A DNA stretch of 64,000 nucleotides from assembly GCA_035274845.1 (NCBI GenBank), contig DATENU010000015.1, positions 248,001 through 312,000 of the forward strand, written 5' to 3'. Shown here in pieces: positions 1 to 64,000 of the stretch. A model generated the notes under the pieces. The model was given only the letters and a program-made list of their open reading frames with translations, had not been told where the DNA came from and made no database searches. The stretch's first letter is position 1. The number at the start of each line of letters is the position of its first letter. The DNA comes from Chthoniobacterales bacterium (GTDB taxonomy: Bacteria > Verrucomicrobiota > Verrucomicrobiia > Chthoniobacterales > UBA10450). The position numbers and the translations under genes were made by a program.

Positions 1-2409
1 GGTTACGAGTTGCGGCCCGGCGTTGCCGCCAGTGTTTACCTCGCCTTTACCCTCGAAGATTCCGAAGGCTCGCCCCGCACGACGACGATCGACGTGGGGA
101 CACAAGTCCAAAGCATTCCCGGCCCGGGCGAAGAACTGCAGACTTTTGAGACCAGTGAAAAGTTCGAGGCGCGGACCGACTTCAACAGCATCAGGGTGCC
201 GCAAACCGAACTGGTCGTACCGCACGCCGGAAGCACGCATGTCTATTTGAAGGGCACGGAAACGAACCTGAAACTCGGCGATCGGCTGTTGTTTGTCGGA
301 GCGGAACGGGAAGCGGATCCCGCCAGCACCCAATGGGATATTCACTCAGTGACGACCATTGTTCCAGATTACGATGCCAACCGGACGCGCGTCGAATGGG
401 CAAAAGGCCTCAAGGCGATTTCAGCGCCGCAGGTATTTGCGCTGCGCCAGCGGGCATCGCTCTTCGGATATAACGCGCCGCATCGAGCCACGCTCTCGAC
501 TGAGATACTGGCTCACTACCTCATTACCGTTAGCTCCGGTGCCGCGGTTGGTGACTGGCCATTTACAATCGGCCAAACAATCGATCTCGATACGACGTAT
601 TCCGCTATTATGCCGGAAAGCTGGCTGGTGCTTTCGCAGTCGGCAACCCAGAAACTGTACCGCGCGAATACGGTGACAGAAGCTTCCGCGGCAAGGTTTG
701 CCATCGCCGGCAAGACCACCCGGATTGATCTCGATACGAGCCAGGATCTAATGCTATTTGAAGCCGCGTACCGCGACACGACTGTCTTCGCGCAAAGCGA
801 GTTGCTGGAAATCGCCGAGGAGCCGCGGGCGGAGTCGGTTCATGGCAGCGAAATCGTGTTTGACCGGATCGTGGAAGGTCTTCTCCCGAAGCAGGGCCTT
901 GCCATTAGCGGCAAACGCGCCCGTATCCAAGTGCCGGAGAACGCGACGGGATTGGTTTTTCTCCCGGCCAATGGTTCAGCGGCGGTCACGTTGAACCCTG
1001 GGGATTCGCTTCAGGTTCTCAGCGCGCCGTCGCTCGTGCCCGCGAGCGGCTGGCATCTCTCGGTGCTATCTCCCGGCAATCTGCGGGTCGCTTTGCAGTC
1101 CTTTCTTCTGCAACAAATCAAGTGGCCCGTGGCAGATCGCGATGGGCGGACCGGTTCGGTTACGGCGGGATCGAATCAACTCCTGCTGGTGCCGGCGACA
1201 AAAGACGATCCGACGATCTCCGAAATCGCCTTCATTGCCAACGGTGCGGCAGCCATCACGTCAGATCGTGATCGCACGACGGTTCAACTGCGCGATCCGC
1301 TCCAAGGCAGTTACGATCGCGCGACCTTCGCAATCAACGCGAACGTCGTGCTCGCCACTCACGGCGAAACAAAAGAGGAAGTTCTTGGCAACGGCGATGC
1401 CAGCCAGCCCTATCAGCGTTTCACGTTGCAAGAATCGCCGCTCACCTTTGTGCACGGCTCGTCGCCGAGCGGAGCGGCATCCACTCTGGAAGTTCGCGTG
1501 AACGATGTCCTCTGGCACGAAACTTCGACGCTGTTCGGACGCGGCCCGCGCGATCGCGTTTTCATCACCCGGGCAGATGACAATGGCAAGACGAGTGTGC
1601 AATTTGGCGACGGCGTAACCGGTGCGCGATTGCCGAGCGGCCAGGAAAATGTGCAGGCCACCTACCGTCAGGGCATCGGCCTGGCCGGGCTCGTAAAAGC
1701 GGGACAACTAAGTCTCCTGACTTCGCCGCCGCTCGGCGTGCAGGAAGTCACGAATCCCACCGAGGCCGCCGGCGCAGATGACCGTGAGTCCCGCGACGAC
1801 GCCCGCGAGAACGCGCCGCGAACCGTGCTTACGCTCGATCGCATCGTCTCCTTGCGCGATTACGAAGATTTCGTGCGCGGTTACGCCGGCATCGCCAAGG
1901 CGCTGGCCACCTGGACGTGGGACGGACATACCCGCGGCATTTTCCTGACCGTCGCCGGGCCCAACGGCGCGGAGATAAAAATTGAAGGCGACTTCGGGCT
2001 GAGTCTTTTTCGCGCGATCCGAAATGCCGGGGATCCGTTCGTGCCGGTGCAGTTGAAGTCCTACAAAAAAGGCTCCGCTCTGTTTCATCTGGCCGCCAGA
2101 GTCAAAGTCGATCCGGATTACGAAACGCCCGTTGTGCTGGCCGCGGTGGAATCCGCGTTGCGCGGACGATTTTCCTTCGACGCGCGCGAGTTCGGCCAGC
2201 CCGTCGCATCCAGTGAAATCATCGCAGTCATGCAATCAGTGCCCGGCGTGATAGCGGTCGATCTCAACAAGCTTTATCGCGTCGGGCATTCTCCGACCGA
2301 TCGGCTTTGGGCGGCGCTGCCCCAGCCCGGCGCCAGCGGCACGCTGGACCCGGCGGAAGTGCTCGTGCTCGATGCGGCGCCGCTGGATCAACTGGAGGCG
2401 GTGACATGA
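1..2409 (+). CDS. Putative baseplate assembly protein (baseplate J-like), eCIS/phage-tail type, 5'-truncated by window
   Basis: The frame is open from base 1, so the gene starts before the window; the TTG at 10 is only an internal codon. About 800 residues are visible, ending at TGA 2407-2409. The C-terminal third resembles baseplate J proteins: a stretch on fitting an octuple-like surface, FGDGVTGARLPSG near residue 535, then RDYEDFVRGYAGIAKALA near 620 and a final domain ending in PGVIAVDLNKLYR. Proteins of this kind build the wedge of contractile tails and extracellular contractile injection systems. The stop overlaps the next start (ATGA), indicating translational coupling with the tail protein downstream. 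The family call rests on pattern recognition; the exact eCIS subtype cannot be judged without the upstream sheath, tube and ATPase genes. Confidence 0.8.
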   Translation, partial: GYELRPGVAASVYLAFTLEDSEGSPRTTTIDVGTQVQSIPGPGEELQTFETSEKFEARTDFNSIRVPQTELVVPHAGSTHVYLKGTETNLKLGDRLLFVGAEREADPASTQWDIHSVTTIVPDYDANRTRVEWAKGLKAISAPQVFALRQRASLFGYNAPHRATLSTEILAHYLITVSSGAAVGDWPFTIGQTIDLDTTYSAIMPESWLVLSQSATQKLYRANTVTEASAARFAIAGKTTRIDLDTSQDLMLFEAAYRDTTVFAQSELLEIAEEPRAESVHGSEIVFDRIVEGLLPKQGLAISGKRARIQVPENATGLVFLPANGSAAVTLNPGDSLQVLSAPSLVPASGWHLSVLSPGNLRVALQSFLLQQIKWPVADRDGRTGSVTAGSNQLLLVPATKDDPTISEIAFIANGAAAITSDRDRTTVQLRDPLQGSYDRATFAINANVVLATHGETKEEVLGNGDASQPYQRFTLQESPLTFVHGSSPSGAASTLEVRVNDVLWHETSTLFGRGPRDRVFITRADDNGKTSVQFGDGVTGARLPSGQENVQATYRQGIGLAGLVKAGQLSLLTSPPLGVQEVTNPTEAAGADDRESRDDARENAPRTVLTLDRIVSLRDYEDFVRGYAGIAKALATWTWDGHTRGIFLTVAGPNGAEIKIEGDFGLSLFRAIRNAGDPFVPVQLKSYKKGSALFHLAARVKVDPDYETPVVLAAVESALRGRFSFDAREFGQPVASSEIIAVMQSVPGVIAVDLNKLYRVGHSPTDRLWAALPQPGASGTLDPAEVLVLDAAPLDQLEAVT

Positions 2410-4490
2410 GCTTTGCCAAAGACGGGCTCTACAAATTGCTCCCGACGATTCATCGAATCCGGGACGCGGAACAGAGCGACATGCCGCTGGAGGCGCTGCT
2501 CGGAGTCGTGTCCGAGCAGGCTGCCGTCCTCGAAGAAAGCCTGGCGCAACTTTACGACGATCAATTCATCGAGACCTGCGCGGGCTGGGTCGCGCCCTAC
2601 ATCGGCGATCTTATCGGCTACCGGCCGCTCCACGGGGGCGTGCCGCAGATCAGCAGTCCCCGCTCGGAAGTTGCCGACACGATCGGCTTTCGGCGCCGCA
2701 AAGGAACGAGCAACCAATTGGAACAACTGGCGCGCGATGTGACCGGCTGGCCGGCGCGCGCGGTGGAATTTTTCCAGTTGCTCGGGTGGACCCAATTCAT
2801 GAATCACATCCGGCCCCGGAACTTCTACGCTCCGGATTTGCGACAATGGGAACCGCTCGAACGGCTGGGCACGGCATTCGAAAGCACCGCCCATACAATC
2901 GACGTGCGCCGGATCGCGACGCAAAAAGGGCGCTACAATATTCCGAACGTCGGCATTTTCCTCTGGCGACTGCGCGCCTTTCCCCTGACTGCCTCGCCCG
3001 CCGTGCCGGCAGTTCCGGGCGACAAGAGCCGATTTTTCTTCAGCCCGCTCGGCAATAACACGCCCCTTTTTACTCATCCCGATTCCGAAGAGGAGATCAC
3101 CCATCTGGCGGAGCCGATTAATGTGCCGGAAGCAATCAGCCGCCGGGTGCTGAACGCATATCTCGAGAGCCGTTACGGCGCTGGCAAGAGCATTTTGATT
3201 TCGGGAGTAGCGACGATGGATGTCGAAGCTTGTAATCTCAGCGACATCTCGGGCGGGCTCTGGGCGCACACGCCGAAATCCGGCAAGGTCGCCGTCGATC
3301 CCGTGCTGGGCCGCATCGCCTTCTCCGTGCCTCCGCTGCAACCGCCGGTGGTAACGTTTCATTACGGGTTCAGCGCCGAGATGGGGGGAGGGGAATACAG
3401 CCGCGCGGCTTCCTTCGACTCGGAGCCGACCCAGATCACTACCGTAAAAACGACGGCAACTATCCCCGCCTCCATTACCACAGCCGGCGTCGGTGACGTG
3501 CTGGAGATCAATGATAGCGGGCGATACGAAGGCCCGCCCCTGACGATTCACTGCGATCACGACAAGCGCATTGAGATTCGCGCCGCGGACAAGTCTCGCC
3601 CGACCATTGTCCAGCTGGGCCAGCTCAACATAACCGGCGATCCGGATTCCGAAGTAACTCTGAACGGCCTGCTCCTGATCGGCGCGACGCTTCGTGTCGT
3701 CGGCACGTCGAACCAATTGAAGAAGCTGCGGCTGCGGCACTGCACGTTCGTGCCTGGATTGAGGCTTAATCCGGATGGGAATCCGATCTCGCCGAATCGG
3801 CCCAGCCTTGTCGTCACCACCCCAAATCTGTCGGTCGAAATCGACCACTGCATTATGGGCGGATTGCGCGTGAGCGACATGGCAAACGTATCGATCCGGA
3901 ACAGCATCATCGATGCAACCCGCCCGGATCGAATTGCCTATGCGGGAAACGGCAGACCTCCCGGGCGCGGCGGACCGCTGCGCATCGAAAACAGCACGGT
4001 CATCGGCAAGGTCCACACCTTTGCGATGGATTACGCTTCGAACACGATTTTCCTGGCGCGCCGCGCGGCCGGCGATCCGCCTTCGACTGCACCCATCCGC
4101 TCGGAAAAGAAACAAGCTGGCTGCGTTCGTTTTTGCTTCATCCCGGAGGGTGCCGTTTTGCCGCGGCGTTATCGCTGCCAGCCTGATCTGGCCCTGGCCC
4201 AACGCGCCACGGCCCTGGGTCTGGCTGGCGCAGGCGATCTCCCGTTCTCAATCCAGAAAAGTATCCGCGACCAGATCGTGCCGCTGTTTACTTCACTCCG
4301 TTACGGCCACCCTGGCTACGGCCAGCTCCAGCGCCAAGGCGCGCTCGAAATCCGCGAAGGCGCGGACGATGAGGCGGAAATGGGCGCCTTTCACGATCTT
4401 TTTCAACCGCAGCGTGAAACCAATTTGCGCGTTCGGTTGGATGAATATCTCCGCTTCGGACTCGAGGCGGGCGTCTTTTACTCCACTTGA
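2406..4490 (+). CDS. Phage tail protein I-like protein with C-terminal beta-helix region
   Basis: The start is taken at ATG 2406, which overlaps the upstream TGA; the longer open frame from 2307 would run through the previous gene. The product is 694 residues. Residues 1-150 (LYKLLPTIHRIRDAE, LYDDQFIETCAGWVAPYIGDLIGYRP) fit the tail protein I family, a baseplate component of contractile tails. From about residue 370 the sequence becomes a series of short hydrophobic strands with N/D turns (LNITGDPDSEVTLNGLLLIG, IRNSIIDAT), which looks like a right-handed beta-helix. A fusion of tail protein I to a beta-helix would place a fibre- or spike-like element on the baseplate. That role is inference. 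Confidence 0.75.
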   Translation: MSFAKDGLYKLLPTIHRIRDAEQSDMPLEALLGVVSEQAAVLEESLAQLYDDQFIETCAGWVAPYIGDLIGYRPLHGGVPQISSPRSEVADTIGFRRRKGTSNQLEQLARDVTGWPARAVEFFQLLGWTQFMNHIRPRNFYAPDLRQWEPLERLGTAFESTAHTIDVRRIATQKGRYNIPNVGIFLWRLRAFPLTASPAVPAVPGDKSRFFFSPLGNNTPLFTHPDSEEEITHLAEPINVPEAISRRVLNAYLESRYGAGKSILISGVATMDVEACNLSDISGGLWAHTPKSGKVAVDPVLGRIAFSVPPLQPPVVTFHYGFSAEMGGGEYSRAASFDSEPTQITTVKTTATIPASITTAGVGDVLEINDSGRYEGPPLTIHCDHDKRIEIRAADKSRPTIVQLGQLNITGDPDSEVTLNGLLLIGATLRVVGTSNQLKKLRLRHCTFVPGLRLNPDGNPISPNRPSLVVTTPNLSVEIDHCIMGGLRVSDMANVSIRNSIIDATRPDRIAYAGNGRPPGRGGPLRIENSTVIGKVHTFAMDYASNTIFLARRAAGDPPSTAPIRSEKKQAGCVRFCFIPEGAVLPRRYRCQPDLALAQRATALGLAGAGDLPFSIQKSIRDQIVPLFTSLRYGHPGYGQLQRQGALEIREGADDEAEMGAFHDLFQPQRETNLRVRLDEYLRFGLEAGVFYST

Positions 4491-4511
4491 AAAAACAACC
4501 CCACAGGAAAA

Positions 4512-7500
4512 ATGAGCATCGACATTAGCCGGCAGCGGTTCAACCCCCTCAAAGATTTCAGCGGCGTTCTCATGCAGCAAGGCCGCGTCCAACTCGATTC
4601 GGACTGGAATGATTTTGTCGAGATCCTCGGCCGGCGCTCGCAAGCCGGGACGACCGATATCATCGGACGCTGCGTGGTGCCAAGAGAAACCCCCGACGGT
4701 TTCAAGATCAGCGTTTCCGGCACTGACTTATTGATTGGGCCGGGACGAATCTACGTGGACGGTCTGCTGGCAGAAAACCACGGCGAAGGTCCCTTCGTGT
4801 TCGACCCGGTGCTGGGGGAATTACGCGGAAGCAACCCGGTTCTTTACTCCAAACAACCGTATCTGCCTCCTCCGCCTCCTCCGCCCGCGCTCCCGACAAC
4901 AGGAACGCATCTTGTCTACGTCGATGTTTGGAAACGCGAAGTAACCTTCCTCGAAGATCCCGATCTGGTGGAGAAAGCGGTCGGCGTCGATACCACCGCG
5001 CGCCTCCAGACGGTGTGGCAGGTCAAAGTTCTGCCGAACGTGGGAAACGCCGCGACCTGCGGTGGAGCGATCCAAGCCTGGAACGACTTGATCGCGCCAT
5101 CCGCGGGCCGTTTGAGCACCGATGCCAAAGGAGTCCCGTCGCAGACCGATCCCTGTTTGATTCCACCGACGGGTGGTTTTCTGGGCCTGGAGAATCAACT
5201 TTATCGGGTCGAAATTCACGATGGCGGCCCGGTCGGGACCGCCACCTTCAAGTGGTCGCGTGAGAACGCATCCGTGACGACGAACATTAACGGGATCGTC
5301 CCGGCCACAAATCAAGTGCAGTTACAAGTCGATAGCGTCGGTCGCGATTCCGTCCTGGGCTTTACGATGGGCGATTGGATTGAGATCACCGATGACGCGC
5401 GCGAACTGGCGGGCCTGCCAGGGATTATGCGCAAAGTGGCGTCGATCGCGCCGGATGCAAAAATGATCACCTTCAACGGGACCTTCGGGACAAACGAATC
5501 GCCGGATTTGAACAAAAACGCTCGCATCACCCGCTGGGACCATTCCCAAAAGGTGTTCGATGCAAACAACCAGGCCTTTTTTGATCTCGATGCATCAACG
5601 AGTCGGGGCGTGATCCCTGTTCCTGCCGCGACCACAACCTTGCGGCTCGAGAATGGAGTCGAGGTCACTTTCTCGGTCGACCCGGCGGGCGGCAAATTTC
5701 ACACCGGTGATTATTGGGTGTTCGCGGCCCGGACCGCGGACGCCTCGGTCGAGAAGCTCGATAAGGCCGCGTCGCGCGGAATTCATCATCACTTCGGCCG
5801 CCTGGCCATCGTGACGCTTCCTGGCCCGGTGAGCGACTGCCGCGTCCTGTGGCCGCCGGAGGAATGCTGCGATTGCAGTGTTTGCGTCTCGGCCGATTCG
5901 CACAATAGCGGCAGGTTCACGATTCAGCAGGCCATCGACAAAATCAAAGACGTGGGCGGCACGATCTGTCTCGGTCCGGGTCTCTACCAAATCACGAGCG
6001 CCAATCCGGTCCGGATCGACGGCGCGAGAGCGATTCGCCTCAAAGGCCAAAGCTGGTTGACGATCTTGTTGAGCATGGATGGGCCGGGCATGGTCATTTC
6101 GAACTCCCTCCGCGTGACGGTGGAGGATTTGAGCGTCGTGTCCGTGGTCCGGAGCGAGGTTGCCAGCTTCGCCGTCAGCCTTGTGAATTCCAGTGCCGTC
6201 ACGCTCCAGCGTTGCGCAATCGTGCTATGGGGCGGGTCTTTCGCCGTTCCATCAGATACGGGCGGCGCGGCCATCGGACTGAGCGGGTTTGTGATCGAGA
6301 CCCGGATTTGCGACAATGTGATTTACGGCGGGGACGGTGTCGAGCTGCGGACCGGCGGCAATCGCCTGGACGGGATCGGGGGCTTGCGGCAGCGGGTCGA
6401 GCCAGGGACGCTGGTGGACTTTCGGCTTAATCTCATAGCGCTTCTGCGCATCGATAATAATTGCATTTTCGCCTCCGGCAACGGCGTCAATTTCGATGCC
6501 AGCTTTGTCCATCTAGCCGAGAACCGGATCGCCGGAAACTTCATCACGGGCTGCAAGAGCGCCGGCATTGAGATGCGCGGGATGGTTCCCGGGAGAGGAC
6601 TTCTCGGGTCGCGTCTCGATATTCACGGCAACGACGTTTCCACGGCCGGGCGCGGCATTGTCATCGGCACGAACCAGACGCGCATTACCGGTAACGATAT
6701 CAGCTCGAGCACGATCCCAGACCAGCCGCGGATCGTCACATTCTTGAATGCCGGGATCCTCCTGGCCCCCGGTGGCGTCGATAACAGAATCGAGCAGTGC
6801 GAAATCCTGGAAAATCGCATTAACCGGATGGGCGGTCTTGGCATCAGCCTGGCGACACGCATCGGCTCGGCTATGATCAAGCAAAACATCATCGACGGCG
6901 CCGGCCTGGGCGGAATCGTGATGGATTTGGAAGGCCGGGCATCGGCGGAGGTGCTGACCATTGAGAACAATCAAATCTCAAATGTCGCAGTCGGTTTCAA
7001 CGGCGGCTTCAACGGCGAGGGCGCGTCAGTAGGTTTCAACCAAGAGACTGCGTCGATCGCGGGTATCCGCGTTTCTCTCGCACAGCAGGCGACTATCGCT
7101 GGAAACACGATTGTTCGCGTAGGCCTCGATGCCACAGTCGCGGCGGAAATTGCCGGCCTCAGGATTACGGATTCGATTTCGCTGCGAATCGCGGGCAACA
7201 CCATCTTCGACATCGCGCCGCCGGGCCAGTTTGCCAATCTCGCCGGGGGCATTTTGGTGAGCGGCTTGAGCGGCCGGATAGATGTGAGCGACAATCAAAT
7301 AAAACGAAATCGCAGCGGGCAAGGGCAATCAATCGGCAGATGGGTTGCCCTGCTCATAGACGAAGAGCCCCCCGGCCTGGGCTCCTTCGCCCTCGAAACT
7401 GCGAGGCGAAACTTAATGCTCGTATCTGGCATCCTCATTCCAATCCCCCTGGCCCGCCGGAGCATTGGAGTCCATGACAATTTGTTTGAAGCGTACGGTG

Positions 7501-7802
7501 AAGGGGCCGCAGCCGTGGAAGTCGTCTCAAGCACAGCCGCGTGCCTGTTTAATGACAACCGCTGCATCTTGGAGACCAACACTTCGCAGCGGGTTGCACG
7601 GATCGAAGGAAACGCGATCATTTTGAACGCGAATTATTTCCAGGGCCCGTTGACACCAAACCCCAATTATAGGGCGGTCACGATCAACAGTCACAATGGC
7701 CCTTTCACGATCGTGGGAAATATGTTTGGCGGCCAATTGTTGGTCAACACTCTACCGGCCGTGCCGCCCCCGTGGACCGACTTGAACATCTACACTCAGT
7801 GA
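4512..7802 (+). CDS. DUF6519 and right-handed beta-helix protein, candidate eCIS tail fibre/spike
   Basis: 1096 residues. The N-terminus (FNPLKDFSGVLMQQGRVQLD, then SDWND) matches the opening of DUF6519 proteins, which recur in eCIS and tail-like clusters. A run of eight prolines lies near residue 117. Around residue 450 a short Cys cluster (ECCDCSVC) marks the hinge to the second half. From about 460 to the end the protein is parallel beta-helix-like: repeated N-N-x-I and GNxI strands such as IAGNTIVRVG and IAGNTIFDIA. The gene follows the tail protein by 21 bases and very likely shares its operon. DUF6519 has no established function; by size, position and fold this is the best candidate here for a surface fibre or spike. 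Confidence 0.75.
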   Translation: MSIDISRQRFNPLKDFSGVLMQQGRVQLDSDWNDFVEILGRRSQAGTTDIIGRCVVPRETPDGFKISVSGTDLLIGPGRIYVDGLLAENHGEGPFVFDPVLGELRGSNPVLYSKQPYLPPPPPPPALPTTGTHLVYVDVWKREVTFLEDPDLVEKAVGVDTTARLQTVWQVKVLPNVGNAATCGGAIQAWNDLIAPSAGRLSTDAKGVPSQTDPCLIPPTGGFLGLENQLYRVEIHDGGPVGTATFKWSRENASVTTNINGIVPATNQVQLQVDSVGRDSVLGFTMGDWIEITDDARELAGLPGIMRKVASIAPDAKMITFNGTFGTNESPDLNKNARITRWDHSQKVFDANNQAFFDLDASTSRGVIPVPAATTTLRLENGVEVTFSVDPAGGKFHTGDYWVFAARTADASVEKLDKAASRGIHHHFGRLAIVTLPGPVSDCRVLWPPEECCDCSVCVSADSHNSGRFTIQQAIDKIKDVGGTICLGPGLYQITSANPVRIDGARAIRLKGQSWLTILLSMDGPGMVISNSLRVTVEDLSVVSVVRSEVASFAVSLVNSSAVTLQRCAIVLWGGSFAVPSDTGGAAIGLSGFVIETRICDNVIYGGDGVELRTGGNRLDGIGGLRQRVEPGTLVDFRLNLIALLRIDNNCIFASGNGVNFDASFVHLAENRIAGNFITGCKSAGIEMRGMVPGRGLLGSRLDIHGNDVSTAGRGIVIGTNQTRITGNDISSSTIPDQPRIVTFLNAGILLAPGGVDNRIEQCEILENRINRMGGLGISLATRIGSAMIKQNIIDGAGLGGIVMDLEGRASAEVLTIENNQISNVAVGFNGGFNGEGASVGFNQETASIAGIRVSLAQQATIAGNTIVRVGLDATVAAEIAGLRITDSISLRIAGNTIFDIAPPGQFANLAGGILVSGLSGRIDVSDNQIKRNRSGQGQSIGRWVALLIDEEPPGLGSFALETARRNLMLVSGILIPIPLARRSIGVHDNLFEAYGEGAAAVEVVSSTAACLFNDNRCILETNTSQRVARIEGNAIILNANYFQGPLTPNPNYRAVTINSHNGPFTIVGNMFGGQLLVNTLPAVPPPWTDLNIYTQ

Positions 7803-7836
7803 CCACCTCGCGACTTTTCTGCGGAAAGGAAACATA

Positions 7837-8349
7837 ATGAAATTCACCGTAACCAAGGGCGCGCGCAGTCTCAGCGAGCTCACTCATCAACTGTTCGAAA
7901 TCAAAGGTTCCGGCGCGAAAGCGCGCGAGAAGGAGATCGAGGCCTCGTTGCGGGCCGCCAATCCTCATCTGGCCGATTTGGAAAATATTCCCGCCGGTAT
8001 TCCCATCGTCGTGCCCGCGCTAGAGGTGGAGGCGACCCCGAAAGAATCGGCCTCCGTTGCGCCGGCTGTCGTTCAACAGGTGCGCGCACAATTGGGCAGC
8101 TTGCTTAAATCACTTGAAGAAATACGCGCCCGCCAAGTCGCCGAGCTCAAGCAAACCCAGAAAATTCTCAAGAGCAAAGATTTCAAAGCTGCCGTTGGGG
8201 AGGAGGCGGGCGGGAAAGAAAGGATCAGCCAAATCAAACTCGCGAGCGGAAACGCTCTTCAAAAACTCGAAGAGCAAAGGAAATCACAGCAGACTGGAAT
8301 TGACCAGCTGGGGAAAGACTTGGATGACTTTATCGGTCGATTTCTCTAG
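7837..8349 (+). CDS. Small LysM-like, coiled-coil protein closing the eCIS operon
   Basis: 170 residues, starting at ATG 7837 with a good ribosome-binding site (AAAGGA, about 8 bases upstream). Residues 1-65 look like a divergent LysM or tail protein X module: SLSELTHQLFEI, then a spaced helix, then an N-P-H-L-A-D-L and I-P-A-G-I-P-I-V-V-P pattern typical of the second half of LysM. The insertion AKAREKEIEASLR between the two halves is unusual. Residues 85-170 are charged helix rich in Lys, Glu and Gln, likely coiled coil. In eCIS and phage tails, small LysM proteins link tube and spike to baseplate. The gene lies 34 bases after the DUF6519 gene. Function is inferred from position and pattern only. 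Confidence 0.65.
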   Translation: MKFTVTKGARSLSELTHQLFEIKGSGAKAREKEIEASLRAANPHLADLENIPAGIPIVVPALEVEATPKESASVAPAVVQQVRAQLGSLLKSLEEIRARQVAELKQTQKILKSKDFKAAVGEEAGGKERISQIKLASGNALQKLEEQRKSQQTGIDQLGKDLDDFIGRFL

Positions 8350-8352
8350 CGG

Positions 8353-8393
8353 TCGGGTAAAAGTCCGCTCATCCCGGCGGGACTCTGACCCGA
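8353..8393 (+). terminator. Putative rho-independent terminator after eCIS operon
   Basis: Imperfect stem of TCGGGTAAAAGTCCG with CGGGACTCTGACCCGA around a short loop, starting three bases after the stop codon of the last eCIS gene. A run of five T lies at 8401-8405, somewhat far from the stem. It fits an operon end, but the T-run spacing is not ideal. Confidence 0.4.
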
Positions 8394-8410
8394 ATTACCC
8401 TTTTTCCCCG

Positions 8411-8430
8411 GTGTAACGCGCGGCGCTACA
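8411..8430. repeat. Small palindrome, possible REP-like hairpin
   Basis: A near-palindrome TGTAACGC...GCGCTACA lies between the eCIS terminator and the tRNA 3' end. It shares the TGTA/TACA termini of the larger CTGTAG...CTACAG elements elsewhere in the window. It could be a degenerate member of that class or part of the tRNA terminator. Confidence 0.35.
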
Positions 8431-8436
8431 GAGAAG

Positions 8437-8510
8437 CGCACCCGTGAAGATTCGAACTTCAAACCTTCTGATCCGTAGTCAGATGCTCTATCCAGTTGAG
8501 CTACGGGTGC
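8437..8510 (-). tRNA. tRNA-Arg(ACG)
   Basis: The reverse complement folds as a canonical cloverleaf. The 7-bp acceptor stem is GCACCCG/CGGGTGC, the D-arm GCTC/GAGC, the anticodon stem TCTGA/TCAGA, and the T-arm TGAAG/CTTCA with loop TTCGAAT. The 7-base anticodon loop CTACGGA gives anticodon ACG, so with inosine at position 34 it reads CGU, CGC and CGA. No CCA is encoded. Its 3' end points at the eCIS cluster. Confidence 0.95.
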
Positions 8511-8602
8511 TTGGCGGAAGCTAATTAGCGGATGATGGATGGGCCGTCAAATGACCAACGCCGGGCAGTTGAGGAGAGCGGTAGACGGGCGATTCTCTGG
8601 CT

Positions 8603-9811
8603 GTGACGGTTTTTCTGGGCTGCGGGTTTGCGGCAAAATATCCCGAAGGCGGCGGCAATTTTTCGGTGCCGCTGCAATGGATGCTGGGACTGCGGCGCCT
8701 CGGCCTGGAGGCCGTCTGGCTGGAGGTTCTGCCAGCGACCGCCGACCCGCGCGAGGATGCGTCGCGTATTCGCATTTTCCAACGGCGGCTGCACGCCCAC
8801 GGATTGGGCGATTCGTATTGCCTACTCCACCAGACCCGTCCGGCTGACGCGCACGATCTCGGCGGGATGCAGTGCATTGGGCTGTCGCGGCAGGAACTGT
8901 CCCGGCGTCTGGCTGCACCCAATGTTCTTCTCAATCTCAGCTACTCGCTGCACCCTCCATTTCTGCTTCAATTCGAGCGGCGCATCTTTTGCGATCTCGA
9001 TCCCAGCGAAATCTTCTACTGGATGACCAGGATGGAGATGGGCCAATCGTTCCACCACGAATTCTGGACGATCGGGCTGAATGCCGGTGCGCCCGGCAGC
9101 CGTTTACCTCGAACTGTAGCCGCTTCGCTGTTCAAACCGTCGGTTGCTGCAAACCAGACTCCCGCGTTGCGCACGGGGCGACGGCTACAGTGGAAGACAT
9201 TTTATCCTCTGGCCGATACGGAGTTGCTGCGCCCGCAGCCACGGCCCGCCGCGGCCAAATTCACGACCGTTGGCCAATGGTATTGGGGCGGGGGCGTAGA
9301 AGTGGATGGTGCGTTTCCCGACCTGTCCAAAAAGTTCGCTTTCGAGCCGTACCTCGATTTGCCCCGGAGCGTTCCATCCGCCCGATTTGAGCTTGCGATG
9401 AATCTAAAAGGCGATGACCCCGAAATCCAGCGGCTCCGCCAGCGTGGTTGGCGAGTCGTTTCGCCGCATCGCGTCACTCGCACACCGGCCGCGTATCGGC
9501 GCTACGTTGCGAGCGCCACGGCTGAATTCACCGCGATCAAGGGCGTGGACGTGACGTGGCGAACAGGTTGGCTCAGCGATCGTGCCGCCGCCTTCCTGGC
9601 GCTGGGACGGCCGGTCATTACGGAGGACACCGGGGCGGGTAAATATCTCCCGGCCGAGAGCGGCCTTTTCTTTGTTCGTGATCTCGAGACGGCCGCCGCC
9701 GCGGTTCGAGAAGTAATGGCCGATTGGCCCAGGCTTTCGAAACAGGCTCGCGCCTGTGCGGTGGAAACGTTCGATTCCGCCAAAAATCTTCGACAAATCC
9801 TTGGGGTTTAG
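8603..9811 (+). CDS. CgeB-like glycosyltransferase family protein, with a repeat-derived insert
   Basis: GTG start at 8603 and 402 residues. The N-terminal half (FLGCGFAAKYPEGGGNF, LQWMLGLRRLGLEAVWLEVL) looks like the acceptor domain of a GT-B fold. The C-terminal half has TGWLSDRAAAFLALGRPVI then EDTGAGKYLP, the usual nucleotide-sugar end. It is a clear paralogue of the protein at 17782-18957, which has TGWFSDRSGCYLAAGRPVI in the same place. Residues about 171-196, encoded by 9114-9190, have no counterpart in the paralogue and are bounded by CTGTAG/CTACAG, so they look like an in-frame REP-like insertion. Acceptor and sugar are unknown. Confidence 0.6.
   Translation: MTVFLGCGFAAKYPEGGGNFSVPLQWMLGLRRLGLEAVWLEVLPATADPREDASRIRIFQRRLHAHGLGDSYCLLHQTRPADAHDLGGMQCIGLSRQELSRRLAAPNVLLNLSYSLHPPFLLQFERRIFCDLDPSEIFYWMTRMEMGQSFHHEFWTIGLNAGAPGSRLPRTVAASLFKPSVAANQTPALRTGRRLQWKTFYPLADTELLRPQPRPAAAKFTTVGQWYWGGGVEVDGAFPDLSKKFAFEPYLDLPRSVPSARFELAMNLKGDDPEIQRLRQRGWRVVSPHRVTRTPAAYRRYVASATAEFTAIKGVDVTWRTGWLSDRAAAFLALGRPVITEDTGAGKYLPAESGLFFVRDLETAAAAVREVMADWPRLSKQARACAVETFDSAKNLRQILGV
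9114..9190. repeat. REP-like element embedded in glycosyltransferase coding sequence
   Basis: 77 bases bounded by CTGTAG and CTACAG. The left end CTGTAGCCGCTTCGCT matches, with one mismatch over 16 bases, the reverse complement of the right end of the intergenic element at 12263-12330. The element lies wholly within an open frame, and the paralogue at 17782 lacks the corresponding residues. Confidence 0.55.
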
Positions 9812-9875
9812 TCGAGAAAAAGAGGGTGCGATTACCCGTTGCAAAAAGATTTGAGGGTGTTACTCGTTCCCGGTT

Positions 9876-10160
9876 ATGGCAGACCTGCTGAAAGCAGACG
9901 AGGCGAAAGCCCGGCTGAAAAAGATCCCCGAGTGGGAGCTCGAGAAGAAGCATATCGAGCGTACTTTCGAGTTCGACGACTTTACCGAATCGATCGATTT
10001 TGTGAATGGAGTAGCGGAAGTCGCCGAGGATGAGGAGCACCATCCCGACATCGATATCCGTTACAATAAAGTGCGGCTGGTTCTCAGCACGCACAGCAAA
10101 GGCGGGTTGACCGAGCTCGATTTTGCCCTCGCGGAGCGAATCGATACGCTCTCCGAGTAG
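9876..10160 (+). CDS. phhB: Pterin-4a-carbinolamine dehydratase
   Basis: 94 residues, the normal family length. It dehydrates 4a-hydroxytetrahydropterin and recycles the pterin cofactor used by aromatic amino acid hydroxylases. The catalytic signature E-E-H-H-P-D is at residues 54-59, followed by STHSKGGLTELD and an LAERID end, as in the family. It lies 64 bases after the glycosyltransferase on the same strand and just before a small membrane ORF. No aromatic amino acid hydroxylase is present in the window, so the partner is unknown. In bacteria without such hydroxylases the protein is proposed to have other pterin-related roles. Confidence 0.9.
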   Translation: MADLLKADEAKARLKKIPEWELEKKHIERTFEFDDFTESIDFVNGVAEVAEDEEHHPDIDIRYNKVRLVLSTHSKGGLTELDFALAERIDTLSE

Positions 10161-10168
10161 CGGCTCCA

Positions 10169-10309
10169 ATGCCGCCGCCACAGCCTAGCCGGGCGCGCCA
10201 GATCGTGGCTTGGATTGCTGTTACCGTGATCGTCCTGGCAGTCTGGAAGTACGTCGATTACCGCAATCAGCCTCCGCCGGTGACGAAAACTGTGACGAGT
10301 GACAAGTGA
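10169..10309 (+). CDS. Small single-pass membrane protein, 46 aa
   Basis: ATG 10169, eight bases after the dehydratase stop, ending at TGA 10307-10309. The product has a basic N-terminus, one transmembrane helix (IVAWIAVTVIVLAVW) and a proline-rich tail. The last codons and the stop lie inside a tandem GTGACGA-type word array, and the stop is the first of several TGAs that falls in this frame. No family is recognised. Close spacing suggests co-transcription with the dehydratase. It could be spurious, but the clean membrane segment argues for a real gene. Confidence 0.5.
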   Translation: MPPPQPSRARQIVAWIAVTVIVLAVWKYVDYRNQPPPVTKTVTSDK

Positions 10310-10355
10310 CGGGTGATGTGATCGGAGAAGCTCTTCGACTCGTCACTCGTCACTG
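10290..10355. repeat. Inverted tandem-word hairpin 1 (period 7, GTGACGA)
   Basis: Left arm: about four copies of a degenerate GTGACGA word (10292-10318). Right arm: the reverse complement CACTCGT repeated at 10337-10355. The arms meet over a short loop. The element sits between two convergent genes and contains the stop codons of both, so it may act as a two-way terminator. Confidence 0.7.
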
Positions 10356-10772
10356 GCTTCGCCCCTCGTCGGCGTCGATGAACTGAAACATCGTCTCGAT
10401 ATCGGCGCGATCCGTCATGCCGCCTTCGCGTTTGCGGCGCTCGAGGATTTCGCTCGCTTTATCGCGCCAGCCAAACTTGCGCATGAATTCGTTCCACATC
10501 TCGATTTCGGGATCGTTGGGTCTCCGTCCCGCCGTGAAGGCCCACTCGAGCAAATCATCGTCACTTGCGCCCTGTTTGGTTCGTTCCGCCAGCTCGGCAT
10601 AATCGATGTGCAAAAATGCGCAGCATTTTGCATCAAACCCTTTGCCGAGATTCGGCTGATAGTCGGGCGGCAATTCGCCGCGGGCGTGAACCCGGATCTT
10701 GTCGATCATTCGGCCAAAGTAGACGAGGCCGCCCAGCGTGGCGGTGGGACTGCGGACGGGGAATTCTTTCAT
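10350..10772 (-). CDS. DUF5069 family protein
   Basis: 140 residues. The opening (SPTATLGGLVYFGRMIDKIR) and the internal D-P-E-I-E-x-W-N-E-F-M-R-K-F-G-W pattern match DUF5069, a small soluble family that is frequent in Verrucomicrobiota and has no known function. There is no signal peptide or membrane segment. The stop codon TGA lies in the right arm of the tandem-word hairpin at 10290-10355, shared with the convergent small membrane gene. It is divergent from the Dop/PafA homologue with 59 bases between starts, so the two may share a control region. Confidence 0.8.
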   Translation of the reverse strand: MKEFPVRSPTATLGGLVYFGRMIDKIRVHARGELPPDYQPNLGKGFDAKCCAFLHIDYAELAERTKQGASDDDLLEWAFTAGRRPNDPEIEMWNEFMRKFGWRDKASEILERRKREGGMTDRADIETMFQFIDADEGRSQ

Positions 10773-10831
10773 TCGCCAACGAATCTCTGATTGCCTTGCG
10801 CTTTTTCAAGGGCGCGACACCATTGAACTAA

Positions 10832-12268
10832 ATGGACCGCGTCGCCGGCATCGAGACGGAATATGGCTGCCTGGTCAGCGGGGAGGAAGGTCGCGCACAT
10901 ACCGACGCCTGGCCCGTGCGGGTGAAGAATTATCTGTTCCGCAAAGCGCAGGCCGGCGCCATCGACCTTCATTATCGCGATTATGAAGAGCCGCCGGGCA
11001 ATGGCGGGTTTCTCCTGAATGGCGGCCGGCTCTATCTCGATATGGGCCACATCGAGTACGCCTCTCCCGAATGCCTGCATCTGCGCGACGTCATTACCTA
11101 CGACCTCGCCGGCGACCATCTCCTGCAATCCGCTCTTGAGGCGTTGGACGCCGTCGAGCGGGTCTCGTTCATCAAGAACAATGTCGATCACAACACGGGC
11201 GCGACATTTGGCTGCCACGAGAACTATTTGATGAAGCGCGAAGCGCAGTTCACGCCACCCGTTCTCGGGACCCTGCTCGCGTTTCTGGCCACCCGTCAGA
11301 TTTTCACCGGTGCGGGGCGGGTGGGGCAGGCGAACCCGCTCGCGTTCGACTTCCAACTGCCCCAACCAGAGGTCCAGGTCGATTTCCAGCTGAGCCAGCG
11401 AGCGGATCACATCGTGAACGACATCTACCAGTGGGTGCAGTTCAATCGCGCCATCATCAATGCCCGGGACGAGCCGCTGGCCGATTATCGAAAATATCGG
11501 CGCCTCCATTTGCTCATCGGCGATTCGAACATGAGCCCATTCGCTACCGCGCTAAAAATCGGGACGACCGCATGCGTTCTTTCGCTCCTGGAAGAAGGTC
11601 GCCTCCCGAAGAACCTGATTCTGGCCGATGCCGTCCAAAGCACGCGCGATGTCTCTCGTGATGCGACCGGCGCGTGGCTGGTGCGGCTGGAAAGCGGCAA
11701 GACGATCGGTGCGCTCGACGTCCAGTGGCAGTTCCATGAACTGGCCCGCGCTCACCTTGGCGGCATCGATGAGGAAACCGACTGGCTCCTCGAGAGCTGG
11801 AGCTTCACGCTCGAAGCGCTCAGCAACAAACCGGAGTCACTGATCGGTGGCGTCGATTGGATCACCAAGAAGTGGTTGCTGGAAACTTTCATGAAATCCG
11901 AAGGCATCGGCTGGGACGATCCCTGGCTCCAGAGTCTCGATCTCGAGTATCACAATATCGATCCCCAGAAGGGGTTGTTCTTCGGAGTAAATCCGGCGAA
12001 ACGGATCGGCGAGTGGAACAACAGCGTCCGGCAGCCGAGCGCCAGCTTCCAACCGCCCGCGAACACCCGCGCGGCCGGTCGCGCCCAGGCCGTCGCCTGG
12101 TTTCAGAAAAACGAACAACCGTACGTGATCAACTGGGATTCCATCGCGTGCGACAACCGCGATTTTCTGGTGATGGGAAATCCGTTCGAAACGTATTGCG
12201 ACGAAGTCGCCCGCTTCCTCTCACAGCCGCGGGCATCCAAATCGCCGCGGAGCGAAGAGCCACTGTAG
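10832..12268 (+). CDS. Dop/PafA-family carboxylate-amine ligase or deamidase (Pup/UBact-type), orphan
   Basis: 478 residues. Family hallmarks are in order: G-I-E-T-E-Y-G at 6-12 (Mg-ATP ligands), N-G-G-R-L-Y-L-D with the likely catalytic Asp at 70, E-Y-A-S-P-E-C, KNNVDHNTGATFGCHENYL, LATRQIFTGAGRV, FQLSQRADHI, and NARDEPLADYRKYRRLH then GDSNMS. PafA joins the C-terminal Glu of Pup to protein lysines; Dop deamidates Pup and removes it. The sequence has features of both, so I do not choose. No small Pup or UBact ORF, ARC/Mpa ATPase or proteasome subunit lies nearby. The TAG stop falls in the CTGTAG end of a REP-like element. Confidence 0.85.
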   Translation: MDRVAGIETEYGCLVSGEEGRAHTDAWPVRVKNYLFRKAQAGAIDLHYRDYEEPPGNGGFLLNGGRLYLDMGHIEYASPECLHLRDVITYDLAGDHLLQSALEALDAVERVSFIKNNVDHNTGATFGCHENYLMKREAQFTPPVLGTLLAFLATRQIFTGAGRVGQANPLAFDFQLPQPEVQVDFQLSQRADHIVNDIYQWVQFNRAIINARDEPLADYRKYRRLHLLIGDSNMSPFATALKIGTTACVLSLLEEGRLPKNLILADAVQSTRDVSRDATGAWLVRLESGKTIGALDVQWQFHELARAHLGGIDEETDWLLESWSFTLEALSNKPESLIGGVDWITKKWLLETFMKSEGIGWDDPWLQSLDLEYHNIDPQKGLFFGVNPAKRIGEWNNSVRQPSASFQPPANTRAAGRAQAVAWFQKNEQPYVINWDSIACDNRDFLVMGNPFETYCDEVARFLSQPRASKSPRSEEPL

Positions 12269-12330
12269 GGAGGCGCTGTGTCGCCGTCTCGCACCGAGGC
12301 CGGCGCCTCGACTGAGCGAGGCGGCTACAG
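12263..12330. repeat. REP-like element CTGTAG...CTACAG
   Basis: 68 bases with perfect 6-bp inverted ends and nested GC-rich hairpins such as GAGGCCGGCGCCTC. It lies between convergent genes. Its left terminus contains the Dop/PafA stop codon. The same termini bound the element inside the glycosyltransferase at 9114-9190. Confidence 0.6.
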
Positions 12331-12335
12331 CTGAC

Positions 12336-13841
12336 TCACTCCAGCCGCTGCAACGAAGGCAGACCGTAATTCTGCTGCAGCGCCGCGGCTTCGGCCTCCA
12401 CCTGGGCGGCATCGAGCGCGATCTGTTTTGGGTCTTCCTCCGTCTCGATCGTGATGAAACCGTTCACCGGTTCTTTCACCGCCTCCGCCAAATCCTTGAG
12501 CGACTTCACTTCCTGGCCGTTCACTTTCCTCACGCTCAGGTAGGCGACTTCGTCGTAACCGATCGTCGTGTTCGCGGGAAGCACCTGCGTCAAAACCACT
12601 ACCCGCCGATTTCCTTCGGGATAGAGCTCCGATTGGAATCGGTCCTTGTAGACGAACCGCTGGGGCGCGTCCTTGATCCAGTTTGAGCCCCATTCACGCA
12701 GGTATTGACGGGACAACTCCTCAAAAATCAGCCCGCCCAGGACATAATAGAGGGGAGGCTTGTCCAGGTTGTAGGGAGGAATCACGTAGTCGCTCGCGTT
12801 CCGGTGCTCGAGAACGAACGGCAATTCCATCGGCTTGCCCGCGCGTTGAAGGTGAACCGTGAGCGTGTCACCAGCGTAGGCACGGGCCGTGATCAGATTC
12901 GTGAATTCAATCTTCCCGTAAAGAGGATCGACATAGTTTCCGTTTTGATCGATCTCGCTGTTCCCAATCGCGATCACAATGTCGCCCACCTGCAAGCCGG
13001 CTTTCGCTGCCGGCGAGTTCGGATCGACGCTCGTCACGTAAACCCCGGCGGGTTTCCCGGTTTGCTCGGCGAACTTCCGGAGTTGCGGATCGCGCGTCGG
13101 AAAGAACCCAAATCCGGCCGATGGAAATCCCTGGTAGGGGCTCTTCTCCGCGTCCTTGAGGAAATGCGCGATGATCGGCGCTGGAATCGCGTCCACGACC
13201 TGCGTTCGCTGGTCGAACCGCAGGAGCAGACCAGCGAGTTTGTTATTTTTGACCAGCGGCACCGTGTAGCTGTTGTCCCGATACTGCATCGAGATGCTGA
13301 TCCGATAAGTGAGGAACTGGCCCAGGTCAGCCGGGTAACGGGTCATCTGGATCGTCGTGACAAGTCCCTCGGTCACCACCAGGGCCCCGGTTGATTCCAA
13401 CTGCCAGGCGGCGAGCCGATCGCCGACGACGGTGTCGAGCGCCAGTTGGAGGGGGACGAGGCCCTCCAGGAATTTTTGGTCGGCCGGTTCCAGAAGCGCC
13501 AGGTTCGATTCGTAATCGATGACGACGACGTTGGCCGCGCTCTTGTCGCCCGATTCGGCGCGCTCCAGCTCAACGTAATTTTGGTTCGCCACCAGGTCCG
13601 CCGTCACCAGGACGCGACCTTGCGGAAGGACGGCACCGAGAGCGCGTTTCGTAAAGGGCGCCTTCTTCTGCCATGGCCGCACGTAATCGTACGGCTGCCC
13701 AGTGACGTTCACGCGGACGAGCGAAAGTTCCTTTGGTTTCACCACCGTTTCCGGACCGGGCTCTTTTTTGGGAGCGGCCAGCATCGCACTCGGAAGCAAG
13801 ACCGCGGCGCATAGAACGAGATAACGAGGAACGGCTCTCAT
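12336..13841 (-). CDS. Catalytically dead Deg/HtrA-like PDZ protein (pseudoprotease)
   Basis: 501 residues with signal peptide (LVLCAAVLLPSAMLAAP). It is laid out like the active protease upstream: trypsin-like region at about 35-235, PDZ at about 250-355 (GVYVTSVDPNSPAAKAGLQVGD), and a C-terminal second PDZ-like domain. All three catalytic positions are lost. The T-N-A-H site reads T-A-D-L, the D-L-A-L-L Asp is Asn (SNLALLE), and the G-N-S-G-G site is replaced around KNNKLAG. The gene overlaps the protease stop (TGATG), so the two are translationally coupled. It may be a structural or regulatory partner of the active protease in the periplasm. Confidence 0.75.
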   Translation of the reverse strand: MRAVPRYLVLCAAVLLPSAMLAAPKKEPGPETVVKPKELSLVRVNVTGQPYDYVRPWQKKAPFTKRALGAVLPQGRVLVTADLVANQNYVELERAESGDKSAANVVVIDYESNLALLEPADQKFLEGLVPLQLALDTVVGDRLAAWQLESTGALVVTEGLVTTIQMTRYPADLGQFLTYRISISMQYRDNSYTVPLVKNNKLAGLLLRFDQRTQVVDAIPAPIIAHFLKDAEKSPYQGFPSAGFGFFPTRDPQLRKFAEQTGKPAGVYVTSVDPNSPAAKAGLQVGDIVIAIGNSEIDQNGNYVDPLYGKIEFTNLITARAYAGDTLTVHLQRAGKPMELPFVLEHRNASDYVIPPYNLDKPPLYYVLGGLIFEELSRQYLREWGSNWIKDAPQRFVYKDRFQSELYPEGNRRVVVLTQVLPANTTIGYDEVAYLSVRKVNGQEVKSLKDLAEAVKEPVNGFITIETEEDPKQIALDAAQVEAEAAALQQNYGLPSLQRLE

Positions 13842-15421
13842 CAGCTTTTGGTTTGGTCGGCCGGCGTTGGTTTGCTCGGTTGCTCTTCGAGATTTTGTTC
13901 CGCGACGACGTTGTAGCGCGTCTTGATTCGCTCCCGCGCCGATTCCACTTCCTTCGGATCGAGCACCAGCGGCGGGCCGTCACCGATCATCCGGAGGACA
14001 AAGCGGTCCGCTTTCTCGGCGAATGCATCCGCCAAATCGTTCAGCTTCCGGATTTTTTTCCCGTTGATCTCGTCCACGATGCTGGCGCGGTAGGGAGCGA
14101 GATAGGTGTTGGTGGGATCCGGCAGGATATTGGTCAGGATGACTACTTCGGGGTGTTCCAGATAGATTTGTTCGAGAACAAAGTAATCGAAGTAATGCCG
14201 GATCCGGATATCGGTCGGTTGATACGCGTCCATCAAATCGAGGGTGAGCGGCTGAAATAAGAGCCCCCCGTAGACGACATAACGCGGCCGAACATCGTAA
14301 CCGTGCGCGAGATAAAGATAAGGCCAGACCGAGCCCAGCTCGATCGTCACGCTGAGCGGCGCTTTGTTTCGCCAGATATCGAGCTTCACCTTGTCCCCTT
14401 TAAACTTCCGTTCGACCACTTCCGGCATGTCGACCCGCGCCCCATCGAGCTCGACGGTGCCGTCACTCGCGATGGGATGATCGTCGATCGCGAGAAGGAC
14501 GTCCCCAGCCTGAAGCGAGTTTGCCGCGGGCCCGGCCGCTATCACCGTCCCGACGAGGACGCCGCGATCGTCGTCCTTCAATCCCAGGAAACGGCGCTGG
14601 GAAGGATTCTGCAGTTTTATGGGAGTGATCCCCAGGTCGACATAACGATCGTAATGTCCATCGCTAATGTCCTTGAGAAAACGCTGAATCACCGGCGTCG
14701 GAATCATGTAAGCGACGCCTTGGGCGACGTCGCCGCTGTAACCTTGGAACGCAACCCCCACAACTTTCGCGTCCTGCATGACCGGGCCGCCGCTGTTCCC
14801 GGGATTAATCTGCGCGCTGATCTGAATGGCGAGGTGTGAGTCGATTGACGAATGGGTGTAAAGCTGGAAGTCGATCCGCGAGACGATGCCTGTCGTCACG
14901 GACATGCGCTCGCCGCCGAGGGGATAACCGTAGGCGGAAACGGTGGATTCCAGTTCCGGAATTCCCCCGAAGGTAAGCGGCACCATGTTCTTGAAGAAAT
15001 CGGGCGACGAAACTTTCAGCAGCGCCAGATCGCAATCATGCGCCACGAACAGAACCGTGGCCGGATATTTATTCGGGTCGCCATCCCGCTCCACGGTAAG
15101 GTAGCGGCTGTTGCTGACGACGTGCGCGTTCGTCATGATGCGATTGCCCTCGATCACGAATCCCGCGCCGATGCCGCGCTGCACGCCGCCCGAATTCCAC
15201 GGGGCGCGGTAATCCGGTTCCACTTCCGTCGCCGTAATTCGGACCAGGCTTTTTTGAATCTTGCCGTTCGATTTGGCGGGCGGCGCCACGATGATGTTCG
15301 GCGCGGGGGCGACCGAGGGGGCCGACGTTTCCCCGGGAGCCGCCGGCGGGGTCTTCTGTTGCGCGCGCACTTCAATCGCGAACAACGACACAAGCGACAA
15401 CAAAATTAGGCTACGCCTCAT
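13841..15421 (-). CDS. Periplasmic Deg/HtrA-family serine protease with PDZ domains
   Basis: 526 residues from the chosen start at 15421, which gives a clean signal peptide (SLILLSLVSLFAIEVRAQ); a start at 15460 would add 13 residues before it. The trypsin-like domain has an intact triad: His100 in TNAHVV, Asp131 in CDLALLKV and Ser210 in NPGNSGGP. One PDZ follows at about 285-375 and a large C-terminal region at 380-510, a layout closer to plant-type Deg9 proteins than to DegP. It likely degrades or folds damaged envelope proteins. It is the first gene of a two-gene unit with its dead paralogue. A tandem-word hairpin lies just upstream. Confidence 0.85.
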   Translation of the reverse strand: MRRSLILLSLVSLFAIEVRAQQKTPPAAPGETSAPSVAPAPNIIVAPPAKSNGKIQKSLVRITATEVEPDYRAPWNSGGVQRGIGAGFVIEGNRIMTNAHVVSNSRYLTVERDGDPNKYPATVLFVAHDCDLALLKVSSPDFFKNMVPLTFGGIPELESTVSAYGYPLGGERMSVTTGIVSRIDFQLYTHSSIDSHLAIQISAQINPGNSGGPVMQDAKVVGVAFQGYSGDVAQGVAYMIPTPVIQRFLKDISDGHYDRYVDLGITPIKLQNPSQRRFLGLKDDDRGVLVGTVIAAGPAANSLQAGDVLLAIDDHPIASDGTVELDGARVDMPEVVERKFKGDKVKLDIWRNKAPLSVTIELGSVWPYLYLAHGYDVRPRYVVYGGLLFQPLTLDLMDAYQPTDIRIRHYFDYFVLEQIYLEHPEVVILTNILPDPTNTYLAPYRASIVDEINGKKIRKLNDLADAFAEKADRFVLRMIGDGPPLVLDPKEVESARERIKTRYNVVAEQNLEEQPSKPTPADQTKS

Positions 15422-15477
15422 CGGAAGTCCGAAAGATGAAACAGATGATTGCGAATGCAACCGACTTTCCCCCTCCT

Positions 15478-15563
15478 AATCGTGCTCGTGCTCCTGCTCG
15501 TGATCGAACCACGAACGATCAGAAACGATCGATTACGGTTACGAGCACGAGCAGGAGCACGAC
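15478..15563. repeat. Inverted tandem-word hairpin 2 (period 6, CGTGCT)
   Basis: Left arm at 15481-15506: CGTGCT, CGTGCT, CCTGCT, CGTGAT. Right arm at 15541-15563: the inverse, in ACGAGC units. The centre carries further inverted ACGATC words. It starts two bases after the cation-efflux stop on the minus strand and precedes the Deg gene. Confidence 0.7.
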
Positions 15564-15564
15564 G

Positions 15565-16479
15565 CTAAACCACATGCACCGGCGCCTGCCGGCAATCGCG
15601 CTCGCAATGGCCGCATTCGATCTGCGTCGTCGCGTGTCCGATTCCGAACCGATTGTTCAACGTGTCGCTGACCTCGTGGAGAAACGAATCGCTGCGGGGC
15701 GCCTCTTCCATCACGAGATGCACCGTGAGCGCGACTTCCGTGGTGCTCATCGCCCAGATATGGAGATCGTGCACCGCCGTCACCCCCGTGAGATTCGCCA
15801 GATAATTTTCCACCGCATGCGGATCGATCCCCTCCGGCACCGCATCCATCGAAAGATTGATCGATTCCCGCAGCAATCCCCATGTCCCCCAGACGATCAC
15901 CGCGCCGATCGCCAGACTCACCGCCGGGTCGAGCCATTGCCAGTTTGTCAGCTTGATCGCGAAGGCTGCCGCCACCACGCCCGCCGACACTGCCGCGTCG
16001 CCGACCATGTGCAAAAACGCTCCCTTCACATTCAGGTCGTGTTTCCGCCCGGCCATGAACAACAGAGCCGTTGCGGTATTGATCACGATTCCGATCCCGG
16101 CCACCAGCATCACCGTTCCACCGGCCACATCTTCGGGGTGAGCAAAGCGCCGGATGGCCTCGACCACGATGCCGCCCACCACCACCAATAAAATCACCGC
16201 ATTCACGAGCGCGGCGAGAATCGACGAGCGACGCCACCCATAGGTGCGGCGCGACGTCGGCGCGGCTTTCGTCAATTGGGTCGCCCCCCAGGCAAGGAGC
16301 AGACAAAAAACGTCGCTCAAGTTGTGCCCTGCGTCCGAGATCAAGGCGAGCGAATGCGCCGCAAGCCCATACCCAAACTCCACGATCACGAACCCCAGGT
16401 TCAAACTCACCCCAATCGCAAACGCCGCATTGTTATTAGGCGGCCCGTGCGAATGCCCGGAGTGATCGTGACTGTGCAC
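15565..16479 (-). CDS. Cation diffusion facilitator (CzcD/ZitB-like efflux protein)
   Basis: 304 residues, normal length. His-rich N-terminus (HSHDHSGHSHG) and six transmembrane helices to about residue 200. The metal site motifs of the family are present: S-D-A-G-H-N-L-S-D at about 48-56 in TM2 and H-M-V-G-D in TM5. A cytoplasmic domain at about 210-290 contains VHDLHIWAMS, as in zinc transporters, and a Cys/His tail (CGHCERDC). It should export Zn(II), Co(II) or Cd(II) from the cytoplasm in exchange for protons. It stands alone, with a hairpin just after its stop. Confidence 0.9.
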   Translation of the reverse strand: MHSHDHSGHSHGPPNNNAAFAIGVSLNLGFVIVEFGYGLAAHSLALISDAGHNLSDVFCLLLAWGATQLTKAAPTSRRTYGWRRSSILAALVNAVILLVVVGGIVVEAIRRFAHPEDVAGGTVMLVAGIGIVINTATALLFMAGRKHDLNVKGAFLHMVGDAAVSAGVVAAAFAIKLTNWQWLDPAVSLAIGAVIVWGTWGLLRESINLSMDAVPEGIDPHAVENYLANLTGVTAVHDLHIWAMSTTEVALTVHLVMEEAPRSDSFLHEVSDTLNNRFGIGHATTQIECGHCERDCRQAPVHVV

Positions 16480-16555
16480 TGTTCAAGCTATGAGCGGAGA
16501 CGTGATCAGCAAGGCTGCTCTTAGCGGCTACCGTCCACGCGTCGGCATCCAGGCA

Positions 16556-17716
16556 TCACAATCCGTACACGGCTATTTCATCGAAATCGAAGATGTCGGC
16601 GTTCTTTTCCTTATGTCTGGTGAGTACGATTGCGAACCGGCGAGAATCTGGGGCCCATCTAATCGATTCGACGTCGCCTCGCAGCTTGATTGTTTTCACT
16701 GTCTTGCGTGAATCCATTTCGAGAATCTCCAAGCCAGAATCGCCGCGCCGAGCCACAAGGCGGCCGTCAGGCGAGGGAACTCCTGCGGATTCATCATTTG
16801 ATTTTGCCTTGCTATTCTTGCTTTTCGTAGGCGCTGTGACCGGTTGCCAGCCGCGGTGAAAGATGATCAGATTTCCTTTCGCGTCCGAGCAAAAAGCCAT
16901 CGGATACTCGTCCCGGTCTTTGGCCGGCCAGGCGTAAATCGGTTTCACTGGCGGACCGATATCCAAGAGCTCGTAAAGATAGCTACCAGCCAAGAAGGTT
17001 CCGCCGCTCGTCGGCTTTGATCTCATGGCGAGCAGGCGTTTGCCCACAAACCGCTTCGAATCAATGAGGTGATAAAGACCAAAGTCTTTCGTCGCGGGAT
17101 AGAGGATTTCGTCGGCAGTTCCGTCAATTGAGACGCGACCGATGCCAATGTTTCCACCCCAAGCCCCATTGATGGCGTCAGACAATGAGTACACCACGTA
17201 TTTGCCATCCGGTGCAAAGATCGGGTCGCTCAAGTACGCAGTCGCAGGAGTAGCCAGAACGGTAATTGCCTTACTCTCACGTCCAAAAAGCCTGATGTCG
17301 TTGCCAGCAAGGGTTTCAGCGAGAACCCTAAAACGCGAGATCGGCTTCTTTTGGTGGGCGTAGACTATTTGCTGTCCGTCGGGCGAAAAGGCGGGAGCCC
17401 AACCCCAATCCACTCTTGCCGCGGCATTGCTTCCGATCTTGAGGCTCACCACCTCGGGATCGGCATAACGCTCATTGGTTTCGATTGGATCGGAGAGCTT
17501 CTTTCTTTCGGATTCCGGAAGCTCTTCCGCTTCATGGAAATCAGCCGTGTGTTTCTTCCGAACCAGTACGAGCTCATCACCGTTCGTCGAAAAACTTGGA
17601 CTATAGATTTCTGTGGCTGGCTCATGCCAGGACCACAACGGTCCGTCTCCGGCCCAGCCATTGGTTGATGTCAGGCCGAGGGCCAGTGCAATCAGGAGCG
17701 TTCGATTGATTTCCAT
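16556..17716 (-). CDS. Secreted PD40/TolB-like beta-propeller protein
   Basis: 386 residues from ATG 17716, which opens directly into a signal peptide (LLIALALGLTSTNGWAG); the longer frame to 17764 adds 16 residues in front. Repeated blades such as PAFSPDGQQIVYA, PIFAPDGKYVVYSLS and IRWAPDSRRFAIVL are WD40-like PD40 repeats of the TolB type, at about 105, 170 and 350. A Lys/Ser-rich linker lies near 300. PD40 propellers bind proteins or carbohydrate in the periplasm; no specific partner can be named. The neighbours give no operon link. Confidence 0.65.
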   Translation of the reverse strand: MEINRTLLIALALGLTSTNGWAGDGPLWSWHEPATEIYSPSFSTNGDELVLVRKKHTADFHEAEELPESERKKLSDPIETNERYADPEVVSLKIGSNAAARVDWGWAPAFSPDGQQIVYAHQKKPISRFRVLAETLAGNDIRLFGRESKAITVLATPATAYLSDPIFAPDGKYVVYSLSDAINGAWGGNIGIGRVSIDGTADEILYPATKDFGLYHLIDSKRFVGKRLLAMRSKPTSGGTFLAGSYLYELLDIGPPVKPIYAWPAKDRDEYPMAFCSDAKGNLIIFHRGWQPVTAPTKSKNSKAKSNDESAGVPSPDGRLVARRGDSGLEILEMDSRKTVKTIKLRGDVESIRWAPDSRRFAIVLTRHKEKNADIFDFDEIAVYGL

Positions 17717-17781
17717 CGGCGGCCAAAATTGGTGCAAGGGAGGATGCCAGATTCTGGGGAACAAGAAAAGCCGATTGAGAT

Positions 17782-18957
17782 TCAGATTCCGGCGCGGTCG
17801 AGAAGGGAGCGGAGGACTTTTTCGGCTTCGAAGAATTGCCGGGCGATTTCGCGGGCCGCCAATGAGTGGCGGGTGTAGTCGGCGTTGATGCTTTTCACGG
17901 CTTCGGGAATTTCGCCTAACGAGTTGAAGGCGATGAGGCCGTGGCGGCCGCCACCGAACATCCGAGTGAAACCGGTCTCCTGGATAATCACGGGACGGCC
18001 AGCCGCGAGATAGCAGCCACTGCGGTCGCTGAACCAGCCGGTATTGAGCCGGACGTACTGGTCCTTCGCGACGGTGAATTCGCCCTTCGAACGACGAATG
18101 TAATCGCGATAGAGGCGGTAGTCGGCGCTCAGGTCGTGCGGAGTCCGGAACCGCCAGTCGTTGCCCAGAAATTTTTCACGAGTCCGCTCGTCCTTGATAT
18201 CGGTGGCGAGCTCGAAGGTTTCGCCGGCGCGCTTCGGCGCGGCCACGAAGCGAATGAACTCGCGCGACTTGCTCCAGAGATATTTTTCGCCGCGCCATTC
18301 GATGTCTTTCAACCCGCTGGTCGACCAGTTCGCCACCGACGTAAAAACGGCGGCGGGGCCGGGAGGGCGCGTGGTTTTCCAAAGATCGGTGACGATCGGC
18401 TGGCGGGTGGGCAACCATTTCAACGTATGCGTGGGAACGGGGAACTGCTCCGTGCCGACATTTTCGCCGAAGGTGAAGAGGGCATGGTGGCGCCGGAGAT
18501 ATTTGAGGGTGGCTTTCTCTCCTTTATCCACTTTGATTTGCTCAACGCCGGGATCGCTTTCGATGTAGAGAATCCGATCGCTCGCCAGCAGGTCGGGATT
18601 GAACTCCTGGGTGCCGCAGACATTGAGAATGGCGTCGGCCTCGCGGTAAAGTTCGCGAATTCGGGCGAGGGGAAGGCCGGCCGTCGGGAAACCGGGGAGG
18701 TAGCGGGCGCAGAAACTCCAGCGCCGTTGGAAGCCGAATTCGGAGGCGAGGTGCCGCAGCATGCGGGCGGCGTAATCGAACTCGTTGTTTACCTCGAAGG
18801 TGTCGGGGTTGTAGGGAAGCCGCGCCGAATCTTCGATATAGAAGACGTCGTGGCCGAGCCGTTGCAGGCCAACGATGTAATGGAGGTGCTGCCAGATGAC
18901 GCCGGCGATAGGGCAGGAGCCCATGAAGCCCATGACGATGAGGCGCTTTTTTTTCAT
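17782..18957 (-). CDS. CgeB-like glycosyltransferase family protein (paralogue of 8603-9811)
   Basis: 391 residues from ATG 18957, giving MKKKRLIVMGFMGSCP; ATG 18963 is equally possible and a further 14 residues could be added up to 19005. The N-terminal domain has GVIWQHLHYIVGLQRLGHDV, matching LQWMLGLRRLGLEAV of the paralogue. The C-terminal domain has LNTGWFSDRSGCYLAAGRPV then IIQETGFTRMF. This is a GT-B type layout, but the substrate is unknown. It precedes nothing in its own transcript, while a hexapeptide acyltransferase and an ABC exporter lie upstream on the same strand, suggesting surface glycan or lipid modification. Confidence 0.6.
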   Translation of the reverse strand: MKKKRLIVMGFMGSCPIAGVIWQHLHYIVGLQRLGHDVFYIEDSARLPYNPDTFEVNNEFDYAARMLRHLASEFGFQRRWSFCARYLPGFPTAGLPLARIRELYREADAILNVCGTQEFNPDLLASDRILYIESDPGVEQIKVDKGEKATLKYLRRHHALFTFGENVGTEQFPVPTHTLKWLPTRQPIVTDLWKTTRPPGPAAVFTSVANWSTSGLKDIEWRGEKYLWSKSREFIRFVAAPKRAGETFELATDIKDERTREKFLGNDWRFRTPHDLSADYRLYRDYIRRSKGEFTVAKDQYVRLNTGWFSDRSGCYLAAGRPVIIQETGFTRMFGGGRHGLIAFNSLGEIPEAVKSINADYTRHSLAAREIARQFFEAEKVLRSLLDRAGI

Positions 18958-18997
18958 TCGCATCGGCAAAGAAACAATGCCGCAGGCGCAAAAGAAA

Positions 18998-19104
18998 ACG
19001 TCCAACGTTTAACGTCCAACGTCCAACATTGAACTAAGAAGAGCGGTGCGGCTGCTCGCTCTAAAATTGAACGTTGGATGTTGAACGTCGGACGTTGAAC
19101 GTTC
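18998..19104. repeat. Inverted tandem-word hairpin 3 (period 7, ACGTCCA)
   Basis: Left arm at 18998-19034: five degenerate ACGTCCA units. Right arm at 19065-19104: five TTGAACG units, the inverse. The loop is about 30 bases. It lies 21 bases after the acyltransferase stop and about 40 bases before the glycosyltransferase start, so a read-through transcript would fold it. Confidence 0.75.
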
Positions 19105-19125
19105 CGAAGAACTGACGCGGTCTTT

Positions 19126-19716
19126 TCAGGCATCGAGCTGTTTCGTGATGACGGCCGGATTTCCGGCGACGACGACATTGGGAGGCACGCTTTTCGTAAC
19201 AACCGCCCCGGCCGCAACGACGGAATTCTCGCCAATCGTCACGCCTTTGAGAATGACGGCGTTCATGCCAATCCAGACGTTGTCGGATATGACGACCGGC
19301 GCGGTGCGAATCTCGGGACGCGGCGGGCGATCCTTGAAAAAGGGCGCCAGGGCGTGGGCGTCGATGATCCGCTGCGCCGGGGCGAGCGGGTGAAAATCGG
19401 AATCGGCGATGCCGACATTCCAGGAGATGAGGCAATGCGAACCGATCTCGATCCGGTCTTCCGCCATGACCAGCGCCCCATTCAGCAGCGTAAAGTCTCC
19501 TACGGTGCAATGGCCCTTCGCCCCCACGGAAAAGGAGCAGCCGCCGTAAACCGAGACGTGATTACCGAAGACGACGGCGCCCGGCGCCTTGCTTTTCAGA
19601 TGCCGGAAGACCTGCGCGCTCTCGCAGTAAAACCCGTCACCGAAAACGACGTTGGGCGGAATGGGTTCGGCCCACCAATCGCCTTCGACTCGCCGCTCGC
19701 TATTGACGTTGCTCAT
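19126..19716 (-). CDS. Hexapeptide-repeat acyltransferase (LbH fold)
   Basis: 196 residues. Hexapeptide turns recur from about residue 48 to 190: [41 protein letters not shown] and [20 protein letters not shown], ending with [18 protein letters not shown]. This is the left-handed beta-helix of acetyl- and acyltransferases of the CysE/LacA type. The IADSDFHPL stretch resembles the loop that carries the catalytic His in maltose/galactoside acetyltransferases. It probably O-acetylates a sugar. It lies 15 bases after the ABC exporter and likely shares its transcript. Confidence 0.8.
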
Positions 19717-19731
19717 GGCTGGAAATGAATC

Positions 19732-21477
19732 TCACGTCGGATAGTTCCCGGAGGCGTATAGTTTCGCGTAAACACCGCCTTGGGCGACCAGGTCCGGTCC
19801 GCTCCCTTGCTCGACGATCCGACCTTGGTCGAGCACGACGATCCGATCGACGCGATGGATCGTCGCGAGGCGATGCGTGACGATGAGAGTGGTGCGGCCC
19901 TGCATCAGTTCCTTGATCGTCTCCATGATGGCAGCTTCGGTGCTGGGATCGAGCGCGGAGGTAGGCTCGTCCAAGAGCAGGATCGGCGCATCCTTCAGGA
20001 AGGCCCGGGCAATCCCGATGCGTTGTCTCTGGCCGACGCTCAGGTGGCCGCCCCGCTCGCCGACCGGGCTGTCGTAACCCCCGGGCAGGCGGCTGATGAA
20101 TTCGTCAGCCTGGGCGCGCCGGGCAGCCTCGCGGATTTCGTCCTCGGTCGCATCCGGCCGGCCGTAGGCAATGTTCTCGCGAATCGTCGTCGAAAAAAGG
20201 AGAGTGTCCTGCAGCACGATGGCGATTTTGGCGCGGAGCGATTTCTTGGTAATGGACCGCAAGTCGCGCCCATCCAGCGTGACACTGCCCGTGTTGGGAT
20301 CGTAGAAACGCGGGACGAGGCTAAGCAGGGTGCTCTTGCCGGCCCCGGTCCCCCCAACGACGGCGACAATTTGGTTGGGCGCGACCGACAAATTGATCCC
20401 GTGAAGGACAGCCCGCTCCGTTCCATAACTGAAACCCACGCTTTCGAATCCGAGTGCTCCGCCTGTTTCGCTAATCTTAACAGCATCAGACGCATCGACA
20501 ACATCATCCGCGCGATCCAGAACTTCGAAACAACGTTTTGCCCCAGCCGTGGCGCCCTCCATTGCCCATGCCGTGTAAGTGAGCGATTCGAGCGGCTGAT
20601 AAAGCATGAGGAGGTAGGCGCTGAAAACGAGCAGCGAGCCGAGCGAGAGCGTTCCGGCGAGGACGTGGAGGGTGCCGAGGTAATACATGGCGGCGGTCCC
20701 CATCACCATCAACGTGCTGATGACCAGGGCGCTGTTAACGTTCGTCAGAGTCAGCCGCAGATTGGCGTGCAAGCTCTGTTGCGCCTGTAAATGGAACTGG
20801 CGCACCTCCCATTCCTCACGCCCGAAGGCATGGACCATGCGCACCGAACTCAAACCTTCCTGGGCCTGGGCCAGGAGGGCGCTTTCCTGTTCCTGGATCG
20901 TCGTCGAATCGCGCCGGATTCGATGCGCGAAGAAATATATCGCGCCAACGATAGCCGGGACGACCCCGAGCGAGAGCAGCGTCAATTGCCAGTCGATCCG
21001 GGCCATGATGCAGAAGGTGCCCACGAGGGTAATGGCGGACCCGAAAATGTTGGTAAAGCCTTTGTTGTAGATCGTCTGGACGGACTGCGAATCATAGGCG
21101 ACCCGAAAGCTCGAATCGCTGGAGCGCCGGGCGTCGTGATACTTCAGGGAAAGCGATTGCAGATAGGCGTAAAGGTCGGTGCGCAATTTCAACAGCGCCT
21201 CGAGGCCGATCTTCACGAAGAGATAATTGCTCGCGAGATTGAGCAGTCCCCAAAGAATCTGGATTACGACGAGGGAGAGGCAGAGCAGGGGAATCAGCTT
21301 GGGCGAACTCCCAAACCGGGCATGGGGATTCGCCTGCAAGACGTCGTCCACGATGATCTTGAACGGCCACGGCCTGAGCAGACTCAGAGCGATCGCCAGG
21401 AGCGAAAGAATCAGGCCGAGGGCGGTTTGCCCCAGGAACGGCCGGTAATAACGGAGAACGCGACGATAAATCGACAT
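19732..21477 (-). CDS. ABC exporter, fused permease and ATPase (MsbA-like)
   Basis: 581 residues. Membrane domain with six helices at about 15-310, then nucleotide-binding domain at 335-575. Walker A G-G-T-G-A-G-K-S-T, signature LSVGQRQR, Walker B ILLLDEPTSALD and H-loop IVTHRL are intact. Half-transporters of this type work as homodimers and export lipids, lipid-linked glycans or drugs across the inner membrane. With the acyltransferase and glycosyltransferase downstream, a cell-envelope substrate is likely. MsbA is the nearest functional model, but the sequence does not prove lipid A transport. Confidence 0.85.
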   Translation of the reverse strand: MSIYRRVLRYYRPFLGQTALGLILSLLAIALSLLRPWPFKIIVDDVLQANPHARFGSSPKLIPLLCLSLVVIQILWGLLNLASNYLFVKIGLEALLKLRTDLYAYLQSLSLKYHDARRSSDSSFRVAYDSQSVQTIYNKGFTNIFGSAITLVGTFCIMARIDWQLTLLSLGVVPAIVGAIYFFAHRIRRDSTTIQEQESALLAQAQEGLSSVRMVHAFGREEWEVRQFHLQAQQSLHANLRLTLTNVNSALVISTLMVMGTAAMYYLGTLHVLAGTLSLGSLLVFSAYLLMLYQPLESLTYTAWAMEGATAGAKRCFEVLDRADDVVDASDAVKISETGGALGFESVGFSYGTERAVLHGINLSVAPNQIVAVVGGTGAGKSTLLSLVPRFYDPNTGSVTLDGRDLRSITKKSLRAKIAIVLQDTLLFSTTIRENIAYGRPDATEDEIREAARRAQADEFISRLPGGYDSPVGERGGHLSVGQRQRIGIARAFLKDAPILLLDEPTSALDPSTEAAIMETIKELMQGRTTLIVTHRLATIHRVDRIVVLDQGRIVEQGSGPDLVAQGGVYAKLYASGNYPT

Positions 21478-21485
21478 GGATTAAT

Positions 21486-21576
21486 TTAAGATTGCAGATT
21501 GCCGATTTCAGATTGAACTAACGAGTCCCCGTCGCGGCCATGCTAAATCTGAAATCTGAAATCTGAAATCTGAATT
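21486..21576. repeat. Inverted tandem-word hairpin 4 (period 7, TGAAATC)
   Basis: Left arm at 21486-21518: AGATTGC, AGATTGC, CGATTTC, AGATTGA. Right arm at 21543-21576: four near-perfect TGAAATC copies. Unlike the others it lies between two divergent genes (ABC exporter and DedA), ending seven bases before the DedA start, so it cannot be a simple terminator for either. Confidence 0.75.
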
Positions 21577-21582
21577 CTTCTC

Positions 21583-22227
21583 ATGCATCATCTCCTCGAA
21601 ATCTGGTTCGGCTGGGTCCAAGACTGGGGCTACGTTGGGATCATTGTTCTGATGGCAATGGAAAGCTCGATCTTTCCGGTCCCGAGCGAGCTGGTCATTC
21701 CGCCGGCGGCATTTCTCGCAGCCGAGGGAAAACTGAATGTGTATGGGGTGGTGGCAGCGGGAACATTTGGCTCATGGGTGGGCGCCGCGGCGAGCTATTG
21801 GGTCGCACTTTGGCTCGGCCGCGTGGTGATCGCGCGCTGGGGCCGCTATTTTTTCATCAACGAAGCCAAGCTGGAACGGGCCGAGCGCTGGCTGCACCGG
21901 TATGAGCTGGGCGGAATCTTCTTCGCCCGGCTGCTGCCGGTCATTCGGCACCTCATTTCCTTCCCGGCGGGGCTGATTCGAATGGATTTCGCGAAGTTCA
22001 GCCTGATGACGATCATCGGATCGGCCATCTGGTGTTCGGTCCTGGCCTGGTTCGGCCAGACGGTGATTACGCGGCAAATGGTGGAATCCAAGGACGTTGG
22101 AGCCCTGGTCACGGCCGTGAAGCAGAGCCAGAACTTCCATTACATCCTCATTGCCATAGTGGTTTTGACGCTCCTTTACTTCGCCGTCATGCGGCTGACA
22201 GCTCGCCCCGGCGCAAAAGAGCGCTGA
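21583..22227 (+). CDS. DedA-family membrane protein
   Basis: 214 residues. The family core is clear: E-S-S-I-F-P-V-P-S-E at about 23-32, then GTFGSWVGAAASYWVALWLG, then FFARLLPVIRHLISFPAGLI with the conserved Arg-rich re-entrant region, and a C-terminal helix. DedA proteins are inner-membrane flippases for undecaprenyl phosphate or phospholipids and need the conserved acidic and Arg residues seen here. The start follows the tandem-word hairpin closely. The mRNA leader would include part of the hairpin. Confidence 0.9.
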   Translation: MHHLLEIWFGWVQDWGYVGIIVLMAMESSIFPVPSELVIPPAAFLAAEGKLNVYGVVAAGTFGSWVGAAASYWVALWLGRVVIARWGRYFFINEAKLERAERWLHRYELGGIFFARLLPVIRHLISFPAGLIRMDFAKFSLMTIIGSAIWCSVLAWFGQTVITRQMVESKDVGALVTAVKQSQNFHYILIAIVVLTLLYFAVMRLTARPGAKER

Positions 22228-22247
22228 CACCCAAATTGTTCAGGAAT

Positions 22248-22263
22248 CTGACACTTGTGTCAG
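22248..22263. other. Perfect 16-nt palindrome
   Basis: CTGACACTTGTGTCAG lies between dedA and the next small gene. It has no T-run, so a terminator role is weak; it could be an operator. No regulator in the window can be tied to it. Confidence 0.3.
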
Positions 22264-22377
22264 AGGTTTGCCGACTTTCAGGCTCAAAGCGCGCTTTGCC
22301 GGCCGGAAAACCCGTCGGAAGAGCCTTCAGCGAGGTCGACTGGCACCCGAATTGCTAAAAAACAGGGCACAACCTCT

Positions 22378-22557
22378 ATGAAAAAGACCAATCAAATTCT
22401 CAAGCCACGCACTCTTTCCCTGGGCGACCTCATTCTTGCCGTGAGCTCCTGCACCAAAAACACCGCCGAAACCGTCGCCGCCGTAGCCGATCTGCTCAGC
22501 AGCGGCCAGGTCCGGGTCGAAAATAACGGCCACTTCACGCGCGCCCGCGTTTGCTAG
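22378..22557 (+). CDS. Conserved small protein of unknown function, 59 aa
   Basis: ATG 22378 and 59 residues. The sequence reads like a recurring Verrucomicrobial small protein: a K-x-x-x-L-S-L-G-D-L-I-x-A-V-S-S opening, then TAETVAAVADLLSSGQVRV and a short basic tail. The central helix resembles a small helix-turn-helix or dimer helix, but no domain can be named with confidence. It is monocistronic, with a strong terminator 22 bases after its stop, which suggests a well expressed gene. Confidence 0.7.
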   Translation: MKKTNQILKPRTLSLGDLILAVSSCTKNTAETVAAVADLLSSGQVRVENNGHFTRARVC

Positions 22558-22579
22558 GCCGGATTTTCTAGAAGCTTTC

Positions 22580-22624
22580 AAAAAGCGTCGCTTTGCGGTC
22601 GATCCGCAGAAGCGGCGCTTTTTT
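22580..22624 (+). terminator. Strong rho-independent terminator
   Basis: Two-part stem: outer AAAAAGCGTCGCTT with AAGCGGCGCTTTTT (one mismatch) and inner TGCGG with CCGCA around TCGAT, ending in a T-run. It lies just after the 59-aa protein. Confidence 0.85.
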
Positions 22625-22671
22625 GCGTACAAAACGCTTTCCGTTTCTTTTGCCGCTTTTATCTTGCGGCC

Positions 22672-23967
22672 GTGATCGATCGTTATTCCCGGCCGGCGAT
22701 GCGCGAGCTTTGGTCGGACAAGCGCAAATTCGAAATCTGGCTGGAAATTGAGACCCTGGCCTGTGAAGCGATGGCCGAGCTCGGCCAGATTCCCAAGGAG
22801 GACGCCGCGGAAATCCGAAAGCGGGCGCGCTTTTCGATTCCGGAGATTGCGGAAATCGAGAGGCGCACCAATCACGACGTCATCGCGTTCTTGGAGAACG
22901 TCGCCACTTCAGTCGGTCCGGCAGCCCGCTGGATTCACCAGGGACTCACCTCCTCCGACGTGCTCGACACGACGCTGGCCGTCCAACTGACGGAGGCATG
23001 CGGAATTCTTGCCGAGGGGCTGGCTGCCTTGAGGAAAGCGGTCGCAGCGCAGGCCCAGCGCTTCAAGATGACCCCGATGATCGGGCGCAGCCATGGCATT
23101 CACGCCGAGCCGATCACTTTCGGGCTGAAGCTCGCCTTGATGTTTGACGAATTCGGACGGGCGGAAGAGCGGCTGGCGCAAACCAAGGAACGGATCCGGG
23201 TTGGAAAACTCAGCGGCGCGGTGGGTACGCACGCCCATCTTGATCCGGAAATCGAACGCAGGGTTTGTGAGCGGCTCGGATTGAAAGCGGCAAATATTTC
23301 CACGCAGATCATTCAGCGCGATCGCCATGCTGAATTCGGCACGACGCTGGCGCTGATCGCGTCGAGTATTGACCGCTGGGCGACGGAGTTCCGCCATTTG
23401 CAGCGCACCGAGGTCCTGGAGGTCGAGGAGTATTTTGCCGAGGGCCAGAAAGGCAGTTCGGCCATGCCGCACAAGCGGAATCCCATCACCGGGGAACGGC
23501 TCAGCGGTCTGGCACGAGTGCTTCGCGGAAACGCGATCGTCGGCCTGGAGAACGTCGCGCTCTGGCACGAACGCGACATCAGCCATTCCAGCGCGGAGCG
23601 AATCGTTCTTCCCGATTCCTGCATCCTGCTCGACTACATGCTGGCCAAGACGAGCGAGCTCGTCTCGGGCTTGCAGGTTTATCCGGAGCGCATGCAGCAA
23701 AACCTGGAGCTGAGCAAAGGGCTTTACTTCAGCCAGTCGGTGTTGCTCGCGCTGACGCGGGCTGGCGCCGAGCGGAAGAGCGCCTACGAAGCGGTGCAAC
23801 GCGCGGCGATGAAGACCTGGAAAGGTTCCGATTCATTCCGGGAGAATGCGAAACAGGAACCGGAGATTACGGCGCGGCTTTCGCCGGCGGAGATCGACTC
23901 CCTTTGTTCGCTCGACGTTCACCTGCGCCACGTGAACGACACTTTTCGCGCGGTGGGCCTGGTATAA
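22672..23967 (+). CDS. purB: Adenylosuccinate lyase
   Basis: 431 residues with GTG start, giving M-I-D-R-Y-S-R-P. The superfamily signature G-S-S-A-M-P-H-K-R-N-P is at about 263-273 and carries the mobile catalytic loop. The second conserved region is TSSDVLDTTLAVQLTEA, and the general-acid region is GRSHGIHAEPITFG. The enzyme acts twice in purine synthesis, on SAICAR and on adenylosuccinate, releasing fumarate. It stands alone here; purE lies 9 kb away. It ends against a REP-like repeat and the convergent response-regulator gene. Confidence 0.97.
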   Translation: MIDRYSRPAMRELWSDKRKFEIWLEIETLACEAMAELGQIPKEDAAEIRKRARFSIPEIAEIERRTNHDVIAFLENVATSVGPAARWIHQGLTSSDVLDTTLAVQLTEACGILAEGLAALRKAVAAQAQRFKMTPMIGRSHGIHAEPITFGLKLALMFDEFGRAEERLAQTKERIRVGKLSGAVGTHAHLDPEIERRVCERLGLKAANISTQIIQRDRHAEFGTTLALIASSIDRWATEFRHLQRTEVLEVEEYFAEGQKGSSAMPHKRNPITGERLSGLARVLRGNAIVGLENVALWHERDISHSSAERIVLPDSCILLDYMLAKTSELVSGLQVYPERMQQNLELSKGLYFSQSVLLALTRAGAERKSAYEAVQRAAMKTWKGSDSFRENAKQEPEITARLSPAEIDSLCSLDVHLRHVNDTFRAVGLV

Positions 23968-23984
23968 CTGAAGCCCGATATCTT

Positions 23985-24075
23985 GGAGCCGGTACGCCCT
24001 CGTGCCGGAGGCGATGCGCAGCGACGGCTCCCGAATTACGGCCTGATGGCAGGCCGTCTCCAATGCAGGCCGTCT
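23985..24075. repeat. REP-like GC-rich repeat between convergent genes
   Basis: GGAGCCG...CGGCTCC bounds 23985-24031, with an inner CCGGTACG/CGTGCCGG hairpin. After it, GCAGGCCGTCTCCA is repeated in direct orientation at about 24051 and 24065. The element fills the gap between purB and the response-regulator gene. Confidence 0.5.
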
Positions 24076-24079
24076 CCAT

Positions 24080-26185
24080 TTATCCAGCCTTCGAAGCGAA
24101 AACGAATTCGGCAATTCGCGACGACGCGTCGAGGCGCACCTGCACGGTTTCGAATTCCGGCCCGCCCGGGCTCCGGGAGTGCGGGTCGAGCGTAACCCGG
24201 ACGCGGCTACCAGCCGGATGCAACAGCAACTGCGCCACTTCAAATTGATCGGATAACTCGACGCCGGCCACTTTGAACAGGGCCACGAGCCGCATCGTCA
24301 TCGGCGCCCCGCCGCGCGCGGTCAATTCGATGGAAGCGCTTTCGTTGACCAGCGCGACATCGTTAATCTCGAAGCCATTCCGGGTTTTGATCGAGTCCGC
24401 CGGGCGGTGAGTAGGAACTACGCGCATCGTTTTGATACGGCCGCTCGCATCGAGTTCAACCGGGCCGATCTCAAATCCGGCCAGCAGATTTTCGGCGGAC
24501 GAGGAGCCCGCTCCATGAGCGAGGGACAAAGTCGAAGCGGTCGGCTTTGCCCGAATAGTGCCGATTTGGAAACGAGGCGTGAATTGGACGGAGATGACCT
24601 CCATGCCGAGCCCCAGCACCACCGAACTGCCGTTTGATGCCGCCAGCGCGGCAGGCGCTTTTGACAAAGGGACCGGCACAGGCGCCTCGTGAGCTTCATG
24701 GACACCAGGGGCGTCCCGAAGAGAGGGAGCGTCGTGAAAAGAAGGAGCTTCCTGGACAGCAGGGGGCTTCTGAACAACGGGAGCCGCCGGGACAGGCTGG
24801 AGCGGCGGTGGCGGGACGGAAGTGGGAACCGGGACCACTGGCTTCTCGGCGATCTCTTTGCTGGAGCTTCCCGCAGCGCCATTCTTCTTCGCAGGCTTTT
24901 CGCCGTTTTCTTGTCGTGAAGGTGCAGATGGTAGCACCGGTGCCGCGGCGGAAAGGGGACCCTGGGCCAGGGCATCCTGAACCAGAGCCACGAGCGCATC
25001 AGACATGAATGGCTTCGCGATCGTCGCGACAACATTCCGATACTTTCGCGCGGTGGCCATCATTTCCGGCACGTGGCCGGACATCATCACAACTGGGATC
25101 CGGGCCGTTGCTTCATTTTGCAGAAGCCGCTCGCAAACCTGGTCGCCGCGCAGATCGGGCAGGCTGTAATCAAGCAAGACGAGATCGGGAACCATCACTT
25201 CGGCGCGCCTTACGCCTTCGCTTCCCGTGAAAGCCGTGACGATCTGCAACGCGGGGTCCGCCGTGGCGAGTGCGTCCTCCACGAAGAGCAACAGCATCTC
25301 GGTATCATCGATAACGACGATCTTCTTCCCGCTCTTCGCCGGCGCCTTCGGTGCGGCGGCGACCGGTTCGATCGTTTCAGCGACCGGTTCCTCCGGCAGG
25401 TTGATCGTCTGTTGAAGCACTTCCAAAAAAATGTGCTGCCACGAGCCGTGAATCGTTCGGAGAGAATCGACCAATGATTCGGTTTCGCTGGCTCGCGAAT
25501 TCTGCCAGCGCATCATTTGATGCAAAGCCCCAGCGCCGCTGAAATTCCCCGTGACGGCATGGGTGATCTGACCATCGAGGAAGTGAATCTCGCCCGTCCG
25601 ATCTTTTCCGGACCGAAGATGCAAGACCGCGGAGGCCAGATTGAGGCATTGCAACGGAATGAGGTCGCGCGCATTCAAATCTCGCAGGGTCCCGCGCGAA
25701 TCCCCGGAGGCCGGGTTTGTCCACGGTCCGAGCAGCGCCTGAATCGCGGCGCCGAACTCGATAAGCTCGAAAGGTTTCTCCACAAAATGGATCGCATTCG
25801 GTCCATAACGCTGGGAAGCGAGTTCCGGCGGAACCCCGGAGGCGATGGCGAGAAAGCGCGCGTCCGGATTGCTGCTACTGATCCGCTCGAGGAATTCGAT
25901 CACATCGGCGCGCGGCGGATCGAAATCGACCACGAAAAGCTGCGGCTTGGCTTGCCTGGCGGCGGCCTCCGCTTCGGCCAGTGATTCGACCACCTGGGTG
26001 CGATGCCGCGGTGCGAATTTCTTCAGGGCGGACGTAATAGCAGCCGCCAGCGCGTCGTATTCTTCGACAAGAAGAACGCTAGGCGCTGTCCCGGCAGGAG
26101 ATTCGTGGGAAGCAGGCACGGCGGTAGCGATCAGAAGGGCCGAGAATAGAGGCAGCGTGGAGCATGTCAAAGCAAAGCAGCGCAA
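24080..26185 (-). CDS. Double-receiver response regulator with DUF4388 (PATAN) domain
   Basis: 701 residues from TTG 26185; the first 35 are hydrophobic and signal-like, and the true start may be further in. REC1 at about 36-150 has VLLVEEYDAL, acceptor Asp in FVVDFDPP and EKPF. DUF4388 at about 165-245 has FLDGQITHAVTG. REC2 at about 285-405 has IVVIDDTEM, acceptor Asp in VLLDYSLPD, and AKPF. A long Pro/Ala/Glu linker at about 415-520 leads to a C-terminal beta-rich domain (530-701) with no recognised family. A small palindrome at 26172-26200 covers the start. It is the last gene of the efflux operon strand, so it may sense or control efflux. Confidence 0.7.
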   Translation of the reverse strand: MRCFALTCSTLPLFSALLIATAVPASHESPAGTAPSVLLVEEYDALAAAITSALKKFAPRHRTQVVESLAEAEAAARQAKPQLFVVDFDPPRADVIEFLERISSSNPDARFLAIASGVPPELASQRYGPNAIHFVEKPFELIEFGAAIQALLGPWTNPASGDSRGTLRDLNARDLIPLQCLNLASAVLHLRSGKDRTGEIHFLDGQITHAVTGNFSGAGALHQMMRWQNSRASETESLVDSLRTIHGSWQHIFLEVLQQTINLPEEPVAETIEPVAAAPKAPAKSGKKIVVIDDTEMLLLFVEDALATADPALQIVTAFTGSEGVRRAEVMVPDLVLLDYSLPDLRGDQVCERLLQNEATARIPVVMMSGHVPEMMATARKYRNVVATIAKPFMSDALVALVQDALAQGPLSAAAPVLPSAPSRQENGEKPAKKNGAAGSSSKEIAEKPVVPVPTSVPPPPLQPVPAAPVVQKPPAVQEAPSFHDAPSLRDAPGVHEAHEAPVPVPLSKAPAALAASNGSSVVLGLGMEVISVQFTPRFQIGTIRAKPTASTLSLAHGAGSSSAENLLAGFEIGPVELDASGRIKTMRVVPTHRPADSIKTRNGFEINDVALVNESASIELTARGGAPMTMRLVALFKVAGVELSDQFEVAQLLLHPAGSRVRVTLDPHSRSPGGPEFETVQVRLDASSRIAEFVFASKAG

Positions 26186-26220
26186 GTTGCGTGCCTTTGC
26201 CGGCTGGGCTGGTGGCTAAC

Positions 26221-27456
26221 CTACTCGAAACGCAAGGCTTCGATCGGATCGAGGGAAGCGGCCCGATAGGCCGGGTAAAAGCCGAACCCGATGCCGATCG
26301 CCGAACAAACAATCAGACCGGCAATTGCCCAGCCGTAAGGGAAGATCAGGTCGGCCTGGAGCCAGGCGGCCAGTAGGTCGCCGCCGATGACGCCCAGGAG
26401 GATACCAGCAATGCCGCCCGCTTCGGAAATGAAGACCGCCTCGGTCAGAAATTGACGCAAAATATCGCGGCTCCGGGCCCCGATCGATTTCCGGATGCCG
26501 ATCTCCTTGGTCCGCTCGGTCACGCTAACGAGCATGATGTTCATGATCCCAATGCCGGCCGCGATAAGCGCGATCAAACTGATTACGAACGCGCCGATCC
26601 GGACCACGCCGGCGATCGAGGCGAACGCACTCTTGAGCGAATCATTCGAGTAGATTTCGAAATCGTCCGGCTGATTCGGTTTCAGCCCGCGAGCCAGCCG
26701 CATCGCGCCAATCCCGCGGTCGAGCGTGCGATTGTAGCTTTCGGATGAAAACGATTGGGTCGCGATGTTCACGGTCCGCTTGGCCGAGCCAAAATTCTCG
26801 AAGAATCGTGTAATTGGAATCGCGCAAATGTCGTCCTGGCTTTGACCAAAGGCGGAGCCCTTCTCTGCCAGCACCCCGATGACCGACATCGGATGGCCGT
26901 TAATCTTGATCACTTTCCCGATCGGCGATTCATGAGGAAAGAGATTCTTCTCGATGGTCTTCCCGATCATCACCACGTTGCGCGCCAGGTCGACATCCTC
27001 ATCAGTCAGATTGCGCCCGTAGGCCAGAGTATAAGAGTTGGCGGCCAGGAAACTCTTGTTGGAGCCAACGACGGTCAGGGCCGGCGGCGTCTTCAATCCG
27101 TTGTAGGTGCACTGGCCTTTGAAGTCGAAACACTTGAGACAAACGTCGCGCGCGACTCCTTCCATCAGGGCCTGATACCGGAGAGCCTGCGCGTAGGTGA
27201 CGTTGCGGCGGTTTTCGTATTTGTTCGCGTTCCGGCCGCCCTGTCCGCCGCTCACGGGATACTTGGCGAACTGGAAAATATTCGAGCCCAGGAAACTGAT
27301 CCCGCCCTCGATCGAGCTTTGCAGCGCCCCAATTGCCGTCATCACCGAGATGACGGAAAACACCCCGATCGTGATCCCCACCATGGTCAGTCCCGAGCGC
27401 AATTTATTTGCGCCTAACGATTGCATCGCCATGGCCAGGATTTCGCGAAATTGCAT
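26221..27456 (-). CDS. MacB-like ABC transporter permease (second FtsX/MacB copy)
   Basis: 411 residues. An N-terminal helix (LTMVGITIGVFSVISVMTAI) precedes a MacB-type periplasmic core at about 45-260, followed by three C-terminal helices of the FtsX domain with SVTERTKEIGIRKSIGAR, the typical coupling segment. Permeases of this type do not transport across the inner membrane but pass periplasmic substrates to an outer-membrane channel by mechanotransmission. The ATPase is encoded by the gene at 28798. A period-8 tandem-word hairpin separates it from the preceding permease. Confidence 0.88.
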   Translation of the reverse strand: MQFREILAMAMQSLGANKLRSGLTMVGITIGVFSVISVMTAIGALQSSIEGGISFLGSNIFQFAKYPVSGGQGGRNANKYENRRNVTYAQALRYQALMEGVARDVCLKCFDFKGQCTYNGLKTPPALTVVGSNKSFLAANSYTLAYGRNLTDEDVDLARNVVMIGKTIEKNLFPHESPIGKVIKINGHPMSVIGVLAEKGSAFGQSQDDICAIPITRFFENFGSAKRTVNIATQSFSSESYNRTLDRGIGAMRLARGLKPNQPDDFEIYSNDSLKSAFASIAGVVRIGAFVISLIALIAAGIGIMNIMLVSVTERTKEIGIRKSIGARSRDILRQFLTEAVFISEAGGIAGILLGVIGGDLLAAWLQADLIFPYGWAIAGLIVCSAIGIGFGFYPAYRAASLDPIEALRFE

Positions 27457-27462
27457 AATCAG

Positions 27463-27549
27463 AAATGGAAAAATGGAGTGGGGGAGTAATGGAGTGATGG
27501 GATGAAATCCTGCCCATTACTCCAACCCTCCATTACTCCATCACTCCTA
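27463..27549. repeat. Inverted tandem-word hairpin 5 (period 8, ATGGAGTG)
   Basis: Left arm at 27463-27504: ATGGAAAA, ATGGAGTG, GGGGAGTA, ATGGAGTG, ATGGGATG. Right arm at 27508-27549: CCCATTAC, TCCAACCC, TCCATTAC, TCCATCAC. The right arm includes the TAG stop of the first permease. It lies inside the efflux operon, between its two permease genes. Confidence 0.75.
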
Positions 27550-28797
27550 TTCATACCGAAGCGCGGTGACCGGATCCAGCCGCGAGGCGGACCAGGCGGG
27601 GGCGAAGCCCGAGACCAAACCGGTGAAGACGGAGACGAACATCCCGATCAGGACCAGCCCCAGTGAAAATTGAACCGGGAAAGAAGGGAACGCCGCGCCG
27701 ATCCCGAAACACATCAGGTATGCGAAGGTCAGGCCGATCAGGCCGCCGACCATGCAGATCGACGTGGATTCGATCAGGAACTGGAGCAGGATCGTGCGGC
27801 GGCGCGCGCCCAGCGCTTTGCGGGTCCCGATCTCTTTCGTGCGTTCCTTCACGCTCACGAAAGTGATGTTCATAATCCCGATCGCGCCGACGAAAAGGGA
27901 AAGACCAGTGATAAACAAACCCGCGATCGCGATCGAATTCTTGACCGGGTCGAGCGTGCTCTTGAACGCCTGCTGTTCGTTGATGTTGAAATCGTCTTTC
28001 TTTTCCGGCGCCAGCGCGCGCACTCTCCGCATCAGTCCAGTCAGTTCGCTCTTGGCGTCGGCGAGTTTCAACTTGTCGCGCACTTTGACCCGGATATCGG
28101 ACTCACTCTTTGCGCTGAAGAATTTCTTAAATGTCGGCAACGGGACGATGACAATCGAGTCCAGGCTGAAGAGGCCAAGGAACGACCCCTGGCGCGAGCC
28201 GACGCCGAGAACGCGAAATTGCTGGCCGCTGATCTGGACCTCCTTGCCGATGGGGCTTTCCGACGGGAAGAGCGCGTCCGCCACGTCGTAGCCGAGAAGG
28301 CAAACGTTAGCCGCGGTCTTGTTCTCGATCTCGTTGAAAAAACGGCCTTCGTTGAAATCGACTACCGAGATCAGGGGATAATCCGCGGTCGTCCCCTGGA
28401 CGAAAATGCCGGTCACCTGGTAGTCGCCTCGTTTGACGTTGCGGACGAGATTCGAAGTCGGCACCGCCAGGACGAGATTCGAGTTTGGCGTCGCTGCAAT
28501 CATGCGGTTTAACGGCTCCGCGTACTCGGTTTTGATCTCGCGCCGATCGCGGTAGTTCCACCAATCGTTCACCCGCGCCCAGGGAAATTGGCTCACGTAG
28601 AGCACGTCATCGCCGAAGATCGCCATGCTTTTGTCAAAGCCAGTCTGGATTCCGGTAATGGCGGTCCCCATCAAGGTCACGGCGACGATGCCGATAATCA
28701 CGCCGAGCGCGGTCAGCATCGAACGCGTCTTATTCGCCTGCATTTGGGCGAACGCAATCTTCCAGCTTTCGCTTAGCTCGTAGATCAGCCGCTTCAT
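27547..28797 (-). CDS. MacB-like ABC transporter permease (first copy)
   Basis: 416 residues, same layout as the downstream permease: N-terminal helix with ALGVIIGIVAVTLMGTAITG, periplasmic MacB core, then three C-terminal helices with SVKERTKEIGTRKALGARR. The two permeases are paralogous and probably form a heterodimer on one ATPase. Its start is directly adjacent to the ATPase stop. The stop codon TAG lies in the right arm of the period-8 hairpin. Confidence 0.88.
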   Translation of the reverse strand: MKRLIYELSESWKIAFAQMQANKTRSMLTALGVIIGIVAVTLMGTAITGIQTGFDKSMAIFGDDVLYVSQFPWARVNDWWNYRDRREIKTEYAEPLNRMIAATPNSNLVLAVPTSNLVRNVKRGDYQVTGIFVQGTTADYPLISVVDFNEGRFFNEIENKTAANVCLLGYDVADALFPSESPIGKEVQISGQQFRVLGVGSRQGSFLGLFSLDSIVIVPLPTFKKFFSAKSESDIRVKVRDKLKLADAKSELTGLMRRVRALAPEKKDDFNINEQQAFKSTLDPVKNSIAIAGLFITGLSLFVGAIGIMNITFVSVKERTKEIGTRKALGARRRTILLQFLIESTSICMVGGLIGLTFAYLMCFGIGAAFPSFPVQFSLGLVLIGMFVSVFTGLVSGFAPAWSASRLDPVTALRYE

Positions 28798-29517
28798 TCA
28801 GGTGTAGGCGAGCGATTCTTCATTCTCGTGCCGAACCGGCTCGTCGCTCTCGATCAGGCCGTCACGCAGGAACACGGTCCGCCGCGCGTGCCGGGCGATG
28901 TCTGGTTCGTGGGTGACGAGGATGATGGTGTTTCCGCTCTGATAAAGGTTTTCGAGCAACTGCATGATTTCTTCGCCCGTCCGGGAATCGAGATTGCCGG
29001 TCGGCTCGTCGGCCAGGATGATCGAGGGATCGTTAACCAGGGCCCGGGCGATCGCGACGCGTTGGCGCTGGCCGCCCGACAGTTCGTTAGGCTTGTGATG
29101 GATCCGGTCGCCGAGGCCGACATCGCGCAAAGCCTGGGCGGCCTTCTCTTCGCGCGTTTCCGGATCGAGCCCGGCATAGACCAACGGCAGCTCCACGTTC
29201 CGGAGGCTGGTGGAGCGGGGGAGCAGATTGAAGGTCTGGAACACGAATCCGATCTCGTGATTTCGGATCGCCGCCAGCTCATCGTCGTTCATGGCCGAAA
29301 CGTCTTTGCCGTTAAAAAAATATCGGCCGGAGCTCGGGGTATCGAGGCAACCGAGCATGTTCATGAGCGTCGATTTGCCGCTGCCGCTCGGGCCCATGAC
29401 GGCGATGTACTCGTTGCGCCGGATCTGGAGCGAGACGCCGCGCAGGGCGTGCACCGTTTCTTCACCCATCACGTAAACCTTCGTGATGTTTTCGATATCG
29501 ATGACGACCGGCTGCAT
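28798..29517 (-). CDS. ABC transporter ATPase (MacB/LolD type)
   Basis: 239 residues from ATG 29517; a start at 29565 would place 16 residues within the tandem-word hairpin and is less likely. Walker [11 protein letters not shown]-loop [13 protein letters not shown], signature LSGGQRQR, Walker [13 protein letters not shown] and H-loop LVTHEPD are intact. It energises the two FtsX-type permeases downstream and should form a tripartite pump with the adaptor encoded upstream. Confidence 0.93.
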
Positions 29518-29521
29518 GGCG

Positions 29522-29587
29522 GCGGGTGAATGGTGAACGGTGGCTAGTGAATCGCTTTTATTCACCAGTCACTGATCACCCATCACT
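29522..29587. repeat. Inverted tandem-word hairpin 6 (period 7, GGTGAAT)
   Basis: Left arm at 29523-29551: GGTGAAT, GGTGAAC, GGTGGCT, AGTGAAT. Right arm at 29560-29587: TTCACCA, GTCACTG, ATCACCC, ATCACTT. The TGA stop of the adaptor gene is the first word of the right arm on the coding strand; TGAs then recur every seven bases. Confidence 0.75.
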
Positions 29588-30935
29588 TCTTGGCTTCCTT
29601 CTCGATCTCCACTTTCGCGCCATCTTTGAGTTTGCGGCTGATCGCGCTGTAACTGCCGGAGATCACGTCGTCGCCCGGCTGGACGCCGCTTTTGATCTCC
29701 ATGTAAGTGTCGTCCGCGATGCCGGTCGTGACTTTGACCCAGTGCGCTTTCCCATCCTTGCCCATCGTGAACACCCCTTTGATGACTTTCTCGCGTTCCG
29801 CTTTCTCGGTCTGCTTCTCGAGCTTCTGATTGCTGAACTCGGCGGCGTTATCGCCTTGGTCGGCCGCAGTCTGCTTTTGTTTGCGCTTCTCGATTTCCTC
29901 CGGGCTTAGATTGCTGTCGCCGGTGCGGATCGTGACGGCTTGCATCGGCACGGCGACGACATCCTTGACCATGTTCGTTTGAATCTCGGCGGTGCAGCTC
30001 AGGCCCGGGCGCAATTGCACGTCGTTATCGTCGATGTGGGTTCTGACTTCGAAATTGGTTACTTCTTCCTGCGTGCCGGCGCCGCTTGTCTTTCCGGTAT
30101 TGGCGATCTGAATAACGGTGCCGTGAAATTTGCGGTCGGGATACGCATCGATGGTTACGATCGCTTTGTCGCCAACCTTGACGTTGACCACGTCGTTCTC
30201 GTTCACATCGACGCGCGCTTCCATGCTGGAGAGATCGGCCACCCGCATCACTTCCGTGCCGGCGAACTGGTTCGTCGCCACGACGCGCTCACCCAGCTTG
30301 CTGTTGAGCACCGTGACGGTCCCGTTGATGGGGGAATTGATGGTTGTCTTTGAAAGCTGATCGCGCGCCTGGCTCGAACCCGCCTCGGCCCGCTCGATTT
30401 CGTGCAGCATGCTTTCGTAGGTCGATGCCGCCACGTCCCGCGCCGCCTGCGCGGATGTGTATTCGGATTCCGAAATCATTTTCTTGGTGAACAAGTCCTG
30501 AGCGCGCTTCAGGTCCTGCTCCGCTTTCTGAAGAGTTGCTTTTGCCTGGAGATTGTTCGCCTTCGCGGTACTGATCGCCGCTTGTTGTTGCTCGACCAGC
30601 GCCTTGTAGGAATCCGGCTTAATCTTCAGCAGGAGATCGCCTTTTTTGATGGCCATGCCGTCCTCGACCGGCAACTCGATAATCTCACCCGCGACCTCCG
30701 GCGAAATTTTGACCTCCACCTCAGGCTGAATTTTTCCATTCGCGGAAACCGTTTGCACAATCGTCTTGCGGACCGCCTTTTCGGTCGTGACCGGAATCGG
30801 TTTTTCGCGCTTCCCCAGAAGCGCCGAGACGATAATCCAGAGCAGCAGGAGCCCGATGGAGCCAAAAATAATGTACCGCCTCCGGCGGGAGCGCCGTTTG
30901 CGGGGCGTGATGGGAGGAGCGGCAACTTGATGCAT
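29583..30935 (-). CDS. Periplasmic adaptor subunit of MacA/HlyD type
   Basis: 450 residues from ATG 30935; the frame stays open to 31025 without a better start. A basic N-terminus and membrane anchor (YIIFGSIGLLLLWIIVSALL) are followed by a lipoyl half-motif, a long coiled-coil hairpin (residues about 95-200, rich in Ala/Gln/Lys), the second lipoyl half, a beta-barrel and a membrane-proximal domain. A Lys/Glu-rich insertion lies near 360-400. It links the MacB-like pump to an outer-membrane channel; no TolC gene is in the window. First gene of the efflux operon. Confidence 0.88.
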   Translation of the reverse strand: MHQVAAPPITPRKRRSRRRRYIIFGSIGLLLLWIIVSALLGKREKPIPVTTEKAVRKTIVQTVSANGKIQPEVEVKISPEVAGEIIELPVEDGMAIKKGDLLLKIKPDSYKALVEQQQAAISTAKANNLQAKATLQKAEQDLKRAQDLFTKKMISESEYTSAQAARDVAASTYESMLHEIERAEAGSSQARDQLSKTTINSPINGTVTVLNSKLGERVVATNQFAGTEVMRVADLSSMEARVDVNENDVVNVKVGDKAIVTIDAYPDRKFHGTVIQIANTGKTSGAGTQEEVTNFEVRTHIDDNDVQLRPGLSCTAEIQTNMVKDVVAVPMQAVTIRTGDSNLSPEEIEKRKQKQTAADQGDNAAEFSNQKLEKQTEKAEREKVIKGVFTMGKDGKAHWVKVTTGIADDTYMEIKSGVQPGDDVISGSYSAISRKLKDGAKVEIEKEAKK

Positions 30936-31033
30936 TTCAGGTGGGGGAGTTGTGGCGTTCGTGGGGATGGGACTGGTTAGAGCTTTGGAAAGCAATTTTC
31001 GTTCACTCCGAAAAGGCGAAGGCAATTACAGTT

Positions 31034-31062
31034 ATTATAGGCCAATTATGGCCGGTATTCAC
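31034..31062 (-). promoter_or_regulatory. Putative promoter for efflux operon, with overlapping palindrome
   Basis: On the minus strand a perfect -10 TATAAT lies at 31039-31034, about 100 bases before the adaptor start. The -35 is weak (GTGAAT at 17-bp spacing). GGCCAATTATGGCC, an inverted repeat, covers the spacer and could bind a regulator. Confidence 0.4.
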
Positions 31063-31118
31063 GCTCATCTTCAATCAGATGCAACTGGGAGATTGAATGG
31101 ATTCAGCCCGATTGCCCA

Positions 31119-32213
31119 TCAAAAAACCTTCCCTCCGGCTGCGAGGCGCCCGCGAATCTGTTCAATCGCCCAATTGGCGTGCTCGGCAATGAGCGGCTCC
31201 GGGTCCTCCGCCGCCCTCTCCAGCGCCGGTAAATCGTCTCGATTGCCCACATTTCCCAGGGCCACGCAGACGTTTCGCAGGAATCCGCGCCGCTTGATTC
31301 GCTTGATGGGCGACCGGCGAAAGAGCTGCCGAAACCTGGCGTCGTCCAGGGCGAGGTAATCCCGCAGCGGCATGCCGATGGCGGGACCGGCGGCGAAGGC
31401 GGCTTCCCGGGAAATCGAGGCGAACCGATTCCAGGGGCAGGCGTCGAGGCAGTCGTCGCAGCCGTAAATCCGATCGCCAATGAGCGGGCGTAATTCCAGG
31501 GGGATCGAGCCCTCGAGTTCGATCGTCAGATAGGAGATGCAGCGCCGTGCGTCGAGGCGATGGGGTTCCGTGATTGCGCCGGTTGGACACGCCACGATGC
31601 AACGCTGGCAACTTCCGCAGCGCTCCGCCTGCGGCGCGTCCGGGGGGAGCTCGAGCGTGGTCAGAATCTCGCCGAGAAAAAACCAGGTGCCGAGCCTGGG
31701 GTCGATCAGCATGGTGCTTTTGCCGTGCCAGCCGAGCCCGGCTTCCGCGGCGTGGTCCCGTTCGAGAATCGGTCCTGTATCGACGTAGCACTTTTGAATG
31801 CCTCCAAATTCGGCCAGGAGCTCGCTCAATTGCTCCAGTTTCCGGAGCATCAGCTCGTGGTAATCCTCACCCCATGCATACCGCGCGATCTTTCCCTTTT
31901 CGCCAACTGACCCGGGAGCGTCTTTCAGTTCCCCTTGCCAATAATTAAGCGCGACGACAATTACCGAACGAACGCCCGGCAGCACCTGCGCCGGATCGCA
32001 CCGTTTCTCTTCTCCGCGGCCCAGCCAATCCATCTCGCCCGCCGCTCCCTCGCGCAGCCACGTTCGAAAATCCTCTCCATGCCGGGGCGGGGAAGCCGGC
32101 GCGATTTTGCACGAATCAAAACCAAGCGCCCTGGCCCGATCGACGATTTGCTGCTTCAAATCTGAGCCAACCGCCGGTCGGCGCTGGTCCAACGGTGCAA
32201 GAATCGACGTCAC
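31119..32213 (-). CDS. queG: Epoxyqueuosine reductase
   Basis: 364 residues. The enzyme does the last step of queuosine synthesis in tRNA, reducing epoxyqueuosine with cobalamin and two 4Fe-4S clusters. Both ferredoxin-like Cys sets are visible: CGSCQRCIVACPTGAI at about 193-208 and CDDCLDACPWNRFA at about 243-256. The N-terminal region has ALNYW, and a short HEAT-like tail (FLRNVCVALGN) follows, as in many family members. It overlaps the aroK stop by four bases, so both are in one transcript. This is the longer HEAT-containing form. Confidence 0.95.
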   Translation of the reverse strand: MTSILAPLDQRRPAVGSDLKQQIVDRARALGFDSCKIAPASPPRHGEDFRTWLREGAAGEMDWLGRGEEKRCDPAQVLPGVRSVIVVALNYWQGELKDAPGSVGEKGKIARYAWGEDYHELMLRKLEQLSELLAEFGGIQKCYVDTGPILERDHAAEAGLGWHGKSTMLIDPRLGTWFFLGEILTTLELPPDAPQAERCGSCQRCIVACPTGAITEPHRLDARRCISYLTIELEGSIPLELRPLIGDRIYGCDDCLDACPWNRFASISREAAFAAGPAIGMPLRDYLALDDARFRQLFRRSPIKRIKRRGFLRNVCVALGNVGNRDDLPALERAAEDPEPLIAEHANWAIEQIRGRLAAGGKVF

Positions 32214-32731
32214 AGCTTTCCAAAGCTCCTCAGAATTTCGTCCGCCACCTCATCGTGCCCAAGCCGCGACGTGTCCAATCGAACGTCCGCGGCCTGCCGA
32301 TAGAGCGGCTCACGCGCCCGCAATAGCTCCAGCATCGTGGCTCGTGGGTTTTCCGTTTGCAAGAGCGGTCGCGTGGCCCTCCGGGAAATCCGGCGAAAAA
32401 GCGTCTCCTCGTCGGCCTCGAGGCTCACCACCTTTCCGAGCGCGCGCAGCATCTTCACGTTCTCCTGGCGCAACACGATACCGCCGCCGGTCACGATAAT
32501 GGCGGGCGCCGCCGCCGAAAACTGCCGGAGAATCTCCGTTTCCGTTTCCCGAAACTTCTCTTCCCCAAACCGCGCGAAAATTTCCGAGACCGGCAAACCA
32601 AATCGGGCCGAAATCATCTCGTCGGTATCCAGGCGCGAAAGGCCCGTGCGCCTGGCCAGCGTCCGGCCGATGGACGATTTGCCGGCCCCCATAAAGCCGA
32701 TCAGAACAATAGACTGGCCGCGCGCTGCCAT
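32210..32731 (-). CDS. aroK: Shikimate kinase
   Basis: 173 residues from ATG 32731, the normal length for the family; longer frames reach 33013 but lack family homology there. P-loop G-F-M-G-A-G-K-S-S with Lys18, the shikimate-binding D-T-D at 37-39, then TGGGIVL and the lid R-A-T-R-P-L-L. It phosphorylates shikimate for aromatic amino acid synthesis. The stop overlaps the queG start (ATGA). The divergent purE starts 82 bases away. Confidence 0.93.
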   Translation of the reverse strand: MAARGQSIVLIGFMGAGKSSIGRTLARRTGLSRLDTDEMISARFGLPVSEIFARFGEEKFRETETEILRQFSAAAPAIIVTGGGIVLRQENVKMLRALGKVVSLEADEETLFRRISRRATRPLLQTENPRATMLELLRAREPLYRQAADVRLDTSRLGHDEVADEILRSFGKL

Positions 32732-32813
32732 TCGACAATGTAGAGGAGCTCGGCCCGCCATCAAAAAGGCCTTTGCAAGCGGACACGTTCTGGGGAATGG
32801 ATGAAATCCAATT

Positions 32814-33308
32814 ATGCCTGAGACAAAATCTTCCTCGCTCGTCGCCATCATCATGGGTAGCAAATCGGATTGGGAAACGATGCGCGTTTCCGGGGAAACG
32901 CTGGATGAGCTCGGCGTGCCTAACGAATCGCATGTTCTCTCCGCCCATCGCACGCCGGACGCGACCACCGAGCTCGCTCGGGCCGCCGCTGATCGCGGCG
33001 TCCGCGTCATCATTGCCGCAGCCGGCGGAGCGGCGCACCTGGCGGGAGTCGTCGCGGCTCACACCTGGCTTCCAGTTCTCGGCGTGCCGATGACTTCCGC
33101 GCTCAACGGTTTGGACTCCCTCCTCTCGATTGCCCAAATGCCCGGCGGAATCCCAGTTGGCACTCTCGCGATCGGGAAGGCTGGCGCCAAGAACGCCGCG
33201 CTCCTCGCCGCCAGCATCATCGGGCTCACCGACGACAAGGTACGAGAAAAACTTCTCGCCTTTCGGAAAGCCCAGACGGACGCCGTCCTTTCGCAGCGGG
33301 TCCCATGA
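32814..33308 (+). CDS. purE: N5-carboxyaminoimidazole ribonucleotide mutase
   Basis: 164 residues, class I PurE length. M-G-S-K-S-D-W at about 13-19, SAHRTPD at 43-49 and [16 protein letters not shown] hold the active-site Ser, His and Arg and the purine ring pocket. It moves the carboxyl of N5-CAIR to C4 in purine synthesis. The partner purK is not in the window. Its stop overlaps the tsaC start. Confidence 0.96.
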
Positions 33309-34303
33309 CCCAAATCGCTCCTTCGCGCACGCCCCAGGAGCGCGCGGAGGCCGTCGCGACTGCCGCCGGATTGCTCCGCCGCGGCGATATTGTCGCGCTT
33401 CCGACCGAAACCGTCTACGGGCTGGCGGCCGACGCGCTCAACGCTGACGCCGTGGCAAAAATTTTCGAAGCCAAAGAGCGCCCGCGCTTCGATCCGCTCA
33501 TTGTTCATTTACCCGGTCGCGAATGGCTCGACCGAGTCACGACGATCGACTCCAACGCGCGCAGTCTGGTTGAGAGGTTGCTCGACCAATTCTGGCCCGG
33601 GCCGTTCACTCTTGTCCTGCCTCGGAACGAGATTGTTCCCGACATCGTCACCGCCGGTCTGCCGACCGTGGCGGTTAGGATCAGTGCGCATCCCGTCTTC
33701 TCAGAAATCCTTCAAGGCTTCGCGTCGCCGCTGGCTGCGCCGAGTGCCAACCGGTTTGGCCGGATCAGCCCCACGACCGCGCAACATGTCCTTGATGAAC
33801 TGGAAGGCCGGATTCCACTGGTCGTGGATGGCGGTCCTACGGCGCATGGACTGGAATCCACCATCGTCGTCCCGCGTGAGGGGCGACTCGAAATTTTGCG
33901 GCGCGGTCCGGTTACGGAGGAGCAACTCGCCGCCTTTGGCGAAGTGGTCGTCGCCGAAACCCGCGCGCAGCCCGAAGCGCCCGGGCAACTTCCGAGCCAC
34001 TACGCGCCGTCTACTCCGCTCGTTTTGGTCGATGATCCTTCGGCCTTCGCTTTGCCCCCGTACAAGAGATGCGGGCTGCTGGCCTGGAGGCCCTTGGATG
34101 AATCGAAGGGATTTGTCGAGGTCAGGCAGTTAAGCGCGCGCGAGGACCTGAAGGAAGCCGCCACCAATCTATTTCGTTATCTCCGGGAACTGGATCGTTC
34201 GAACCTCGATCTCGTTGTCGCCGAAAAACTCCCCGAAACCGGCTTGGGTGCTGCGATCATGGACCGCTTGAAACGAGCCGGCACCCCGCCAAAGGGCACT
34301 TGA
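33305..34303 (+). CDS. tsaC: L-threonylcarbamoyladenylate synthase, full-length Sua5 form
   Basis: 332 residues, longer than TsaC alone. The N-terminal YrdC domain (to about 205) has [39 protein letters not shown] and [13 protein letters not shown]. The C-terminal Sua5 domain has a linker [14 protein letters not shown]. It makes the activated TC-AMP used for the t6A modification of ANN-decoding tRNAs. Overlap with purE (ATGA) suggests a two-gene unit. Confidence 0.93.
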
Positions 34304-34416
34304 CGATGTGAAACTCTAACCCTTTCCTTTCCGCTTTTCCCTTTCCCGGCAGGAAGGTTAAACCTTGACCGGGCGACCGGTTTCACCCTAGAAAAAATGA
34401 CGGTTAGGCCCCCGTC

Positions 34417-35940
34417 ATGGCATCAACGCGAAAAAAGGATCCATCCGCTTCGTGGGTCAAAAGTCGTCTCTGGCTCGCGGCGGGCATAATGGCCGTCGTT
34501 ACGCCCCGCCTCTCGGCTGAAATCTCACTGGTTAACCGCCTGTCGGACGCGCGCGCTTCTGCACGCAATTTGGCCCAGTTCGATTCCCCACCGCCGCAAA
34601 TCCAGACGGACTTTTTACCAGCAAGTCTCAGCAACTCCGCCTTCGTGAGCGGGGAGTCCGGTGGAGGGAGTGCAGGGTCCACCAGTAATTCGTCAATGGT
34701 GGTAGATAACTCGATGGGAACCTTGCGAGTCTCGGGCGACGGAACGGCGACTGGTGATGCGATCTTAACAGATGGTCGCGCCTTCGCCGGGGCGAAGTTA
34801 GTCGTTCTCAACTTTGATGTAACAGACCTCTCGTATGTCTATTCGATAACGGGCCAGCTAACGGCATCGTGTTCTTGCGGCCGGCAGGCGCTGGCCAAGC
34901 TCACCAGGGGAGCGACGACAATATTTGACGTGAGGGCAGGCGTCGACAACCCGCCGTCGGTGGCTATCTCCAAAACTGGCACGCTCCCTCCCGGAAATTA
35001 CACCCTTTCCGTTGAGATAGACACTGAGGCTTTCGGGGGTGTGGGGACAGGCGGCCACGCCAGCAGTAGCGGCAGATTTAACTTTGCTCTCGACCAAGCG
35101 CCAACCCCTACCCCCACCCCAACGACGACCGCCACGCCAACGCCCACTCCCGGCGCAGTGACACAGGCGGTCAATCTCTCAACGCGTCTTTTGGTGGGCA
35201 CAGGCGACAACGTGGGCATCGGCGGCTTTATCATTACTGGCTCTGAACCGAAGCAAGTGTTACTGCGCGGCATCGGTCCTTCGTTGGCAGGCGCGGGTAT
35301 CGCCAATCCGCTGGCCGATCCCGTCCTGGAATTGCACGGCCCGGATTCCTTCGTCACCGTCACGAACAACAACTGGAGGGAAACGCAGGAGGCAGCGATT
35401 AACGCGACGGGCATTGCTCCCCATCACGATCTTGAATCGGCGATTCTCGTTACGCTCGATCCCGGATCGTACACCGCCATCTTGAAAGGAAACGGAGCGA
35501 CCTCTGGAGTCGCCCTGGTGGAAGTTTACGGCGTGGGAGCGTCCACCTCGAAACTGGCTAACATCAGCACCCGAGCGTTTGTCAGCACAGGCAACGACAT
35601 CGTGATCGCAGGCTTTATTTTGGGTGGTGGATCGAGCAACCCCAGGATCATTCTCCGCGGGCTTGGACCGAGCCTGGCAGCCTCGGGAATTTCGCCGGTG
35701 TTGGCCGATCCAACCTTGGATCTGCGAGATAGTCAGGGAGCGCTCCTCATCTCGAACAATAACTGGCAGGATACTGCGACCGAACCTCCAGTGTTTGGAA
35801 CAGGCCTCGAGCCGACCCACCTTTTGGAGGCGGCCACCGGAGCGACGCTGCCGCCGGGCGCTTATACCGCCCTGCTCTCCGGCGTGGACGGCGGCACCGG
35901 TCTTGGACTGGTTGAAGTTTACGACCTTGGCCGGCAGTAG
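34417..35940 (+). CDS. Secreted protein with two NISTR/GPSL beta repeats
   Basis: 507 residues with an N-terminal hydrophobic signal at about 18-34 (LWLAAGIMAVVTPRLSA). An N-terminal domain at about 60-225 carries one Cys pair (CSCG) and is followed by a Pro/Thr linker near 230-248. Then come two copies of a repeat of about 120 residues: NLSTRLLVGTGDNVGIGGF with LLRGIGPSLAGAGI and NNNW, and NISTRAFVSTGNDIVIAGF with LRGLGPSLAASGI and NNNW. Such repeats are common at the C-termini of large secreted Verrucomicrobial proteins; their role is unknown, though cell-surface attachment or sorting is plausible. Confidence 0.75.
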   Translation: MASTRKKDPSASWVKSRLWLAAGIMAVVTPRLSAEISLVNRLSDARASARNLAQFDSPPPQIQTDFLPASLSNSAFVSGESGGGSAGSTSNSSMVVDNSMGTLRVSGDGTATGDAILTDGRAFAGAKLVVLNFDVTDLSYVYSITGQLTASCSCGRQALAKLTRGATTIFDVRAGVDNPPSVAISKTGTLPPGNYTLSVEIDTEAFGGVGTGGHASSSGRFNFALDQAPTPTPTPTTTATPTPTPGAVTQAVNLSTRLLVGTGDNVGIGGFIITGSEPKQVLLRGIGPSLAGAGIANPLADPVLELHGPDSFVTVTNNNWRETQEAAINATGIAPHHDLESAILVTLDPGSYTAILKGNGATSGVALVEVYGVGASTSKLANISTRAFVSTGNDIVIAGFILGGGSSNPRIILRGLGPSLAASGISPVLADPTLDLRDSQGALLISNNNWQDTATEPPVFGTGLEPTHLLEAATGATLPPGAYTALLSGVDGGTGLGLVEVYDLGRQ

Positions 35941-36114
35941 CTCCAAGACGAGATTTGCTGCGCAGGAGCTCGGCAAACCGCATTTCTTCGACGATTTCGC
36001 CGCGGTCAACTGCTCCCACCATTGTGCGCTGGTTAGGCCTCTTCGTGAATTAACTCTGCCTGCGCCTAAGTTCCTTCTTCCTTATCCCCGCTCGGGCTGC
36101 TAGCTCCGAGGGCA

Positions 36115-37218
36115 ATGAAGCGGCTCGTCTGGCTCGATGTTTCCAAGGGGCTGGCCATTCTGACCGTTGTTTATTTTCATTTTTTCCGAACCTACTTCGA
36201 GCATGGTTCGCTGCCGCCGCCTGACTGGAGCAATTTGTTTTCCTCGATGCGCTCCGCCTTGGGCATCGCCTGGCTCTTCGTCTCCGGGCTTGGGTTCCAC
36301 GCGGTCGGCGCTTTCATCATCCTCAGTGGCTGGGCCCTGGCCCAAGCAACCGTGCGGAAAGCGGAAGCGGGTCCCATCGGGTGGGGCGGATGGTATCGAG
36401 CGCGGCTCCTCCGGCTTTATCCCATGTACTGGGTGGCGCATCTGGTTTACCTTCTCTCACCCTTCGTCGCGCGCTTCGAACGAATCGATGGCCGCATCGT
36501 GCTCAGTCTGCTTGGCCTGCGCTTTGTCGATATCAGCATGAACTTTTTCTATCTGAACGCCGCCTGGTGGTACTTCTCCATGCTAATCCAGTTCTATCTG
36601 ATTTTTCCGTTGCTCTTTGGGGCGGCCAGAAAGCTTGGGCCTTTACTCTTCCTGTTGCTCGCGGGCGCGCTCGGTTTTTTCGTTCGGTACCTGATGCTCT
36701 TTCCCTATCCGCAAGATGGGTTGTGGATTCTGGGTGGCTTTGCCATTTGCCGCTTGCCGGAATTTGCTCTTGGCATGGCTTTGGGCTTGTGGTGGGCGCG
36801 CTCGGCCGCTCGCGTGGAACGATTTCTCCTCAGCGGGGCCGGTTTGTTGGGCGGTGTGATTCTATATCCTGTCGCGCTCCGCTTGTACCAGAACGGTATC
36901 ACCTACATCTTTGTTGATTTCGCCACCGGCGCCTGCTGCTTTCTCGTCATGGTGGGCATCGCCGGCCTGCTCGCGCGCTTCGCGTGGCCGGCGAAAATTT
37001 TCGCCCTCGTCGGCGCCTTCTCCTACGGCATCTACCTGATCCATCATCCGTATGTCATCTGGCTGGGATTTCGGATCCGCGAACAGCCGATTTGGATGTT
37101 CCTTCTTATTTCCGTGGCCACAATGGCGGTGATCGCCGCTTGGGGCATCGCCTTGGAAAAAGCCACCAACGCGTTTCTTACCAAATTCATCACCCGGCGC
37201 AAGCCAGCGGCCGCCTGA
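36115..37218 (+). CDS. Acyltransferase 3 family membrane protein (OafA-like)
   Basis: 367 residues with about ten transmembrane helices. The family start LDVSKGLAILTVVYFHFF carries the conserved His, and R-A-R-L-L-R-L-Y-P-M-Y-W is the second motif. Such enzymes transfer acetyl or other acyl groups from the cytoplasm to sugars on the outer face of the inner membrane, for O-antigen or other glycans. It has no partner gene nearby, and substrate cannot be inferred. Confidence 0.88.
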   Translation: MKRLVWLDVSKGLAILTVVYFHFFRTYFEHGSLPPPDWSNLFSSMRSALGIAWLFVSGLGFHAVGAFIILSGWALAQATVRKAEAGPIGWGGWYRARLLRLYPMYWVAHLVYLLSPFVARFERIDGRIVLSLLGLRFVDISMNFFYLNAAWWYFSMLIQFYLIFPLLFGAARKLGPLLFLLLAGALGFFVRYLMLFPYPQDGLWILGGFAICRLPEFALGMALGLWWARSAARVERFLLSGAGLLGGVILYPVALRLYQNGITYIFVDFATGACCFLVMVGIAGLLARFAWPAKIFALVGAFSYGIYLIHHPYVIWLGFRIREQPIWMFLLISVATMAVIAAWGIALEKATNAFLTKFITRRKPAAA

Positions 37219-37381
37219 GTCGACCGAGTCAGTACGGTCCGGGCCAGCCAAATCGCAAGGGCGGTCAACTCTTGCAATCTGAGCCCCGCCAGCCAAATGC
37301 CATCTTGGGTTCGGTTTTCAAAGAACAGGCTGGCACCCTTGGCCGAGTCAGGCAAGATGCTACCCTCCGAAATAGGTTCCA

Positions 37382-38521
37382 ATGGTAGACCGGCGCGAGT
37401 TTTTAGTCAGGAGTAGCCTCGCTGCGGCCGGGGCGCTGATTTCTCGCCGCGTCTTTGCGGAAGGCGCGGGCGAACATTGGCCTCCCTATCGGGGCAATTT
37501 CGTAATTGATGGGCAGGGCGGGAGCGCCGTCTTCTATTTGAAGGACGACGATCCCGCGCTCGCAGCGGAGTTGCAGGCGGTCCGCGATTCCGGCCTCACC
37601 GGATTGATTGTGAGTCCGGCGCCTCAAGGTCGTTTCTGGCTGAATGATGCGGCGTTCGAGCGCAGCAAGGAAACGTTGCGACAGTGGAAAGCGCGCGTCG
37701 AAGCGCACCCCGACACCTTCCTCCACGTGCAGAAGGCAGAGGACCTCGCGCGCGCGCGCGACGAACACCGCCTCGGGATTATCTTTACCTTTCAGGGAAC
37801 GGAACCGCTGGGCGAGGAGGCCGATCGCATTCCGATGTTTCGGGAAATGGGACTCCGTGTAATGCAGTTGACTCACAACCGGCGCAATCTGGTCGGGGAC
37901 GGCTGCATGGAGCCGGGCAACGCGGGCCTGAGCAAATTCGGGCACCAGGTGGTGGAACGCCTGAATGCGGAAAAGCTGGTGATCGATCTCTCGCATGGAT
38001 CGCAGCGCACCACCTTGGAAGCGATCCGCGCCTCGAAGACGCCGGTGCTGATCGGTCATGCCGGGTGCCGGTCGCTTTCGGATTTGCCGCGCAACGTGGC
38101 CGACGCCGAACTGCGGGCGCTGGCTGATAACGGGGGCGTGGTCGGAATTATATTCTGGCCCTATCTCCGGGTGGATACGCAACCGATGTCGATCGATGTC
38201 ATTCGCCACCTCGAACACGCCATCAAAGTTTGCGGCGAGGATCATGTCGGGATCGGGACCGACAGCGATCTGGCTCCGGTAAAGCGAACGCCGGAGTGGG
38301 AACGCGAGAATCGCGAATGGGTCAAGGGCGCGAAAGAGGAGGGGACCTTCACCGCCGGCCGGCCTGACGACCTCTATACCTTCATTCCCGACCTCAACGC
38401 CGCCAATCGCTTCGAGTTGCTGGCAGCGCGCCTCTCAGCCCGCGGCCATTCTGACACGCGGATCGCAAAGATCCTGGGAGGAAATTTCGCTCGGGTGATG
38501 CGCGAAGTTTGGGGGAGTTAA
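37382..38521 (+). CDS. Tat-exported M19 (membrane dipeptidase-like) protein lacking the first metal motif
   Basis: 379 residues. The N-terminus has a Tat signal: D-R-R-E-F-L-V-R then AAAGALI. The TIM-barrel of renal dipeptidase type follows, with DLSHGS, IGHAGCRSL and GIGTDSD, which carry the second His, third His and Asp of the family. The opening motif normally D-G-H-N-D is D-G-Q-G-G, so the first two metal ligands are missing. The FQGTEPLG stretch probably holds the bridging Glu. It may bind only one metal or act on another substrate. It overlaps the end of the convergent membrane gene by four bases. Confidence 0.75.
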   Translation: MVDRREFLVRSSLAAAGALISRRVFAEGAGEHWPPYRGNFVIDGQGGSAVFYLKDDDPALAAELQAVRDSGLTGLIVSPAPQGRFWLNDAAFERSKETLRQWKARVEAHPDTFLHVQKAEDLARARDEHRLGIIFTFQGTEPLGEEADRIPMFREMGLRVMQLTHNRRNLVGDGCMEPGNAGLSKFGHQVVERLNAEKLVIDLSHGSQRTTLEAIRASKTPVLIGHAGCRSLSDLPRNVADAELRALADNGGVVGIIFWPYLRVDTQPMSIDVIRHLEHAIKVCGEDHVGIGTDSDLAPVKRTPEWERENREWVKGAKEEGTFTAGRPDDLYTFIPDLNAANRFELLAARLSARGHSDTRIAKILGGNFARVMREVWGS

Positions 38522-38916
38522 GAAGCGCCGCCGTTAGAGTCGAGGCTTCGACGGCGCGGCCGCGTAAAAAACATCACTATGAGAAGAAGGATCGCGGCGG
38601 GAAGCTGGTAGGACGGGACGAGGAGAAAGACCAGCCCGCTCATCGAGCCGGGGTTGAGGAAAATAAGGTCCCCATACAGGAAGATCGCGCACGCGGTGGC
38701 CAAAGCGCAAACGACGAGGGTGGCGATGGCTCGGCCCCGGCTGCTGTTGGCCAGAAGACAGGCGCCGCCAAAGACCACATAAGGGCTCAGCGCCAACAGG
38801 CCAAATTCACCGACCAACGCCACGAACCCGGCTGTCTGCACCAGGGCGCTGCCGCTAACGAACACCCCCAGGCCGAGCGTTGCCAGGCTGGACACAGTGG
38901 TTTTCTGGAAGGTCAT
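38518..38916 (-). CDS. Small four-helix membrane protein of unknown function
   Basis: 132 residues with four predicted transmembrane helices at about 7-30, 35-55, 62-82 and 95-115, and a basic tail (RPRRRSLD) that should be cytoplasmic. No family is recognised. The gene is convergent with the dipeptidase and shares its end. It is likely transcribed after the VOC gene, 33 bases upstream. Confidence 0.6.
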   Translation of the reverse strand: MTFQKTTVSSLATLGLGVFVSGSALVQTAGFVALVGEFGLLALSPYVVFGGACLLANSSRGRAIATLVVCALATACAIFLYGDLIFLNPGSMSGLVFLLVPSYQLPAAILLLIVMFFTRPRRRSLDSNGGAS

Positions 38917-38948
38917 CGGTCGTTTACCGTGCCTTGGAGCGTACCTCG

Positions 38949-39350
38949 TTAGCCCTTTTCATCGACAACGGCCTCGATCCGGTAGCCGTCGGGATCGAAA
39001 GCGAAAGCGGCGAAATAGTTCGGGCCATGTTCGGGATGAAAGCCCACACCTCCATTATCCCGTCCTCCGTGGGCCAGCGCCGCCTGGTGGAAAGCGGCCG
39101 CCGCCTCTTGAGATGGCGCTCGGAAGGCCACATGGAAGCCGTCGCTCGGCGCAATAACCCCGTCCTGACGAAGGCGGATGGCAAATTCATCCTCGCCCCC
39201 GGGTCGCCCGTAGCCGATGGCCGATTCCTTGCGGCCAGCGCCGCTCTCTTGAGTGAAGACACGGAAGTAGCCAAGCGGAGCGAGCGCGGCGTCATAAAAC
39301 GCGGCGGAACGCGTGAGATCAGCAACCGCGAAAGAAAGATGGTGCAGCAT
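38949..39350 (-). CDS. VOC-family protein (glyoxalase/dioxygenase-like)
   Basis: 133 residues from ATG 39350; the frame extends to 39374. The single-domain VOC pattern is clear: LHHLSFAVADLTRSAAFYDA at the start, a GFHVAFRA strand in the middle, GPNYFAAFAFDPDGYRIEAV at the end. His4 and Glu near 128 are the usual metal ligands. Families of this type often carry out fosfomycin resistance, glyoxalase or ring-cleavage reactions, but this sequence does not specify one. Confidence 0.8.
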   Translation of the reverse strand: MLHHLSFAVADLTRSAAFYDAALAPLGYFRVFTQESGAGRKESAIGYGRPGGEDEFAIRLRQDGVIAPSDGFHVAFRAPSQEAAAAFHQAALAHGGRDNGGVGFHPEHGPNYFAAFAFDPDGYRIEAVVDEKG

Positions 39351-39481
39351 GAGCAGCGAACGAAGTGGACCCAAATCAGCGACGCCTGCCGGGGGCGGGC
39401 ACTCAATAAGATTCTTCGTGAATAATTTTCTGCGGCTTTGTCATGCAGCTGTGAGCTTTCGCCGTATAGAATGGTTAGGCA

Positions 39482-39886
39482 TTATTTCGTGAGGTGCAGG
39501 GGAACGAAATCGAAGCGAAGTGCCCTGCGTCCGCCCTGACATTTCAGCATAAGAGAATCTTCCTTGATCGTCCCGGCGCAGTCCTCGCGTGATTCAAAAC
39601 CAATAATGGTGAAGCGAATGCTGGCTCCCTTTGCTGTAAAGTGACCGCCTGACGGTGCCCCCGGCCCGCGGTGGAACCATTGGACGACCTGTTCCGGCGT
39701 TTCACTGGCCGCGACGGAGAGCGCTGTTCCGTCGGAATAAAAGCGGAGGTACAACGTGTATTCACCCGCGTCGCCTTTACGCCGGTAGATTCCATCGTAA
39801 CGCAAGGACGCCCCGCTCGCGCTGGCAGCGCAGACAAGCCACGCGCCGAGTATGACCGCGGTGAGAAGATTCCTACAATGTCGCAT
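39482..39886 (-). CDS. Secreted protein of unknown function, 134 aa
   Basis: ATG 39886 gives a clean signal peptide (LLTAVILGAWLVCAASASG). The mature part is a small beta-rich domain with two Cys near the end (DCAG, LKCQG) that could form a disulfide, and a G-I-Y-R-R-K-G-D-A-G-E-Y-T-L-Y-L opening. No domain recognised. Start choice is based on the signal; a further 30 residues are open upstream. Confidence 0.6.
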   Translation of the reverse strand: MRHCRNLLTAVILGAWLVCAASASGASLRYDGIYRRKGDAGEYTLYLRFYSDGTALSVAASETPEQVVQWFHRGPGAPSGGHFTAKGASIRFTIIGFESREDCAGTIKEDSLMLKCQGGRRALRFDFVPLHLTK

Positions 39887-40033
39887 CGGGTGAAGGCACC
39901 TAAGTGCGTCCTTAAGAACGCAAATTTTCACATCTATCACCATCCGAATGGCGCTGAAGGGGCGTGATTGCATCATCGTATCGTCGTAGCAAATCGCGCG
40001 TCGAGCTTAAAGTCCGAGATGCCAGGGCTGAAT

Positions 40034-40147
40034 CGCGCTTTCAGCGCTTGTTATGGACGGGGCTCGGGGTCCCTGGGGCGTTGCCCCAGGCTAAATTGAA
40101 TTGCGCCTTTGGCGCAAACGGCGGTTTGGAAAGCGCCGCTCCTTGGT
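40034..40147. repeat. REP-like composite palindrome in intergenic region
   Basis: It contains GCGCTTTCAGCGC, GGGGCGTTGCCCC and GCGCCTTTGGCGC in a row, then GGCGGTTTGGAAAGCGCC. The last part (40120-40145) matches 25 of 26 bases of a stretch inside kdsB (42056-42031, minus strand). It lies between pyrG and the secreted protein gene. Confidence 0.65.
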
Positions 40148-40163
40148 GGGGCGGCATCCGGAG

Positions 40164-42585
<2,422 letters not shown>

Positions 42586-42586
42586 G

Positions 42587-44203
42587 TTAATACTCGATTC
42601 GGAGGATGAAAAAATGGCCGCTGGTGAAGACAAGAGTTACAAAAGGAGCTGATAGGCACTTTTCGGAAAAGGCCGGGACCGCGTCCGTGAGAAGCACAAA
42701 GGAAACGCCATGGCGTGCGGCGATTTCGAGGAAACTGTCACGTTGATGGTTCGCCAGGTTGCGGGGTAGCTCCTCGAGGGCGGCGATCCGCGGCTCGTAG
42801 GCGACAAAAAGATTTGAGAAAGTCTGGTCGATGGCAACGGTTTTCCGGCCCGCGGCTCCGAGCATGATGAGGGCATCATGGGGCGGCGCAAGAACGACGG
42901 TGCCGGGTGGGGTCTGATGACGCAACCAGGCAATGGTTTCGCCGAATCCGGACAAAGAAACGTATTCCAAGGACAGGTTCCGGGCCGACTCGAAATCGAA
43001 ACGATGGAGGAATGGCCGAAGCTGAAAAGGCAAAAGAATGCCGAGAATGAGCAAAAGCACGATCGGAACTGGCAGACGACGCCACCGGGCAAGCAGCACC
43101 GTGAGCCCATCCGCGGCGCAATACAATCCGTAACCCACCAGCAGTGTCCCGGCCACCCGAAGGTGAAACAACCAATGAAAAGGCGGGACCAAACCGGGGA
43201 GGTGAGCACTGGGCCAGGCTTGCCGGACGTAGCCGTAAAGGAGCATGCACGAGCATACTCCTAACGACGTTATCAAAGTGAGGCGCGCTGCCCTATTGGT
43301 CCGCCTTCGGAAAAGCAGGACGAATCCTCCTAAGGCTAACGCATTTCGGAGGTTCAACGCTCCCCATAGCAACTGGGATAAACGCTGCAGTTCGGCTTCT
43401 TCCCACATGAAATCCTGCGGGGCGGTATTCTTGATCTGGAGGCCATAGTGCCAGAGAATCGTCGCCAGCAACGGCGCGCTCACCGCGAATGCTGGAACCA
43501 GGACCAAGCCCCAGCGGATTGGGACCGCGCGGCGTCTTGTCCAGTCGCAAGCCAATACGACCGCGACCGATCCGGCCACGATCGCCGTGGCAGTGTGCGT
43601 GAGGAAGGTTAAACCCAGCAACAGACCACAGGCCGCCCAGAGTCCATATCGGTCGCGGTTTCGAGCGCGAATGGCCACACCAATGGTTAAGGCAAACGGC
43701 ACGAGCGAAAGCAGGTTAGTAAACAACCAGGGCGAATAGGTTGGCGCGGCCCAGGACGGAATTTCGTTAGGTCGCAGAAATAAGAACGCAAATAACACTG
43801 CCAGCCCCGCCCACCGGCCCCACAGAACGACGCCGAGTCCAAAAATCGCGAGAGGTACGACCAACCCGACAATGGCGCCGTAATGCGCGTAAATCTCGAC
43901 CGGCTCAAGACCAAACAGGTGAGCAATGCCTCCAATTACCGCGGGTCCAAGCGGATTGTACCAGTTCTGTTCGCCCGCGTAGTAGGCGTCTGCGGGAAAA
44001 TCGCCACGGATGATTGTCTGGGCAAAAGCAGTATCGCGGAAGAGATCGTCGTCGTAGGGCCAGGCGAGATCGTAAGTCGCCAGCCATGCCGGCCGGAAAG
44101 CAATCGCTAGCAACAGGAGAAGCACGCAAAGGCAACCGAGCGCGGGCAAGACGCGAGCCGTCGAGAACCGAGACTGCACTGTGCGCTCAGAGTCGTCCGG
44201 CAT
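42587..44203 (-). CDS. Polytopic membrane protein, GT-C glycosyltransferase-like
   Basis: 538 residues from ATG 44203, four bases after gmhB; the open frame extends 57 residues further without signs of coding. About ten transmembrane helices, starting with VLPALGCLCVLLLLLAIAF, then a first loop with acidic residues (DLAWPYDDDLFRDTAFAQTI), as in GT-C enzymes that use lipid-linked sugars. C-terminal 120 residues are soluble. Placed among heptose and Kdo genes, it may modify LPS or another surface glycan. No specific family is assigned. Confidence 0.6.
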   Translation of the reverse strand: MPDDSERTVQSRFSTARVLPALGCLCVLLLLLAIAFRPAWLATYDLAWPYDDDLFRDTAFAQTIIRGDFPADAYYAGEQNWYNPLGPAVIGGIAHLFGLEPVEIYAHYGAIVGLVVPLAIFGLGVVLWGRWAGLAVLFAFLFLRPNEIPSWAAPTYSPWLFTNLLSLVPFALTIGVAIRARNRDRYGLWAACGLLLGLTFLTHTATAIVAGSVAVVLACDWTRRRAVPIRWGLVLVPAFAVSAPLLATILWHYGLQIKNTAPQDFMWEEAELQRLSQLLWGALNLRNALALGGFVLLFRRRTNRAARLTLITSLGVCSCMLLYGYVRQAWPSAHLPGLVPPFHWLFHLRVAGTLLVGYGLYCAADGLTVLLARWRRLPVPIVLLLILGILLPFQLRPFLHRFDFESARNLSLEYVSLSGFGETIAWLRHQTPPGTVVLAPPHDALIMLGAAGRKTVAIDQTFSNLFVAYEPRIAALEELPRNLANHQRDSFLEIAARHGVSFVLLTDAVPAFSEKCLSAPFVTLVFTSGHFFILRIEY

Positions 44204-44207
44204 GATC

Positions 44208-44795
44208 TCAAGCGGGAGCGGTTTTGTCAGTTCGTTCTGGGTGCCTTCCCGTCGTGGCTGCGCCCAAAATAATATCCACAGCTTCGGCGAGATCGCGGGC
44301 AATCCAATCCGCGCCGCAGTTCGTTTCGCCTGCGCCATATCCAGTCTGGACCAGGATCGTCCGCACACTGGCATTTCGGCCGCAACCGATGTCGCTCGCC
44401 TTATCGCCGATCAGGAAGGACCGCCGCAAATTGAGGCGGTGATCGCGTTGCGCTTCGAAAATCATTCCCGGTCCTGGCTTGCGCCGGATGGAATCGGTGC
44501 TGGGCAAATCGGGACAATAATAGCTGGCGTCGATCAAGCCGTCGCCGATTTGGCGGTTAAACTCCGCCTCCACTTTCCCGTAATCCGCTTCCGTAAAATA
44601 GCCGCGCCCAATCCCGCTTTGGTTGGTGACAACGACCAGTTTGAACCCGGCCTCCTTCAGCCGGCGCAGCGCAGCGGAGGCCTGCGGGAATACCTCCACG
44701 TTGTTCGGATCACCGCAGTAGTCGACATCGCGCATGAGGGTCCCGTCACGATCCAGGAACACAGCCGGCCAGGCCTCGCTAGACGAGCCGGTCAT
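44208..44795 (-). CDS. gmhB: D-glycero-D-manno-heptose-1,7-bisphosphate 7-phosphatase
   Basis: 195 residues from ATG 44795. HAD-family phosphatase with V-F-L-D-R-D-G-T-L at 12-20 (nucleophile and acid Asp), VVVTNQSGIGRG, the zinc-loop area CPDLP, and KPGPGMI then LIGDKASDI. It removes the C7 phosphate in ADP-heptose synthesis. It overlaps the hldA gene by 17 bases and is in the same run. The zinc site has fewer Cys than E. coli GmhB, so metal binding there is uncertain. Confidence 0.88.
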   Translation of the reverse strand: MTGSSSEAWPAVFLDRDGTLMRDVDYCGDPNNVEVFPQASAALRRLKEAGFKLVVVTNQSGIGRGYFTEADYGKVEAEFNRQIGDGLIDASYYCPDLPSTDSIRRKPGPGMIFEAQRDHRLNLRRSFLIGDKASDIGCGRNASVRTILVQTGYGAGETNCGADWIARDLAEAVDIILGAATTGRHPERTDKTAPA

Positions 44796-45789
44796 TCTGA
44801 AAGCTGGCGATGAGTTCGTCCCGCGTCGCCGTCGCCGTTCCCAGTTTTCCCACGACGACGGCGCTGGCGTGATTTGCGATTTCAGCGGCTTCGTCCGGCG
44901 TGGCGTCGCAGCAGAGGGCGAGGGTGAAGAGAGCAATGGCCGTGTCGCCCGCGCCGGAAACGTCGAAAACCTGCCGCGCCTTGGTGGGAATGTGGCGCGG
45001 CTTTTTGCCACGTTGAAAAAGCATCATGCCCTGCTCGCCGAGAGTAATCAGCAAAAGTTTCGTCCCCCATTTCTCGAGCAGAATTTCGCCGGCTCTCAAA
45101 AGTCTCGTGTCTTTTCCCGGCGGATCGATCGGCTCGCTCCAGGGAAGGCCCGCGGCCAGAAAAGCCTCGTTCCGGTTCGGCTTCACCGCCGTCACGTCTT
45201 TCCAATCGATCGGGTGGTGCGGATTTGGATCCCCGGCCACGATCTTGCCCGCCGCCTTCGCGTCGTTGCAGATTTGGCGGACGAGGTCTGCGCTCAAAAA
45301 ACCCTTGCCGTAGTCCTCGAAAATGACGGCATCGGTCCGGGCGAGCCGGCGCCGGACGTTCCGGACGATCCGCGAGACGTGGGCTGGGGAAGGGGAGCGA
45401 AGCTGCTCGCGATCCACCCGGACGATCTGCTGGTTCCGGGCAATAATGCGCGTCTTTACGATCGTCGGGAAGCCAGCTTCCTGGATGGCATCGGCCATAT
45501 CGATCTTTTGGGCGGCCAAAAGCTCCCGCAGTTGGGCGCCGCCGCGATCTGTCCCGACCAGCCCGACGACCGCCGCTTCCTTAACAAATTCGCGCAAATT
45601 GCGCGCGACGTTGGCAGCCCCGCCGGGATAAAAGCTTTCGCCGGTGACCTGCACCACCGGCACCGGCGCTTCCGGGGAAATGCGGCCCACTTTGCCCCAG
45701 ACGAATTCGTCCAGCATCAGGTCGCCGAGGACGAGAATTCGCTTCCCTTTAGCCAGCGCCAGGATTTCCGTCAGGCGGGTAACGTTCAT
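44779..45789 (-). CDS. hldA: D-glycero-beta-D-manno-heptose-7-phosphate kinase, single-domain
   Basis: 336 residues, the PfkB-type kinase domain only, without the nucleotidyltransferase domain of bifunctional HldE. RILVLGDLMLDEFVWG then ISPEAPVPVV and YPGGAANVARNL form the sugar-binding side, and V-S-G-A-G-D-T-A near 285 holds the catalytic Asp. It phosphorylates heptose-7-phosphate at C1 for ADP-heptose. A separate nucleotidyltransferase (hldC) is expected elsewhere in the genome. Confidence 0.88.
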   Translation of the reverse strand: MNVTRLTEILALAKGKRILVLGDLMLDEFVWGKVGRISPEAPVPVVQVTGESFYPGGAANVARNLREFVKEAAVVGLVGTDRGGAQLRELLAAQKIDMADAIQEAGFPTIVKTRIIARNQQIVRVDREQLRSPSPAHVSRIVRNVRRRLARTDAVIFEDYGKGFLSADLVRQICNDAKAAGKIVAGDPNPHHPIDWKDVTAVKPNRNEAFLAAGLPWSEPIDPPGKDTRLLRAGEILLEKWGTKLLLITLGEQGMMLFQRGKKPRHIPTKARQVFDVSGAGDTAIALFTLALCCDATPDEAAEIANHASAVVVGKLGTATATRDELIASFQNDRLV

Positions 45790-45963
45790 GACCGCAAAAC
45801 GGAGCCGAGAAAAAGAAGTCGGGGCGAATGCCGCCAGCGGGCGGGGTTGATGCGATTCAGAATCAAAATTTTGAAAGGGTAAATTTGTGCGGGATGGACT
45901 TCTGCCTAGAGTTATCCATTAATTCCTGAATACGAAGGCGAAATCAACAGTCGAAGCTTGCCG

Positions 45964-46782
45964 ATGATCCCATTCGCTAAAATTTCAAAACTCACATTTG
46001 TCCTCGCAGCCGGGTTGCCGCTTTTGGCCGGCGGCGCAGAGACTTCCAAGCGCGAGACTCCAAAGCACGTCGATATCAAGGAGCTCTCCAAGAAGGTTGA
46101 CGATGTCGTCGTGCCGTTGCCGAACGAGGTGTTCGGCGCCCTAAACAAGCTGGGCGGCGTCAATTGGCGCGAATACGTCCGGAACGACAAAGGCAGTAAT
46201 TTTACTGAGCGCCCGCGGATTGCCCTTTTGCTGGGCGCGGTCATCGCGGACGGCTTTATCGCCGTGCAGGCGGAGGACGCCCCGACCGTGAAGGAAATCG
46301 GCCAGCGCGTGCTCAGCCTCGCCAAGGGAATCGGGGTCGGCAACTCGATCACGCCGCACGCCAAAGCGATCACGGAAGCGGCGGACAAGCGAAATTGGAC
46401 CAGCGTGCGCCAGGAGTTGGACCGCACCCAAAACAGCGTCCAAACGGCGATGAATGAGGTGCATGATGAAAAACTGTCCCAGTTGGTCAGCCTCGGCGGC
46501 TGGCTCCGCGGCACGGAGGTTTTAACCGCGGTGGTGAACCGGCGCTATTCCGAAGAGGGTTCAGAGCTGTTGCATCAGCCGGATTTGCTCGCCTACTTCG
46601 AAACCAAACTCCAGGCGATGCCCGAGTTTAACCTGAAACTCCTTCAGGATATCCACAAGGCCCTGGTGGAAGTGAAACCGCTCATCGACGTCGGCGACGC
46701 CCACATTTCTCCCGCTTCGGTGAAGAAGATCAATGAAATCACCACCCAGCTGGGTGATAGCATCACGAAGAAAAGCCCCTAG
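45964..46782 (+). CDS. Secreted protein of unknown function, 272 aa
   Basis: ATG 45964 opens into a signal peptide (ISKLTFVLAAGLPLLAGGAE). The mature part is mainly alpha-helical and Lys/Glu-rich, with several amphipathic helices (KELSKKVDDVVVPL, PRIALLLGAVIADGFIAVQA). No Cys and no recognised domain. It is followed six bases later by another secreted unknown, so the two likely work together in the periplasm. Confidence 0.65.
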   Translation: MIPFAKISKLTFVLAAGLPLLAGGAETSKRETPKHVDIKELSKKVDDVVVPLPNEVFGALNKLGGVNWREYVRNDKGSNFTERPRIALLLGAVIADGFIAVQAEDAPTVKEIGQRVLSLAKGIGVGNSITPHAKAITEAADKRNWTSVRQELDRTQNSVQTAMNEVHDEKLSQLVSLGGWLRGTEVLTAVVNRRYSEEGSELLHQPDLLAYFETKLQAMPEFNLKLLQDIHKALVEVKPLIDVGDAHISPASVKKINEITTQLGDSITKKSP

Positions 46783-46788
46783 CTCCCC

Positions 46789-47238
46789 ATGATCGAATTC
46801 CTCAAAACCACCTGGCGCACGAGCTTCCTGCTGGCTTTTGTTTTGGCGGCGACGCCGGTCCTGCGCGCCTCGGTCGACGACGCGCAATCGTTCGCCCTCC
46901 AGGCGGCGGAACCATACGTCAAGGAGGGCTTCCAGGTCCGCGAGGATTACTGGGGCGGCGACCTCGGGGTGAGCGAGAAGAAGGCGGTGCGCCAACAGTT
47001 GTTCAAAGGAAACGAATACTGGTTCTGGCTCGGCACGGAAGTGGAGGCCGCGAAAGTTTCCGTCCACGTTTACGATTCAGAGGGCAAGCTCGCCGAACAA
47101 CCGGACAGCTGGCAGAAGGGCCACTTCGCGGCGGCCCATATCACCCCCAAGAATACCGGCAGCTATTTCATCATCGTCGAAATCGAGCAGTCGCCGGAAG
47201 AACGGACCCATTGGGCGCTTGTTTACGGATTCCGCTAA
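46789..47238 (+). CDS. Secreted protein of unknown function, 149 aa
   Basis: Signal peptide LLAFVLAATPVLRAS, then a small beta-rich domain with G-N-E-Y-W-F-W-L-G and GSYFIIVEIE strands, ending in WALVYGFR. This looks like an eight-strand sandwich, perhaps a ligand-binding domain, but no family is named. Six bases separate it from the preceding secreted protein. Confidence 0.65.
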   Translation: MIEFLKTTWRTSFLLAFVLAATPVLRASVDDAQSFALQAAEPYVKEGFQVREDYWGGDLGVSEKKAVRQQLFKGNEYWFWLGTEVEAAKVSVHVYDSEGKLAEQPDSWQKGHFAAAHITPKNTGSYFIIVEIEQSPEERTHWALVYGFR

Positions 47239-47275
47239 CCAACTCGCGGCTGGCCCAGGCCGGTTGAAGTGCGGT

Positions 47276-47303
47276 TTGACACTGCTGCCCCGGGCGTTAT
47301 CAT
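47276..47303 (+). promoter_or_regulatory. Sigma70-type promoter for phoH
   Basis: Consensus -35 TTGACA at 47276-47281, 16-bp spacer, -10 TATCAT at 47298-47303. The phoH ATG is at 47325, so the leader would be only about 15 bases. Confidence 0.55.
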
Positions 47304-47324
47304 CAGCGCCCCCGGATTCGTGAA

Positions 47325-48308
47325 ATGACAGAAACGCGCACGCTGCAGTTCGATAGCGCACGGTCTGTGCAATCGCTCTACGCCAACGACCTCAAGCTTT
47401 TAAAGACGCTCGAGGATTCGCTCGGCGTAAAAGTCACGACCCGCGAAGGCTGGGTTAAACTTGAGGGCGAACCGGAGCAGGTCGATCGGGCCCAGCGCGT
47501 TTTCGACCAGCTCGAGCAGGCCCGGCAAAAGGGCGTGGATATTCACAAACACGAGTTCAGTTACGCCTTGAATTCGGTGACGGAATCGCGGCCCGACAGC
47601 CTGAGCGACGTGGTCGACGTGAAGATCACGACCTCAGCGCGCAAGCCGCCCATCGTGGCGCGCACGCTTGGGCAAAGGAGCTACGTCGAGGCGATTCAAA
47701 AACACGATATCGTGTTTGCGATCGGACCGGCCGGGACGGGGAAAACTTACCTCGCGGTCGCGATGGCGGTGGCGGCACTCAAGAAAGAGCAGGTCAGCCG
47801 CATTATCCTGACGCGGCCCGCTGTCGAAGCCGGGGAAGCGCTCGGATTTCTTCCCGGCGATCTCCAGGAAAAGATTACGCCGTATCTGCGGCCGCTTTAT
47901 GATTCGTTGCGGGATATGATGGATGCCGAGGAAATTGAACGATCGGTCGCGCGCCAGACGATCGAAGTCGCTCCGCTCGCCTACATGCGTGGCCGCACGC
48001 TCAGCAACGCTTTCGTGATCCTGGATGAAGCGCAAAACACCACGACCGAGCAGATGTTCATGCTCCTGACGCGGATGGGGCCGAACTCCAAATGTGTCGT
48101 GACCGGAGATGTCACCCAGATCGATCTGCCCTCCAACAAGCGCTCCGGATTGGTCGAAGCGCTTCAGGCTTTAAAGAACGTGCCCGGCATTGCTTTCTCC
48201 TATTTTTCCGAAAGGGACGTCGTCCGTCATGAACTCGTTCGGGCCGTGATCAACGCCTATCAGCAACACCGATCGCCCGCCAACACCAGCTCTAACGCTC
48301 GCAAATAA
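47325..48308 (+). CDS. phoH: PhoH-family ATPase
   Basis: 327 residues. A KH-like N-terminal region (to about 105) precedes the PhoH ATPase domain. Walker A is G-P-A-G-T-G-K-T with Lys140, Walker B is F-V-I-L-D-E-A-Q-N, and the family end with G-D-V-T-Q-I-D-L-P is present. PhoH proteins act on RNA, probably together with YbeY and ribosomes. The gene precedes a 7TM-HD phosphodiesterase, as in many bacteria, with only three bases between. Confidence 0.92.
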   Translation: MTETRTLQFDSARSVQSLYANDLKLLKTLEDSLGVKVTTREGWVKLEGEPEQVDRAQRVFDQLEQARQKGVDIHKHEFSYALNSVTESRPDSLSDVVDVKITTSARKPPIVARTLGQRSYVEAIQKHDIVFAIGPAGTGKTYLAVAMAVAALKKEQVSRIILTRPAVEAGEALGFLPGDLQEKITPYLRPLYDSLRDMMDAEEIERSVARQTIEVAPLAYMRGRTLSNAFVILDEAQNTTTEQMFMLLTRMGPNSKCVVTGDVTQIDLPSNKRSGLVEALQALKNVPGIAFSYFSERDVVRHELVRAVINAYQQHRSPANTSSNARK

Positions 48309-48311
48309 CCG

Positions 48312-49952
48312 ATGCTCGATTTTCTGAAACGCAGTCAGCTCGTAAAGCGTGGTCTCGCCTCAGGCAAGACACGCCGGCGCCGGACCAAAAACGAGCTGCT
48401 CCACATTCTGGAATATGCCGCCGCGATGAAGTGGTTTGTCTTTGGGGCGTTCGTCGCCGGACTGGCCTTTTTGATTTTCGGCGGGCAACAGCCGGAACCG
48501 ACCAAAAACTTCGTCATCGCGCTTCTCTTTTTCGCCACGGCCCTGACGCAACTCTGGATCAACCAGCCAACGACATTCCTCCGCAGTTCCCGCCTCGCTC
48601 TCGTCTTTGGCGTGATTTTATTGCAGCTCGGCGCGACGAAATTTCTGCTCGTTCTCTGTAACAGCGGGTCGTTCACTTTCTTGCGCCCGGAAACCGTCGG
48701 CTTGATCGCGCCCTACGCGTTTGCCCCGCTCCTCCTCAGTGTGCTTCTCGGTCGCAACCACGGGTTGTACGCCTCGGTTTTCGTCAGTCTTTGGAGCAGC
48801 ATTCTTTTTGGAAAAATCGATGCGCCGTTGCTCGTTTGCGGCCTGATCAGCGGGTTCACCGCGGTTTATCTCACGCTCCAGGTGCGCAGGCGAAGCCGGC
48901 TCATTCGCGCCGGACTCGGAGTCGGGATCGCGATCTGGCTTTTATCGCTCACCTTCGGCGTCATTGGCCCGATCGATTTTCTTTCGCCGAACACAATCGA
49001 CTGGAAGATGATCGGCATCCAGAGCGCCTTCGCCATCGGCAACGGAATTTTGACCGCCACGATCGTCGGGGGAGTGCTCCCGATTTTCGAGCACCTGTTC
49101 CAGGTCACGACCGACATCTCCTGGCTGGAAGCATCCGATCTCAATCACCCGTTGTTGCGGCGAATGACGATCGAAGCGCCGGGGACGTATCATCATAGCC
49201 TCGTCGTGGCGAACCTCGCCGAAGCCGCCGCGGAGGCGATTGGCGCGAACGCGACCCTCTGCCGGGTCTGCTCCTATTTTCACGACGTCGGGAAATTGGT
49301 GAAGCCCGAATACTTCACCGAGAACATGAACTTCGAGCGCAACCCTCACGACGATCTCGCGCCGACGATGAGCGCGCTGATCATCATCGCCCACGTGAAG
49401 GAAGGGGTGGACCTCGCGCTCAAGCATAAACTCAATCGGCGCATTATCGACATCATCCAGGAACACCACGGAACGTCGCTGGTCTATTACTTCTACAAGC
49501 GCGCACTCCAGCAGCAGGAGGACGCCCGGACCGGCGGCAAGATCATGAACCTGCGGGAAGAGGACGTTCCCGAAGTGCGCGAGGAAACTTTCCGCTACAG
49601 CGGTCCGAAGCCGCAGACCAAAGAGAGCGCGATTATCAGCCTCGCCGACATGATTGAAAGCGCCTCGAGAAGCTTGGAGAAACCGACGCCGCAGAAGATC
49701 GAGCAGCTCGTCTCCGACCTGGTGAGCCAGCGAATCGCCGACGGCCAACTGGTCGAATGCGATCTGACCCTGTCCGACTTAAACATCATCGCGGATCGCT
49801 TTCGTTTCACTTTGATGACGATGCTGCATACCCGTATCGCCTACCCGAAGCACGACACGAAGATTACGCCGATCCGCGATGAAAACATGCGACCGGACGT
49901 GATGGCCGAAACTCGAAAGCCCGAGTCGGCGCCGCCAATCTCGGCTGCCTGA
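48312..49952 (+). CDS. 7TM-HD domain phosphohydrolase (PgpH-like, c-di-AMP phosphodiesterase family)
   Basis: 546 residues. A first helix near 38-58 and then six or seven further helices to about 270 form the 7TM-7TMR_HD unit. The HD domain at 290-500 has H-H-S-L with His294 and F-H-D-V-G-K with the HD pair 324-325. Full-length PgpH has an external 7TMR-HDED domain of about 250 residues near the N-terminus; that domain is missing here, so sensing differs. It probably hydrolyses c-di-AMP. It pairs with phoH. Confidence 0.85.
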   Translation: MLDFLKRSQLVKRGLASGKTRRRRTKNELLHILEYAAAMKWFVFGAFVAGLAFLIFGGQQPEPTKNFVIALLFFATALTQLWINQPTTFLRSSRLALVFGVILLQLGATKFLLVLCNSGSFTFLRPETVGLIAPYAFAPLLLSVLLGRNHGLYASVFVSLWSSILFGKIDAPLLVCGLISGFTAVYLTLQVRRRSRLIRAGLGVGIAIWLLSLTFGVIGPIDFLSPNTIDWKMIGIQSAFAIGNGILTATIVGGVLPIFEHLFQVTTDISWLEASDLNHPLLRRMTIEAPGTYHHSLVVANLAEAAAEAIGANATLCRVCSYFHDVGKLVKPEYFTENMNFERNPHDDLAPTMSALIIIAHVKEGVDLALKHKLNRRIIDIIQEHHGTSLVYYFYKRALQQQEDARTGGKIMNLREEDVPEVREETFRYSGPKPQTKESAIISLADMIESASRSLEKPTPQKIEQLVSDLVSQRIADGQLVECDLTLSDLNIIADRFRFTLMTMLHTRIAYPKHDTKITPIRDENMRPDVMAETRKPESAPPISAA

Positions 49953-49961
49953 GAATTCCGG

Positions 49962-50483
49962 CTACGGCCGGATTTCGACCGGGGTTCCGTCAGGCACAGC
50001 GCGCCAGATCTCTTCGATCTCGAAGTCTGTCACGGCAACGCAGCCAGCGGTCCAATCGCTCCGCCGATGAAATCGTCCGATCCAGCCCCGCCCATTTGGG
50101 AGGCCGTGGATCATGATGTCGCATCCCGCTGAAACGCCGCTGGCGGTGGCTCGGTCGATGTCCCGTTGCTCGGGATAAGAAACATGTAACGCCAGATGAA
50201 AATCGCTGTCGCGCTTGTGAAAGTCGATCAGGTAAACGCCTTCCGGCGTGCGTTGGTCGCCTTCCTCCTCTTTTGGTCCAACCGGCACGCGGCCCAGGGC
50301 CACCGTGTAGGTTTTCAAGGGTTCGCCGTTTTTTAACAAAGTGAGCCGCCGGTCGCCTTTTTCTACCAGCACGCGGTCGGCGATAGCATTCGAGGGGAGG
50401 GGACGCAGATTAAGATGAGCGGCCGCTACGACTCCCAGGCTCAGCAGGCAAAGCACAGCCAAAACAAAGAACACCACTTTCAT
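49962..50483 (-). CDS. L,D-transpeptidase (YkuD family)
   Basis: 173 residues with an N-terminal membrane or signal helix (VVFFVLAVLCLLSLGVVAAA). The YkuD motif is H-G-L-P at 126-129 and T-A-G-C-V at 145-149, with catalytic Cys148. Such enzymes link meso-DAP residues of peptidoglycan or attach lipoproteins. It is the shortest form, with no extra domains. It follows the nuoBC pair on the same strand by 29 bases. Confidence 0.9.
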   Translation of the reverse strand: MKVVFFVLAVLCLLSLGVVAAAHLNLRPLPSNAIADRVLVEKGDRRLTLLKNGEPLKTYTVALGRVPVGPKEEEGDQRTPEGVYLIDFHKRDSDFHLALHVSYPEQRDIDRATASGVSAGCDIMIHGLPNGRGWIGRFHRRSDWTAGCVAVTDFEIEEIWRAVPDGTPVEIRP

Positions 50484-50512
50484 GCTCGAGTTTGGTGACG
50501 TTCCGGATTGAT

Positions 50513-51091
50513 CTAAGGCAGGTCAGGCCGCCGGGCCCGCGGCTCGCGGTCCTTTGCCGTCGCGGTGCTCGGTGAGGTGACGAACGGTCCACCCTCCAGC
50601 GGGGCGCTTTCAGAGAAGGCGACATCTGGCATTGCGCTCGGCAGCCCTTCCAGGGGGAACTCTTTCCGGAGCGGAAAATAAGGGTACCCCTCCCACATCA
50701 GGATTCGGCGCAAATCGGGATGGTCTGTGAAGCGAAGTCCCATCATGTCGTAAATCTCGCGTTCGTGCCAGTTTGCCGCCGGCCAGACATCCGAAACCGT
50801 TGGGACCTCGCCCGGGTCTTCGGAGACCCGCAATTTCAGGCGTAAATGAACCCCGAGCGTCATCGAATAAAGTTCGTAGACAATTTCAAAGCGCGGTTCG
50901 TCGCCGAAATTATCGACGCTCGAAATATCGATCAGGTAATCGAACGAAAGCTCGGCTTTGCAAAATTGCGCCACCTCCCGGAGATCGGCGGGAAGAATGA
51001 CGAAAGTCGATTCGCCTCGAAATTCTATCCTCTCCTGGAGTCTCGGGCCCAGGAGCTGGCCGAGCGAATTGAGCAACTCAGGCCCCGTCAT
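50513..51091 (-). CDS. nuoC: NADH-quinone oxidoreductase subunit C
   Basis: 192 residues, the separate subunit C form. Family signatures [20 protein letters not shown] and [20 protein letters not shown] are present at about 106-150. It is part of the peripheral arm of complex I. It overlaps nuoB by four bases (ATGA). Unlike the standard order, nuoD does not follow; an L,D-transpeptidase does. Confidence 0.95.
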
Positions 51092-51624
51092 GCCATCACG
51101 CCTTCGAACTTATCGAGGAGTTCGCGCTTTTGTTCCCGGAACGAACTTTCAGTCGAGACCTTTCTTTGCAGCGCCATCAAGCCCTCGAGTAACGCTTCCG
51201 GGCGGGGCGGGCATCCGGAGACATAAACATCCACCGGGAGCAACTGATCGATTCCCTGAAGGACAGCATAGGAGCGATACATGCCACCGGTCGAAGCACA
51301 CGCGCCCATGGCGATCACCCACTTTGGTTCCGGCATTTGCTCATAAATTCTCTTCACGGCCAGGGCCATTTTGTAGGTCACCGTGCCGGCCACGATCATC
51401 ACGTCGCATTGCCGCGGCGAAAAACGCATTACTTCCGCGCCGAAACGGGAGATATCGAAACGGGCGGCGGCGGTCGCCATCAGCTCGATGGCGCAACAGG
51501 CAAGGCCCATCGGCATCGGCCAGAGGGAATTCTTGCGCATCCAGTTCATGGCCGCGTCCAGACGAGTGAAAATAACGTTGCCCTCGATCTTGGAATCGTA
51601 GGCGGCGGGCCGCACTTCGTGCAT
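51088..51624 (-). CDS. nuoB: NADH-quinone oxidoreductase subunit B
   Basis: 178 residues. The four Cys ligands of cluster N2 are present: Cys43-Cys44 in [10 protein letters not shown], Cys109 in GACAST and Cys138 in GCPPRPEAL. It passes electrons to quinone in complex I. No nuoA lies upstream; the preceding gene on this strand is the histidine kinase, whose stop is only 71 bases from nuoB but which is transcribed toward it. The pair nuoBC is thus separate from the rest of complex I. Confidence 0.95.
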
Positions 51625-51695
51625 GGCGGAACACTAGAGTCGCGCCAAGGGGCCGCAAGGAGAATCAGATTGGGGCGAGAGCGCGAGGACGAAGG

Positions 51696-54600
51696 CTAAC
51701 CGGCAGCCTGCATCGGATATTCGGGCGCCAGATTGACGTGACTGGAAGCGATTACTTCGTGCACAATCTTGCCCAGCTCGGCGGCCTCGTACGGCTTCGC
51801 GATCACGCCGCGGAACCCGTAATCCTGATAACGGCTCATGGTCGCGTCCATCGCGTAACCGCTGGAGACGATCGCGTTCACCGTCGGGTCGATCTCGATT
51901 AGTTTCTTGAGTGCTTCCTTACCGCCCATGCCTCCCGGCAGGGTGAGGTCGAGGATAACGGCATCGAAACGTTCGCCTTGTTCGAGTTTCTGGCGATAAA
52001 TATCGACGCCTTCGAGGGCGCTTTCGGCCTGGGTAACGACGTATCCGAGGCGTTCGAGGGTAAACTCGACCAGGGCGCGAATCGCTTCTTCGTCATCGAC
52101 GATCAGAATGCGGCCAGTGCCGGAGATGACCTGGTTGAGCTGCCGCGGCGGTTCGACCGGTATCTCGTGATGGCGGAGAGCGGGGAGATAAAGGGTAAAG
52201 GTGGATCCGTAGTGGACCTTCGAATCAACACAGATCAGGCCGTTGTGGTTCTTGATGATTGAATAGGTGGTGGCGAGACCGAGACCGTTGCCCTTGGGCT
52301 TGGTCGTGAAGTAGGGGTCGAAGATGCGCTTGAGACAATCTTCGGGAATGCCAACCCCTTCGTCGCGGATGGCGATGCGGATGTAATCTCCCGGCAGCAG
52401 ATCGGGAATGGCGGGGGTGGTATCTGAATCGTAACTGAAGTTGTCGCAGCTTACGCGCAGCGTTCCACCGTTGGGCATGGCCTGGTCGGCGTTGACCACG
52501 AGGTTCGCCACGACCTGGCTGATCTGGCCCGGATCGATTTCGGCCGGCCAGAGGTCGGCGCCGAAGAGAAATTCGCTCCGGCTGTGCGTGCCGCGCAACG
52601 AGAAGCTGACGGTATCCTGAATGAGCTTGCCGATCGACGCGGTCTTCTTGATGGGCGCGCCGCCGCGGGCAAAAGTGAGGAGCTGCTGGGCGAGATCGCG
52701 GGCTCGCATCGAGGCGTTCTTCGCGTCATTCAACCGGGTGGTCATCTCGTCATCTGGCGGCAGCAGGAGCGACGCAAGCGAGATGTTTCCGATGATCGCC
52801 GTGAGCAGGTTATTGAAATCGTGCGCAATCCCGCCGGCGAGCAAGCCGAGCTGTTCCAGGGTCTCGGCTTTGCGTCGCTCGGCTTCGTTGCGCTGACGTT
52901 CGGTGATGTCGCGAAATACAAGCACCACACCGGCCACTTCGTTCTTGCTGTCGCGAATAGGGGAGGCGACCTGCTCGATGACGTGTTCCCTGCCTTTGCG
53001 CGAACGCAAAGTGGCGTTTTCCGGCATGCTGAGAAGAATGGAGTGCGCTTCGTTCCGGGAGCCCGTCTTCTGCGCCCGCGCCTGCGCCGCCAGATCGATG
53101 GCGATGTTGTAAACCGATTTGAGAGGTTGCCCGATCGCTTCTTTCGAAGACCAGCCGGTGAGGTTTTCACCGGCGTTGTTGATCATGATAATCTTGCCCT
53201 GGACGTCGGTGGTGATGACGCCGTCCTCGATCGAACGCAGAGTCACCGCCAGGCTTTCCTTGTCGGCCGCGATTTCCTGCTCGAAGCGCCGCCGCTCCGT
53301 TACGTCGCGCACCATCGCAACAAAAAGCTGTTGCTTGTCGACGATCATCTCACTGAGGGAAATTTCGATTGGGAAGGTGGCGTGACGGCGGGTGCGCCCG
53401 ACGGCCATGGTGGTGCTGCCGGTGCGCTTGGCGAGATCGTCCCAGGCACAGGTGACCGGTTCGGGTTGGGCGCCGTAGCTCTTGGGCACCAGCTTGGTGA
53501 ACTTGTGGCCCACCATTTCGTTGTTGATGCAGCCGAACATTTTCTCGGCCGACGGATTCATCGAACAGATGATGCCCTGAGCATCGACGGTGATCATGCC
53601 GTCCAGAATGTTTTCGATGATCGAGCGAATGCGGGTCTCGACGCCCTCCAGTTTCGCCAATTGGCGCCGGACCAGAACGAAGCTGTAGCTATTCGACACG
53701 ACCAGCAGGCCTACCGCGAAGATGCAGAGCAGCGCCAGTCCCGTCGTCTTGATAATGCGATCGCGACTAGTCGTGCTCGACCTCGACTCATAAACGTTGG
53801 CCTCATTCGTCTGAAATCGCTTCAGCATCTCGCGAATGTCCGTCATGAGCGCTTCGCCATTGTTTTTCGCTACCGCCGTGACGAGGTCCTTGCCGGTCCG
53901 TTTCGCTTCCATTTCCGGGCCCGCGGCTGTCTCGGTCCAGCGTTCGATGCCTTTCTTGATTTCGTTCAGGGAATTCGCCTGCTCAGGCGAATTCGCCACC
54001 AGGATGGAAAGATACCCATGATAGGTGTAGAAATCCGCGGTCGCTCGGCGGTAGCCCTCAGCAAAAGTACTGTTACCGGTGAGGAGGTAGCCCCTCTTTT
54101 CTTTCTGCATTTCAATCACGGACCGCTCAAGCTTCGTCAGGAAATCAAGGATCTGGGTCGACTGCGCCGCCCATTCCTGCTCACGCATGCGCTCGTTCAG
54201 AACAATTTGTTCTTCGTTTTGGAGCAGTTGCAGAATCTCCCGCGCCTGGTTGACCAGGCCGTTTCCAAGCGGATCGGCTGAATCGGCCGTGGGCTCGGCG
54301 AGGTTCGCGTTCCCTTTGGTCTGCCGCGCCGTCATTTGCGGCAGGGCGACCATCTCCAGCCATTTCTGGACGATCTCCTGAATCTTCATTACCCGCTTTC
54401 GCTGGCGCGGACTGTCGAGGATCAGTTGGGTCAGGTCTTCGACCTGGTGCTTAATCAGCTCGCGTCGACGTTCGAACGGCTCCAGGTAGGAAGCGTCTCC
54501 CGTGAGCAGGTACCCACGATGACCCGTTTCCAGGGCAGCAATGTCATTCTCGATCACGCTGCTCAGTCGCATCACTTCAAGGGTGTGCGCGCGAAGCGTT

Positions 54601-54788
54601 TCCTGATGGTGATTCCGCAGGGTAACGAAAAGAAAAAGTCCGGCGAGGAACGTGATGACAACGATGCCGACCGCAGTGCCGGAAAGCAGCTTAAAGTGAA
54701 AATGTTTCGGGCTAAAAAGCCAGGCGAGACTGTTGCCGAAAACTCCTCGACGTGCCTTTTTTGGGAGCGGTGCGTCGGAGTCAGTCAT
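51696..54788 (-). CDS. Hybrid histidine kinase with tandem CHASE3 and PAS domains
   Basis: 1030 residues from ATG 54788. TM1 at about 31-55, two CHASE3 sensor domains at about 60-185 and 210-340 (each with the R-G-Y-L-L-T-G motif), TM2 at about 360-380, PAS1 and PAS2 at 400-645, HisKA with G-G-I-A-H-D-F-N-N and phospho-acceptor His656, HATPase with DEGVGIPE and GNGLGLAT, and a C-terminal REC with acceptor Asp947 in VILDLTLPG. CHASE3 is an extracellular sensor of unknown ligand. The His and Asp are on one protein; no output response regulator is adjacent. Confidence 0.9.
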   Translation of the reverse strand: MTDSDAPLPKKARRGVFGNSLAWLFSPKHFHFKLLSGTAVGIVVITFLAGLFLFVTLRNHHQETLRAHTLEVMRLSSVIENDIAALETGHRGYLLTGDASYLEPFERRRELIKHQVEDLTQLILDSPRQRKRVMKIQEIVQKWLEMVALPQMTARQTKGNANLAEPTADSADPLGNGLVNQAREILQLLQNEEQIVLNERMREQEWAAQSTQILDFLTKLERSVIEMQKEKRGYLLTGNSTFAEGYRRATADFYTYHGYLSILVANSPEQANSLNEIKKGIERWTETAAGPEMEAKRTGKDLVTAVAKNNGEALMTDIREMLKRFQTNEANVYESRSSTTSRDRIIKTTGLALLCIFAVGLLVVSNSYSFVLVRRQLAKLEGVETRIRSIIENILDGMITVDAQGIICSMNPSAEKMFGCINNEMVGHKFTKLVPKSYGAQPEPVTCAWDDLAKRTGSTTMAVGRTRRHATFPIEISLSEMIVDKQQLFVAMVRDVTERRRFEQEIAADKESLAVTLRSIEDGVITTDVQGKIIMINNAGENLTGWSSKEAIGQPLKSVYNIAIDLAAQARAQKTGSRNEAHSILLSMPENATLRSRKGREHVIEQVASPIRDSKNEVAGVVLVFRDITERQRNEAERRKAETLEQLGLLAGGIAHDFNNLLTAIIGNISLASLLLPPDDEMTTRLNDAKNASMRARDLAQQLLTFARGGAPIKKTASIGKLIQDTVSFSLRGTHSRSEFLFGADLWPAEIDPGQISQVVANLVVNADQAMPNGGTLRVSCDNFSYDSDTTPAIPDLLPGDYIRIAIRDEGVGIPEDCLKRIFDPYFTTKPKGNGLGLATTYSIIKNHNGLICVDSKVHYGSTFTLYLPALRHHEIPVEPPRQLNQVISGTGRILIVDDEEAIRALVEFTLERLGYVVTQAESALEGVDIYRQKLEQGERFDAVILDLTLPGGMGGKEALKKLIEIDPTVNAIVSSGYAMDATMSRYQDYGFRGVIAKPYEAAELGKIVHEVIASSHVNLAPEYPMQAAG

Positions 54789-54871
54789 TATAAAATCCAC
54801 AAAAGCAAATACTCTGCCAGCCCTCGTGCGGTTGCCTGGGAATGCCGGCGGTGCTGAGGTGAATAGCAGGG

Positions 54872-55621
54872 TTAGTACCGAACGCGGATAAGAAATAGCC
54901 CGGCTGCCGGCGCCGCGTTTCGACCCCGGCCACTTACCCGCCGCGGGGCCTTCAAACGGGTCTTGATTTCATCGGGAAAAGCTTCGCCCAACCCTACCCG
55001 GGCCAGGGTGCCGACCATCATCCGAACCATCTTGTAAAGAAAGCCGTCACCCTCCAGCTCAACTGTGATACACGAGCCGGCGCGCCGGACGCGAGCACTG
55101 CGAATGATGCGAACAGTATCGGTCTCCGGCGTTCCCCGGTTGGCTGCGAAAGAGGCGAAGTCGTGTTTGCCACAAAAAGCCTCCGCGGCGGCCGCCATTG
55201 CTTCGGTGTCGAGAGGGTTTCTGATGTGCCAGGCCCGCCCGTTTTCCAGCGGCGGCAAGACGTCCGCGTTCCAGATGCGATAGCGATATGTTTTTCCTTT
55301 CGCGGAAAACCGGGCGTGAAAAGAATCGGGAACGAATCGGCACCGCATGATTCGAATCGTGGGCGGAAGGACGCCGTTCAAGGCGGAAACCCAGCGCTCG
55401 GTCGGATAACGGCGAGCAGGGAGATCGACATGGGCGCACTGGGCCAGCGCATGAACGCCCGCATCGGTTCGCCCCGCTCCGTGGACCCGCACCGGCTGGG
55501 AACAGATCAACCGGAAAGCTGCTTCGAGACGGTCCTGGATCCCCTGGCCGGAGGCCTGGCTTTGCCATCCCGCGAAAGGCGCGCCGTCATAGGCGATAAT
55601 CAACTTGAGCCTCGAGGGCAT
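54872..55621 (-). CDS. truA: tRNA pseudouridine(38-40) synthase
   Basis: 249 residues. G-A-G-R-T-D-A-G-V-H-A at 48-58 carries the catalytic Asp53. YDGAPFAGWQSQ opens the family and DGFLYKMVRMMVGTL near the end binds tRNA. It makes pseudouridine in the anticodon arm. Follows ruvX without a gap, in a manC-ruvX-truA transcript. Confidence 0.95.
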   Translation of the reverse strand: MPSRLKLIIAYDGAPFAGWQSQASGQGIQDRLEAAFRLICSQPVRVHGAGRTDAGVHALAQCAHVDLPARRYPTERWVSALNGVLPPTIRIMRCRFVPDSFHARFSAKGKTYRYRIWNADVLPPLENGRAWHIRNPLDTEAMAAAAEAFCGKHDFASFAANRGTPETDTVRIIRSARVRRAGSCITVELEGDGFLYKMVRMMVGTLARVGLGEAFPDEIKTRLKAPRRVSGRGRNAAPAAGLFLIRVRY

Positions 55622-56098
55622 CTAATCTTGCTGCGCCGCGCCCGGCCCGTCCTGGGCTTCGAGACCGCGCGCCGCTTGTAACCCATCGAGGTAGCCTTGG
55701 AGGATCATTTGCGCCGCTACCTGGTCGATAACGCCTCGGGAATTGCGCGCGGTTTTTCCGCTTTCACGAAGCGCGCGGCTCGCGGCCAGTGTGGTCATGC
55801 GCTCGTCCCAGGTCACCACCTCGCAGGAAACGCGGGCGCGCAATTTGTCGGCGAACGCCAGGGCTTCGGCCGCGCCCGAGCCCACCGTTCCGTTCATGTG
55901 CCGGGGCAACCCGATGACGACGCGTTCCGCGTTTTTTTCCTTTACGATCTCGGCGATTCGCCCGGCCGCATCGCCTCGCGCGGGAATTGTCTCCACCGGG
56001 TGCGCCAGCATTCCGAGCTCGTCGGAAACAGCGACGCCGATCCGCGCGTCTCCCAGATCGATTCCGAGGATTCGTCTCCGAATCGAGAACGCGCTCAT
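55622..56098 (-). CDS. ruvX: YqgF/RuvX-family putative Holliday junction resolvase or pre-16S rRNA nuclease
   Basis: 158 residues from ATG 56098. The RNase H-like fold shows L-G-I-D-L-G-D-A-R-I-G-V-A at 10-22, IGLPRHMNGT, VVTWDERMTT and GVIDQVAAQMILQGYL with the last Asp. In E. coli the enzyme matures 16S rRNA. It overlaps the manC stop by four bases. Confidence 0.92.
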   Translation of the reverse strand: MSAFSIRRRILGIDLGDARIGVAVSDELGMLAHPVETIPARGDAAGRIAEIVKEKNAERVVIGLPRHMNGTVGSGAAEALAFADKLRARVSCEVVTWDERMTTLAASRALRESGKTARNSRGVIDQVAAQMILQGYLDGLQAARGLEAQDGPGAAQQD

Positions 56099-57168
56099 TG
56101 CAACTCCTCCGGGATCTTCCCGAGCAGGTTCTTGATCTTTTCCGCCTGGTGACGATGGCAGATCAGGATCGCGTCTTCCGTTCGAACCACGATCAGATTG
56201 TGGACGCCGAGGAGCGCGATCCGGGTGCCATCGGGGTTGAACACGATATTGTTCGTCGAATCCATGGAGGTGATTTCGCAATTGGCCGCGTTTCCCTCGG
56301 CATCGCTTTTGAAGTATTTCGCGACTGCTCGCCAGCTCCCCACGTCGTCCCAGTCGAAGCCCGCTTCCACCATCAGAACGCGGTCGGCCTTTTCCATGAC
56401 CGCATAATCGAACGAAATCCGCGGCAGTTTCCCAAAGCGCTCGCGGATGGTTTTTTGGAAATTATCCGGCGCGCGGAGCTGCGAAATGAAGCTGGCCAGC
56501 TCCGGCGTGTGGCGATTGAACTCGCTCAGGACGGACGGCACCGACCAGACAAACATGCCGGCGTTCCAGCGAAAATTTCCTTTGCGCAGAAAGGATTCGG
56601 CCAGATCGGGATTCGGCTTTTCGCGAAAGCGGACCACGCGATGCACGTCGCTTTCAGCTCCCACACTGCGCAGGCGGACCGCTTCCCCTTGCTCGATGTA
56701 GCCATAACCCGGGCAAGCCCAGGTCGGCTTGATCCCAATCGTAACGAGAGCACCGGTTTCTTCCGCTGCCGCAGAGGCCACAGTCAGAGTCTTTTGAAAG
56801 GCGGCCGTGTCCTCGATCACGTGGTCGGCCGGCAGCACGATCATGGTCGCCGAATGGTCCCGGCTGGCAACCCATCCCGCACCGAGCGCAACCGCCGCCG
56901 CGGTGTCGCGCTTGGCCGGTTCCGCAACGATGTTCTCCTTCGGCAATTTTGGCAGCAGCTCGCGCACAGCGGCTTCCTGTTCGACGTTTGTCAGGATAAG
57001 GAGGTGCTCCAGACCCACCAGTCCCTCAAGACGCGCCACCGTTTGCTCCAGCAGGGTCTGGCCCGTGACGAGACGCAACAATTGCTTCGGACGCGCCCGG
57101 CGGCTCAAGGGCCAGAAACGTTCGCCGCTTCCTCCGGCTAGGATGAGTGCATAGATCGCGGCGGACAT
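56095..57168 (-). CDS. manC: Mannose-1-phosphate guanylyltransferase
   Basis: 357 residues from ATG 57168; the 200 residues of further open frame lack family signs. L-A-G-G-S-G-E-R-F-W-P-L-S-R at 10-23 and P-K-Q-L-L are the nucleotide-binding motif. VLPADHVI, FREKPN and GFDWDDVGSW follow. It makes GDP-mannose from mannose-1-phosphate and GTP for glycans. The isomerase domain of bifunctional ManC/PMI is absent. First gene of manC-ruvX-truA. Confidence 0.93.
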   Translation of the reverse strand: MSAAIYALILAGGSGERFWPLSRRARPKQLLRLVTGQTLLEQTVARLEGLVGLEHLLILTNVEQEAAVRELLPKLPKENIVAEPAKRDTAAAVALGAGWVASRDHSATMIVLPADHVIEDTAAFQKTLTVASAAAEETGALVTIGIKPTWACPGYGYIEQGEAVRLRSVGAESDVHRVVRFREKPNPDLAESFLRKGNFRWNAGMFVWSVPSVLSEFNRHTPELASFISQLRAPDNFQKTIRERFGKLPRISFDYAVMEKADRVLMVEAGFDWDDVGSWRAVAKYFKSDAEGNAANCEITSMDSTNNIVFNPDGTRIALLGVHNLIVVRTEDAILICHRHQAEKIKNLLGKIPEELQ

Positions 57169-57264
57169 GATGGTTTTGTGCAAACGCAGCCGCCGGCTAC
57201 TCGATCGCGCGGACGGCAAGATTTCCCGTTTCCTTTTCCGAAACGAGACGTATAAGGGTATGCG

Positions 57265-57567
57265 ATGTCTCTCTCGATATCCATTCCAAAAACTGGAGAG
57301 CAGGTTCCACTCGATGGATTGCTCACCCTCGCTCGGACTGCCTTTGGACTCGGAGTCGGGATGCTGGTGGCCGATAAAGTCCGCCGGCCCTTCCGCCAGG
57401 CGACGGCCATTGCCCTGGTTTCCGTCGGCGCCCTCGCCGCGGTTCCCGTGCTGGTAAAGATCGCGCTGGAGAGAATTAACCGGCCGGAATCGGAACGCGG
57501 CAGTCGCAACCGCTTGCAATCGATCCGGGACGATTCCGGTTACCGTTCGGACACCGACGCCTATTGA
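57265..57567 (+). CDS. Small membrane protein of unknown function, 100 aa
   Basis: Two transmembrane helices at about 21-37 and 46-66, followed by a charged C-terminus rich in Arg, Ser and Asp. No family is recognised. It is divergent from manC with 96 bases between and is followed 58 bases later by the carboxyltransferase gene, so it may share its transcript. Confidence 0.6.
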   Translation: MSLSISIPKTGEQVPLDGLLTLARTAFGLGVGMLVADKVRRPFRQATAIALVSVGALAAVPVLVKIALERINRPESERGSRNRLQSIRDDSGYRSDTDAY

Positions 57568-57625
57568 GCCGGGCCGACTCCGGCCCTTGATTCCATCGTC
57601 TGCGCGGCGTAAGCCTTCCGCGGTC

Positions 57626-59254
57626 ATGTCTAAGACACCCATTCCGCCGCCTGAAGGACTCCGGGAACGCTGCGCCGCCATCGCCCGCGAGGAAAGCGTT
57701 CTCCGCGAAGGGGGAGGCAAAGCTGGCCAGGACCGCCAGCATAAATTGGGTCGCCTGGTCGCACGCGAGCGCATCAGCCAGTTGCTCGATAAGGATTCGA
57801 CTCTTTTCGAGATTGGCCTCTGGGCGGCTTACAAAATGTATTCCCAGTGGGGAAATATTCCCGCGGCCGGCGCTGTCGCGGGGATCGGCAACATTGCCGG
57901 CGTTCCCTGCATGATCGTCGCAAACGACGCCACGGTGAAAGCCGGCGCGTTCTTTCCCGCCACCTGCAAAAAGTTGATTCGCGCTCAACGCATCGCCTTT
58001 GAATGCGCTCTGCCACTGGTTTATCTCGTCGATTCCGCCGGCGTTTTTCTCCCGATGCAGGATGAAATTTTCCCGGACGAAGACGACTTCGGGCGAATTT
58101 TCCGCAACAACTCCGTGATTTCCGCGGCCGGTCTTCCGCAATTCGCCGCCATCATGGGGAACTGCGTCGCGGGAGGCGCCTATCTGCCCGTGCTCTGCGA
58201 CAAGATCCTGATGACGGAAGGAAGCGGCCTGTATCTCGCGGGTCCGTCGCTGGTCAAAGCGGCCATCGGGCAAGTCGTCGATGCCGAGGAACTGGGCGGC
58301 GCCAGGATGCACGCCGAAATCAGCGGCACCGTCGATTTTTACGAGAAGGACGACCCGTCGTGCTTGCAGCGCCTGCGTTCGCTGATCGGTCTGCTCCCGG
58401 AAGCCCAGGCGGCGGCGCAAGCGCCGAAGACGCCGGCCTATTCGCCGGCAAAAAAACCGGAGGCCGTTTATGAATTGATGAGCCTCGACGGCCAGAGACC
58501 TTACGACACGCGCGACCTCCTCGCGTCAGTCATCGACGCCGAATCGCTGGATGAATACAAAGCGGACTACGGGAAGACGCTTGTCACCGCCTACGCGCGG
58601 ATCGACGGCCGTCCCGTCGGCATCGTGGCCAGCCAGCGACTCCAGGCGCGCACGAAAACGGAAGGAATCCAGATGGGCGGCGTCATCTACGCCGACAGCG
58701 CGGACAAGGCGGCGCGATTTATCATGGATTGCAACCAGACGGGCTTGCCCATCATTTTTTTCCAGGATGTCACCGGCTTCATGGTGGGCCGCGATGCCGA
58801 ACAGAGTGGGATCATCCGGAGCGGCGCGAAGCTGGTGAACGCGGTGAGCAATTCGACTGTTCCGAAGATCACCGTGGTTGTGGGCGGTTCGTTCGGCGCG
58901 GGCAACTACGCCCTCTGCGGCAAAGCTTACGATCCGCGTTTCATCCTGGCCTGGCCGAATTCACGTTACGCGGTCATGGGCGCGGCCCAGGCTTCCGATA
59001 CCGTCTTCAGCATCCTGGCCCGGGCCAGCGATCGCGGAGACAAGAAATCGACGCCGGAAGAACTGGAGGCATTGCGCGCGACCGTTAAGAAATCTTACGA
59101 AGAACAGACCGATATTCGTTATGGCGCCGCTCGGGGCTGGGTGGACGCGATTATTCAGCCGCACGAAACCCGGCACGTCCTGGCGCGTCTTCTTTCGTAC
59201 GTCTCGCGCCCCATGCCGAAGGCGCGCTTCCACACCGGCGTCGTCCAGGTTTAG
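57626..59254 (+). CDS. Acyl-CoA carboxylase carboxyltransferase subunit, methylcrotonyl-CoA carboxylase beta-like
   Basis: 542 residues from ATG 57626. The two carboxyltransferase halves are fused, as in MccB/PccB. VYLVDSAGVFLPMQDEIFPD, ISAAGLPQFAAIMGNCVAGG and ISGTVDFYEKDD are MCC-beta-like, and GFMVGRDAEQSGIIRSGAKL then GGSFGAGNYAL form the second half. It transfers carboxyl from biotin to an acyl-CoA, probably 3-methylcrotonyl-CoA. HMG-CoA lyase and an enoyl-CoA hydratase lie next to it, supporting leucine breakdown. The biotin-carrying alpha subunit is not in the window. Confidence 0.85.
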   Translation: MSKTPIPPPEGLRERCAAIAREESVLREGGGKAGQDRQHKLGRLVARERISQLLDKDSTLFEIGLWAAYKMYSQWGNIPAAGAVAGIGNIAGVPCMIVANDATVKAGAFFPATCKKLIRAQRIAFECALPLVYLVDSAGVFLPMQDEIFPDEDDFGRIFRNNSVISAAGLPQFAAIMGNCVAGGAYLPVLCDKILMTEGSGLYLAGPSLVKAAIGQVVDAEELGGARMHAEISGTVDFYEKDDPSCLQRLRSLIGLLPEAQAAAQAPKTPAYSPAKKPEAVYELMSLDGQRPYDTRDLLASVIDAESLDEYKADYGKTLVTAYARIDGRPVGIVASQRLQARTKTEGIQMGGVIYADSADKAARFIMDCNQTGLPIIFFQDVTGFMVGRDAEQSGIIRSGAKLVNAVSNSTVPKITVVVGGSFGAGNYALCGKAYDPRFILAWPNSRYAVMGAAQASDTVFSILARASDRGDKKSTPEELEALRATVKKSYEEQTDIRYGAARGWVDAIIQPHETRHVLARLLSYVSRPMPKARFHTGVVQV

Positions 59255-59255
59255 G

Positions 59256-59339
59256 GGTAGGAACAGCGCGCTGCGCTGTCCGCCGTGTGGTCGCATGGCC
59301 CGCATGGTGCAGCGGACGCCGCAGCGCGGCGTCCCTACC
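59256..59339. repeat. REP-like element between convergent genes
   Basis: 84 bases bounded by GGTAGGAAC and GTCCCTACC (imperfect inverse), with nested ACAGCGCGCTGCGCTGT and GACGCCGCAGCGCGGCGTC. It fills the gap between the carboxyltransferase and HMG-CoA lyase genes and may end both transcripts. Confidence 0.6.
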
Positions 59340-59349
59340 AGGGCGAACC

Positions 59350-60222
59350 CTAACGATCGGCCGAGAATTCGTCGCTGATCGCGGCGTTCATCCGCAAAAC
59401 CGGCGTCAGTGAATCCCGGATTGGCAGACTGACCCCACGTTGCTCCAGAGCGCGAACGACCTCTTCAGTCGGAATATTCCCGACCAGATCATCCTGGGCA
59501 AAGGGACAACCGCCCAAGCCTCCAAGAGCCGAGTCGAATCGCCGGCAACCGGCATCGTAGGCGGCCAGAACTTTCGCGCCCGCGCCGGCGCGCGTGCTGT
59601 GAAGATGGACGCCGATCTCGGCTTGCGCGCAGTCCCGCAGAACGCTTCCCAGCACGCCCGCGACGAGTGCCGGTTCCGCCGCGCCCACCGTGTCCGCGAG
59701 CGAAATCTCTGCGATCCCCAGCCCGGCGATCGCCTTGGCGGCCTCGATAACCTTTTCTTCGCTCCACGGATCATCGTAAGGATTTCCGAAGCCCATTGAA
59801 ATGTACGCCACCACTTTCAGACCTCCTTCATCCGCCATTTTTTTGATCTGTTTCAAGACTTCGAAATTCTCGTCCAACGATTGATTTTGGTTCCGGCGCA
59901 GAAATGTCTTCGAAATTGAACAGGGAAACCCGAGGGTGCTGACGGAGCCGGTGGCGAGAGCGCGACCGGCTCCCTTTTCGTTGACGACGATGCCGATAAT
60001 TTCCACGCCGTCGGGCAGTCGGCCGAGCTGACTCAGGACCTCCTCACTGTCAGCCATCTGCGGAACTGCCCGGGGCGAAACAAAGCTGACCGCGTCGAGG
60101 TGGCGGAACCCGGCCGCCATGACGGCGCGCAGATATTCGGCCTTTCGCGCAGCGGGAATCTGGCGAGGAAGCCCCTGCCAGGCGTCCCGCGGACATTCGA
60201 TGAGCTTGACTGATTCCATCAT
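59350..60222 (-). CDS. Hydroxymethylglutaryl-CoA lyase-like protein
   Basis: 290 residues from ATG 60222 (ATG 60219 and GTG 60225 are alternatives). It belongs to the HMGL-like aldolase family: E-C-P-R-D at 9-13 carries the catalytic Arg, SFVSPRAVPQMAD follows, VHLHSTRAG holds the metal His pair, and L-G-G-L-G-G-C-P-F-A has the active-site Cys. It splits HMG-CoA into acetyl-CoA and acetoacetate in leucine breakdown. Divergent from the enoyl-CoA hydratase with 32 bases between starts. Confidence 0.85.
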   Translation of the reverse strand: MMESVKLIECPRDAWQGLPRQIPAARKAEYLRAVMAAGFRHLDAVSFVSPRAVPQMADSEEVLSQLGRLPDGVEIIGIVVNEKGAGRALATGSVSTLGFPCSISKTFLRRNQNQSLDENFEVLKQIKKMADEGGLKVVAYISMGFGNPYDDPWSEEKVIEAAKAIAGLGIAEISLADTVGAAEPALVAGVLGSVLRDCAQAEIGVHLHSTRAGAGAKVLAAYDAGCRRFDSALGGLGGCPFAQDDLVGNIPTEEVVRALEQRGVSLPIRDSLTPVLRMNAAISDEFSADR

Positions 60223-60254
60223 CACGGATGTTACTGAGAGAAGAAGGTTAAACC

Positions 60255-61016
60255 ATGTCTGTCGTTCTCGTCGAAAAACAAAGTCCGCAAATCGGCATCA
60301 TCACTTTAAACCGGCCAGAGCGCCGGAACGCGCTCACGATAGAATTGATGACCGAATTGACCGCGGCTATCGAAACCGCGGGAGCGGATCCGAGCCAGCG
60401 GATCATTATCCTTCGCGGAGCAGGGAAGGCGTTCTGCACGGGCCTGGATTTGGAAGAGGCTGCGTTGACGGATCGAGCCCATGCTTCCGCGGAAATGGTC
60501 GGGCGAATGTTGCTGGCCCTGGCCAACACCCGGCTCGTTACGATCGCGACCGTCCACGGCGCGGCGGTTGCCGGAGGAGCGGGGATCATGTCCGCCTGCG
60601 ATTTTGTCATCGCGGCCGAACGAACCAAGATCGGGTATCCCGAAGTAAGGCGCGGTCTGGTGCCGGGCTTGGTCATGACGTTTCTGCGGCGGCAACTGCG
60701 CGAGCGCGACATCCGCGAGCTGGTTCTGGCCTCGGAACTGATTGAAGCGGAACGCGCGCGCGAGATCGGTCTCGTTAACCGCGTCGTGCCGGCCGCAGAA
60801 CTGGCCAACGAAGCCCGCGCGGTCGCCTCGTCAGTCTTGCAGGGCGCGCCCGGCGCCATCGCAAATTCAAAGCGGTTGATCGAAGAAATCTGGTCTTCGG
60901 CGGTCAAAGAAGACATCGATGTCGCTCTGCGTTACCACCTCGAAGCCCGGGAGTCGCCCGAAGCGAAGGAAGGAATCGCCGCTTTCCGCGAAAAACGCCC
61001 GCCGAACTGGGTCTAG
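60255..61016 (+). CDS. Enoyl-CoA hydratase/isomerase family, possible methylglutaconyl-CoA hydratase
   Basis: 253 residues. Crotonase fold: N-R-P-E-R-R-N-A-L-T near 18-27, GAGKAFCTGLDLEE with the first oxyanion-hole residue, AAVAGGAGIMSACDF with the second, then PEVRRGLVPG with a catalytic Glu. Next to the MCC-beta and HMG-CoA lyase genes, hydration of 3-methylglutaconyl-CoA is the likely step, but other acyl-CoAs are possible. A GAAGG ribosome-binding site precedes ATG 60255. Confidence 0.85.
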   Translation: MSVVLVEKQSPQIGIITLNRPERRNALTIELMTELTAAIETAGADPSQRIIILRGAGKAFCTGLDLEEAALTDRAHASAEMVGRMLLALANTRLVTIATVHGAAVAGGAGIMSACDFVIAAERTKIGYPEVRRGLVPGLVMTFLRRQLRERDIRELVLASELIEAERAREIGLVNRVVPAAELANEARAVASSVLQGAPGAIANSKRLIEEIWSSAVKEDIDVALRYHLEARESPEAKEGIAAFREKRPPNWV

Positions 61017-61038
61017 CTGCGCCGCCTGCAGAATGCTT

Positions 61039-62991
61039 CTAGCGCCCCGAACTACGCAACGCCGCCTCTGATTGCGATCGGGCTTGCTCGATTTCCGGCG
61101 TGAGTATCCCGCGAGTGACCGACAGAAATTCCTGAAAAGCCGCCCGCGCTTCCTGCGGGTGTCCCAATTCCTGGTTCAACAACCCCATCCGGTAAAAGAT
61201 CAGGCGCGATTCTGGCAGGGTTTCCGAGTGTCCCTGCGCCCGCACGGCGTTCAGCTCATTCAGCGCGTCATTCTTGCGGCCCCCTTGATACAGAATGACC
61301 GCCAGCTTTTCGGTTAATGCGGCGATGTACTGCGGCAAACGCCGGCGCGCTTCCCCAATTGCCGCGGCGGCTTCATCCAGTTTGTTCTGCTGGGAAAGCG
61401 AAACCGCGAGACGTTCGTAGGCTTGGTACATCGTGTACGCATTTACTTCCGCCGTCTGCTTGGCCGTCACCCCGCGTAAATCGCGTTCGGCTTCAGCGAA
61501 TCGCTGGAGATCAATCAAGGTCGTGGCGCGCGACACGATGGTTGCGTCCATGGGGCGGATCGCGATCGACTTGTCGAAAGCCGCGACCGAATCCGCCAGC
61601 TTTTTGGCTTCCTGCAACTTGACCCCGTACTGCTGGTAATTGAAGGCCGAGTTTGGATCGGAGCGCACGCCCCATTCCCAGAGAGCCAGATTCGCCGTCC
61701 ACGCCTGATTATATCTGAGGGTTTGCGCGCCGAGCGGCACCGCGACGACGACCGCGAAAACGAAAATCAACATCGGTCCGCGCTTCGCGGCTTCGCCTGC
61801 CACGCGCTCGAGCAAGGAGGCGAGGACGGGAATTACAAGCATCAAGAAACCAAGCAGGGGAAGATAGAGATAGCGGTCGTGCACCAACTGTTCAGGATGG
61901 AACGCCGCGATGTACATGGCTGGGAGAAGCGGCACCAAAAGCAGGGCCAACCCGATTCTCGCGATTCTGGTTCGCCCGGCCATTCGGACCATCCACCACC
62001 CGGCCACGGCCGAGACGACGAGCGGCACGACAAAATTGAGCAGTCCAAGGCTGGTGACCGCGCGCAATGGATAGGAGGGCCCGATCCAATACGGAGCGAT
62101 CATCTGTCGCAGATAGAAAGCGAACACGGCCGGGACGCTGAGGATGGTTTCACCCAGGCTCGCGCCGCCTTCCGGTAATTGCTGCGCGGTCCCCAGGATC
62201 AATTGTCGGATGACAAGGTAAACGAGGGCGAGCGCCGCAAACGGCCAGGCAATCGAGATCGCCGGGCTCCACGGAATTTCTTTCTCTCCCTGCTCGCGTC
62301 CGCCGCGCGGCAGCACAAGGACAACGAGCGGAAACAGAATCGCGACCTCCTTGGCGCCAAGCGCCACCGCATAGAGCCCAATGGCCGCAGCCCATCGGAA
62401 CGGAGTCGCTTTCTCACTCAGCAGAAGAACAAACCAAATCGAACCGAGCAGCGCCGCCGCCAGGATCAGATCCGGTGTTCCCGAAATCCATGCGACCGAT
62501 TCGGTATGGACCGGATGGACGGCAAAGATCAGCGCGATGCCGCCCGCGATTGGCCGCGAAACATCCAGGCGCCGCAAGAGCGCGAAGAGCAGCGCGACGA
62601 CTCCGACATGCAACAGGATGTTGGTTAGGTGCCAGCCAAAAGGCGCGAGTCCAAAGCACCGAAAATTAATAATCATCCAAAGGACATAGGAGGGCCGCCA
62701 ATAGTTGCTGGCCGCCTGGTCGCCTCCCTTGAACGCCCACACGTCGGAGGTGAGGGCCCGCCAAAACTGCGAGCCATCCTGGATTAGCGTGTTGCGCACG
62801 ATCTGGCGCAAATCGTCATAAACGAATTCGCCGTTCAGCGTGTTCGCGTAAATCAGGAAACCAAGCACCAGAGCCGGGAGCAGCCACCACAGCTCGGTCC
62901 CCAGGCTGCGCGGTTCCCGCGGCGCCGAGGCCACCTTGATACTTTTCTCCCAGCGCTGAGCTGCCCGCCTGGCTTTATTCTTTTTCGCCAC
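61039..62991 (-). CDS. TMTC-like membrane protein with TPR domain
   Basis: 650 residues. About ten transmembrane helices from 33 to 430, beginning with LLPALVLGFLIYANTLNGEF and the GT-C acidic motif F-V-Y-D-D. HPVHTESVAWISGTPDLI is typical of TMTC-like proteins. TPR repeats follow at about 455-640 (AFNYQQYGVKLQEAKKLADS, ERLAVSLSQQNKLDEAAAAI). Animal TMTCs transfer mannose to cadherins; bacterial ones are untested. It may add sugars to exported proteins. No linked glycan genes. Confidence 0.75.
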   Translation of the reverse strand: MAKKNKARRAAQRWEKSIKVASAPREPRSLGTELWWLLPALVLGFLIYANTLNGEFVYDDLRQIVRNTLIQDGSQFWRALTSDVWAFKGGDQAASNYWRPSYVLWMIINFRCFGLAPFGWHLTNILLHVGVVALLFALLRRLDVSRPIAGGIALIFAVHPVHTESVAWISGTPDLILAAALLGSIWFVLLLSEKATPFRWAAAIGLYAVALGAKEVAILFPLVVLVLPRGGREQGEKEIPWSPAISIAWPFAALALVYLVIRQLILGTAQQLPEGGASLGETILSVPAVFAFYLRQMIAPYWIGPSYPLRAVTSLGLLNFVVPLVVSAVAGWWMVRMAGRTRIARIGLALLLVPLLPAMYIAAFHPEQLVHDRYLYLPLLGFLMLVIPVLASLLERVAGEAAKRGPMLIFVFAVVVAVPLGAQTLRYNQAWTANLALWEWGVRSDPNSAFNYQQYGVKLQEAKKLADSVAAFDKSIAIRPMDATIVSRATTLIDLQRFAEAERDLRGVTAKQTAEVNAYTMYQAYERLAVSLSQQNKLDEAAAAIGEARRRLPQYIAALTEKLAVILYQGGRKNDALNELNAVRAQGHSETLPESRLIFYRMGLLNQELGHPQEARAAFQEFLSVTRGILTPEIEQARSQSEAALRSSGR

Positions 62992-63006
62992 GTCTTGGTC
63001 CCGGTC

Positions 63007-63882
63007 TCAGTAGTCCGCCGTCTCAAAGGTGATTCCAGCCGTCAAACATTCCGGGCAGAGCCGGTGGTCCGGATTCTCCGCTTCCGCTTCGGCCGACAAA
63101 ATAAATAATTTGTGACAGGGATCGTGCAGGCAATTGACGAACCGGCTGCTCATTCGCCCGGAGTGTGCGCATTGGCCGATCTGAATCAATCCTTCTTCGA
63201 CGCGCACCGTCATTCGCTGGTCGAACACGAAACATTCACCCTGCCAATGGTCGTTCCCGAATTGTTCCTGGTAGGCCGCGATCCCGCCGTGGAGTTGAAA
63301 GACGCTGTTGAATCCTGCTCGCTTGAAAAGGGTGGAAGCTTTTTCGCAGCGAATCCCACCTGTGCAATACATCAGGACGGTTTTGTCCTTCAAACCCTCC
63401 AACCGATTCACGTAGCCAGGCAGCTCACGGAAATGTTCGATGTCGCATGCGATCGCGTTCGCAAATCGTCCCGCCGCTGATTCAAATCGATTGCGAATGT
63501 CGAGCAGCACAGTGTCGGGGTTTTCTTCCATCATCCGTTTCCACTCCGCTGGGCTCAGGTGATTTTCTCGGTCGGGCGGAAGCGGGCCCGCGTTTAGGGT
63601 CACGATCTCCGGCCGCACTTTCACCACCAGCTTTGGGAAGGTCCCGGCGTCGCCCGCGCTGACTTTGATCTCGATGTCGCTAAAACGCGCGTCTGTCTTG
63701 AGAGCCGCGACGTATTGATTGATTCCGTCGGCCGGCCCCGCCAGCGTCCCGTTGATTCCCTCGGTCGCGATGATGATCCGGCCCTTCAGCCCGAGGGAAG
63801 CGCAGAGCGTCCGTTGCTGGCTAGCCAGGACCTCCGGGTCCCGGACTTCGACGAACTGATAGAAGAGAATGACTGGATACAT
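63007..63882 (-). CDS. trhO: tRNA uridine(34) hydroxylase, rhodanese-type
   Basis: 291 residues from ATG 63882; the frame extends 16 residues further into a tandem-word repeat. N-terminal domain with GRIIIATEGINGTLAGPADG, a rhodanese domain with active-site C-T-G-G-I-R-C-E-K-A-S, and a C-terminal Cys-rich part with CLHDPCHKLF and CPECL, probably zinc-binding. It hydroxylates U34 in wobble positions on the way to cmo5U or mo5U with oxygen. Confidence 0.92.
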   Translation of the reverse strand: MYPVILFYQFVEVRDPEVLASQQRTLCASLGLKGRIIIATEGINGTLAGPADGINQYVAALKTDARFSDIEIKVSAGDAGTFPKLVVKVRPEIVTLNAGPLPPDRENHLSPAEWKRMMEENPDTVLLDIRNRFESAAGRFANAIACDIEHFRELPGYVNRLEGLKDKTVLMYCTGGIRCEKASTLFKRAGFNSVFQLHGGIAAYQEQFGNDHWQGECFVFDQRMTVRVEEGLIQIGQCAHSGRMSSRFVNCLHDPCHKLFILSAEAEAENPDHRLCPECLTAGITFETADY

Positions 63883-63909
63883 TTGGGGTCGTTGCAGGGA
63901 ATGATCTCG

Positions 63910-63981
63910 CACAAAGTCCACGAAGGACACAAAGGGATTTTAGAATTTAGATCACGTTGTGGCCTTCGTGCCCTTCGCGTG
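63910..63981. repeat. Inverted tandem-word hairpin 8 (period 9, CACGAAGGA)
   Basis: Left arm at 63910-63936: CACAAAGTC, CACGAAGGA, CACAAAGGG. Right arm at 63957-63981: TGTGGCCTT, CGTGCCCTT, CGCGTGA. The loop is about 20 bases, AT-rich. It lies upstream of trhO; the other neighbour is beyond the window. Confidence 0.7.
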
Positions 63982-64000
63982 AGCTTTCCGAAGCGTTTAT

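Follow-up and report, generated by a model that had tools for sequence, protein, structure and literature searches.

How a stretch of DNA with the appearance of a non-coding repeat comes to be read as protein inside the gene of an enzyme is the question raised by one locus in the 64,000-nucleotide stretch of Chthoniobacterales DNA analysed here (the window). The initial annotation had proposed that a REP-like element, bounded by CTGTAG and CTACAG, lies in frame in a glycosyltransferase gene and had there become protein. The features concerned are the following.

8603 to 9811, plus strand: glycosyltransferase gene, host of the insert, 402 aa, GT-B fold (ORF, fold search, dN/dS)
9114 to 9190, no strand: REP dimer (BIME-like), in-frame insert encoding (T)VAASLFKPSVAANQTPALRTGRRLQ (matches in the genome; absent from most orthologues)
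9114 to 9139, plus strand: left REP arm, subfamily R1 (CTGTAGCCGCTTCGCTGTGCGAAGCG), 23/26, inner stem half mutated
9140 to 9164, no strand: spacer of 25 nt between the REP arms, with no relation to those of other orthologues
9165 to 9190, minus strand: right REP arm, subfamily R2 (CTGTAGCCGTCGCCCTGTGGGCGACG), 23/26
12263 to 12330, no strand: intergenic REP dimer of another subfamily
17782 to 19005, minus strand: paralogous glycosyltransferase without the insert (BLASTP E 2e-26, 27% identity)

The host enzyme and its extra loop

The host protein, which around the insert reads ...GLNAGAPGSRLPR-TVAASLFKPSVAANQTPALRTGRRLQ-WKTFYP..., found no family match in a Pfam search. Its AlphaFold model (mean pLDDT 89.7, pTM 0.89) has the two Rossmann domains of a GT-B enzyme and matches the GT-B glycosyltransferases 5zer, 4xsu and 7qsg in a fold search (E 1e-8 to 1e-9), the best PDB matches being retaining GT-B enzymes at a probability of 1.00 with a TM-score of only about 0.5. 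The name glycosyltransferase is therefore right. The sole segment of the model with pLDDT below 50 (residues 173-192) falls inside the REP-coded stretch, the remainder averaging about 90, so the surface loop anticipated in the initial annotation appears in the predicted structure as a disordered one; judged from secondary structure, the insert would sit ahead of the first strand of the C-terminal domain. Purifying selection acts on the gene outside the insert, dN/dS being about 0.06-0.10 in most pairs with relatives, and on these values we reject the idea that it is a pseudogene.

Orthologues were gathered from 147 related genomes and from GTDB contigs with Chthoniobacterales or Spartobacteria in their record titles, mostly metagenome-assembled genomes with home-made gene calling. 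More than 50 of about 68 distinct orthologues lack the insert, and in most of the roughly 70 distinct proteins aligned the interval between RLP and an invariant Trp is five residues (xSxLx, e.g. KSSLR, PSPLG) as against 27 in the window protein. The paralogue at 17782, as had been claimed, also lacks the segment, placing PVPTHTLKW opposite the 27-residue stretch. Neither the same residues encoded by unrelated codons nor a longer loop conserved in the family, either of which the initial annotation had named as refuting its reading, was seen among the orthologues: the long loops are REP-derived and scattered over the tree. The identity of the element as a REP and the insert-free orthologues support the view that a non-coding repeat has turned into protein.

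A decayed REP dimer

The element begins with CTGTAGCCG at 9114 and finishes with its inverse at 9190, 77 bases that do run from CTGTAG to CTACAG and are read in frame as about 26 residues. We confirmed it to be a mixed R1/R2 dimer of GTAG-type REPs, inverted with respect to each other and decayed. A GTAG tetranucleotide beside a short palindrome is present, with CT-GTAG at both outer ends, and the consensus stems of this genome's REPs are CGCTTCGC-TGT-GCGAAGCG and CGTCGCCC-TGT-GGGCGACG, from which each arm of the window copy has degraded. Folded as DNA, an intact genomic dimer reaches a z-score of -4.9 and the window copy one of -1.5, most of its structure thus being gone. Searched against its own genome the 77-mer gives 53 matches, the best full-length ones elsewhere having E values of 3e-7 and 2e-6.

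That this is an ordinary coding loop bounded by CTGTAG and CTACAG through chance has a negligible probability. The boundary hexamers alone are indeed weak, with 15 CTGTAGCCG-like matches in the window where 9 are expected, but the identity of the first 18/18 bases of the left arm to the R1 consensus, the agreement of 23/26 in each arm and the full-length genomic match at E 3e-7 go far beyond them. Orthologue DNA refutes a chance palindrome, as near-perfect dimers occupy the same site in G005/L067 and G050/L078.

The left end of the element had also been matched to the intergenic element at 12263-12330. The match of 15/16 bases in reverse complement stands, but the intergenic element belongs to another REP subfamily while the window element is mixed R1/R2, so a one-to-one match is only part of the story. 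The ORF at 10832-12268 takes its TAG stop from this intergenic REP (CTG TAG, 12263-12268).

Recurrence at one site

REP-like inserts occupy the same five-residue interval in 13 orthologues, all of them looking REP-derived and falling into at least four junction or subfamily types (A to D). Type A comprises the window gene itself (L066), L067, L068, L069 and L074 together with the shortened L075 and L076; here CTACAG directly abuts the TGG codon, so that CTA CAG, the last two codons of the right arm, seems to have replaced the native, conserved Leu-x ahead of Trp. Types B (L072, L073) and C (L078) retain 14 nt between element and TGG, and type D retains nine (L070 and L077, with L071 lacking them). 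In L078 the insert, a dimer that is nearly intact, comes from another subfamily, R5b/R6 (CTGTAGCCGCCCCGCTCAGTCGGGGCG...CACGGCGACACAGCGCCGTGGCTACAA). A maximum-likelihood tree of this single gene, built from the protein without the insert, requires 10 changes to account for the presence of the insert, at least seven of them forced by well-supported branches, and the carriers are polyphyletic. They are confined to the REP-bearing family of the order, in which most tested members have 7-113 REP dimers per genome; in four genomes from its other families the count is 0. A search for target-site duplications and, in the empty site, for an exact CT target gave nothing convincing, and no clean empty-site junction emerged.

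A single REP insertion in the ancestor of the family might produce the same distribution if it was precisely lost many times and if its sequence turned over in place through conversion by other REPs, the scatter over the tree then reflecting loss and not repeated gain. Y1-type single-stranded elements (IS200/IS605) can excise precisely, and the spacers of L067, L068, L069 and L074 have the same length of 34 nt, three of these (L068, L069, L074) also sharing their left junction; the D-type inserts of L070, L071 and L077 are likewise alike though their carriers lie far apart in the tree. We nevertheless consider this reading rather unlikely, as every insert-free orthologue of the family keeps the exact five-residue spacing, including outgroups whose tested genomes have no REP dimers, as junctions and subfamilies differ among types A, B, C and D, and as the arms stay near consensus in several carriers despite saturated silent sites between species. 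Spacers resemble each other only within L072-L073, L070-L071-L077 and L075-L076; pairs of type A spacers gave no significant sequence similarity, at a divergence where silent sites are saturated (dS >1). From these sequences type A could be one old insertion with a diverged spacer and several losses, and gains are not fully separable from losses.

Recurrence could also mean that the REP-coded loop was recruited for a function, in regulation or partner binding. Its appearance at the same place in several genera and the Leu that type A CTA CAG provides ahead of the invariant Trp are in keeping with such a role, to which we assign a very low probability: the spacer residues are unconserved, the loop is predicted to be disordered, most departures of the window element from consensus are replacement changes (judged by eye), and sister species do without the insert.

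REPs and REP-flanked transposases in the genome

The genome holds many dispersed REP copies, often as inverted pairs. In a scan with eight half-consensi of 1.826 Mb (five contigs, 40% of this genome) there were 132 half-REP sites against 5 in a reversed-sequence control, 82 of them intergenic and 36 inside called genes. Copies of the form CTGTAG-N45-75-CTACAG, whose presence in other coding regions the initial annotation had suggested looking for, number 44 against 18 in the control, and such copies are present within genes; with one extra base at each end (CTGTAGC...GCTACAG) the genome-wide counts are 43 and 2. In about 10 credible genes, 26 REP sites lie 60 nt or more from the gene end with no stop in the frame used. 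Nearly all internal dimers, which represent few independent cases, read NCT-GTA-GCN; the CTG-TAG frame is excluded because of its stop.

The REP-holding genes include those for RNase R, MetH, ArgJ, ArgS, a DUF255/thioredoxin-domain protein, a family-B DNA polymerase, a helicase-like and an alpha-amylase-like protein, names which, for genes with no alignment to a solved homologue, rest on Pfam or on reading of the sequence. When MetH, RNase R, ArgJ and ArgS are aligned with solved homologues, the alignments are broken or gapped at the REP stretches, which the homologues lack; that of the family-B polymerase is also gapped there, less cleanly. In MetH (L240, G000:C15:103509-103633) four R4 half-REPs code for about 42 residues of the linker between the Hcy and pterin domains. 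In several other genera, too, this loop of RNase R holds REP-derived residues (L301 PVAAVYDRR...DRRSQTAATG, L312 SVAAVYDRR...DRRSQTAAT), with REP remnants in L313, L315, L317 and L321 and a short loop in L296-L300, and the loop of the DUF255 protein is likewise filled by REPs in other genera (L328, L330, L332, L344 and L347) and empty in L326, L327, L329 and L331.

Two further observations concern these genes. The MetH relatives L267, L286, L269 and L281 have other variable repeat-like linkers (e.g. VIPSEVEESR..., RPQRRD...EAPPTLQ). In the five contigs scanned, R4-type REPs (CTGTAGCGGCGGTCTC...) are enriched inside genes (15/37, against 11/95 for other subfamilies; Fisher p 0.0004).

Among nine Y1_Tnp matches in the genome, two belong to Y1 (HUH) transposase genes flanked by REPs of the subfamilies found elsewhere in it (REPtrons). 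The gene at C8:22729 has R4 REP pairs on both sides (L173 1318-1372 and 1913-1965) and is probably the cognate RAYT of the R4 family, and the gene at C9:61223 has R1 and R1/R2 REPs at its flanks. The coding sequence of the latter, RAYT-like gene (L168 1414-1914, minus strand; G000:C9:61223-61552) itself contains an R2 REP in frame (...EKAAPATASPTGRRLQKPFW...), the resulting peptide ASPTGRRLQ preceding a KPFWQRRFFDH segment.

Proposed origin of the insert

RAYTs cleave single-stranded REP DNA at the CT adjoining GTAG (PMC8266576), a cut that fits the CT-GTAG ends of the window element and makes RAYT-driven insertion the most likely route. A RAYT/TnpA_REP Y1 transposase would probably have mobilised the dimer as single-stranded DNA, and the dimer would have come to lie where the N-terminal Rossmann domain meets the inter-domain linker. 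As junctions and length left the frame open, translation of the element would add about 22 residues, a disordered loop without conservation that the enzyme would have tolerated, and later drift would have erased the hairpins; it is in this sense that we infer the loop to be both translated and neutral. The loops of RNase R and of the DUF255 thioredoxin-domain protein would have been hit likewise, and with such repeated hits in several proteins, coding REPs would thus arise steadily as a by-product of REP activity, with selection letting through those that leave the frame open and lie at tolerant sites. Taken as a whole, this explanation, in which a REP dimer, probably mobilised by a RAYT, entered a tolerated loop of the glycosyltransferase and the same loop was hit more than once in the family, is in our judgement very probable.

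In these soil Verrucomicrobiota, mobile non-coding repeats thus appear to be converted into protein again and again. A stronger form of the explanation, to which we give an even chance, would make certain protein loops recurrent landing sites that RAYT-mobilised REP subfamilies colonise independently, replacing one another across genera. If that is true, domesticated Y1 transposition would be a continuing source of in-frame variation in loop length, even in its own transposase. Annotation of these genomes should allow for core enzymes with REP-derived inserts about 20-30 residues long.

Comparison with known systems

The kind of event is already known. Di Nocera et al. 2013 (PMC3733652) reported intragenic GTAG REPs, Opitutus terrae, also of the Verrucomicrobiota, having the largest number, and the present elements resemble them in being GTAG palindromes, usually dimers coding for 20-30 residues, in frame in unrelated genes, with DNA/RNA enzymes among the hosts, repeat-flanked RAYT genes, and REP ends that give TAG stops. 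The differences are the lineage, Chthoniobacterales here, and orthologue series that, for three genes, have one and the same loop repeatedly occupied by REPs of different subfamilies, whereas the 2013 study described one near-same-site case only (recB in two Xanthomonas species), its sites being otherwise different (PMC3733652). Inverted REP pairs, GTAG next to CT and a REP-flanked Y1 transposase are shared with the REPINs/BIMEs and their RAYT (TnpA_REP) (PMC3116915, PMC8266576), which characteristically lie outside genes, whereas a sizeable share of the present copies is coding.

The Rickettsia RPEs (Ogata et al. 2000, 2002, to the extent that they are described in PMC10969869) are likewise selfish palindromes translated in frame inside functional proteins, and the window locus, with its in-frame insertion, insert-free orthologues and gene under selection, has the properties of an RPE-like coding palindrome. 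Different RPE groups have also been found near the same site in orthologues (RPE-4/6/7, PMC3767692). The RPE families, however, are about 100-150 bp long, CGTC-tagged or unrelated, and reside in a reduced intracellular genome, the intragenic RPE-4/6 belonging to the CGTC group (PMC3733652) where the ends here are GTAG; our elements are GTAG dimers of 61-90 bp, accompanied by RAYT genes in a 4.5-Mb genome. With intragenic GTAG REPs and RPEs already known, the window insert is therefore another case of that kind, and what stands out is the strength of the recurrent same-site series. The Rickettsia work asked whether occupancy of one site reflects hot spots or one old insertion, and left the question open (PMC3767692). 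The present family offers a denser natural series, spanning dozens of genomes and several REP subfamilies and genes, with empty and filled sites together, and with RAYT genes still present, so that this question becomes testable.
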